A stretch of 32,304 nt of DNA, taken from positions 1 to 32,304 of the IMG/VR virus record IMGVR_UViG_3300030101_000233; one strand, given 5' to 3'. The DNA comes from a virus. The notes beneath the pieces were generated by a model. It saw nothing but the letters and a program-made list of their open reading frames with translations, was not told where the DNA came from and searched no databases. The position numbers and the translations under genes were made by a program. This document shows positions 1 to 32,304 of this stretch, piece after piece. Numbering within the stretch: the first letter of the stretch is position 1; each line of letters opens with the position of its first letter.

Positions 1-11
1 CTACATCGCCA

Positions 12-248
12 TCAACCAACAGGGTCTTCATCGTCAGATAATGCTCCGCCTGCTTTTGATGCTAGTTTGCCGATCTCGATTAGGCCGATGACTGCGTGAT
101 AGGAACCCGCGAACGCAACCGTAATGTCCTCGCTGCTTCTGGTTCGGTGCATGGCCCCAAGGAACACCATCTCATCGAACCTGTTTTGCAGTTCTTTAAT
201 AAGTGCCTCAGAGGGTACGTCAAACAGGTCTTCTTCTGGTATTTCCAT
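12..248 (-). CDS. Small protein downstream of DNA polymerase, unknown
   Basis: The 78-residue frame starts in a TGATG overlap with the DNA polymerase stop, so it is probably translated by coupling; no good ribosome site is visible. The product is acidic, with an N-terminal charged helix (Glu-Glu-Asp-Leu-Phe-Asp-Val-Pro-Ser-Glu-Ala-Leu-Ile-Lys-Glu-Leu) and a hydrophobic middle (Ala-Val-Ile-Gly-Leu-Ile-Glu-Ile-Gly). T7 has small genes here before exonuclease gp6. No family is recognised. The next gene lies beyond the window edge; the 11 bases left contain only a very short reading that ends at once. Confidence 0.7.
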   Translation of the reverse strand: MEIPEEDLFDVPSEALIKELQNRFDEMVFLGAMHRTRSSEDITVAFAGSYHAVIGLIEIGKLASKAGGALSDDEDPVG

Positions 249-1960
249 CAGTGTGTCTCAGCCCAATTGTATCCGATCTTATACTCTCCTGTTAGGGGAC
301 ACTTGACACCAAGGTCATCACCGGCATCTTTCATGGCATCTACAGCCAATTTACCTACTTCGTCGCCCTGACTTTCACGGCACTCAATCTGCATCTCGTC
401 ATGCACATGAGCCACCTGTCTGGCTTTGATGTTTGGCATGTGACTGATGTAGTTCCACAGGTTGACTGTGGCTTTCTTCATAGCGATTGACCCAGCCGAT
501 TGGAGTAGAAGGTTCAAGGCAGAATGCTCTGACCTGATTTTCAACTTCCGTCCGTCAAGGGCCACCAGATGCGGGCGTTGCCGAATCGCAGTCTTGATGG
601 CTTGCTGTAGTTTTTGAATGCCGGGCATTCTTTGAAGAAAGTGCTTTTTGATGCGGCGACCAGCAGTACGACCACCGCCAACGATGGAACCAATTTTCTC
701 ATCACCAGCCCCATACAGGAAGGCGTAGATGAAGGTCTTTGCTTGGTTCCTAGTATCCAAACCCGCCGCCTCTTGATTAGCCGAGTGAATGTCACCATTC
801 AGGATCTCCTCAATGTAGCGTCCTTGGTCATAGGGGTGAACATAGTGAGCCAGCATTCGCAACTCTAACCCACTCATATCTGCACCCACCAACACGTTTC
901 CCGGCTCCACCGTGAAGAGTTCACGACACTCCTTACCCCACGGGGAGCCTACGCTGGGGACTTGAGCCATGTTGGGCTTGCTGTGTGTGCATCGCGTAGA
1001 TACGCAACCACATGGGTTTACAGAGCCGTGGATCTTGCCCCCTTTCTCCAACTTGAGCCATGCATTTTCCCCCTCAGCCAGTTGGCCCAGACGCTTGTTG
1101 ACAAGCAAGTATCTGGCAACCAACTTGGCTTCGGGGTAGGGGAGGGATTGTAATACCGTTTCATCTACTTTGGGTTGACCAGAGTCGGTGTAGTCAGCGG
1201 GTTCCCACTCATACTTCTCAATCAGTCTCTCCGCGATTTGCTTTCTACTACCCGGATTGAACGGTACTTCTTTTGTTTTTGTCTTCAACTGGATGATGGC
1301 TGGGGGGAAGACTTCTTGGAGTTGCTCTTTGATGCGGCACTTCTCATTGAGCAGCGTGGAGTGTAAGGCTTTAGCCCTTTCTCCGTCGAACACGAATCCG
1401 TTGATCTCTTGTGCGTGAATGATTGCCGCGAAGTCGTGTTCCAGTTGGGTGGGGCGGAAGTCAGGATCCTCCTCTTGAATCCGCTTCCAGAGAGCAGCGG
1501 TCACCGCTACGTCCTGTTTGCAGTACTCAGCCATCTCCGGCGTAAAGACCGACCAGTCCCCGTCCTCTGCGAAGTCACCCTTGTGGATGCCCAGCCTGAC
1601 ACCCCATGCTTTGAGTGAGTGACTACCCATGAGTTTGCGAGGGAACTCAATCGCTTGGTGGTCAGTTGACATCAGATCCCCAAACAACAAACGGCTCATC
1701 ACCAGAGTGTCTCGCACTTCGCCTTTGTAGTTGAAGTCGGGGTACAGACGCTTGAGGGCACGAAGATCGAACTTCATAATGTTGTGCCCGATCAGCATCT
1801 CTGCTTCTTGCATGAGTTGTAGTGCGTCACCATTCTCCACAATCTTCGGCTCTCCACCGTCTATGCTCATGGCGATGCAGTGACAAGTCTTTAGACCACA
1901 CAGTGTGTTGAAGTCTTTGATTGCATTCGTTTCTATGTCAAAGATTATGTTCTTCGGCAT
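248..1960 (-). CDS. DNA polymerase, family A (T7 gp5-like)
   Basis: The 570-residue product is shorter than T7 gp5 (704). The exonuclease is intact: Phe-Asp-Ile-Glu (Asp8, Glu10), Gly-His-Asn-x-Met-Lys-Phe-Asp (58-65), Tyr-Cys-Lys-Gln-Asp (146-150). The polymerase has motif A Val-Gly-Ala-Asp-Met-Ser-Gly-Leu-Glu-Leu-Arg (Asp361), motif B Arg-Asn-Gln-Ala-Lys-Thr-Phe-Ile-Tyr-Ala-Phe-Leu-Tyr-Gly (404-417) and motif C His-Asp-Glu at 520-522. Comparison with T7 places the missing length mainly in the thumb, where T7 holds the thioredoxin-binding loop, so it may use another processivity factor or none. AAGGAG precedes the ATG. The last base of the stop region overlaps the next ATG (TGATG). Confidence 0.96.
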   Translation of the reverse strand: MPKNIIFDIETNAIKDFNTLCGLKTCHCIAMSIDGGEPKIVENGDALQLMQEAEMLIGHNIMKFDLRALKRLYPDFNYKGEVRDTLVMSRLLFGDLMSTDHQAIEFPRKLMGSHSLKAWGVRLGIHKGDFAEDGDWSVFTPEMAEYCKQDVAVTAALWKRIQEEDPDFRPTQLEHDFAAIIHAQEINGFVFDGERAKALHSTLLNEKCRIKEQLQEVFPPAIIQLKTKTKEVPFNPGSRKQIAERLIEKYEWEPADYTDSGQPKVDETVLQSLPYPEAKLVARYLLVNKRLGQLAEGENAWLKLEKGGKIHGSVNPCGCVSTRCTHSKPNMAQVPSVGSPWGKECRELFTVEPGNVLVGADMSGLELRMLAHYVHPYDQGRYIEEILNGDIHSANQEAAGLDTRNQAKTFIYAFLYGAGDEKIGSIVGGGRTAGRRIKKHFLQRMPGIQKLQQAIKTAIRQRPHLVALDGRKLKIRSEHSALNLLLQSAGSIAMKKATVNLWNYISHMPNIKARQVAHVHDEMQIECRESQGDEVGKLAVDAMKDAGDDLGVKCPLTGEYKIGYNWAETH

Positions 1961-2306
1961 ACTCTAGAATCTCCTTTACTTGTTCTCCGTATCCCATATC
2001 AACCAGCATGTCACGAATCTCGGGGATCTTAACCAGCCCTAACTTGAGCCGTGGAATCAGACTGAACTTTTCGATTTGCTCGACACGCTGTCTTGTGATT
2101 GGTCGCCCTTCTTGCTCGCTGATGTGATTGGCGATTTTTGTGTACGGATACGGCTCGCCCTTCCAAGGCATGTCGCAATACTCTGCACCCTTCGCACCTT
2201 CAACATCTTCAATCGTTTTCATGTCAACAGGAGGATGGAACTCCAGCCCTTTTCGGCAGCGGCTGAAGCCCATATTCCTGATGCGTTCGTAACGCTTACT
2301 CGCCAT
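1938..2306 (-). CDS. Small protein with sigma-region-4-like helix-turn-helix
   Basis: The ATG at 2306 has GGAGG six bases upstream and overlaps the primase stop by 11 bases. The 122-residue product has Tyr-Thr-Lys-Ile-Ala-Asn-His-Ile-Ser at 55-63, then Ile-Thr-Arg-Gln-Arg-Val-Glu-Gln-Ile-Glu at 70-79, which closely resembles the recognition helix of sigma70 region 4.2 (Thr-Arg-Glu-Arg-Val-Arg-Gln-Ile-Glu), and more helices at the C-terminus. It has no sigma region 2, so it is not a full sigma factor. It may bind DNA or the host polymerase. It sits between the primase-helicase and DNA polymerase genes, where I know of no standard T7 equivalent. Confidence 0.75.
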   Translation of the reverse strand: MASKRYERIRNMGFSRCRKGLEFHPPVDMKTIEDVEGAKGAEYCDMPWKGEPYPYTKIANHISEQEGRPITRQRVEQIEKFSLIPRLKLGLVKIPEIRDMLVDMGYGEQVKEILEYAEEHNL

Positions 2307-3891
2307 TCGGAACCTCCACAATGTCGGGCGGAACCCACTCAAGCAGTCGCCCGTTGTCGCGGTTGTACTCAAGAGTGCAGGACTCGCCCGTGTCACCAGC
2401 ATAACGATTCTTGAGAACACGCAAGGTGAGATGGTTGGCGTTCGTATCGTCCTGCTGGTTCCGCTCGCAGCCGATCACTGCGTCAGACAGTTGGGCGATG
2501 GCGTGAGAGCCACGGAGTTGGGCAAGAGAAGTAGAACCACCCTCTTCGTGTGACCGGCCCTCTGGACGGCGGAGGTGTGAGATCAAGCACAGGTGGACAC
2601 CAGTCTCTTCGATCAGGCTCCGCAACTTGGTCATGGTGTTGTCGATCATCCGCCGCTCGTCGCCTTCGCTCAGAGCAGACACCACGATGGAAAGGTGATC
2701 AATAAAGATGAACTTGCAATCCATCGCACGAGCCATGTAACGCACTTGATTGAGAAGGTTACTCGGATCAATAGATCCCCAGTGATCGTACATCACACAC
2801 TTGCCAGAGCCGACCGTGTTCTCAAAAGCCTCACGCTTCATCTCCAATGTAATGCTCTCGTCCCACAGGTGTGGAGGCTTTGCCATGTGAATGCCCATCA
2901 GACATTCGGATGTCTTACGGATGGATTCTTCAAGAGCGATGTAGCCAACCTTTTCACCCACGCCCATCAGGTGATACGCAAGTTCACGGGCAACCGATGA
3001 CTTACCAACACCCGTGCCTGCGGTCAGGGTCACCAACTCGCCGCCACGCATACCAAACAACTTCTCGTTCAGGCCAGCCCACGGGTATGAGACAGACTTG
3101 ATGTTCTGCTCTGCCGAGATCAGATCCCAGCAGTCCGCACCATCCACCACACCGTCAGGCCGATACGTCTTGGCTCCATAGATGCCGTCAACGATTGCCT
3201 TAGAGTTGCCGTTCATCAACGCTTCGTTAGCGTCTTTGAATCCAAGTGATGTAACGATCTTGACCTTGCCGGGGCTTAAGACTTCTGCCGCTTCCTTTGC
3301 AGCAGAACGGCCCTGCTCATCTTGGTCAAAGCACAGCACAACAGTCTCAAAAGTTTCCAGCCAGTCGATGTTCTTGGCGATAAGCCGCTTGGCTGACTTG
3401 CACCCATTAGGAATCGACACGCAGGGGTACTTAAGTCCAAAGGCTTGGTTGACGGACAGTGCATCAAGTTCCCCTTCGGTGACCACGACCATCTTCCCCT
3501 CGTTCCGCCATAGGTGCGAACCATAGAGTCCAACCTTTGTCGTTTCGCCCAGCCAGACAAAAGACTTGTCACGGAACCGAAGTTTCTGAGCAACAACATT
3601 GCCTTCACTGTCGCGGTAATTGGCAACGTGACAAGCCTGCCCGTTGAACTTACCCACTCCGTAATCCCACTTCTTACATGTGTCTTCATCTATTTTTCTC
3701 TGCTTGAGATGCTTGATCTCATACTTGATTAGGTTTGCCACTTTAGGTTTCTCCACTGTTTGTTGTTCCTGCCCGTCTGCATGTTCGTAGTACTCGCAGC
3801 CAAAGCAGTAAGCATGCCCATCATCGTAACGGGCGAGGTTGTCCTTACTCCCACATTTGGGACAAGGCTCGTGTCTGAGGAATTCGCTCAA
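2296..3891 (-). CDS. DNA primase-helicase (T7 gp4-like)
   Basis: The 531-residue product (T7: 566) starts with a TTG after GGAG; the zinc ribbon (Cys10, Cys13, Cys29, Cys32) fixes the start near here. The TOPRIM part has Val-Thr-Glu-Gly-Glu-Leu-Asp-Ala (Glu139, Asp143) and Phe-Asp-Gln-Asp-Glu-Gln (Asp189, Asp191). The helicase has Walker A Ala-Gly-Thr-Gly-Val-Gly-Lys-Ser-Ser (Lys297), Phe-Ile-Phe-Ile-Asp-His-Leu (Asp398) and the DnaB-type Leu-Arg-Gly-Ser-His-Ala-Ile-Ala-Gln-Leu-Ser-Asp. It unwinds the fork as a hexamer and lays lagging-strand primers. It overlaps the resolvase gene by 47 bases. Confidence 0.95.
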   Translation of the reverse strand: MSEFLRHEPCPKCGSKDNLARYDDGHAYCFGCEYYEHADGQEQQTVEKPKVANLIKYEIKHLKQRKIDEDTCKKWDYGVGKFNGQACHVANYRDSEGNVVAQKLRFRDKSFVWLGETTKVGLYGSHLWRNEGKMVVVTEGELDALSVNQAFGLKYPCVSIPNGCKSAKRLIAKNIDWLETFETVVLCFDQDEQGRSAAKEAAEVLSPGKVKIVTSLGFKDANEALMNGNSKAIVDGIYGAKTYRPDGVVDGADCWDLISAEQNIKSVSYPWAGLNEKLFGMRGGELVTLTAGTGVGKSSVARELAYHLMGVGEKVGYIALEESIRKTSECLMGIHMAKPPHLWDESITLEMKREAFENTVGSGKCVMYDHWGSIDPSNLLNQVRYMARAMDCKFIFIDHLSIVVSALSEGDERRMIDNTMTKLRSLIEETGVHLCLISHLRRPEGRSHEEGGSTSLAQLRGSHAIAQLSDAVIGCERNQQDDTNANHLTLRVLKNRYAGDTGESCTLEYNRDNGRLLEWVPPDIVEVPNGE

Positions 3892-4315
3892 CTTCTTTCA
3901 CTCCAATCAGGATGCCGGGGGTATCCCCGTATTGCTTGGTGGTTCCTGAACAGACGATCTGATCGTCATCGAACCACAAGAACCGATTGAACGAGTCGAG
4001 GGTCTTGAAGTAATTGTCAACGTCACCACGGGGGGCCAATCTATTTGTCTTCTTGGGAGAAGGCAAGTAAAAACTGGCGAACATTGTCAGCCACCCACTG
4101 AGAGGGAAGATGTCTGGCAGTGTCGTTGCATCCTTCAAAGTCTCCACTTGTTTTCGGAATGCTGTGTATCGCTTCGCGTAGTAGACCCTGCCCTGCCTCG
4201 TAACACGGGGTCTTGAGGCAGGGACAGGTTCCACTGGTATCCAGACTAGGTGTGAGCCGTCTGGACTGGCAAGAAAGGATACTTGATCAGAAGGGGATGT
4301 CGTCGTCGGCAGCAT
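3845..4315 (-). CDS. RusA-type Holliday junction resolvase
   Basis: The 156-residue reading from the ATG at 4315 overlaps the SSB end by 29 bases and has no good ribosome site, so the start is uncertain; the recognisable part begins at Val-Glu-Pro-Val-Pro-Ala-Ser-Arg-Pro-Arg (28-37). Asp98, Asp100, Asn101 and Lys104 (Gly-Asp-Val-Asp-Asn-x-x-Lys) and the Trp-Phe-Asp-Asp-Asp-Gln-Ile block (114-120) are the metal-binding signature of RusA. T7 has endonuclease I here, which does the same job (cutting branched DNA before packaging) with an unrelated fold, so this is a functional replacement. Confidence 0.85.
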   Translation of the reverse strand: MLPTTTSPSDQVSFLASPDGSHLVWIPVEPVPASRPRVTRQGRVYYAKRYTAFRKQVETLKDATTLPDIFPLSGWLTMFASFYLPSPKKTNRLAPRGDVDNYFKTLDSFNRFLWFDDDQIVCSGTTKQYGDTPGILIGVKEVERIPQTRALSQMWE

Positions 4316-4892
4316 GGGAGGTCTGAGTCTCCACGCTACTTGAGTCGAAGCCTTCTTCTGCTGAGAAGCCGTGAGCCGAAGCATCACCAGTTTTTCCGGT
4401 GAACTCCACGAGGTCGATCACTTGCACAGCCTTGAGTCGGAGTGAGACACCGAGGCCAGCCAATGCAGTGTGGTAGGGGACGATCTCGCAAGACACTTTG
4501 ATCTTGCTGCCGCCGCCGATGTTTTCACTGCCAGTGAAGGGCTTTGCCTTGGCATCGAAGATGGCTGGCTTTTGATCCCAAGTCTCGGAACCTTTGCCAC
4601 CCTTGGCTTTAAGTTTGAACTTGACGATTCGCTTGGTTGCATCTTCGTCGTGTTCGGTGATTGGACTTGCACCATCTTTGAACTTGGTGTTGGGCTTCTG
4701 AGATCGGATCTCGTCAGCCAACTCGTTCTTGGCGTTTTCAATCATCCCTTCCAACTCTTCGACATCATCGACATCGAGAATCAGTTGGGTCGTGTACACG
4801 CCGTCTTCATCGAACTTGGTGTCCGGTTCAGACAGGTGCGGGTAACGGGCAATGCCCACGCTGGTTGTGTACTTGGTAAGAGTACGTCGCAT
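4287..4892 (-). CDS. Single-stranded DNA-binding protein (T7 gp2.5-like)
   Basis: The ATG at 4892 has AAGGA seven bases upstream and follows the RNA polymerase stop by 11 bases; an earlier TTG is less likely. The 201-residue product (T7: 232) coats single-stranded DNA and contacts polymerase and helicase. It has Tyr-Thr-Thr-Gln-Leu-Ile-Leu-Asp and Lys-Phe-Lys-Leu-Lys-Ala, and ends in Ala-Ala-Asp-Asp-Asp-Ile-Pro-Phe, the acidic tip with a terminal aromatic used by SSBs to recruit replication partners. Position after RNA polymerase and before the junction nuclease matches T7. Confidence 0.9.
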   Translation of the reverse strand: MRRTLTKYTTSVGIARYPHLSEPDTKFDEDGVYTTQLILDVDDVEELEGMIENAKNELADEIRSQKPNTKFKDGASPITEHDEDATKRIVKFKLKAKGGKGSETWDQKPAIFDAKAKPFTGSENIGGGSKIKVSCEIVPYHTALAGLGVSLRLKAVQVIDLVEFTGKTGDASAHGFSAEEGFDSSSVETQTSHAADDDIPF

Positions 4893-4903
4893 AGGGAATC
4901 CTT

Positions 4904-7297
4904 TCAATTCCAGTAGTAAGGTGAGTCGATCACCTTGGTGATATCCAAGTCCCCACGTTGGGGAGCGGGAGGTAAGTGTACATCAGATGGCAACATGGTC
5001 AAGAACATTTGTTCGATTTTTCCAAGCATGTCATCTTCAAAAATTTCAACGGTTGCTTCACGCACCGCTTCGTTGAACAGGTCGCAGTCGGTGGCAAGGA
5101 CAGAGGCGGAGTCGTGAACACCAAAGATGTTGTTTACTCCTCTCTCCAAACACTTCAACACAGTCAAACCAAGAATGCCGCCAACACCGTCCAAAGAGTG
5201 GACAAGGTTTGCACAGATGCCGTTGACAGTCTTGCGAACACTTGTCTCTCCGTTTTCAACATTGATGCGGTGTCTTCGCACGTTGCCTGCCACGATTGTT
5301 TTGACGGTCTGTGAGTTGTAGTTCTCGTACCTCATCTTGACTGGGAAGCCAAGCGGAGTCATCCAACGTGGTGTGACATCATGCTCAATGAGAATCTTTG
5401 TGCATTCTCTCAGCCACTCCATGCAAGTATGAGCAGCACCAACAACCTCGTTGATTGCTTGCCAGATCAAAGCAGACAAGAAGTTGCACGGAGCGTATGT
5501 CTCTTCACCAAAGGGATTGCTTCTTCCTGTCTTCAACTCTTTGTAAAACCACTCTGCGGTGTAAGACTGACAGGAGTAGAAGGTAGATCCGTAGCACAGA
5601 GTCATCGTCTGTCGCTTCGTACATGAACGGGTGATGCCAAACTCCAACCACTTCTTTGCGTATGAGTCAGAACTCTCTTGGAGTTTCTGAATAACACGAT
5701 CCGCGACCAACTGATAAGTATCAGATGGCTCGCTGTCCGGCAGGACGTTTGTTGACAAGGCGGACACTGGATCCTTCAGCAGCATCGCGTAAATCTGCAA
5801 ACCTTGTGTTGTGGCATCGAGTGCGACGGGGAGAGTAGTGCGGAAAGACGATCCCTGCAAGTGCAGTTCTGAAATTTCGTGACAAGCCGCCACAAAGCCG
5901 AACGGATCGTCTGCTTTTGTCCAATCCATATTTGCTGTCGGTTCTGTCCCTACCGCTTTAATCATCTCGATATTGGATTCAGTCCACGAATATCGCTGAG
6001 TAAAGGTTTGTTTATCCATGCCCCACTTGTTGGCTGCATTGATGTAGAGCCATCTAACACCCGAATCGTTGATCTTGGCCCCGTCCTCGAATCTGAGAGT
6101 CGCCTTCGTCCACGACGGTCCTTGTGGTTGCCAATAGTGAGGTATGTAGTACCAACGGCCTCGGAAGTCCAGATTTCCGGGAAAGTACACCCGATCTTCT
6201 TTGAACCGCTCCATGACTTGCATGGTCTTCATCACCTGTAAACGCTTGGACTTTTGTCGCTCGTTTTCAAAGTGGATGCGAGCAGCGTCTTTTCTCCACC
6301 GCTTTCTCGCCTCTTTGTTTGTATCAATATCGACAGGTTTGTTGGGAATCTCGTGGTCTTCCATCGAGGGTAGCCCACCAACTGGTAGAGCCTTTTCCCA
6401 AGCCCACTTAAGTGTGCCAGCGACCGTGTGATGATAGCGGGCCGGTACTCTCTGTAGGGAACTCACCGCACGGTACACGCTGTCCATCTCAGTCACCGCC
6501 AGTTCTTCAAGATACGCAGCGTCTTGCGTCTTGACCAGAGGGCGATGCCTGATGTTCAGGGCAGCGTAACCGCCGATGAACGGGTTCTTCCAATCGACAG
6601 GTCGTTCGACGGAAGGCAACCAGACAGGGAACATTATACTTGCTTCTTCGTGCCCGTCACGCATCCATTTCAAGATTTCGTCAGTGGGTCGGATGTAGGT
6701 GTAAGACTTACCACGAGCATCCTTGCGGGTCACGATCTGGATGATGCCTGTGTGCTGCTGCATCAACTCAATCAGGGTGAGGCCGACAGCGACCGCCTCT
6801 TTCTTGTCCCAGCGGCTGATCCCCATGTCGTGGTACTTGAGAGTGTTGTTGATGAATTTGCTTTTGGTTTTCTGGGATTTGTGCCGGTCAATGACACGGT
6901 GCATCTGCTTCCAGAGAGCAGGCTCATTCTCAGCAACCGCTCGGAAGATCAACTCGTCCTCCAGCAGGCGAGCGATGGCAGCAGCCGTGGGAGTGATCTT
7001 CTTTTCCATGCTGATTGAGTCCAGCAGCGACCGGGAAGTGATAGTTGCCACCACGCCAGCAGGGAGCATCTCGATGTAGGGGGCAGCACGATGTCTGCGT
7101 CCCGGCTTGGATCGGGTGGTGGACAGCCATGACTCGATGCCCTGCTCCAATGCGACAACAGCCCCGCTCAACAGTTGCCTGCCGACAGGGGTAGTGGTTT
7201 CCATCTTGGTTTCTTTGGCCCGCTTGACCTTGTGGTTGTAGCGTTCCTGCCCCAGCCGGATCATCTCCTGTTCAAGTTTCTGCTGGGACTTACTCAC
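4904..7297 (-). CDS. Single-subunit DNA-directed RNA polymerase (T7 gp1-like)
   Basis: The 797-residue product (T7: 883) transcribes the middle and late genes from phage promoters. Catalytic residues are visible: Asp494 in Leu-Asp-Ala-Thr-Thr-Gln-Gly-Leu-Gln; Arg557, Lys561 and Tyr569 in the O-helix motif Arg-Ser-Cys-Thr-Lys-Arg-Gln-Thr-Met-Thr-Leu-Cys-Tyr-Gly; and Asp729 in Val-His-Asp-Ser. Asn-Leu-Val-His-Ser-Leu-Asp-Gly matches the family. The C-terminus ends Pro-Tyr-Tyr-Trp-Asn, where T7 has Phe-Ala-Phe-Ala. The start is GTG with no clear Shine-Dalgarno; an in-frame stop at 7327-7325 limits extension. The N-terminal Glu-Met-Ile-Arg-Leu-Gly-x-Glu-Arg-Tyr looks conserved, so later ATGs are unlikely. 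Confidence 0.96.
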   Translation of the reverse strand: MSKSQQKLEQEMIRLGQERYNHKVKRAKETKMETTTPVGRQLLSGAVVALEQGIESWLSTTRSKPGRRHRAAPYIEMLPAGVVATITSRSLLDSISMEKKITPTAAAIARLLEDELIFRAVAENEPALWKQMHRVIDRHKSQKTKSKFINNTLKYHDMGISRWDKKEAVAVGLTLIELMQQHTGIIQIVTRKDARGKSYTYIRPTDEILKWMRDGHEEASIMFPVWLPSVERPVDWKNPFIGGYAALNIRHRPLVKTQDAAYLEELAVTEMDSVYRAVSSLQRVPARYHHTVAGTLKWAWEKALPVGGLPSMEDHEIPNKPVDIDTNKEARKRWRKDAARIHFENERQKSKRLQVMKTMQVMERFKEDRVYFPGNLDFRGRWYYIPHYWQPQGPSWTKATLRFEDGAKINDSGVRWLYINAANKWGMDKQTFTQRYSWTESNIEMIKAVGTEPTANMDWTKADDPFGFVAACHEISELHLQGSSFRTTLPVALDATTQGLQIYAMLLKDPVSALSTNVLPDSEPSDTYQLVADRVIQKLQESSDSYAKKWLEFGITRSCTKRQTMTLCYGSTFYSCQSYTAEWFYKELKTGRSNPFGEETYAPCNFLSALIWQAINEVVGAAHTCMEWLRECTKILIEHDVTPRWMTPLGFPVKMRYENYNSQTVKTIVAGNVRRHRINVENGETSVRKTVNGICANLVHSLDGVGGILGLTVLKCLERGVNNIFGVHDSASVLATDCDLFNEAVREATVEIFEDDMLGKIEQMFLTMLPSDVHLPPAPQRGDLDITKVIDSPYYWN

Positions 7298-7316
7298 GCG
7301 ATCAGTGTAGCAAATT

Positions 7317-7330
7317 CTGTAGTACTACAA
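7317..7330. repeat. Palindrome copy 9, between terminator and RNA polymerase start
   Basis: Plus strand CTGTAGTACTACAA, with a TA centre and one changed outer base; it shares two bases with the terminator T-tract and lies 20 bases before the RNA polymerase start. It is the most divergent copy. Confidence 0.7.
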
Positions 7331-7363
7331 AAAAACCCCCCGCAGGCCGAAGCCTACGAGGGG
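7329..7363 (-). terminator. Intrinsic terminator between the early operon and the RNA polymerase gene
   Basis: The minus strand folds into a twelve-pair stem (7363-7352 with 7347-7336) with a UUCG loop and is followed by seven T. Two pairs are G-U and would be mismatches on the other strand, so it acts on minus-strand transcripts. It is the strongest terminator in the window and separates the early operon from RNA polymerase. Confidence 0.93.
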
Positions 7364-7376
7364 TCAACAAGGAGGA

Positions 7377-7396
7377 AATCTGTAGTGCTACAGATT
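7377..7396. repeat. Palindrome copy 8, longest perfect copy (20 bp)
   Basis: Plus strand AATCTGTAGTGCTACAGATT, perfect except for the two central bases. It begins immediately after the stop codon of the last early gene and lies 14 bases before the terminator stem. Confidence 0.95.
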
Positions 7397-7738
7397 CTAC
7401 TGGGGGGTCAGGGAAAGTGTTACGGCATCCGTTGTTTCCATCCAAACTTTTGCACCACAATTGAGTGGCTTGTCGGGTCGGTAGATGACGGAACTTACAC
7501 CGTGAATGTCAACCGACCAGCCCTTGTGATTCGCGTCAGATGTCTTGACGGTGATCGGGGGCTTGCGGTCCTCACTCTTTGAGTTGGCACGAATGACATG
7601 CTGGTTGATGTGGATGCGTTTGAGTTTGCCATCTGGCAAATATGTCTCCGCACCCTCACTGGTGATCACGGTGTGATCGACGTTCATCACCTCAACGCCG
7701 GGTCCACGCAACGGGCTGTCCATTGGAAAGTCACTCAT
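7397..7738 (-). CDS. Conserved-looking small phage protein, unknown
   Basis: The ATG at 7738 is preceded by GGGAGGAT ten bases upstream and overlaps the previous stop by 8 nt. The 113-residue product has Arg-Ile-His-Ile-Asn-Gln-His-Val-Ile-Arg-Ala-Asn, Pro-Pro-Ile-Thr-Val-Lys-Thr and Val-Ile-Tyr-Arg-Pro-Asp-Lys-Pro-Leu-Asn-Cys-Gly-Ala-Lys-Val-Trp, blocks that I recognise from small proteins of other phages and prophages without known function. It is the last gene of the early operon; its stop touches palindrome copy 8 and a terminator follows. Confidence 0.75.
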   Translation of the reverse strand: MSDFPMDSPLRGPGVEVMNVDHTVITSEGAETYLPDGKLKRIHINQHVIRANSKSEDRKPPITVKTSDANHKGWSVDIHGVSSVIYRPDKPLNCGAKVWMETTDAVTLSLTPQ

Positions 7739-7994
7739 CGTCAGGATCCTCCCTGCCTGTCTCGGCATCGTGACGCATGTTCTCCGTATGCTCCTCCTCT
7801 AAATCAACGTGATATGACCACGCACGCTCCACTCGGCTTTTGAGTTGGGGCAGTTGATACGCGGTGAACAGAATGAACTCCTGCTCGCCCAGCATGCGTC
7901 GTGCTTGTGAACGTGCAACTTCAAGCGTGCATTGACCAACGCGAGTGAACCCGCTGTTTGTACACGCATACCAATCATTTCTAGGAAGTCTCAT
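7731..7994 (-). CDS. Early protein of unknown function
   Basis: The ATG at 7994 follows GGAGGAT. The 87-residue product starts Met-Arg-Leu-Pro-Arg-Asn-Asp-Trp-Tyr-Ala-Cys, has a helical centre (Leu-Glu-Val-Ala-Arg-Ser-Gln-Ala-Arg-Arg-Met-Leu-Gly) and a very acidic end (Gly-Arg-Glu-Asp-Pro-Asp-Asp-Glu). No domain is recognised. It overlaps the next gene by 8 nt. Confidence 0.7.
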   Translation of the reverse strand: MRLPRNDWYACTNSGFTRVGQCTLEVARSQARRMLGEQEFILFTAYQLPQLKSRVERAWSYHVDLEEEHTENMRHDAETGREDPDDE

Positions 7995-8148
7995 TTTTAT
8001 CCTCCCCGCGCTTAACACGCTTGTGGATATCCCGTAAATCAAGAATGATGTCAGCCAATTGCTCAGACTCATGGTCACCAGATGAAATCAAATTCAATAA
8101 GCGATCAATGGCACTGTCGAGGTGACGCAATAAATGTTTCTTTTTCAT
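7981..8148 (-). CDS. Small charged helical protein, unknown
   Basis: The ATG at 8148 has AAGGAGAT upstream; a longer reading to 8184 would use an unsupported start. The 55-residue product (Met-Lys-Lys-Lys-His-Leu-Leu-Arg-His-Leu-Asp onward) is almost entirely helical with alternating Leu/Ile and charged residues, as in small regulatory or anti-host proteins. It overlaps the next gene by 14 bases. Confidence 0.65.
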   Translation of the reverse strand: MKKKHLLRHLDSAIDRLLNLISSGDHESEQLADIILDLRDIHKRVKRGEDKNETS

Positions 8149-8212
8149 TTTTATCTCCTTGTTGGCCCACCACCCCCAGCCCATGCCCGAACTGAGGATG
8201 GCAGACCAAAAT

Positions 8213-8226
8213 CTGTAGTGCTACAG
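8213..8226. repeat. Palindrome copy 7, directly after the DUF932 gene
   Basis: Plus strand CTGTAGTGCTACAG, in the 80-base gap before the next ribosome site. No U-tract follows it, so it is not an ordinary terminator. Confidence 0.9.
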
Positions 8227-8228
8227 AA

Positions 8229-9101
8229 TCAGAACTCTGAAGCGAGTTGAGACAGAGCCTCATCAGAACGGCTGGTCACATCAACGATGTCGAAGCGATC
8301 ATTGAGGATCTTGTCGAGCCGCCCGAAGCGGGACGCTTGCGTGATCACATTGCGACCACGGTCGTTGGAGGTGAAGGCGTTGTAGAGCGAGTCCACAGTG
8401 CGTTCGCGGAACTCTGGATGCTCTGGCTCCTCCCAGTGTCCGAGGACACGCATCGTCGCCGCAGCACCGATGACACCCTCACGAGCCGCCTCCATGATGC
8501 AGTGCTTGGCATCGTCATCGCCGCACTCCACATTCTTCATCCATTCCACCCGCCGCACACGATCCTGAGCCACTGACGGAATGCCGCTGATGCAAGCATC
8601 AAGCATGTTGTACAGAGACTCGAAGCCATCGTCCTCGGAGCCGAGGCCACGCATGTGCTTCTTGGACACCTTGCCCGCGACCTTGCCCAGAGTCATGCCG
8701 TTGGAGCAGACTTGGACACGCTCGCCCAACGCACCGCCAGCCCGTGTGGACATGTCGTATGAGTTGGTCAAGGCAAACTCCCACCAACGGTCGCCCGTGT
8801 CGGGGAGGTCAGGCCGAGAGATCCCGTACAAAGACAGGAACCTCCCGTACTTCTTGTGGTCCTTGATCTTGGGATTCTTGACCGGAGCAGCCGCGTAGTG
8901 GACTGGCTCGGACAGGGTGAACCCGTGAGTCTCAAGGATCCGCGTAGCCATGTCCACAAACGTGCCATGAGGCAGGATGCGGTATGTGTGCGGATACTGG
9001 GTGGGAGTGGGAAGGTTTTGGATGGTCTTGTCATCCACGATGTCACCCCAGTTGCCCGGATCGAACGGGGTGGGTTTGGGTGGGTTACTTACAGCCGTCA
9101 T
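8229..9101 (-). CDS. DUF932-family phage/plasmid-like protein
   Basis: The ATG follows AAGGAGG at ten bases and overlaps the previous gene by 17 bases. The 290-residue product has the DUF932 core: Phe-Ala-Leu-Thr-Asn-Ser-Tyr-Asp-Met-Ser-Thr-Arg-Ala near residues 108-120, then Gly-Glu-Arg-Val-Gln-Val-Cys-Ser-Asn-Gly-Met-Thr-Leu-Gly (about 125-138). Family members are frequent in phages and plasmids and their biochemical role is not settled. The N-terminal 40 residues are Pro-rich. The stop codon is separated from palindrome copy 7 by one base. Confidence 0.8.
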   Translation of the reverse strand: MTAVSNPPKPTPFDPGNWGDIVDDKTIQNLPTPTQYPHTYRILPHGTFVDMATRILETHGFTLSEPVHYAAAPVKNPKIKDHKKYGRFLSLYGISRPDLPDTGDRWWEFALTNSYDMSTRAGGALGERVQVCSNGMTLGKVAGKVSKKHMRGLGSEDDGFESLYNMLDACISGIPSVAQDRVRRVEWMKNVECGDDDAKHCIMEAAREGVIGAAATMRVLGHWEEPEHPEFRERTVDSLYNAFTSNDRGRNVITQASRFGRLDKILNDRFDIVDVTSRSDEALSQLASEF

Positions 9102-9423
9102 TGGAATAAGCCTCCTTGGCTTGCTTGTATCTGGCTTGTGAGACAGTTTTAGGAACGATCTGAATGTCTCGATTCTGTAGTGCTACAGATTCTGAAGTGT
9201 TGCCAACGAGTTGATCAAGTTCAGCGATCTTGCGTTGACGCAATCTGCCCAACTCAGTTTTGAGTCCAGCGGACACGATGCGACGAAGAACCTCAGACTT
9301 GTTGGTCTTGAGCATAGATCCGTTGGACAGGTTCTCGTGATTGAGTTCCCGCACCAAGTACTCGATGTCATCATTGATTTTGATGTCACCTTGGAATGAG
9401 AGAGTGAAGTATTTGTTAGGCAT
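9085..9423 (-). CDS. Possible ribbon-helix-helix DNA-binding protein
   Basis: The ATG at 9423 has a perfect AAGGAGG six bases upstream. The 112-residue product starts with a beta-like strand (Lys-Tyr-Phe-Thr-Leu-Ser-Phe), then helix-forming segments ending in Asn-Lys-Ser-Glu-Val-Leu-Arg-Arg-Ile-Val-Ser-Ala-Gly-Leu-Lys-Thr-Glu-Leu (about 41-58), which resembles the second helix of CopG/Arc-type repressors. The rest is Arg/Lys-rich. Residues 79-84 are Ser-Val-Ala-Leu-Gln-Asn from palindrome copy 6. If the fold is right, it is the best local candidate to bind the palindromes and control its own operon. The fold call is uncertain. Confidence 0.7.
   Translation of the reverse strand: MPNKYFTLSFQGDIKINDDIEYLVRELNHENLSNGSMLKTNKSEVLRRIVSAGLKTELGRLRQRKIAELDQLVGNTSESVALQNRDIQIVPKTVSQARYKQAKEAYSNDGCK
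9175..9188. repeat. Palindrome copy 6, inside the possible DNA-binding protein gene
   Basis: Plus strand CTGTAGTGCTACAG. With its flank it encodes Ser-Glu-Ser-Val-Ala-Leu-Gln-Asn, as copy 4 does, so the two copies share sequence beyond the palindrome. Confidence 0.9.
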
Positions 9424-9736
9424 TTGAAACCTCCTTGAGTTCTGCCTCTGCTTTTTCGAGTGTTTCCATCCGGCGGTCATTGCACCATTGAGCAAGTGCC
9501 AAGCCGAACTGTCCGATGTCACCGATGGTCAAGGCGGTCTGCCCGTCCTCATTGTGACGATTGTCAAACCAAATGGTCAGACGCTTTGGGTGATTGGCGT
9601 GGATGTTGGTCGCCTCAAATGTGACGTAACCAAACTCTTTGAACGCATCACCCATCATTGAATGCTCCTTGATGTGCAACGCATGCACACCGTCGAGCGT
9701 CATGTTGAACGAAAATTGCTGATCAATTCCAGACAT
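9416..9736 (-). CDS. Early protein of unknown function
   Basis: The ATG is preceded by AGAGGAA. The 106-residue product has a mixed beta-rich start (Phe-Ser-Phe-Asn-Met-Thr-Leu-Asp-Gly-Val), Val-Thr-Phe-Glu-Ala-Thr and Leu-Thr-Ile-Trp-Phe-Asp-Asn, then a C-terminal charged helix. No family is recognised. Its end overlaps the next gene by 8 nt, a spacing seen four other times here. Confidence 0.75.
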   Translation of the reverse strand: MSGIDQQFSFNMTLDGVHALHIKEHSMMGDAFKEFGYVTFEATNIHANHPKRLTIWFDNRHNEDGQTALTIGDIGQFGLALAQWCNDRRMETLEKAEAELKEVSNA

Positions 9737-9879
9737 TGAATTTCCTCTTCGGTTAGAAGGTCTGAGTACTGACGGAGTAGCCGTTTGGCAAGTTTGGCTG
9801 CCGTCTTGGGATGCTCTTTTGCTGCCGCGAATACGACATCACGCTTGAGCGAAACTAGCCACGAGCGGTTTTGTGGCAC
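9700..9879 (-). CDS. Small helical early protein, unknown
   Basis: The GTG start at 9879 has a strong AAGGAGG nine bases upstream; longer readings of the frame lie inside the previous gene and have no such site. The 59-residue product is basic and helical (Val-Phe-Ala-Ala-Ala-Lys-Glu-His-Pro-Lys-Thr-Ala-Ala-Lys-Leu-Ala-Lys-Arg-Leu-Leu). It overlaps the upstream gene by 41 bases and the next by 37, the deepest pair of overlaps in the early operon. Confidence 0.65.
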   Translation of the reverse strand: MPQNRSWLVSLKRDVVFAAAKEHPKTAAKLAKRLLRQYSDLLTEEEIQCLELISNFRST

Positions 9880-10630
9880 TTGTTGAATCCTCCTTGAACT
9901 TGGATGCCCCAACACCGTGAACTGTGATCTGAACGTGGGGGACTCGAACAGATCGTTCTGACATGTTGCCTTGGCACAGGTGACACTGGTCACAGGTCGT
10001 CCGTTTGCCGCCCTCATCAGATGCAGGACACACGATGAGGCCGCGTTTCTGTAGTGCTACAGATTTGTTGACCCGAAAGCAGCGATACCCAAGTGCCTCG
10101 GCTTGCTCCTGCTCCGCATCAGTCTCGACCGATGCCATGCAGATGTCAGCGAAATCGGGATCACACCATTGCCATTGATGCGTATATCCCGTCCACTGCT
10201 TCGCATTATTGCACAAATCACGCCAAATATCAAGTGGCATCATGGCTGGATCACCATACGAACCAACACGCAGCGAGCGACCTCGGAGCCGACGATAATC
10301 GCAGCGACCTTGGGCCTGATAGTTCCCACGTCGCCACGCCTTGTAGACCCCGTTGGGGCCGAGCAGATTGACGTAGCAGGAACGCTTGCCCGTGGTGAGG
10401 TCACGGCGATGCACACAGTCACCGCAAATGCTGGAGTCTTCCCCATTGCGTGTCGCACTGATGGGATCAATGTCCTGCCGAAGAATCCAAGACTGAACCA
10501 TCTGCCCAGTCTTGGGATTCTTCGTGCCGGAGAACCCAGTCAGGATGCACACGATGGGCTTGCCGTCCATGGCAGATGGCCCTTCGTAAACAATCACAGG
10601 AGCCGCCCCACTGCGTAGATGATGAGCCAT
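9839..10630 (-). CDS. Cysteine-rich conserved phage protein, unknown function
   Basis: I use the ATG at 10630 because the conserved-looking part begins soon after (Pro-Val-Ile-Val-Tyr-Glu-Gly-Pro-Ser); the ribosome site is weak and the start could shift. The frame is open further up but would overlap the previous gene by 103 bases. The 263-residue product has Cys-Gly-Asp-Cys-Val-His near residue 70, Cys-Tyr-Val-Asn, and a C-terminal Cys-Pro-Ala-Ser-x-Glu block followed by Cys-Asp-Gln-Cys-His-Leu-Cys, so at least one zinc site is likely. This architecture is familiar from other phages but has no function I can name. Residues 190-194 are Ser-Val-Ala-Leu-Gln from palindrome copy 5, between two blocks that look conserved. 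Confidence 0.8.
   Translation of the reverse strand: MAHHLRSGAAPVIVYEGPSAMDGKPIVCILTGFSGTKNPKTGQMVQSWILRQDIDPISATRNGEDSSICGDCVHRRDLTTGKRSCYVNLLGPNGVYKAWRRGNYQAQGRCDYRRLRGRSLRVGSYGDPAMMPLDIWRDLCNNAKQWTGYTHQWQWCDPDFADICMASVETDAEQEQAEALGYRCFRVNKSVALQKRGLIVCPASDEGGKRTTCDQCHLCQGNMSERSVRVPHVQITVHGVGASKFKEDSTSATKPLVASFAQA
10049..10062. repeat. Palindrome copy 5, inside the cysteine-rich protein gene
   Basis: Plus strand CTGTAGTGCTACAG. It encodes Ser-Val-Ala-Leu-Gln-Lys just before the Ile-Val-Cys-Pro-Ala-Ser block, as if added between domains. Confidence 0.9.
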
Positions 10631-10905
10631 GTCACCAGACCGCCAGACAGGAACCCAGTCAGGTAGAGCAGCCACTCGCCCGTGCCGTCGTACCACTTGG
10701 ACTGATCGTCGATGTACCCACCAGCCACCAGTGGCGGATTCTGTAGTGCTACAGATTCTGAGTAGTTCGGGTCGGTGTCGGCCTCCAGCATCTCACGCAT
10801 GAACGAGTCGTAGTCCTCGTCGGGCAGTAGGTCGAAAGCGATTTGCTCGCCCGTAGGCAACTTGCCCGAGGCGAGAGGTGAATCAGATTTGATTTTGTTA
10901 GGCAT
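10594..10905 (-). CDS. Early single-span membrane protein, unknown
   Basis: The ATG has AAGGAGAG upstream. The 103-residue product has an acidic N-terminal half (Leu-Leu-Pro-Asp-Glu-Asp-Tyr-Asp-Ser-Phe) and a C-terminal hydrophobic helix (about residues 78-101, Leu-Leu-Tyr-Leu-Thr-Gly-Phe and Leu-Val-Thr-Trp-Leu-Ile-Ile-Tyr), so it is probably anchored in the inner membrane with the acidic part free. Residues 51-55 are Ser-Val-Ala-Leu-Gln from palindrome copy 4, placed between the two halves. A role in blocking superinfection or acting on the host envelope is possible, but nothing in the sequence proves it. Confidence 0.75.
   Translation of the reverse strand: MPNKIKSDSPLASGKLPTGEQIAFDLLPDEDYDSFMREMLEADTDPNYSESVALQNPPLVAGGYIDDQSKWYDGTGEWLLYLTGFLSGGLVTWLIIYAVGRLL
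10741..10754. repeat. Palindrome copy 4, inside the early membrane-protein gene
   Basis: Plus strand CTGTAGTGCTACAG. On the coding strand it follows TCAGAAT and gives Ser-Glu-Ser-Val-Ala-Leu-Gln-Asn, the same eight residues as copy 6. Confidence 0.9.
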
Positions 10906-10921
10906 GGCACTCTCCTTGTTT

Positions 10922-10935
10922 TTGTAGTGCTACAG
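10922..10935. repeat. Palindrome copy 3, in the P2 leader
   Basis: Plus strand TTGTAGTGCTACAG, one outer base changed from the consensus. It lies about 31-44 bases downstream of the predicted P2 start and about 17 bases before the ATG of the next gene, just upstream of its ribosome site. Confidence 0.8.
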
Positions 10936-10947
10936 AATTTGGACATC

Positions 10948-10964
10948 GAAGGAACAATTCCTCC
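10948..10964 (-). promoter_or_regulatory. 5' leader hairpin of the P2 transcript
   Basis: The minus strand GGAGGAATTGTTCCTTC folds as a seven-pair stem (one G-U) with a three-base loop. It sits at the same distance from the -10 box as the P1 hairpin and shares GAGGAATTG, although the surrounding leaders differ. Confidence 0.55.
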
Positions 10965-10972
10965 ATTGCTAT

Positions 10973-11000
10973 ATCCTACCAAAACCAGTATGTAAGTCAA
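10973..11000 (-). promoter_or_regulatory. Early promoter P2, sigma70 type
   Basis: On the minus strand TTGACT (11000-10995) and TAGGAT (10978-10973) are separated by 16 bases. The -10 is weaker than in P1 (four of six). The choice of -10 is supported by P1: in both promoters GAGGAATTG begins nine bases after it. P2 would restart transcription after the preceding terminator and drive the main early operon. Confidence 0.65.
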
Positions 11001-11086
11001 TAGCCACCAGCGACTGAGGCAGCGACCACAAACCTATCACCCCTCCTCGCTCCGCTCGTCGGGGCTGTCACGCCGAAAATTTGGGC

Positions 11087-11116
11087 AAAAAAAATCCCCC
11101 GCCCGAAGGCAGGGGA
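11087..11116 (-). terminator. Intrinsic terminator after the first early gene
   Basis: The minus strand gives a nine-pair stem TCCCCTGCC / GGCGGGGGA with a UUCG loop, followed by eight T. One pair is G-U and would be a C-A mismatch in RNA from the other strand, so it works for minus-strand transcription only. It isolates the first early gene from the next. Confidence 0.9.
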
Positions 11117-11137
11117 AGTAAGGGGAGGGTGATTGGA

Positions 11138-11818
11138 TTAGGCAGATGCGACGGTCGCGGAGGCCTCGACAACCTCGGCCGCCTCGGCTAATTGTCCTTG
11201 GATCAGTGCCAATTGCTCGGGCGTGAACTCGACGGCATGGGTGGACAATTTGTCGATGATCGTAGACAGAGCCGACTCGACTTGCACAAACGGTGCTTTT
11301 GTTGACTGGCCTTCGGAGTCGGGAGCATCGTCCCCGGTGGCTTTGTCTGCCTTATTGCCAGCCTTCTTACGAAGAGGGAAAGCGGAGTCTTTGCCAGCCT
11401 TCTCGCCATGCTTCGGATCCATCCAGTCGAGCAAGGCCTCACGACATGCCTCGCGACCTTCCTCGCTCATGTAGAACACATCAGTATCGGAGTCTCTCGC
11501 AATGGCCTTCCATCGGTAGTCCTGCAATTCCCCGACAATCCGATGCATCGAGCCGACTGGCAAGGCCTCGAACCCTTCCACGTCCATAGCGACCGTGTAT
11601 ACGTCTGCTTGCTTGATCCAATTGTTATGACTTGAAGACGACTTCTGTAGTGCTACAGATACGTCCTCGATGAAGCCTTCTCGGTCGTCCTTCTCAATGG
11701 CTCGGTAGGCCTCGGCGAATGCCAGAACAAACGCCCCATGAGCGGAGCCTTGGAATTCCAATTCCGCCTTACGAAGTTTCTTGGCGGCGTTGATTGCTTT
11801 GTTGATGAGTCGTTTCAT
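11138..11818 (-). CDS. First early protein, unknown function, carries palindrome-encoded peptide
   Basis: I start it at the ATG at 11818, preceded by AAGGAA; longer readings of the frame run back into the promoter leader. The 226-residue product has a basic helical N-terminus (Lys-Arg-Leu-Ile-Asn-Lys-Ala-Ile-Asn-Ala-Ala-Lys-Lys), a middle with Val-Gly-Ser-Met-His-Arg-Ile-Val-Gly-Glu-Leu-Gln-Asp-Tyr-Arg, a Lys/Asp-rich linker (about 134-172) and an Ala/Glu-rich helical end. Residues 54-58 are Ser-Val-Ala-Leu-Gln, encoded by palindrome copy 2. As the first gene after P1 and before a terminator it is probably made at once on infection, like the host-takeover proteins of T7, but I recognise no domain. 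Confidence 0.8.
   Translation of the reverse strand: MKRLINKAINAAKKLRKAELEFQGSAHGAFVLAFAEAYRAIEKDDREGFIEDVSVALQKSSSSHNNWIKQADVYTVAMDVEGFEALPVGSMHRIVGELQDYRWKAIARDSDTDVFYMSEEGREACREALLDWMDPKHGEKAGKDSAFPLRKKAGNKADKATGDDAPDSEGQSTKAPFVQVESALSTIIDKLSTHAVEFTPEQLALIQGQLAEAAEVVEASATVASA
11645..11658. repeat. Palindrome copy 2, inside the first early gene
   Basis: Plus strand CTGTAGTGCTACAG. Read on the coding strand it gives Ser-Val-Ala-Leu-Gln at residues 54-58 of the host gene, followed by Lys and a run of serines, which looks like a linker. Confidence 0.9.
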
Positions 11819-11836
11819 TTCACATTCCTTGTTAGG

Positions 11837-11852
11837 CGAGGACAATTCCTCG
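11837..11852 (-). promoter_or_regulatory. 5' leader hairpin of the P1 transcript
   Basis: The minus strand reads CGAGGAATTGTCCTCG, a six-pair stem with an ATTG loop, beginning within a few bases of the predicted start of transcription. The sequence GAGGAATTG starts nine bases after the -10 box, exactly as in P2. A 5'-terminal stem could protect the message or be a regulator site. Confidence 0.6.
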
Positions 11853-11860
11853 ATGCATGC

Positions 11861-11889
11861 ATTAGACCACAATCGGACCCATGCGTCAA
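11861..11889 (-). promoter_or_regulatory. Early promoter P1, sigma70 type
   Basis: On the minus strand TTGACG (11889-11884) and TCTAAT (11866-11861) are separated by 17 bases, matching the host sigma70 consensus at five positions each. It precedes the first early gene by about 35 bases of leader. The leader begins with a perfect six-pair hairpin. No other promoter in the window is as close to consensus. Confidence 0.8.
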
Positions 11890-11903
11890 GTGCCCTACAG
11901 AAT

Positions 11904-11917
11904 CTGTAGCACTACAG
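11904..11917. repeat. Palindrome copy 1, upstream of early promoter P1
   Basis: Plus strand CTGTAGCACTACAG, the only copy with the CA centre on this strand. An extra half-site CTACAG (11895-11900) lies three bases away, so three half-sites are stacked. The nearer one ends five bases before the -35 box of P1. This position (about -41 to -63) suits an activator or a repressor acting on the first early promoter. Confidence 0.85.
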
Positions 11918-11918
11918 A

Positions 11919-12148
11919 ATCGGCAAACAAACGCCCCACGCCAAACGCATAACGCAAACAAAATGCAACGCTACAAGTTTGCAAAATGCAGGGGGCCACG
12001 GGGGTCATGCTGTGCAAAATGTCTTTTTTTAAGGCTCTCAGATTTTTTTACCAAATTTGCCCGAAGTTCAGCAGCAAAATGCCACCTTTATCCCAAAGCG
12101 TCTTGATGGGGACTCTATTTAGCCCGTTGTGCCACTTAAATCGCAGGC
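11919..12148. other. Noncoding late/early junction, candidate genome-end or origin region
   Basis: No credible gene lies here on either strand. The region holds four direct repeats of CAAAATG, two A/T tracts (seven T at about 12023-12029 and again near 12045-12051 on the plus strand), and T/G-rich DNA. It separates the last late gene from the first early promoter. In T7 those two are the two ends of the linear genome. I see no terminator hairpin immediately after the upstream gene. Confidence 0.5.
11959..12082. repeat. Four direct repeats of CAAAATG(C)
   Basis: Copies lie at 11959-11966, 11982-11989, 12015-12021 and 12075-12082 on the plus strand; three are followed by C and three are preceded by G. 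Spacing is irregular (23, 33 and 60 bases between starts), so they are not tightly phased iterons. With the nearby A/T tracts they could be protein-binding sites at an origin or packaging end. Confidence 0.5.
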
Positions 12149-12415
12149 TCAGGACAAACATGGGCACTCATCGCCATCGCAAAGCGGCTCAAGACACCGC
12201 ATACTGACAATGCATCCTCTTGGGATGATGTTGATGTTGCCTAGAGTTTCTGGATCGTTGTGCTTTGAACCCGCAATACGGACAACGTGGTCATCCTTGT
12301 GATAAAGCCAGCCCGCAGTCTCAACAACGACAGGATCAAGTTCGACTGCTTCTTCAACAGGAACCCACGGACGCTCTACACCAGTGATGTCGTACCACTC
12401 AATAAGAACTAGCAT
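12149..12415 (-). CDS. Small conserved-looking phage protein, unknown function
   Basis: The 88-residue product begins Met-Leu-Val-Leu-Ile-Glu-Trp-Tyr-Asp and has Trp-Val-Pro-Val-Glu-Glu-Ala, then Gly-Trp-Leu-Tyr-His-Lys-Asp-Asp-His-Val-Val-Arg-Ile-Ala-Gly-Ser and Ile-Ile-Pro-Arg-Gly-Cys-Ile-Val. This pattern (a short beta-barrel-like protein with an Ile-Pro-Arg-Gly-Cys-Ile element) recurs in many phages without known function; I recognise the pattern, not a named family. The C-terminus has four closely spaced cysteines (Cys-Leu-Glu-Pro-Leu-Cys and Cys-Pro-Cys), perhaps a metal site. It is the last gene before the noncoding junction. Confidence 0.7.
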   Translation of the reverse strand: MLVLIEWYDITGVERPWVPVEEAVELDPVVVETAGWLYHKDDHVVRIAGSKHNDPETLGNINIIPRGCIVSMRCLEPLCDGDECPCLS

Positions 12416-12657
12416 TAGAACCTCGGAATTGGTTTTTCGGAGTCAAGTCGAATAGCCAACGCAGCACGACCACGAGATGCCTTACGTCTACGAGCAAGTT
12501 GTTTCTTTTTGTATCGAACATCCACAGTGCCTTGAACAACATCTGTACTACCGATAGGAGAACCCACAGGACGGAAACCAGTTCTTGGATCGCTTCGGGT
12601 TCCAAACACTTGACGACTTCGGTCAGCATTGGGATTGTTTACTGATGCTGTAGGCAT
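12415..12657 (-). CDS. Small basic protein of unknown function
   Basis: The 80-residue frame is joined to both neighbours by TAATG overlaps (12657 and 12415), which supports its reality over a competing, Val/Leu-rich frame at 12399-12629. The N-terminal half is polar, with Gly-Phe-Arg-Pro-Val-Gly-Ser-Pro. The C-terminal half is strongly basic (Lys-Lys-Lys-Gln-Leu-Ala-Arg-Arg-Arg-Lys-Ala), suggesting nucleic-acid contact. No family is recognised. Confidence 0.65.
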   Translation of the reverse strand: MPTASVNNPNADRSRQVFGTRSDPRTGFRPVGSPIGSTDVVQGTVDVRYKKKQLARRRKASRGRAALAIRLDSEKPIPRF

Positions 12658-12890
12658 TACTTGTTTCCTTTTACTCTGTTCGTCCGTTTAGACGTAATTC
12701 TCAAATTAGACCGACCATTGGAGCCACCTCTGGACAACGGACGTTTGTGATCGACCTCCCGTGGGTCGCCTTTTTTCAACCCCAACTTGCGACGGGCTTT
12801 GTTTCGATTATTCCGATTTCGCTTTTGCTCCGGCTTACCGTGGTACTCTTCGTACTCTTTACGGTAGTTGCGTGGCTGTTTACGGGGCAT
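12657..12890 (-). CDS. Small HNH-type endonuclease
   Basis: The 77-residue protein is very basic. The C-terminal half reads Glu-Val-Asp-His-Lys-Arg-Pro-Leu-Ser-Arg-Gly-Gly-Ser-Asn and then Ser-Asn-Leu-Arg-Ile, the HNH core with the Asp-His metal pair and the central Asn. The last His or Asn is less clear (Thr-Asn-Arg-Val-Lys-Gly). The N-terminus is rich in Arg, Lys and Asn. An AAGGAA precedes the ATG. HNH proteins next to terminases assist DNA packaging in several phages, so a role in terminal processing is plausible. It could instead be a degenerate homing nuclease. Its TAA overlaps the next ATG by one base. Confidence 0.75.
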   Translation of the reverse strand: MPRKQPRNYRKEYEEYHGKPEQKRNRNNRNKARRKLGLKKGDPREVDHKRPLSRGGSNGRSNLRITSKRTNRVKGNK

Positions 12891-13056
12891 CGGGTGTTCC
12901 TTTGCGTCAGGGGATTAACTCATAGACAGGGGGAGAGGACAAGTAGGAAGTAGGTCTTTAATTCACCTAGATCCCTGAGACCCCCCTTACCCCCCATAGG
13001 AGTAAGGAGAGTCGGACTTGGTGCTTCACCTGAGTCCCTTCGACCCCAGACCTCTC

Positions 13057-13079
13057 GATCCATATAGGTGACCCTATTA
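13057..13079. promoter_or_regulatory. Imperfect palindrome resembling a phage RNA polymerase promoter
   Basis: The element starts at the large terminase stop codon. On the minus strand it reads TAATAGGGTCACCTATATGG, which begins and ends like a T7 promoter (TAATA...TATA-GG) but with a different centre. On the plus strand, 13062-13079 matches the SP6 promoter at 15 of 18 bases by my count. The core ATAGG-N4-CCTAT (13064-13077) is an inverted repeat. A minus-strand promoter would drive the HNH operon; a plus-strand one would make antisense terminase RNA. I found no second copy upstream of the capsid gene, so the call is tentative. Confidence 0.3.
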
Positions 13080-14735
13080 CATCCATGTTTTCTCTTTGGG
13101 TTTATGACCGACAGCAGACTCCATGAACTTGTCCAGATCGTCTTGCAACGCTCGGGCCTTGCGGTCTTTCATTGCCTGCTCTGCGTCCTGAGCCATCTGT
13201 TCTGTCCAGTACGACACAGCCATCGCCAGCACATCCAGCCGGTCATCATGGGCCAGCGATCCGCGATACTTGGTGATCCGGCTCATCTGGTACATCAACT
13301 GGTAGCGGAGAGCCTTCTCAGGGGGCATCGAGCGGGTGCTTTCGTAGTCCTGCTGAATCACGCTGCGATTGATCACCAACTTGTGACTGGTCATCACAGG
13401 CTCCAGCGTGTCGATGATCCGCTTTTCTTTCTGGGTGGTGTGCTTGACCTCTTCAATCGAGCAGGGGTAAATCTTCTTTAACACGGGCTTGAGCAACTGG
13501 GTAAACATGCCATCACCAAAGTTGGCTTCGATACGCAGGGTGTTGACCTTCTCCTTCTTGGCAATCTTGCACAGGGCTTCCAGAGTCTCCTCTGAGTATC
13601 CCCCCGGCAGACCCCCCGCCTCTGTGACAAACAGGTAGCCATTCAGCATCTTGACTACGGCATATGCAGTCTCGTCAGCACCCCGTCCAGATGGGTCAAT
13701 AGCCATGACTGAGCCGGTGTAGTCAGCCCATGCTCCGTCGATCACCGTAATAGGCCCGTAGAAGCGATCTCCCGGCAATCCGACGTTGGGTAGGTCTTCG
13801 ACCACGTTTTCCTTTGAAGCCCCCCAGACAGGCTTCTCCGGCCCCTGTGAGGTGTTTACGGACATGACGATCAGATCGCTGAGTTTGAGGGGATATCGCC
13901 CTTGATCAGACAGGCTGGAGTCCAGCATGAACTGGAGGTTGAATCCGGTACGCCCGTAGGAGGCTTCTCGCTCCAGCAGATCCTCGTGATCAAAGCGATC
14001 GGGATCTGTGGGCCTACCGCTGATATCTGGATCAGTATCCAGTTCAGTAATGAGGGCAGGAGCCAGTTTATCCCCATATCCTTTTCGTTGGCTGCTAGAT
14101 GGATATCTTGCGGGCCAAATACGAACCTCAAAGCCACGCTCAGGCATGTAGGTGTAAATACTGGATTCTGTCTGAGGCGTGCCCAGCACCACAATGTGGC
14201 CTCCCGGCTTCAGAACCGCATCGAACTCTTTCATCGTCTCTGTCAGTTTGTCCCGCATGGTCTGGGTCGCACTGTTGTTCAGAGATTCGACATCATCAGC
14301 CACGATCAGGTCAGCCCGTGACCCGGTGATCTGACTGGTGATTCCCTTGGACACCACGGACGGAGCGTGTGAGGCTTTGGCTGGCCCAACGTCAAATGCC
14401 ACCTTGGAGTTCCGCTGATCCTCTGTAGGCTTCAGGTGGCCCAGTATGGGCATCTCATTGATCATGCGAAGAGTAAAGGTAGAGAAGTCATCCGACCGTT
14501 GCTTGGACGCTGACACCACCAAGATGTTGCTGTTGGGGTTCAGAAGCAACTGGTGACATACATAAGCAGACGTAATCCAAGACTTGCCAACCCCACGAAA
14601 AGCCTCAATGACTCGACGTTTAGGCCCATTCTGAAGATACTCAGCAATATCGTATTGAATGCGAGTAGGAGCAGGAAGCCCCAAATGGTCCCAAGCCAAG
14701 TAAAGGAAGTTACGGAAGTCGGCAAGTTCATTCAT
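13077..14735 (-). CDS. Large terminase subunit (T7 gp19-like)
   Basis: The 552-residue product is near the T7 gp19 length (586). Residues 45-53 (Ala-Phe-Arg-Gly-Val-Gly-Lys-Ser-Trp) are the Walker A loop with Lys51. Leu-Ile-Val-Ala-Asp-Asp-Val-Glu at 143-150 is Walker B with the catalytic acid. Val-Leu-Gly-Thr-Pro-Gln-Thr near 184-190 is the coupling motif. The RNase H-like nuclease starts at Ala-Ile-Asp-Pro-Ser-Gly-Arg-Gly (Asp347) and includes a later Asp-Asp-Arg-Leu-Asp. It cuts concatemers and pumps DNA into the prohead. It is the last gene of the overlapping late chain and is followed by a 186-base gap. Confidence 0.96.
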   Translation of the reverse strand: MNELADFRNFLYLAWDHLGLPAPTRIQYDIAEYLQNGPKRRVIEAFRGVGKSWITSAYVCHQLLLNPNSNILVVSASKQRSDDFSTFTLRMINEMPILGHLKPTEDQRNSKVAFDVGPAKASHAPSVVSKGITSQITGSRADLIVADDVESLNNSATQTMRDKLTETMKEFDAVLKPGGHIVVLGTPQTESSIYTYMPERGFEVRIWPARYPSSSQRKGYGDKLAPALITELDTDPDISGRPTDPDRFDHEDLLEREASYGRTGFNLQFMLDSSLSDQGRYPLKLSDLIVMSVNTSQGPEKPVWGASKENVVEDLPNVGLPGDRFYGPITVIDGAWADYTGSVMAIDPSGRGADETAYAVVKMLNGYLFVTEAGGLPGGYSEETLEALCKIAKKEKVNTLRIEANFGDGMFTQLLKPVLKKIYPCSIEEVKHTTQKEKRIIDTLEPVMTSHKLVINRSVIQQDYESTRSMPPEKALRYQLMYQMSRITKYRGSLAHDDRLDVLAMAVSYWTEQMAQDAEQAMKDRKARALQDDLDKFMESAVGHKPKEKTWM

Positions 14736-15049
14736 GGGTTGCCCGTGCCGGGATTACCAAATTGACTGCCAGAGTCCTGTATTCCTGCGTCGCTAAGTTG
14801 GAATTCTTGTGCAGCAGCATTGGTAAGACGTTGGTTATTGCTTGGAGGAGGACGATTGAACAAGTTTGTTTCGTTGCTATATTGATCCCCAAACCTTTGA
14901 TTCATTAGTCCAATCATCAATCGCAAACGAGCCTGTTTCATATATGCGTCTTCGACAACAGGAAAGCCCTTGGCATTGTCGGGAATAGGCATCGAGGCCG
15001 GTTCTTCAGACACCCGTGCTTGTGGATATAGGAATGCTGGAATACACAT
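14732..15049 (-). CDS. Unknown protein between the terminase subunits
   Basis: The start at 15049 is supported by AGGA seven bases upstream and sits one base after the small terminase stop. The 105-residue product begins Met-Cys-Ile-Pro-Ala-Phe-Leu-Tyr, has a helical middle (Ala-Tyr-Met-Lys-Gln-Ala-Arg-Leu-Arg-Leu-Met-Ile-Gly-Leu-Met-Asn-Gln) and a Pro/Asn/Gln/Gly-rich, probably disordered tail. T7 carries its Rz-type spanin at this place, but I see no membrane segment or lipobox, so it is not an obvious spanin. I do not recognise it. Its end overlaps the large terminase start (ATGA), so it is co-translated with the packaging genes. Confidence 0.75.
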   Translation of the reverse strand: MCIPAFLYPQARVSEEPASMPIPDNAKGFPVVEDAYMKQARLRLMIGLMNQRFGDQYSNETNLFNRPPPSNNQRLTNAAAQEFQLSDAGIQDSGSQFGNPGTGNP

Positions 15050-15050
15050 A

Positions 15051-15260
15051 TCAAGATCCTGTTTGTGGTATTTGGAATGGAAGGGATTTAGCCAAGTCAG
15101 CAAGTGGTTCGCTCTGCTGCGGGGTGGCATCAATGCCATTGTCTTTGAGGAACTGTCGGGCTACGCTCAAATCAGAGGCTCCTGCTTCTCCTGACTCTAC
15201 TCGACGAAGCAGTTCATTAGCGAGTGCGTCATGCAGTCTTTTTGCGGTTTGTTCATCCAT
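15051..15260 (-). CDS. Small terminase subunit (T7 gp18-like)
   Basis: The ATG at 15260 is preceded by AAGGGA eight bases upstream and overlaps the holin end by 8 nt; longer readings of the same frame lack a ribosome site and run into the holin gene. The 69-residue product is short (T7 gp18 is 89) and helical: Glu-Gln-Thr-Ala-Lys-Arg-Leu-His-Asp-Ala-Leu-Ala-Asn-Glu-Leu-Leu-Arg-Arg-Val, then Ser-Asp-Leu-Ser-Val-Ala-Arg-Gln-Phe-Leu-Lys-Asp-Asn-Gly-Ile. The Ala-Arg-Gln-Phe-Leu-Lys-Asp-Asn-Gly-Ile block is the family hallmark in T7-like phages. It would recognise viral DNA and load the large terminase. Confidence 0.85.
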   Translation of the reverse strand: MDEQTAKRLHDALANELLRRVESGEAGASDLSVARQFLKDNGIDATPQQSEPLADLAKSLPFQIPQTGS

Positions 15261-15468
15261 TTGAAAATCCCTTAATGATAAACGATACAAGTGCCCCAAC
15301 AGCCGCAGCCGCTCCAAGCATCCATGATTTGCCCTGCTCAAGACTGCGGAGCCTAGATTCGTGCTTATCCAGTTCAGCATCAATAACCTTTTGTCGGGCG
15401 ACGAGTGAATCAACTTTGCCCTCCAGTCGGCCCAAGGCTAACAGTATTTCGTTGTTGGTTTCCATCAT
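15253..15468 (-). CDS. Holin-like protein, coiled coil plus one membrane segment
   Basis: The 71-residue protein has an amphipathic, heptad-like charged region (residues about 8-45, with Leu-Glu-Gly-Lys-Val-Asp-Ser-Leu and Leu-Arg-Ser-Leu-Glu-Gln), then a single hydrophobic segment (about 48-66, Ala- and Val-rich) and a short polar tail. This is the layout of XhlA-type small membrane lysis proteins, and its position matches the T7 holin gp17.5 between the fibre and small terminase. Two successive ATG codons (15468, 15465) could start it; a GGGG precedes both. The end overlaps the small terminase start by 8 nt. No endolysin gene is visible in the window. Confidence 0.75.
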   Translation of the reverse strand: MMETNNEILLALGRLEGKVDSLVARQKVIDAELDKHESRLRSLEQGKSWMLGAAAAVGALVSFIIKGFSNG

Positions 15469-16091
15469 GTCCCCGTAACTCTCAAGAAAGTTGCATAAGT
15501 GCTGTTGAAAGCCGAGTCGCCATCTAGTTCTGTGCCCGTATTGTCAGCCTCAATCGTAAACTTAATTCGTTGATTGAGAATGCTTGTGACATTAACCACC
15601 GTAGACAAGGCTGTAACTTCTTTTGGCAGGTTGCCCGTAATACCAACAATGCCCTGAGCCAATGTAGTATTTGTGCTGTCATCTACAAAAGCATTGGTTG
15701 AGTGAATAATTTTAGCCGTAACCTTATTGGTATTGGTGTTTACGCGAGCAATCTGGCAATGAAGGGTTACGAGGTAGATTCCAGTCACTGGGAACACGAA
15801 CTTGCCAGACGTTTGAGATACTTGCAAGGTAGTAGTAGTACCCTGACCAGTTGTATCAACTCGCTCCCACGTTGAGTTAATGTCAGCAGCAGAAGCAGTA
15901 ATTGCTTGATCAACAGTAATCCGATGCTGATCAATGCAGGGACTAAGCAAGGCTGGTGGAACTTCGCCATTAGTGTCTAACTGCACAACAAGACCAGAGT
16001 TTGCTCCGGCCTTGCCTGATGGAGTTTGACTGCACAAATTGGTTGTGCCAATAACCCCAGTAGTCATTGAGTGTGGTATTTTGGTAACCAT
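15465..16091 (-). CDS. C1q/TNF-like structural protein, probable fibre-associated
   Basis: This 208-residue product follows the tail fibre gene in a TAATG overlap. From about residue 65 on it alternates short Val/Thr/Ile-rich strands with Asn/Thr-rich loops (for example Phe-Val-Phe-Pro-Val-Thr-Gly-Ile-Tyr-Leu-Val-Thr-Leu, a typical C1q/TNF strand, and a C-terminal Ser-Thr-Tyr-Ala-Thr-Phe-Leu-Arg-Val). The pattern resembles the C-terminal part of the preceding fibre, so it may be a second tip protein or an accessory receptor-binding subunit. The N-terminal 60 residues are Gly/Ser/Pro-rich and could be the attachment part. The function is inferred from fold pattern and position only. Confidence 0.65.
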   Translation of the reverse strand: MVTKIPHSMTTGVIGTTNLCSQTPSGKAGANSGLVVQLDTNGEVPPALLSPCIDQHRITVDQAITASAADINSTWERVDTTGQGTTTTLQVSQTSGKFVFPVTGIYLVTLHCQIARVNTNTNKVTAKIIHSTNAFVDDSTNTTLAQGIVGITGNLPKEVTALSTVVNVTSILNQRIKFTIEADNTGTELDGDSAFNSTYATFLRVTGT

Positions 16092-18367
16092 TAGGATTCT
16101 CCGAGGTTGTGAATAAGGAGGGATTTTTGCCTAGTTCTTATTTCTAGGCTAACACTGCCAGCCGCAACACTTTCTTGCAAGGTTCCTTTACCCTGTAACT
16201 GAAATGTAGTATTACCAGTATCAGTAATCAGTTCTGAGTAGTGCAAGGAAAACGAACTTAACTCAGTATTTGAAGCAAACTCAACATTTGTAACCTTACT
16301 TGTGGCGACTACTGAACCATTTTTCAACAACTGCAATTCGTAATCCGCTTTTCTGATACCGTTGGTTCCGCATTCAGCATCTACTTGGAAAGTGGCTAAG
16401 AACGTGCCCGGACCAACGGTAATTATGCCACTGCCTTGACTAACACTAATTTGAGAGTTGTTTGACGTAATTGTGTAAGTTGAGGTGTCGGCAGTAGTTT
16501 CTGAAGTCCCAGCGGGAACACTAAAAGAAAACGTGCTGTCAAGAAGAATTGAAGGGGTGTCGTTTGTGTTGTGAGTGCATAGCGTAATGCCAGCAGCCTT
16601 TGCTACTTCATCCTTACGCAACGTATCTTCGGCATTCTTAGTCCGGCTTCCGTTGTTGATTTTAACCCGACCATCAAACCCTACTTCAAGAGGAGAGGTT
16701 GCTTCTCCGGCACGGTAAAGGCGAATAGCAAGTGCTGTCGATGTTGTTGACATAGCAGTCAGTTCTAACTGACCCCTACGGTTGCCCGCAGCCGCAGTTC
16801 CGGCGTGAGAAAACCTCCAGTAAGGCTTTGTGCTATTTGACCCACTTACATTATCAGTAGAAGGAGCAAGACCAGAACGCAACGGGTAAGTGTTGTCTCC
16901 AGTTGGGTCAGGGCTGCCAATCTTTACAACGTGAGTTACATCATCTCCGCCACCCCCCAATCGAGTTTCAGAACTACCCAGTTGATGCCTAACTGTTCCA
17001 TCGTTTGCAAGACACCTGATGTATGGAGCAGGGTCTTGATTAGACGAGCCTGAGAACCCAACAATCAGGGCGGGTGTAGAATCGGCTTGAGTGGCAATGG
17101 TGTCATCTGTGACGTTGATATGGACACGACCATTTTGATTTAGTTTAAACACTTTCTGAGAGCCAGATCCAGTGTTGCCATCAACTTCCATAATGTTGCC
17201 GCGTTCGCTGTTGTTACTGTCGTTGACCAAAGACCGATTCAACTTGAACAAGACATCACCACCAGCATTTACTGTGTTGTGGTCGATGATTTCGTAAAAG
17301 ATTTCGTTTGTTCCAGAGTCTTCAGTAGGGTCGCGGAACCTATGAACCACCTGATCAGCCGCATTGCGATACTCTACAATGTTAGTGTTGCCGTCTACAT
17401 TCTGCTTAACAATCAGAGGAGAAGTAGAGCCGCGACCGTCAATCCTAACGTGATCATTGTTTACACAGAAAATGTCATCGCCATCACTCTGCTCAACAAT
17501 AAAGATGCAAACAGATTGGCTGCTGTGCCCTTGTAGGGTAAGTGGGGTAGTGGTAGAAGTAACAGCCTGACCAGTCGTTGGGAAATCAAAGACCTGACGC
17601 GACAAGCCAAAGTTGGTGACCACAATGCTTTGAGTTCTAACATCAGCACCGAGGATTCTCAGTGTTCCCACCGTAGTTCCCGTAGTAACCGTGTAGTCAT
17701 CATTAGGCCGTTGGATGACACCATCAATTTCAACAATGAACGTCTGCTCAAACTCAGAGGTTGGCGGAGGAGTCATATCAAAAACTGTGTCACTACCGCT
17801 GATTGCTCCATTCAACAGTGTGCCAGAAGCAGTGCTGTAGGATTGCGGAACAGACGGAACACTGCCTGCTGAAGCCAAAGCGGCGTTTACCTGACCCAGC
17901 GTGACTGCATCGCTTGACTCAACAGCATCAAGAACATTCCGAATGTTTAGGTTAGTTGCATCCCAGAATGCACCTGAAGCATCTTTCTGCAATGCATCGC
18001 CAATACCCAGTTCATCGTTTTCTTGCTGGGCAAACAGAATCTGATTGTGATTGGCGTTGAGATCAGATGCTTTGAGAACCGATCCGTTTGAAAAGATCCG
18101 AGCAGGAGAAGATACATCCGTGTCTCGGAAAATGCGAATTGTGTCATTGACCACAATAGCACTACTTAATGCTGAATCAGTAATCGTGACTGTAAGCGTC
18201 GGTGAAGTAGTAACTTCGTATTGAGTTGAGGTCAGAGTAATTACTTCGCCATCTGCTTTTTTGATGGTCACAAAGATGTCTTCAGTGCTGACAAACTGAA
18301 GGTTGATGTTGCTGTAAACTGTTTGCCCACCGCTGGTAGGATTTACTTCTACAAACGAAAGTGCCAT
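16091..18367 (-). CDS. Tail fibre protein with T7 gp17-like N-terminal domain
   Basis: The 758-residue protein starts with the domain that attaches T7-type fibres to the tail: an early Gln-Phe-Val-Ser-Thr-Glu-Asp-Ile-Phe-Val-Thr-Ile block, Ile-Arg-Ile-Phe-Arg-Asp-Thr-Asp, and Gly-Ser-Val-Leu-Lys-Ala-Ser-Asp-Leu-Asn-Ala-Asn (about residues 95-106). A second similar beta module appears at about 200-265. The central part is low-complexity, Asn/Asp/Thr/Gly-rich, typical of beta-helical shafts. The last 150 residues look like a TNF/C1q-type jelly roll (alternating Thr/Ser/Val strands), probably the receptor-binding tip. Its TAA overlaps the next start by one base. Confidence 0.92.
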   Translation of the reverse strand: MALSFVEVNPTSGGQTVYSNINLQFVSTEDIFVTIKKADGEVITLTSTQYEVTTSPTLTVTITDSALSSAIVVNDTIRIFRDTDVSSPARIFSNGSVLKASDLNANHNQILFAQQENDELGIGDALQKDASGAFWDATNLNIRNVLDAVESSDAVTLGQVNAALASAGSVPSVPQSYSTASGTLLNGAISGSDTVFDMTPPPTSEFEQTFIVEIDGVIQRPNDDYTVTTGTTVGTLRILGADVRTQSIVVTNFGLSRQVFDFPTTGQAVTSTTTPLTLQGHSSQSVCIFIVEQSDGDDIFCVNNDHVRIDGRGSTSPLIVKQNVDGNTNIVEYRNAADQVVHRFRDPTEDSGTNEIFYEIIDHNTVNAGGDVLFKLNRSLVNDSNNSERGNIMEVDGNTGSGSQKVFKLNQNGRVHINVTDDTIATQADSTPALIVGFSGSSNQDPAPYIRCLANDGTVRHQLGSSETRLGGGGDDVTHVVKIGSPDPTGDNTYPLRSGLAPSTDNVSGSNSTKPYWRFSHAGTAAAGNRRGQLELTAMSTTSTALAIRLYRAGEATSPLEVGFDGRVKINNGSRTKNAEDTLRKDEVAKAAGITLCTHNTNDTPSILLDSTFSFSVPAGTSETTADTSTYTITSNNSQISVSQGSGIITVGPGTFLATFQVDAECGTNGIRKADYELQLLKNGSVVATSKVTNVEFASNTELSSFSLHYSELITDTGNTTFQLQGKGTLQESVAAGSVSLEIRTRQKSLLIHNLGES

Positions 18368-21300
18368 TAGTATCTCCGATCCGTTGCTGGGAGGTCTGAC
18401 TGACTGATCAACTCATTGATTGCTTGATCAATCATTGGAATTTTTGCAAACCACATGGCTCGCTGAATATTACGAATGTCTTCTTTTGACCACGGGTTAT
18501 CTGGGTCAATGATGTTTTGTATCGAACCTCTTATAGATTGAGCAAGGTTTCGTCCAACACCGTAAGCCACAGAACCACGGATTGGGTCAAGGCCGTAAGT
18601 GTCAGAAGTACGGGTGTACTTGTTGAAGAATGGATCTCCGCTTCGGCCTAAAGTCATTGCGGCTACATCAATAATCTGGGGAAGGATGTTGGAATAACTA
18701 GAACGAACAACTGCGGACTTCACAGCATTTTCCATGTTTAGTCGCTCTGCGGTCCACGCCTCACGCTCTTGTGGATCAATGGATGGTCTACGGGCGTAAG
18801 TCAATGCGACATAGGAAAGGTAGCCAAGACCTGCCGAGCCAACCATATTGATAACCTCTGATGCGTCACCACGAGCGAAACCGGCTGCAAGTTGCTTACC
18901 TTTAGATGCAAACGAGAACACACGGAACTGGCTTAACACCTTGAACAACGGATTCATTTGCATCCAGTACGGCAAGTTGCCGACAGTTTGTCGCTGCACT
19001 TGGTTGTCCGCCAATTGACGCATAGCAAGAATCAAAGCGTCATATGCACCTTGATCGTTGATGGCCTCAAAGTTGAGGTCGATCATTTTGTGACTACCAA
19101 ACACAGCCTTTTTCGTTTGGACCACTTCAGGACGCAGTAGTTCTTTGTTGATCCGTTCGACCATTTCTTCGTCTAGACCGAGTTCTCGGAATCTTTGTTT
19201 ACTGTTTCTCCAGAACCCTGCATTGAAATCTACCTTTCCTGTCTTGTTCATTTTGTAGGCAGAGTCCACAAACCATTGCATGTTGGACTTGGTTGCCCAT
19301 CGACGCAGGAAGGTGTCCATTGGAATAATGCCAAGAGGATTCAACATCGAAAAGTTACGACCAGCATCAAGGAAGCGGTCAGTCATTGTTTGTCCTCTGA
19401 CTGTTCCATCAATGCCCATGTCATCTAACCTTCGCAGAACATGCTCGCCAATGTTGTAATCAAACCCAACACCGACATGCATACCCAATTGATTTAGAAT
19501 TGGATCAATGTTGTCGTTCTTCTTGACACCGATCAGCAAAGCATTGGTCATCGTTTGAAGATCGAATGACTGGAATGCTGCTCGCATGCTAGACCGAGAA
19601 ACAATGTTTGCAATTTCGGGCAACTGGGCTAGACCCAAGTACATACCAAGTGTTGATTGACCCATTGCTTGCAAACGAATGTAGTTCCTCATTTGCTTTT
19701 GACCCGAGTCCGACCACAGAGGAAGACCCGTAATAGACCGGAATGTCAAGCCCATGACTTCTTCTGTGATGCCCTCAACATCTGTGCCACGAGCCTGTCG
19801 CTGAAGCACGCTCATCATTTCATCCATTGAAGGCACAAAGTTTTCTCTGGCTGCTCTTTCTGCTGTTGTGCCAAACAACTCGGGGTGTATCCGAACAAAG
19901 GCTTTGAATGACTTACGAAGTTCTCCTGCACCGAACAGTCGCTGTGTGTAAATGCTGGCAACTTCTTGGATGTTGTTGTTAATGAAATCAGACACTCGAA
20001 CTTGTTGACCGTTGATTTCAGCAGTAAAGTTTTCATCAATACGGATACGAGGACGGCCCGCAGCAATCACTGGATCATGCATGCCGTCAGTTGCAAGGTT
20101 AATGATGTCATCGACAAGAGCAGTGTTTTCTTCTCCTAACTCTTTAATCAACATGCTTTTGTTGGAGGCTGTCCAACGTAGCGTGGCTTTGAAGTTGCCA
20201 TGAGATTCTTTGTCTGTCATAAACGAGACAATCCGACGAGCCGCTGCTTCAGCCGCAGTAGTTTTACTGCCATCTCCCTTGGTGATGACGCGAAGCATTG
20301 CAGGGTCACCGCTTGCTTCAATAGCCTCTTTGAAGAACGTGACAATTTCTTCGCTTGCTTGCCCACGCTCATCCAAGAACTTAGCCATTTGCGTAGGTCG
20401 CCAAATACGGTGAAAGTAGGAAGGAGAGTCAGGCAGGCTGTCTCGGAAGACTCCTGCTTTTTGACCATAGCGTCTGGCATTGGCAAAGAAGTCACGAAGC
20501 CCCTCTACATAGATACGCTCATGGTCCGCCATTTCGGAGGCTGCTGCACCGCTGCGGAGTTTGCTGAGAATTTCATTGTCATCCAGCGTGGCTCCAACTT
20601 TACGGGCTGCTTTCGTTGCTCTTTGTTGAGCGTCTGCCAGTTGAATCATTGCAGCCTGTTGCAGTTGCCGAGTCTTAACAACAGCGTTGTAGCCACCCGT
20701 TGCGGTGCTTTCCATGAACAATCGAGAGGCTGTTTGCAAAGCAGCATTGCCTGTTTTCTTGAGTCGTGTAGCGACAGGCGTAGTTAAGACATGCCACCAT
20801 CTAACAGGCAACCATGCTCCCTCTCCCCACTCACCATCAATGATTCGCTTGAATGTGTTGCGTGTTCCACCCTCAGCAGCCTCTTCATCAAACCGAGTAA
20901 GCATTTTTACAATGTCATCTGTTGAGTTGTCGCCTGCTTCAGAGATTGCTTCTCCCGCTGCACGCCCAACATCAGTGGCGGACACACCCCGTTCTTTTGC
21001 CCGACGATCAATTCGTGCTTGCATTTCAGGAGTAATGTCTGAGCCTGATCGTCGATGCATCAATGGATTTAAGATGTCATCATCAATATCTAAATCAAAA
21101 TCCGCACCTTTAGCCTTAAGACGTTTGACTTGTGCTTCAATGATTTGAGATTTAAGGTAGTTTGCTTGTGCTTTACTTAAATCTGCTTTCTTTCTGGCTT
21201 TGACGGCATTGAATCCCGCTCGATCAAAGACTCCCAGTCGCCCTGCAATACCTTTGAGAGTACTGATCGACTCACCAGAAAGATCCCGTGCAACTTGTTT

Positions 21301-22740
21301 CCGAATCTGATTGGCATTAGCCTCGGATGCCGACTTGCGAATAATGGCTCCTGACTCTTCACGAAGCCTTGCTCCACCAGCCCGCTTGATTGCTTTCTTC
21401 AACTCCGCTACCGTCAAAGGAACAGAATCGGCGGCTGGAGGGTTTTGTCGCAACTTCTTTATGGCGGCTTTTTCAACGATGCTTCTAAGTTGTGACAAAG
21501 AACGTCGTTGTGGATCGCCTACTCCACGAGGCCGAGCAAAAGGTGATTTACCAAACTCAATCAAATCCTGAGCCATTTTTTCTAGTCTGGCTCGTGCTTG
21601 CTTTCCTCTAAGGCTACGGATTTGCCTAATCGTTTGTTCTTCGGTTTCTTTAAGTGCTTGCTCTGCTGTTCTGCTTCGTTTGAGGCTGACACCTAATTGA
21701 TCTGCCAGTTGATTGAGTTCATCAATCCGACCACTTCGGGTCAAATCATCGACCATGTTGAATGCATTTTTAATTTCAACTCGCAAGTCACGGAGTGCTT
21801 GGAGTCGCTTTGCTCGCTGCCGTGCCTCTACGCCTAAAGAAGCCCCTAACGGTTTTCCGGCGACGGCAGAGGCGACAGTGGCTGCTGCTTCTTCTTCCAA
21901 CTCTGTAGCGGACTCACGTAAGGCTGCTCGCATTTCCGCACTAAACCACTGAGGTTTGAGAGCAGCGATGCCGCCACCCAAAGCACCGGCAGCAGTAACA
22001 CCGATTGCCAAATCAATAGGTCTGATGGTGGGGTCAACTCGATAACGAATCAACTCCATAGGAACATCTACAGCCGCAGCAGTAAGCAGTGTTTTGGCAA
22101 CAGTGCGGCCCCTAGCACTCTTAATACCAACGTCAATAATTTTGCCAATTTGCCCAATGCGTGTTGTCGCAGTAGCCGATCCCGCAGCAACACCACCAAC
22201 AGGAGTAGAAACAAATGATCCAACAGCAGTAGCAGCACCAGTTGCAACAATGAACTCTGGCAAAGAGGCAAGAATTGTGGCTCCAAGTCCACCAATAAAA
22301 TCTAACGTGCCGCCTTGAAAAAGTTGGGCACGACGGCGTTCTGTAATTCGAGCATCGTTGACTTCTTCAAGAAATTCAAGAAAGTTGGAAGCAGGACTGC
22401 CGCCAAAGAATCCCGGATCTTTCAAACGCTCTTTCGTAGAGTCCGACAGATCCTCGGCATACTCCTGAAGCAACTGATCTGTAATTGAAAAGTTGGGATC
22501 GTTTTCGTAACTGGGGCCACCCATATCTCGGAAAGCCTGACCCAGTACTGTTTCGTTTGAAAACGCCTGACCCACCTTGCCAAAGAAAGACAAGTCTTGA
22601 TTTTCTGGCCTGTTGGGATTGTAAAACTTGGTAAGAAGATCGCGTTTGGTTCTGGCTTCTGGTGTGGGCTTTGCCGGTAAAGCCGAAAACGGAATGTCAG
22701 TAGCAGTAATGGTTTGCGGATCAGTTTGAACAGCGGTCAT
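18367..22740 (-). CDS. Internal virion protein D (T7 gp16-like)
   Basis: At 1457 residues this is the largest gene here and is close in size to T7 gp16 (1318). Order and size make it the gp16 equivalent, the inner core protein that is ejected and crosses the inner membrane. I do not see the N-terminal lytic transglycosylase domain (catalytic Glu in an Ala-x-x-Glu-Ser context) that T7 gp16 carries; residues 1-130 are instead Pro-rich and charged. A hydrophobic Gly/Ala/Val-rich segment at roughly residues 150-205 could enter a membrane. The middle has long Lys/Arg-rich helices, and the C-terminal third contains Met-Asn-Pro-Leu-Phe-Lys-Val-Leu-Ser-Gln-Phe-Arg-Val-Phe. It overlaps both neighbours. 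Confidence 0.82.
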   Translation of the reverse strand: MTAVQTDPQTITATDIPFSALPAKPTPEARTKRDLLTKFYNPNRPENQDLSFFGKVGQAFSNETVLGQAFRDMGGPSYENDPNFSITDQLLQEYAEDLSDSTKERLKDPGFFGGSPASNFLEFLEEVNDARITERRRAQLFQGGTLDFIGGLGATILASLPEFIVATGAATAVGSFVSTPVGGVAAGSATATTRIGQIGKIIDVGIKSARGRTVAKTLLTAAAVDVPMELIRYRVDPTIRPIDLAIGVTAAGALGGGIAALKPQWFSAEMRAALRESATELEEEAAATVASAVAGKPLGASLGVEARQRAKRLQALRDLRVEIKNAFNMVDDLTRSGRIDELNQLADQLGVSLKRSRTAEQALKETEEQTIRQIRSLRGKQARARLEKMAQDLIEFGKSPFARPRGVGDPQRRSLSQLRSIVEKAAIKKLRQNPPAADSVPLTVAELKKAIKRAGGARLREESGAIIRKSASEANANQIRKQVARDLSGESISTLKGIAGRLGVFDRAGFNAVKARKKADLSKAQANYLKSQIIEAQVKRLKAKGADFDLDIDDDILNPLMHRRSGSDITPEMQARIDRRAKERGVSATDVGRAAGEAISEAGDNSTDDIVKMLTRFDEEAAEGGTRNTFKRIIDGEWGEGAWLPVRWWHVLTTPVATRLKKTGNAALQTASRLFMESTATGGYNAVVKTRQLQQAAMIQLADAQQRATKAARKVGATLDDNEILSKLRSGAAASEMADHERIYVEGLRDFFANARRYGQKAGVFRDSLPDSPSYFHRIWRPTQMAKFLDERGQASEEIVTFFKEAIEASGDPAMLRVITKGDGSKTTAAEAAARRIVSFMTDKESHGNFKATLRWTASNKSMLIKELGEENTALVDDIINLATDGMHDPVIAAGRPRIRIDENFTAEINGQQVRVSDFINNNIQEVASIYTQRLFGAGELRKSFKAFVRIHPELFGTTAERAARENFVPSMDEMMSVLQRQARGTDVEGITEEVMGLTFRSITGLPLWSDSGQKQMRNYIRLQAMGQSTLGMYLGLAQLPEIANIVSRSSMRAAFQSFDLQTMTNALLIGVKKNDNIDPILNQLGMHVGVGFDYNIGEHVLRRLDDMGIDGTVRGQTMTDRFLDAGRNFSMLNPLGIIPMDTFLRRWATKSNMQWFVDSAYKMNKTGKVDFNAGFWRNSKQRFRELGLDEEMVERINKELLRPEVVQTKKAVFGSHKMIDLNFEAINDQGAYDALILAMRQLADNQVQRQTVGNLPYWMQMNPLFKVLSQFRVFSFASKGKQLAAGFARGDASEVINMVGSAGLGYLSYVALTYARRPSIDPQEREAWTAERLNMENAVKSAVVRSSYSNILPQIIDVAAMTLGRSGDPFFNKYTRTSDTYGLDPIRGSVAYGVGRNLAQSIRGSIQNIIDPDNPWSKEDIRNIQRAMWFAKIPMIDQAINELISQSDLPATDRRY

Positions 22741-25700
22741 TTATTCATGTCCTCTGTGATTTCTTTGGCTGCTCTAAGTGCCTCTGTTTCTACCGCGTTC
22801 AATGATTGCTCATTTTCTTGTTCTTCTCGCATTGCGATAAAGCGGGGGTCGTAGAAGAAATCAAACCTACGTCCAAGAGTCTCGCGTTGATCATCTGTAA
22901 ACTCGTACAAGAACTTGTCGGCAGCCTCCATAGTCATTACTTTGGACAGGTCTACGTTCACTGAAAACGGGTCTTCAGAAATTGCTTTCAAATAGGCTCG
23001 ACCTTCTGGAGATGCTTGAATCAAGTCACCTAGCAAGAGCATGTCTGGGCTGGCATCACCAGTACGGACTGCGGTAAGCAACGTCTTCGTCCCGTAAGTC
23101 TGTCCTGTAAAATCGACAACGGCATTACCCATTCGCTCCAGTGTTCGCGGAATGCCGCCATGCAGAATGCCCTCTTGTCTAAGCCTAAACATGGATGGCA
23201 CGCTTTGATTCAGATCACCCATCCAGTCCAAGTCAGGAATAGTTTCTCGCTCCTCTGGAGTTAACCGTTGGTACTCCAAAAGAACTTCAGGATCCATAAA
23301 GGCTCGTCCCAAAGCACCGGGTATTTCGCCATTACCGATGCGACTGCGGAGCGATTGTTGGCGACTAAAGTTAAGACCTCCTTCTTCTGGATTAAGTGCG
23401 TCAAAAGTTCTACTACCTTCAGTAGAGAAGAAGTACATCATCCACGGTTTTTTATCTATAAGGTCGGCAAACTCAGGATCTCCTGATGTGATTGCTTCTT
23501 CTACTGTGACACTTCTCGGCGAATATCTTTCACCACCGCCTCCCACAGTCATCGCAAAGAACTGTTCTACGACCGGATGACCAATTTCAGATTTTGCCAA
23601 GAGCCTAATCAGAATACGAGGTCGCAAAGTACTGAGGCTTTCGGCTTTGATTTTTTGTTTTTCGGCAGCCTCTTCAAGAGTATCCGCATTGAGTCCGGGT
23701 ATCTTTTCTGCACCCACCTCAAGCAGTTCCTCTAGCGTAAACGAGCCATCAGGTCTTTTCAGTCGATCAGGGTGCAACACCTGTCGTTCTCCTGCCAGTC
23801 CTCCTACATTTTGGAAGACTCTGAATCCCATTCTAAAATTATTTGCACTCACAGGCTCAAAACGAGTAATGTTCATTCGACCATCAGGTGCATTGTCCGC
23901 AAGAAACTCTTCTCCAAACAACGCTTTAACGGCGGGTGATCCAGAGTTGAAGGCTGCGGCAACACTTGAATCCGTTGCGTTTCTTTCACCAAACGCCTGT
24001 TGAAGCATTGCAAACAGACTGTTTGGGCCAAGGTTTTGTTCCGTGGCTTGTGCCAAAGACGAGATTCTGATTCGCGTCCCGCCCAAATGAACGTAATTCT
24101 TTTTGATGTATCCGTTAGCGTATTCGATTGCAGAAGTTACAGTTGCCTCAGCATCGCCTGATGCGTTGCTTCCTGCTCGCATAAACAAATACATGGTGGC
24201 AAGTTCTTTGACTTCATCACTAGTTGTTGCAAGTTGCTGAGGAGTCATCTGACGTTCCATTTGCTCTCGCAACCCTGAAGAAAGTACTCCAAATTGATCT
24301 TGGTTTGCAATTGCACGAACGATCTGACCAAACGCCCCTTCAGGAGTGTGGCCTTCCATTGTTGTCATGTGTCGGTATACATCATAAACAAACGTAGCAT
24401 CTCTCAAGCCTTCGTTCGCTCCCAAGTATCCGGAAAGACCTTGGCTGTCGTAAGCCTGATATTCTCGGTAGCCTTGCAAAAACGATTCAAACGCAGGGTC
24501 GGCTCGAACACCTTCAATGTCTGGCAAGTTGTTGATTAGTGTTGCCATTTCTGCACTTGATCGAGTTAGAAGCGAAACACCGTTTGACATGATCGTGATT
24601 GATTTGGGGTCGGTGGATCCCATTTCAATAGCCACATTGACTCGGCGGCTTTGTGGGGTGCTTTCATCAACCTGAGATCCTTGCATTACTTTTAGTTGTC
24701 GAACTTGCTCACGAGCATCTTTGAATTGTTTTTCAGCGTCAAGGATAAATGTTGAGCCTGTTTCAGTATTCAAAACTTCAACGTTTCCACCATCAACGGG
24801 GCGTAAGTCAATGCTGCCTCTTTCAAAGTATTCCAACAAAACAGGATCAGATGCAATGACTTGCACTGTGAAGTCAAGTGCGGTGTTTGCTCCCTTACTT
24901 TGCGTTAAATCAAGAACGGTTGCTCTTGTTTGGCTAGTAACAACTTCTACCGCTGCACTCCGCACGCTACTTTCAAGCCCCTGCTCAAACGCTTCAAACT
25001 CTTGTTTTGCAATCTGAGTTTTTCGCGTGCCTGCTGCTGAATCAATTCGACTTTGTTTTTCGTTTCGGTAGTTGCTTACTTCTGCAATTTTCCCCAACCT
25101 ACCCTTGCGTGAATCGTCTATAGGCAGACCAAGTTTGTTCCGAGTAGAAGTAGCAGGATCAAATGACTCTGGAAGCGTAATTGGCCCAGTGGGCATGTTG
25201 TCAAGAATAAATTCCATTGTTGGAATCGTGGACGGGTCTTCAACCATGATGTCCACAGCGGATTGCCCGATTGCAATGTTTGTGCCGCGTCGAGTCATGC
25301 GACCATCTACACGACCTTCGATAAGGTCATACAGGCCGTCGTATAGTTGTGCGTTGTTTCCGTCTGGATCAAAAGGTGCAAGATTTGCCAGTGTAATCAA
25401 AGCATCTTTTGCATCGGTAACGCTACGAGTTTGATGTTCTTTTCCCGCCCAAGCGTTGTGGTCCGCGTTTACTTTTTGAAGCAATCGCCCAAAGTTTTCG
25501 TTGAATCGCTTGTTGAAGTAGCCCTCGTTGACACCTGCCATCCGCAGTTTGGCTCGTCTTTCTTCAGCGGTTTTGCGAAGCCAGTTCTCCATGTAGTCTG
25601 GCTCTAGTGCCCCTTCTGCCGTTCGTAGTTGAGTTTTGTCTGTGTCGTACTGATTGGCAAGTGCCAACATTTCTTGATCTGCCAAAGCACGACCACGACC

Positions 25701-26066
25701 ACGAATGTGTGCGGGAGTAACACCAGTTAGTTTGCCTTGCTCGACCAGTTCTGCAATACTGAGGTCAGTTTCTGCAACCAGTCGTTCTGCATCTTTCTGG
25801 GCTTCTTGAGTCCGGAGTTCTTCAAGAGTTGCCAAGTCACGAACCGTACGAGAAAGACCGCTCAAAGCCTGACCCATTCGTGCCATATCTTGGGCTGGTC
25901 CGAGGTCAGGACGAACAGCATCCTGCTGCATCAAAGGTTGAGCAGGTGCTCCCGCTACCCCCGGATCAACAGCAGTATTTACGGGTTGAGCAGTAACGTC
26001 AAAGACGGGCTGTTGAAGTTGTGGGGCACTAAGTTCGCCTGATCGCTTTTGGGGTCGTTTAGCCAT
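22737..26066 (-). CDS. Internal virion protein C (T7 gp15-like)
   Basis: This 1109-residue protein occupies the gp15 position between the gp14-like and gp16-like genes; T7 gp15 is 747 residues. It has a Pro/Gln-rich N-terminus (first 60 residues), then long charged helical segments rich in Glu, Arg and Gln, and a mixed C-terminal half. The gp15 family forms the periplasmic tunnel with gp16 during ejection. Assignment rests on position, size and composition, because gp15 sequences diverge strongly. The first ATG is at the TAATG junction with the gp14-like gene, and the end overlaps the next start by four bases (ATGA). Confidence 0.8.
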   Translation of the reverse strand: MAKRPQKRSGELSAPQLQQPVFDVTAQPVNTAVDPGVAGAPAQPLMQQDAVRPDLGPAQDMARMGQALSGLSRTVRDLATLEELRTQEAQKDAERLVAETDLSIAELVEQGKLTGVTPAHIRGRGRALADQEMLALANQYDTDKTQLRTAEGALEPDYMENWLRKTAEERRAKLRMAGVNEGYFNKRFNENFGRLLQKVNADHNAWAGKEHQTRSVTDAKDALITLANLAPFDPDGNNAQLYDGLYDLIEGRVDGRMTRRGTNIAIGQSAVDIMVEDPSTIPTMEFILDNMPTGPITLPESFDPATSTRNKLGLPIDDSRKGRLGKIAEVSNYRNEKQSRIDSAAGTRKTQIAKQEFEAFEQGLESSVRSAAVEVVTSQTRATVLDLTQSKGANTALDFTVQVIASDPVLLEYFERGSIDLRPVDGGNVEVLNTETGSTFILDAEKQFKDAREQVRQLKVMQGSQVDESTPQSRRVNVAIEMGSTDPKSITIMSNGVSLLTRSSAEMATLINNLPDIEGVRADPAFESFLQGYREYQAYDSQGLSGYLGANEGLRDATFVYDVYRHMTTMEGHTPEGAFGQIVRAIANQDQFGVLSSGLREQMERQMTPQQLATTSDEVKELATMYLFMRAGSNASGDAEATVTSAIEYANGYIKKNYVHLGGTRIRISSLAQATEQNLGPNSLFAMLQQAFGERNATDSSVAAAFNSGSPAVKALFGEEFLADNAPDGRMNITRFEPVSANNFRMGFRVFQNVGGLAGERQVLHPDRLKRPDGSFTLEELLEVGAEKIPGLNADTLEEAAEKQKIKAESLSTLRPRILIRLLAKSEIGHPVVEQFFAMTVGGGGERYSPRSVTVEEAITSGDPEFADLIDKKPWMMYFFSTEGSRTFDALNPEEGGLNFSRQQSLRSRIGNGEIPGALGRAFMDPEVLLEYQRLTPEERETIPDLDWMGDLNQSVPSMFRLRQEGILHGGIPRTLERMGNAVVDFTGQTYGTKTLLTAVRTGDASPDMLLLGDLIQASPEGRAYLKAISEDPFSVNVDLSKVMTMEAADKFLYEFTDDQRETLGRRFDFFYDPRFIAMREEQENEQSLNAVETEALRAAKEITEDMNK

Positions 26067-26725
26067 TAGAGGTTCCTCATAACATCGTATGTTCCAACAC
26101 CGGCACTAATACCCTGACTCAATCCAGAGATAAGGTATGGAGTCATTGATGGCTGAGACACAGGTTGTCCCGGTGCAGGCAGGTTGATCGGAGCCAGCGG
26201 TGCAGGCTGTGCCCTATTGAGTGCGTTTTGAGCCGCAGCCCTATAAGCAGTAAGATTACGTTGCCTTTGTCGCAATGCTCCTTTTAGGTTGGCAGTTTCG
26301 ACAGCAATGCTTTGAGCCTCGGCTGCTTGATACTGATTCATTGCCTGTTGAATACTACTTCCTTGAACACCTGACTCTGCTGCGGCTGCGGACGTAAAGG
26401 CCATTGACGCTGCTGTCTTTTGGTTGATTTGAGACATTTTTTGTGTGGCTTGCAGTTGAGTTTGCTCTACGTTTTCCAGAACTGCCCCAAACTGGTTTGA
26501 CAAGGACTTGGAAGTGCTTGCACCGTACTCTAAGTATCGAGCAGTTTGAAACTCCATTAGTCGCTGTTGATACTCTGTTTGAGCCTCGTAGTTGGCGTGG
26601 TTGACGGCCTCTTGTTGTGCTTGGTAGGCCGCCTGCCCTCGTGCCTGTTGCCGTGCTGCTCGACCTTGACTGATTCCGCCTGCAACCCCAAGAACTCCTG
26701 CGGTAATAGATACTGGCTCACACAT
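26066..26725 (-). CDS. Internal virion protein B (T7 gp14-like)
   Basis: I place the start at the ATG giving Met-Cys-Glu-Pro-Val-Ser-Ile, seven bases after a GAGG. A TTG five codons upstream is less likely. The product is 219 residues, close to T7 gp14 (196). The N-terminus has a short hydrophobic glycine-rich helix (Ile-Thr-Ala-Gly-Val-Leu-Gly-Val-Ala-Gly-Gly) followed by a long Ala/Gln-rich helical region. In T7 the related protein is ejected and inserts in the outer membrane as part of the DNA-translocating channel. The C-terminus is Pro- and Gly-rich. It overlaps gp13 by 8 nt and the gp15-like gene by one base (TAATG). Confidence 0.85.
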   Translation of the reverse strand: MCEPVSITAGVLGVAGGISQGRAARQQARGQAAYQAQQEAVNHANYEAQTEYQQRLMEFQTARYLEYGASTSKSLSNQFGAVLENVEQTQLQATQKMSQINQKTAASMAFTSAAAAESGVQGSSIQQAMNQYQAAEAQSIAVETANLKGALRQRQRNLTAYRAAAQNALNRAQPAPLAPINLPAPGQPVSQPSMTPYLISGLSQGISAGVGTYDVMRNL

Positions 26726-27170
26726 GATTGATCCTCGCAAATTCTAGGAACGGAAGGTTTTGTGGCCCCACGGCACGACGATTGATGAATTTGTATCCAA
26801 GATGTTCAATAAATCTCATGTGTACCTTGTTCCTTTCATCAATAATGTTTCCGGTGAGGTGATATGGCCTTACGAGTTCCTTGTGAAACGGGACGCAAGT
26901 CTTCATAAAGGCGTACTTATGATTGGCAATATTGTCGGTTCCAAGCATCCAAATAGCGGCAGCAGATTCGCCGTGGGGGACACAACCAAATAATGCTGAA
27001 GGCTCGTCCTCATACATCCATGTGTAGCACGGAGCCGACTCTTTGAACCCTTGTTTGAGCGAAGTAAACGGGTCTTTACCAAGGGCTTCGATTTCATCGC
27101 GGTCCGCCTGTCTCAGATTGTTGTAGACGGAGGCGACATGTGATTTCTTTGATTCAACGATTCCGGTCAC
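26718..27170 (-). CDS. Internal virion protein A (T7 gp13-like, GNAT-related)
   Basis: The 150-residue protein lies between tail tube B and the gp14-like gene, as gp13 does in T7. It starts in an ATGA overlap with tail tube B. The sequence has the feel of a small acyltransferase fold: a phage-type Ser-Ala-Leu-Phe-Gly-Cys-Val-Pro strand, Ala-Ala-Ile-Trp-Met-Leu-Gly-Thr-Asp, and a late His-Met-Arg-Phe-Ile-Glu-His-Leu-Gly-Tyr-Lys-Phe motif. T7 gp13 family proteins resemble GNAT enzymes but act in virion assembly. I see no clear acetyl-CoA loop, so enzymatic activity is doubtful. It overlaps the next gene by 8 nt. Confidence 0.8.
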   Translation of the reverse strand: MTGIVESKKSHVASVYNNLRQADRDEIEALGKDPFTSLKQGFKESAPCYTWMYEDEPSALFGCVPHGESAAAIWMLGTDNIANHKYAFMKTCVPFHKELVRPYHLTGNIIDERNKVHMRFIEHLGYKFINRRAVGPQNLPFLEFARINHV

Positions 27171-29785
27171 TGTTGCTGCTCGATCCTAGTGGTGTATTGG
27201 GCCTCAAACTCTGCTGACTGGATGTTACTAGGAAGTGCAGAAGAATTGATAATCTCAATCTTGGCATTTTGAGACTTCAAGAAAATAGGAATGCGAAATG
27301 ATCCTGTTTCAGCAGGAATGCTGTCAAGCGTGGCAGTGGCTGCAAGGAATCGACCGCTGAACGGGTAGTCAATCGCTGTGCCGTCTGCCCCACCAACTTG
27401 AGGGGTAACACGAAGAGTAAACGAGGCTGTATCGTCGTATTCGAGTGTCATGTATCGCAACTGATGGCGACCTGTAGAAATGATGTCGATCTTGCCTTCT
27501 TGCATCTGCCGCTTGAGCAAGGGTTTAGAAAACTCGTACGTCATGGTGTAGGGCAGTCCGAAGAACACTGACACCCCAGCGTCTACAACAGAGTTCACAA
27601 CAATGGTTGTACTTCCTGCTAAATCAGTAGTATTGACATCCGTAATCGTCAGAACCTCGCCAGACTTCGTAACCAGATTGTATGTCAATGATGTATCTAC
27701 TTCTATTCCCGTAATTCTAAACGTAGTAGTAGTTTCGGTCGCACTTGTTCGGTCTGCAATCAAAAAGCGTCGGTCCAGTGTGGTGACGTAAGTCGAGCCT
27801 GTGTCCTTGAGGCCGGTCTGCAAGTCCATGCGTTCCAAGAATGTCTTGCCACCCCTGTTTACCAGCATAAAGAGAGATGTACCAATGAACTGGATGTTAA
27901 TGATCGTAAGATCAGTAAACTCAAAGGTAAACCAAGCAGATTGCGTCTTTCCACGGCTGGTGTTGTTGTACTTGTAGACATACAGTTTAGTTGCACTCTC
28001 AGCCTGAATCACCAACAGGTTTTCGTGCGTTGATGACACTGCTCGTTTGACCGTGCCCTCGATGAACTTGGGAACCTGTTCTGTGATGTCAATCGCGTCA
28101 AACTGAATGTCAGCCGTGGTTCCGCCTTTGAAGTACTCTCGATACCCCGTGAAAGACCCACGCTTGAAGGGGAAGAACAGAGTTGCTCCAGCAGCCACGG
28201 GGGCAGAATCCGTATCACAATCAAAGTCCGTCACGTTAGTCACAGACACCGTAAGGGGTGACAAAATGCTTTCGCCAGCCAGCGAGAACTGCGAGCGTTC
28301 AGAGAACAGCATCAAGCGGTCACTAAACGGAGTGGCTCGGTCCAACTTGGAAATCTCAGTACCGCCCACGCCCACATCAATTGGAGCCGAGTCCAGTAAC
28401 TGCGTCACGGTAGTCCGGAAAAAGTTGAAGAAAAAGCCAACCTCAGACAGGTTCACGTTTTCGCCGCTCGTGATTACCAAACGGTTCTTGAACAACGTGA
28501 TGTCTGTGATTGGCTGACCGATAAATGACGGAAGGGGATTCGTGGTGTCATTGCCGGTTGTACGATTCGTGAACTTGAACGAGGCCCAGTCAACTGACGC
28601 ATCTGTTCCCGCTACTGAGGGAGTCTCTCCATTTGCCTCAGTAAACATGAAAGTGCCATCAGACTGACGAACCAAAATGTGAGGAAGTGTTTTGAAGTCG
28701 TACGTTGTCGTTACGCCGGGACCGGGGGCTTCAACCCATTTACCTGACACCATCTTTCCTTCATCGGTGTTTACGGATGGATCTGTGTTAGTAACATCCA
28801 GTCCATCCCCGTGAAACACAACAAAGTAATCGTCAATATCTGTTTCGGGACTTCCTTCTACTTTGACCTTCATCAAGTGTGGTGCGGTAGAGGGGAGTGA
28901 AGCAAAGAAAGTGGTTTCTTCTCTAATTACCGTAACACCCGCGTTTCCAAAACTGTCTTCAATCTTGATCGAAAACTCGCCATTGCCAATAATGTGCAAC
29001 ACGCCGTTTTGTGCCTGATCCAATCCGCAAGTTATGCCAGCAATACCGTTGAGAGCAGTGCCACTAAATGCCAACATGCCGTCAATAGAAGCATCACCTG
29101 TGGTCATTATCTTTGCAATGTTGCCAACCTTGGGTGGCCCATCATCTACACCGCCTGTCGCTGTTACAGTTGCCGTCCCAGTTTGACCAGCATTAGCACC
29201 ACTCTCCATTGTTACCGTGACGCTAATTGTGGCATCTACCGCAGAGGTGTTAAAGACAAGCAATGCTTCGTGAGGAGCCGACGCTTGAAGACGAGAAAAA
29301 GGTGACGTAGTTGCAGCCATCGCTGGGGTGATTGCAGTGTTGACAATGAACGTCACATCACCAATCGTAAAGGCACGGAGGACAGCACTGGGGTCTGCCA
29401 AATCATCATTACTACCCCCATCGTTACCAATGTAAAAGTCATCACCAGCAAGGTTGTCTTGATATACAGTTCTAGAAGCCCCCGGTGTGCCGCCTTTCAA
29501 ATCGTTAACAAGGCATGTTCCAGTTATACCGTCAATGGTGATAAGAAACTCTTCATCATTGTCCCTACGCACGAAGTGTGTAAAGGCATTGGTAATGTTG
29601 AGGCTCGTGTTTGAAGCGTCTGTTATTTCAGTGACATGGTTGAGTGGAGGACGTTTGATCAACCCGCCGACAACCAAAGGCATGGCGTTGACTTGATTCT
29701 CACACTGATTCATGCCCCGATTAGAAACAGGCTGCTGCGACACACCGCCGGTTAGATCAGGGACAGAAGTAAGAATAAGTGGCAT
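27167..29785 (-). CDS. Tail tubular protein B (T7 gp12-like nozzle)
   Basis: This 872-residue protein is somewhat longer than T7 gp12 (794) and would form the nozzle of the tail tube. The N-terminus (Val-Pro-Asp-Leu-Thr-Gly-Gly-Val-Ser-Gln-Gln-Pro, then Cys-Glu-Asn-Gln-Val-Asn-Ala and Leu-Ile-Lys-Arg-Pro-Pro) is the family signature. Mid-protein there is Leu-Phe-Lys-Asn-Arg-Leu and Leu-Met-Leu-Phe-Ser-Glu-Arg-Ser-Gln-Phe, also typical. It overlaps tail tube A by one base and the next gene by four (ATGA). The beta-rich segment around residues 190-230, with repeated Val/Thr, resembles an Ig-like insertion and may account for the extra length; that last point is inference. Confidence 0.93.
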   Translation of the reverse strand: MPLILTSVPDLTGGVSQQPVSNRGMNQCENQVNAMPLVVGGLIKRPPLNHVTEITDASNTSLNITNAFTHFVRRDNDEEFLITIDGITGTCLVNDLKGGTPGASRTVYQDNLAGDDFYIGNDGGSNDDLADPSAVLRAFTIGDVTFIVNTAITPAMAATTSPFSRLQASAPHEALLVFNTSAVDATISVTVTMESGANAGQTGTATVTATGGVDDGPPKVGNIAKIMTTGDASIDGMLAFSGTALNGIAGITCGLDQAQNGVLHIIGNGEFSIKIEDSFGNAGVTVIREETTFFASLPSTAPHLMKVKVEGSPETDIDDYFVVFHGDGLDVTNTDPSVNTDEGKMVSGKWVEAPGPGVTTTYDFKTLPHILVRQSDGTFMFTEANGETPSVAGTDASVDWASFKFTNRTTGNDTTNPLPSFIGQPITDITLFKNRLVITSGENVNLSEVGFFFNFFRTTVTQLLDSAPIDVGVGGTEISKLDRATPFSDRLMLFSERSQFSLAGESILSPLTVSVTNVTDFDCDTDSAPVAAGATLFFPFKRGSFTGYREYFKGGTTADIQFDAIDITEQVPKFIEGTVKRAVSSTHENLLVIQAESATKLYVYKYNNTSRGKTQSAWFTFEFTDLTIINIQFIGTSLFMLVNRGGKTFLERMDLQTGLKDTGSTYVTTLDRRFLIADRTSATETTTTFRITGIEVDTSLTYNLVTKSGEVLTITDVNTTDLAGSTTIVVNSVVDAGVSVFFGLPYTMTYEFSKPLLKRQMQEGKIDIISTGRHQLRYMTLEYDDTASFTLRVTPQVGGADGTAIDYPFSGRFLAATATLDSIPAETGSFRIPIFLKSQNAKIEIINSSALPSNIQSAEFEAQYTTRIEQQQ

Positions 29786-30420
29786 TAGACTGTGCCTCGC
29801 TGGGCATCACCCCGATTCACAATACGCAAAGTATCAAAGTTGCCAAAGATGCTGTAATCAGCCGTATCCATCTCAAACTCTTTCATCAAAGCCAATGCTC
29901 GTATCTCGTCTTGCCGAGTAAAAGCGTGATGTTTTTGAGAGCCAACCATGCGGTCTTGAAAGACACGGGCTGCTTTGATGGTGATGTACCTACGAACCGC
30001 CTCTGGCAACTCGGTAAACGGCAGGAGGTAAATCACAGTCACCTTGACATTTTTGTCAAACTCAAACGTGTTTTTGGTTTTGTTGAACAACCGAGTGCCA
30101 CGCTGAGTTATGTCTCGGTTGTCGGTATTAGTTGACACCATGTCTGGCGTACCGCTACGGACCCGAGGGTCAATATCAATACGCACGACATTGGTGGGCA
30201 GAACAATTTGTTTGTCTGTATTCGGCTGGAACTCAACGTCAAACTGAGTGTTGTAGTGCCAGCCCATTGTCTGCACTTCTCGATTAATTTCTAACAGGAT
30301 GTTTTGTGCAATAGCAGCATCAGCATTTGTTTGCCCATCGAGCGTAGTTACGGGTGGCTCACCAATAGCACTAAGCATGGTGTTTACCGCATTAAGTTCC
30401 GTGGTCATTTGAACAGACAT
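29785..30420 (-). CDS. Tail tubular protein A (T7 gp11-like)
   Basis: The 211-residue product matches the size of T7 gp11 (196) and forms the upper, gatekeeper ring of the tail tube below the portal. The N-terminus has Leu-Asn-Ala-Val-Asn-Thr-Met-Leu-Ser-Ala-Ile-Gly-Glu-Pro-Pro-Val, the conserved opening of this family, then Gln-Thr-Met-Gly-Trp-His-Tyr-Asn. The later block Val-Arg-Arg-Tyr-Ile-Thr-Ile-Lys-Ala-Ala-Arg-Val-Phe-Gln also fits. An AAAAGGAG sits seven bases before the ATG. Its TAA overlaps the next ATG by one base (TAATG), so translation of tail tube B is coupled to it. It is the first gene after the late terminator. Confidence 0.95.
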   Translation of the reverse strand: MSVQMTTELNAVNTMLSAIGEPPVTTLDGQTNADAAIAQNILLEINREVQTMGWHYNTQFDVEFQPNTDKQIVLPTNVVRIDIDPRVRSGTPDMVSTNTDNRDITQRGTRLFNKTKNTFEFDKNVKVTVIYLLPFTELPEAVRRYITIKAARVFQDRMVGSQKHHAFTRQDEIRALALMKEFEMDTADYSIFGNFDTLRIVNRGDAQRGTV

Positions 30421-30439
30421 TGATGCTCCTTTTGCATAA

Positions 30440-30480
30440 GAATAGGGCCACCCATAGCAGAACTACGGGTGGCCCCAAGT
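30440..30480 (-). terminator. Late transcription terminator after the capsid gene
   Basis: On the minus strand, GGGCCACCC (30475-30467) pairs perfectly with GGGTGGCCC (30453-30445). The 13-nt loop contains three further pairs. The stem is followed by a modestly U-rich TATTCTTAT. T7 has its main late terminator at this position, just after gene 10, where it tempers expression of the tail genes. The U-tract is weak, so read-through is likely. Confidence 0.65.
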
Positions 30481-30510
30481 GGAGAACTCAGACGAGATCA
30501 GTATACCAGA

Positions 30511-31632
30511 TTAGGCTCCGGTGTCTACCAACTCGTAGCAGGCTTCAGGACGAAGAACGCCGTGACCCATTGCGTACTTGGCAAGCATAAGCGTACCCAT
30601 ACGCTCCATGAAGTACTCAGACTCCATAGCAAGATCCATCAACTTCACGCTACCCACGCCTTCGGTTTGGAAGACAATACCGCGAGTACCAGTAAAGTTA
30701 ACGCCAGAGTAACCGCCTGAAGACACGCCAAAGACATCGTTGAGGATGGCGTTGTCGCCCAAGGTTGCATCCTGCGACGTTGACTCATCACCAGTTGGCA
30801 AGTGAGTGGACTTCAGAACCTGAATACCAGCAATCTCGACCAATTGACCACCGGACAACGAACCGTTGCCTTCTGGGTTGAAGTCTCGGTTGATGGCATC
30901 CAAGTTTTCAGTCAGCACCTTGTAGTAGTCGTCTGGACTGAGAATGCAATAGCGACCTTCACGGCTGACGTTCTTCTTGTCCATCAAGTTAGCAGCCTTG
31001 AAGATACCAGCAAAGATTTGCTTACCTTCGGATGCTTGGTCAAGAGCAACGCCGTACTGGCCTTCCGAGTTGATGTGAGTAGCCGTGGCAGCCTGATCAC
31101 CATCAATGTTGATCACAGCACCGAGGTACTTACTTGCTTCAACCGCAGCAGCAGATCCAGCAGCCGTTCCAAAGCGGTCAGTAGTCTTTCGTGCCCCTGC
31201 AATAACAGTACGCATGATTGCCTTGTCCGCGTGGTTAGCCAACGCTCGACCGATTTCGGTGGAGTAGATGGAACGAACATCATAGTGATTCTTCGCTTCA
31301 TCAATGTCAGCAATAAAGGCCGAGGACTGAAGCACACCGTCAATTGAGATGGTCACTTCGCCGTGGTTGATGGAAGACAGGTAAGCCGCGTTATCGACCA
31401 AGACACTTTCACCGGGGGTGTGGTACTTGGCTGATGCGACACCAGTCACGGGGAATTGAGCGGTCTTGCCGCTGGCGATGGTTCGCACACGGTGCAGACC
31501 CATCATCAAGTTGTTTTCCTCGAAGGTGGTCAGGACTTCCCCTGAGAACACCTTAAGGAACAGTTCATTAGCGTCCGTACCAGTCGCGGCATTTTCACCG
31601 AGGCGGTTTGGACTTGTTGCGCCATAAGCCAT
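30511..31632 (-). CDS. Major capsid protein (T7 gp10-like)
   Basis: The 373-residue product is close in size to T7 gp10A (345) and forms the icosahedral shell. The start has a clear AAGGAG eight bases upstream. The N-terminus is Ala/Gly/Asn-rich, followed by Glu-Leu-Phe-Leu-Lys-Val-Phe-Ser-Gly-Glu-Val-Leu-Thr-Thr-Phe and a segment with Gly-Lys-Thr-Ala-Gln-Phe-Pro and Tyr-His-Thr-Pro-Gly-Glu, which is typical of the HK97-fold capsids of autographiviruses. The C-terminus carries Tyr-Ala-Met-Gly-His-Gly-Val-Leu-Arg-Pro-Glu-Ala-Cys. It sits just before the tail tube genes, as in T7, and is followed by a hairpin terminator at the position of the T7 late terminator. The portal and scaffold genes that normally precede it are not in the window. 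Confidence 0.95.
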   Translation of the reverse strand: MAYGATSPNRLGENAATGTDANELFLKVFSGEVLTTFEENNLMMGLHRVRTIASGKTAQFPVTGVASAKYHTPGESVLVDNAAYLSSINHGEVTISIDGVLQSSAFIADIDEAKNHYDVRSIYSTEIGRALANHADKAIMRTVIAGARKTTDRFGTAAGSAAAVEASKYLGAVINIDGDQAATATHINSEGQYGVALDQASEGKQIFAGIFKAANLMDKKNVSREGRYCILSPDDYYKVLTENLDAINRDFNPEGNGSLSGGQLVEIAGIQVLKSTHLPTGDESTSQDATLGDNAILNDVFGVSSGGYSGVNFTGTRGIVFQTEGVGSVKLMDLAMESEYFMERMGTLMLAKYAMGHGVLRPEACYELVDTGA

Positions 31633-31685
31633 TGTTGACTCCTTAATTTAAACGCATTAAACAAATGACTGATTCTTTGTGTCCC

Positions 31686-32009
31686 TTAGTTATCCGACGC
31701 ATCGGGCCAAGTTTCATCTTGAGAACCATTCAAAGATCCGGCATACCAACCTTCTGGTAACCGGACTACAGAAGACGAGAGGGACCATCCCTCACCATCC
31801 CAATAGTAGACTTTTCCACGGACATCGGGGCCGAGCCTCACGAGTCCGTCACTTTCCTCCACGAATACGACGCTGGAACTCTGACATCCGACGCTTCCAA
31901 GCGTGATGCTCAGGAGGACGAGTGGCGTTTTTGGCGGTTTTGCCCGCAAGTACGAATGGAAGAAGTACCTGAAACAAAGCAGTAAATATCGCATTCCACA
32001 TTTAATCAC
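31686..32009 (-). CDS. Small phage lipoprotein of unknown function
   Basis: I chose a GTG start because it follows a GGGG stretch and overlaps the upstream stop by 8 nt, a spacing repeated elsewhere here. An ATG at 31994 has no properly spaced Shine-Dalgarno. The N-terminus has two hydrophobic stretches, the second ending in Gly-Ser-Val-Gly-Cys at residues 38-42, a good lipobox, so the mature protein would be lipid-anchored at Cys42. A 41-residue signal is long, so a start further downstream is possible. The mature part has a Val-Tyr-Tyr-Trp-Asp-Gly segment and a Leu-Pro-Glu-Gly-Trp-Tyr segment like small lipoproteins of other phages and prophages (from memory, not searched). Rz1-type outer spanin is an alternative, but the gene is far from the holin. 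Confidence 0.6.
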   Translation of the reverse strand: MIKCGMRYLLLCFRYFFHSYLRAKPPKTPLVLLSITLGSVGCQSSSVVFVEESDGLVRLGPDVRGKVYYWDGEGWSLSSSVVRLPEGWYAGSLNGSQDETWPDASDN

Positions 32010-32304
32010 AATCGCCCCACTCTGACAACACCTTGATTATGGCATTGAATCCGTTGCTGGTCTGGTAGTGGTATCGGTAACCAGCCACATCCCCCAAAAC
32101 TTGCAGCAAATCTTGGAACCCCACCACGCCATCTTCGTTCAGGTCGGACGGGCACGAGTTGTCTGCGTCGTACTCAACTTGGTATGGCGACGGTTCGCAC
32201 GGGTGGTCATTGCCACAAGCAAAGCGCACAACGCCAGAAGACACGAACCTGTCGGGACCAGTGAACCGAGCGATATGAAACGAACCGGGCCACTTCTCAC
32301 TCAT
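32002..32304 (-). CDS. Protein with dockerin-like calcium-binding motif (5' end may be cut by window edge)
   Basis: The open frame reaches the window edge, where an in-frame ATG happens to fall; the true start may lie outside. At least 100 residues are visible. Residues 51-70 read Cys-Pro-Ser-Asp-Leu-Asn-Glu-Asp-Gly-Val-Val followed by a helix (FQDLLQVLGD), and residues 85-99 form a second helix ending in Trp-Gly-Asp-Cys. This is the layout of a dockerin or EF-hand-like calcium-binding module of the kind often found at the C-termini of planctomycete exported proteins. The four cysteines (30, 36, 51, 99) suggest disulfides. It lies directly upstream of a small lipoprotein and the capsid gene, where T7 has scaffold and portal. 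The role in the phage is unknown; a virion decoration or host-surface function is only a guess. Confidence 0.6.
   Translation of the reverse strand: MSEKWPGSFHIARFTGPDRFVSSGVVRFACGNDHPCEPSPYQVEYDADNSCPSDLNEDGVVGFQDLLQVLGDVAGYRYHYQTSNGFNAIIKVLSEWGDCD

Follow-up and report, generated by a model that had tools for sequence, protein, structure and literature searches.

Dispersed palindromic sites in the early region of a T7-like phage switch motif in concert between relatives and point to a phage-made regulator

The question raised by the first early promoter

T7-like phages are usually regarded as strictly lytic. Repressors of their temperate members have been hypothesised only (MarR in LUZ100; PMC10134795), and in T7-like cyanophages a repressor was not found (PMC8776855). 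The DNA studied here, referred to as the window (the whole stretch of 32,304 nucleotides, positions 1 to 32,304 of IMG/VR record IMGVR_UViG_3300030101_000233), carries three short half-sites against the -35 box of its predicted first early promoter. A preliminary description took them for the site of an activator or repressor of that promoter. Do they serve this promoter alone or are they part of a larger system, and which protein would bind them? The features concerned are (operators, being palindromic, are given without a strand):

11861-11889, minus strand: promoter P1, TTGACG (11889-11884), 17 bp, TCTAAT (11866-11861); from the sequence and the promoter scan
11895-11900, no strand: additional (third) half-site CTACAG, separated by 3 bp from the palindrome and by 5 bp from the -35 box
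11904-11917, no strand: copy 1 of the palindromic operator (CTGTAG-NN-CTACAG), lying upstream of P1; at the homologous site of relative L042 the motif is CTGGGACGTCCCAG instead

P1 resembles a sigma70 promoter and is predicted to drive gene 1. The arrangement first described was recovered in full: on the plus strand CTACAG (11895-11900), AAT, CTGTAG (11904-11909), CA and CTACAG (11912-11917) follow each other with spacers of three and two bases, and five bases (11890-11894) separate them from CGTCAA (11884-11889), which reads TTGACG on the minus strand. Taking the start near 11854, the placement at about -41 to -63 is likewise confirmed. The flanks of copy 1 stretch the palindrome to 11900-11921 (GAATCTGTAGCACTACAGAATC on the plus strand).

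Layout of the early region

Every T7-like feature tested for was found in the window. The RNA polymerase gene lies 3' of the early region and the replication and tail genes are of the T7 type, as in the Autographiviridae. The genes lie on the minus strand in the order terminase (13077-14735), early genes, single-subunit RNA polymerase, and primase-helicase and DNA polymerase. The relevant elements are:

11138-11818, minus strand: gene 1, 226 aa, first early gene and candidate repressor with a helix-turn-helix-like segment; own promoter and own terminator
11095-11116, minus strand: intrinsic terminator 3' of gene 1 (sequence scan)
10973-11000, minus strand: promoter P2 of the early operon, TTGACT-16-TAGGAT (promoter scan)
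4904-7297, minus strand: T7-type single-subunit RNA polymerase gene (Pfam RNA_pol, E 3.7e-79)

P2 is the predicted driver of the early operon beyond gene 1, and the operon ends at a terminator (7334-7365). All promoters are predictions from a consensus that may not be the host's own.

Two further early proteins serve below as landmarks. The cysteine-rich phrog_2554 protein (9839-10594, minus strand) is found in more than 500 viral stretches and in 148 isolate records, mycobacteriophages included. The conserved 290-aa protein (8229-9101, minus strand) has relatives in metagenomic contigs only and none among 50,697 phage records; it had no Pfam match, and its working label DUF932 was dropped because Pfam gave it no support.

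A set of nine copies confined to the early region

The site at P1 is one of a set. The window palindrome is CTGTAGCACTACAG, with the core CTGTAG-NN-CTACAG. In the whole record the pattern CTGTAGNNCTACAG occurs seven times exactly, against no occurrence of the reversed control pattern, and two further copies have one mismatch. Ten Markov reshuffles of the record contained no palindrome family with at least three copies. Beyond copy 1 the copies are:

11645-11658, no strand: operator copy 2, within gene 1 (encoding SVALQ), in its helix-turn-helix-like segment
10922-10935, no strand: operator copy 3, one mismatch, in the early-operon leader, centred at +38 of P2; kept in L010
10741-10754, no strand: operator copy 4, in a 103-aa gene; site kept despite changed flanks in L010 and L042 (motif switched in L042)
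10049-10062, no strand: operator copy 5, in the phrog_2554 gene; encodes SVALQ here, SGTSQ in L042 and SCHDK in L051
9175-9188, no strand: operator copy 6, inside the 111-aa gene of a ribbon-helix-helix-like protein
8213-8226, no strand: operator copy 7, directly past the stop codon of the gene for the 290-aa early protein
7380-7393, no strand: operator copy 8, 3' of the last early gene and ahead of that gene's terminator (7334-7365)
7317-7330, no strand: operator copy 9, one mismatch, between the terminator and the RNA polymerase gene; adjoins the extended -10-like TGCTACACT

All nine lie within 7317-11917, a stretch of 4.6 kb in a record of 32.3 kb (p about 1.5e-6 under even scatter), which is the early region preceding the RNA polymerase gene. 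Four copies are inside genes, two are directly 3' of stop codons, and the terminator of the early operon is flanked by one copy on each side. Since sites inside genes encode SVALQ, SGTSQ or SCHDK, it is the DNA and not the protein that is conserved and under selection. A search of viral contigs with the 16-mer returned several copies in L010 only; most of the single matches look like chance.

Concerted switching of the motif between close relatives

In L010, whose polymerase is 97% identical and whose DNA is about 95% identical, all seven sites over the covered part are kept, even where the flanks diverge. L042 (polymerase 94% identical) carries CTGGGACGTCCCAG ten times instead, mostly in the same genes and gaps as the window sites. 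In L051/L050 (polymerase 85%) and in L048 the palindrome is CTTGTCATGACAAG, and L039 (polymerase 89%) has a single TTTGGACATCCAAA at a homologous place. The more distant L052 (polymerase 51%) has seven copies of TGTAGCAAGTTGCTACA. Close relatives thus differ in the motif of the entire set at once. Alignments place the switched motifs at homologous positions, the L042 site upstream of P1 included; in L051, where the automatic alignment of a gene end was shifted around the site, homology was read from the gene position.

The L048 genome, which is the same as L060, has 15 copies of CTTGTCATGACAAG, all in its first 5.6 kb. Six of these lie upstream of the first promoter (L060:310-850), where two pairs are 45 bp apart and the leader is TGTTG-rich. 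Copy numbers are 9 in the window and 10, 15, 7 and 12 in relatives (range 7-15).

A wider genome search with the conserved 290-aa early protein as query added the motifs TTCGGAGA-N-TCTCCGAA, GTTGGGA-N-TCCCAAC, TTCGGGTG-NN-CACCCGAA, ATCTGGG-N4-CCCAGAT and CCGGGG-N4-CCCCGG, in the genomes L075, L077/L101, L078/L081, L079 and L080. Several motifs are symmetric right up to the dyad, which suits a dimer that binds double-stranded DNA. This symmetry also bears on the idea that early transcripts fold into hairpins at the palindromes, which would serve either as processing sites, as in T7, or in translation control. Many copies do lie in leaders or between genes and a short stem could form. In G002, G003 and G004, however, the symmetry crosses the would-be loop, where a hairpin does not need it, loops and stems change together with the symmetry kept, and the window, G002 and L081 carry copies upstream of predicted transcription starts. 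We consider the hairpin explanation highly improbable.

Switching likewise bears on the binding of a host transcription factor, which the phage would exploit to activate its first promoter. The position at -41 to -63 would suit an activator, and bacterial factors typically recognise half-sites. Such binding is nevertheless very unlikely, as phages whose polymerases are still 85-94% identical already differ in motif; moreover, many copies lie in or after genes, and the interval from -70 to -45 is not enriched, as shown below.

Placement relative to predicted promoters

Placement was tested in nine genomes, strong promoters being those predicted with a score of at least 9.4 (n=11), with 2000 circular shifts as the control. 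A site is centred at +30 to +65 of the predicted start in 9 of the 11 (0.45 expected), which none of the 2000 shifts achieved; since the scoring scheme and windows were picked after viewing the same genomes, this significance is somewhat optimistic. Between -45 and +10 of the same 11 promoters there is no site against 0.74 expected, so that avoidance of the core promoter is by itself not significant. At a lower threshold 2 of 20 promoters have a site at -70 to -45, a count at least equalled by 345 of 2000 shifts. Because +30 to +65 is enriched and -70 to -45 is not, the family would appear as a rule to place its block downstream of the promoter, inside the operon. P1 of the window is an exception to this placement, partly matched by L081 (-53) and by the homologous upstream site of L042. 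In L075 and L081 the sites extend into the genes for RNA polymerase and replication.

The coupling to predicted promoters (the 9 of 11 at +30 to +65) also speaks against the view that the copies are not transcription sites but centromere-like, replication or segregation sites of a ParB/KorB-like protein. That view draws on the resemblance of dispersed perfect palindromes to parS and KorB operators, and on a weak ParB-like PHROGs match in the Lys/Ala-rich part of the L075 gene 1 product (E 0.0024; no Pfam match). In the window group, however, the sites are confined to the early operon and no ParA or ParB was identified, and we regard segregation as scarcely probable. KorB-like proteins also act as repressors, and to that extent this alternative overlaps with the explanation that we prefer.

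The candidate binding protein

As the motif switches between close relatives, its binder should be phage-encoded and should vary along with the motif. The early genes of the window, L010, L042 and L048 are mostly recognisable in one another (about 42-94% identical) and gene 1 is the exception. It is found in all genomes that cover the locus, but BLAST detects no similarity between the L042 version and the others compared, the window included. The matching of gene to motif is of the negative kind only, there being no same-motif pair with full gene 1. The window and L060 versions show a weak match (24%, E 0.001), aligned through NEEIAKLLNVAKSQIANWKKL, a segment that, read by eye, looks like a helix-turn-helix.

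Searches of Pfam, PHROGs and the PDB gave nothing significant or reliable for gene 1, and AlphaFold2 models of the window and L060 proteins were poor and unusable (pLDDT 46-49). A search of viral contigs with gene 1 found no relative, nor did a search of isolated phages with the window and L052 proteins. From its variation and position gene 1 is the most likely candidate for the binder.

A different phage-encoded protein, for instance one encoded in a stretch missing from the contig, is an unlikely though less remote alternative than the three above. It would accommodate the lack of a family match for gene 1, and two further open reading frames of L042, of 306 and 157 aa, had no relative by BLAST. 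No counterpart of these two was found in the L048/L051 genome with its 15 sites, and the remaining early genes are similar across motif groups. The ribbon-helix-helix-like early protein, at first favoured as the binder, was excluded, its DNA-facing N-terminal strand being near-identical in L010 and L051 despite their different motifs. This protein (9085-9420, minus strand; fold read by eye) has strongly conserved helices, and relatives of it adjoin the 290-aa gene in L052, L075, L078 and L081 too.

A roadblock to host RNA polymerase as the proposed mechanism

We therefore return to gene 1. The sites are probably dispersed operators of a phage-encoded DNA-binding dimer, most likely the gene 1 product, which would act in the early operon as a roadblock to the host RNA polymerase. 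Made first from P1, the product would bind the nine palindromes spread over the early operon and up to the RNA polymerase gene. A bound dimer would then obstruct the host enzyme at +38 of P2, within genes and at the polymerase promoter, and so shut off the early operon: during lysogeny in relatives with an integrase, and as a timed or co-infection shut-off in those without.

Tyrosine integrases adjoin the polymerase gene in L052, L075, L077, L078 and L081, and because of these five relatives part of the group is probably temperate. An integrase is absent from the window and from the L042 genome, which is apparently complete with contig ends that overlap imperfectly; lysogeny therefore does not account for everything in L042. 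A search of genome contigs with the RNA polymerase found no prophage relatives, and one with the integrase gave distant matches alone (21-50% identity).

We would give an even chance to the broader proposal that, in a group of uncultivated T7-like phages, gene 1 represents a new, fast-diverging repressor family with palindromic roadblock operators that switch as a set. As the system is kept in lineages without an integrase, it would on the same proposal serve immunity or early shut-off in lytic infection too.

The site at the first promoter reconsidered

Its conservation, together with the joint switching of motifs, gives good support to a regulatory, protein-binding role for the spot upstream of P1, the predicted first early promoter. 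The notion of a site chiefly serving that promoter lacks such support, given a phage-wide set of nine copies whose preferred places are +30 to +65 and inside genes. Binding at -41 to -63 need not block initiation, and gene 1 is probably autoregulated through the copy at P1, which may serve its maintenance or activation. In G003 (L060) the gene 1 promoter has a site at +40, unlike in the window, and regulation of P1 is therefore not uniform.

Two peculiarities had been singled out at this copy. The added half-site is unique in its exact form, but one-mismatch versions stand at the same 3-bp spacing next to the copies at 7380 and 9175, and for this reason its meaning is suggestive only. The homologous L042 site has CTGGAA at the same spacing, a 5/6 match to its own half-site CTGGGA; the added half-site would perhaps tune the autoregulation of gene 1. 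The reversed centre is real as well (on the plus strand CA once, against TG seven times and TA once). A functional meaning for it was rejected on account of the free flipping of the centre in relatives (6:6 in L075, 2:3 in L101), and because of this flipping it is probably neutral.

Comparison with known systems

The closest parallels are the stoperators of the cluster A mycobacteriophages L5 and Bxb1, which are dispersed, have lineage-specific motifs and are presumed to block elongation (PMC6550527, PMC9283540); Streptomyces phage R4 has a repressor-stoperator system too (PMC10276819). As in cluster A, there are many sites, some at promoters and others elsewhere, a repressor role being our inference here, and motif sets differ by lineage at positions that are syntenic in close relatives. 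Stoperators are 13-bp, asymmetric and oriented sites of temperate phages (PMC6550527, PMC9283540, PMC10276819), whereas the sites of the window group are palindromic and without fixed orientation (L075 6:6, L101 2:3), the carrier is a T7-like phage that encodes an RNA polymerase of its own, and the candidate repressor is without detected similarity to known families. As the defining asymmetry and orientation are absent, we do not class the window system as a member.

In LUZ100 a MarR regulator was hypothesised to repress the polymerase gene (PMC10134795). Among known T7-like phages of the temperate type, an annotated MarR or helix-turn-helix gene (the latter in Pasto) together with an integrase is found in HTVC019P, CRP-403 and Pasto, and an integrase in S2B and jiawei. 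The window group shares with this module the early-region control proposed for the phage RNA polymerase gene and, in the five relatives named above, the integrase next to that gene, but no MarR family match was obtained among its early proteins scanned. No repeated palindromes were found in the stretches scanned of these five phages, which for HTVC019P, Pasto and S2B were parts of the genome.

Symmetric operators spread over an early region are known from phiC31, an unrelated type of phage, in which the c repressor acts on many conserved inverted repeats, as would be the case here. The KorB operators of plasmid RK2 and parS sites are also dispersed palindromes through which one protein silences genes, with the difference that gene 1 has no significant KorB/ParB homology.

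Some phages with a phrog_2554 gene have palindromes of their own. The viral contigs L116 (4333-8142) and L147 (2474-10420) repeat GCGTTAG-N4-CTAACGC and CCTAAC-N4-GTTAGG, no T7-type polymerase was recognised in the stretch covered, and the first gene is of 258-272 aa in each; the operator architecture may extend beyond the T7-like phages. A 53-kb viral contig, L117, has three exact copies of TGTTTCACGTGAAACA (7412-7427, 9519-9534 and 12642-12657), which we take to be the textbook bacterial parS, and this phage may borrow the ParB of its host.

Implications

With some ten sites that switch motif together and one candidate repressor gene next to them, immunity groups of T7-like phages would become directly testable. 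If the proposal holds, the relatives form a natural collection of orthogonal repressor-operator pairs and the sites are a palindromic form of the stoperator principle. Because relatives have another mirror sequence at the matching positions, the comparison points to a phage-made switch protein, with its own "key" for each lineage, that would be able to stall early transcription.
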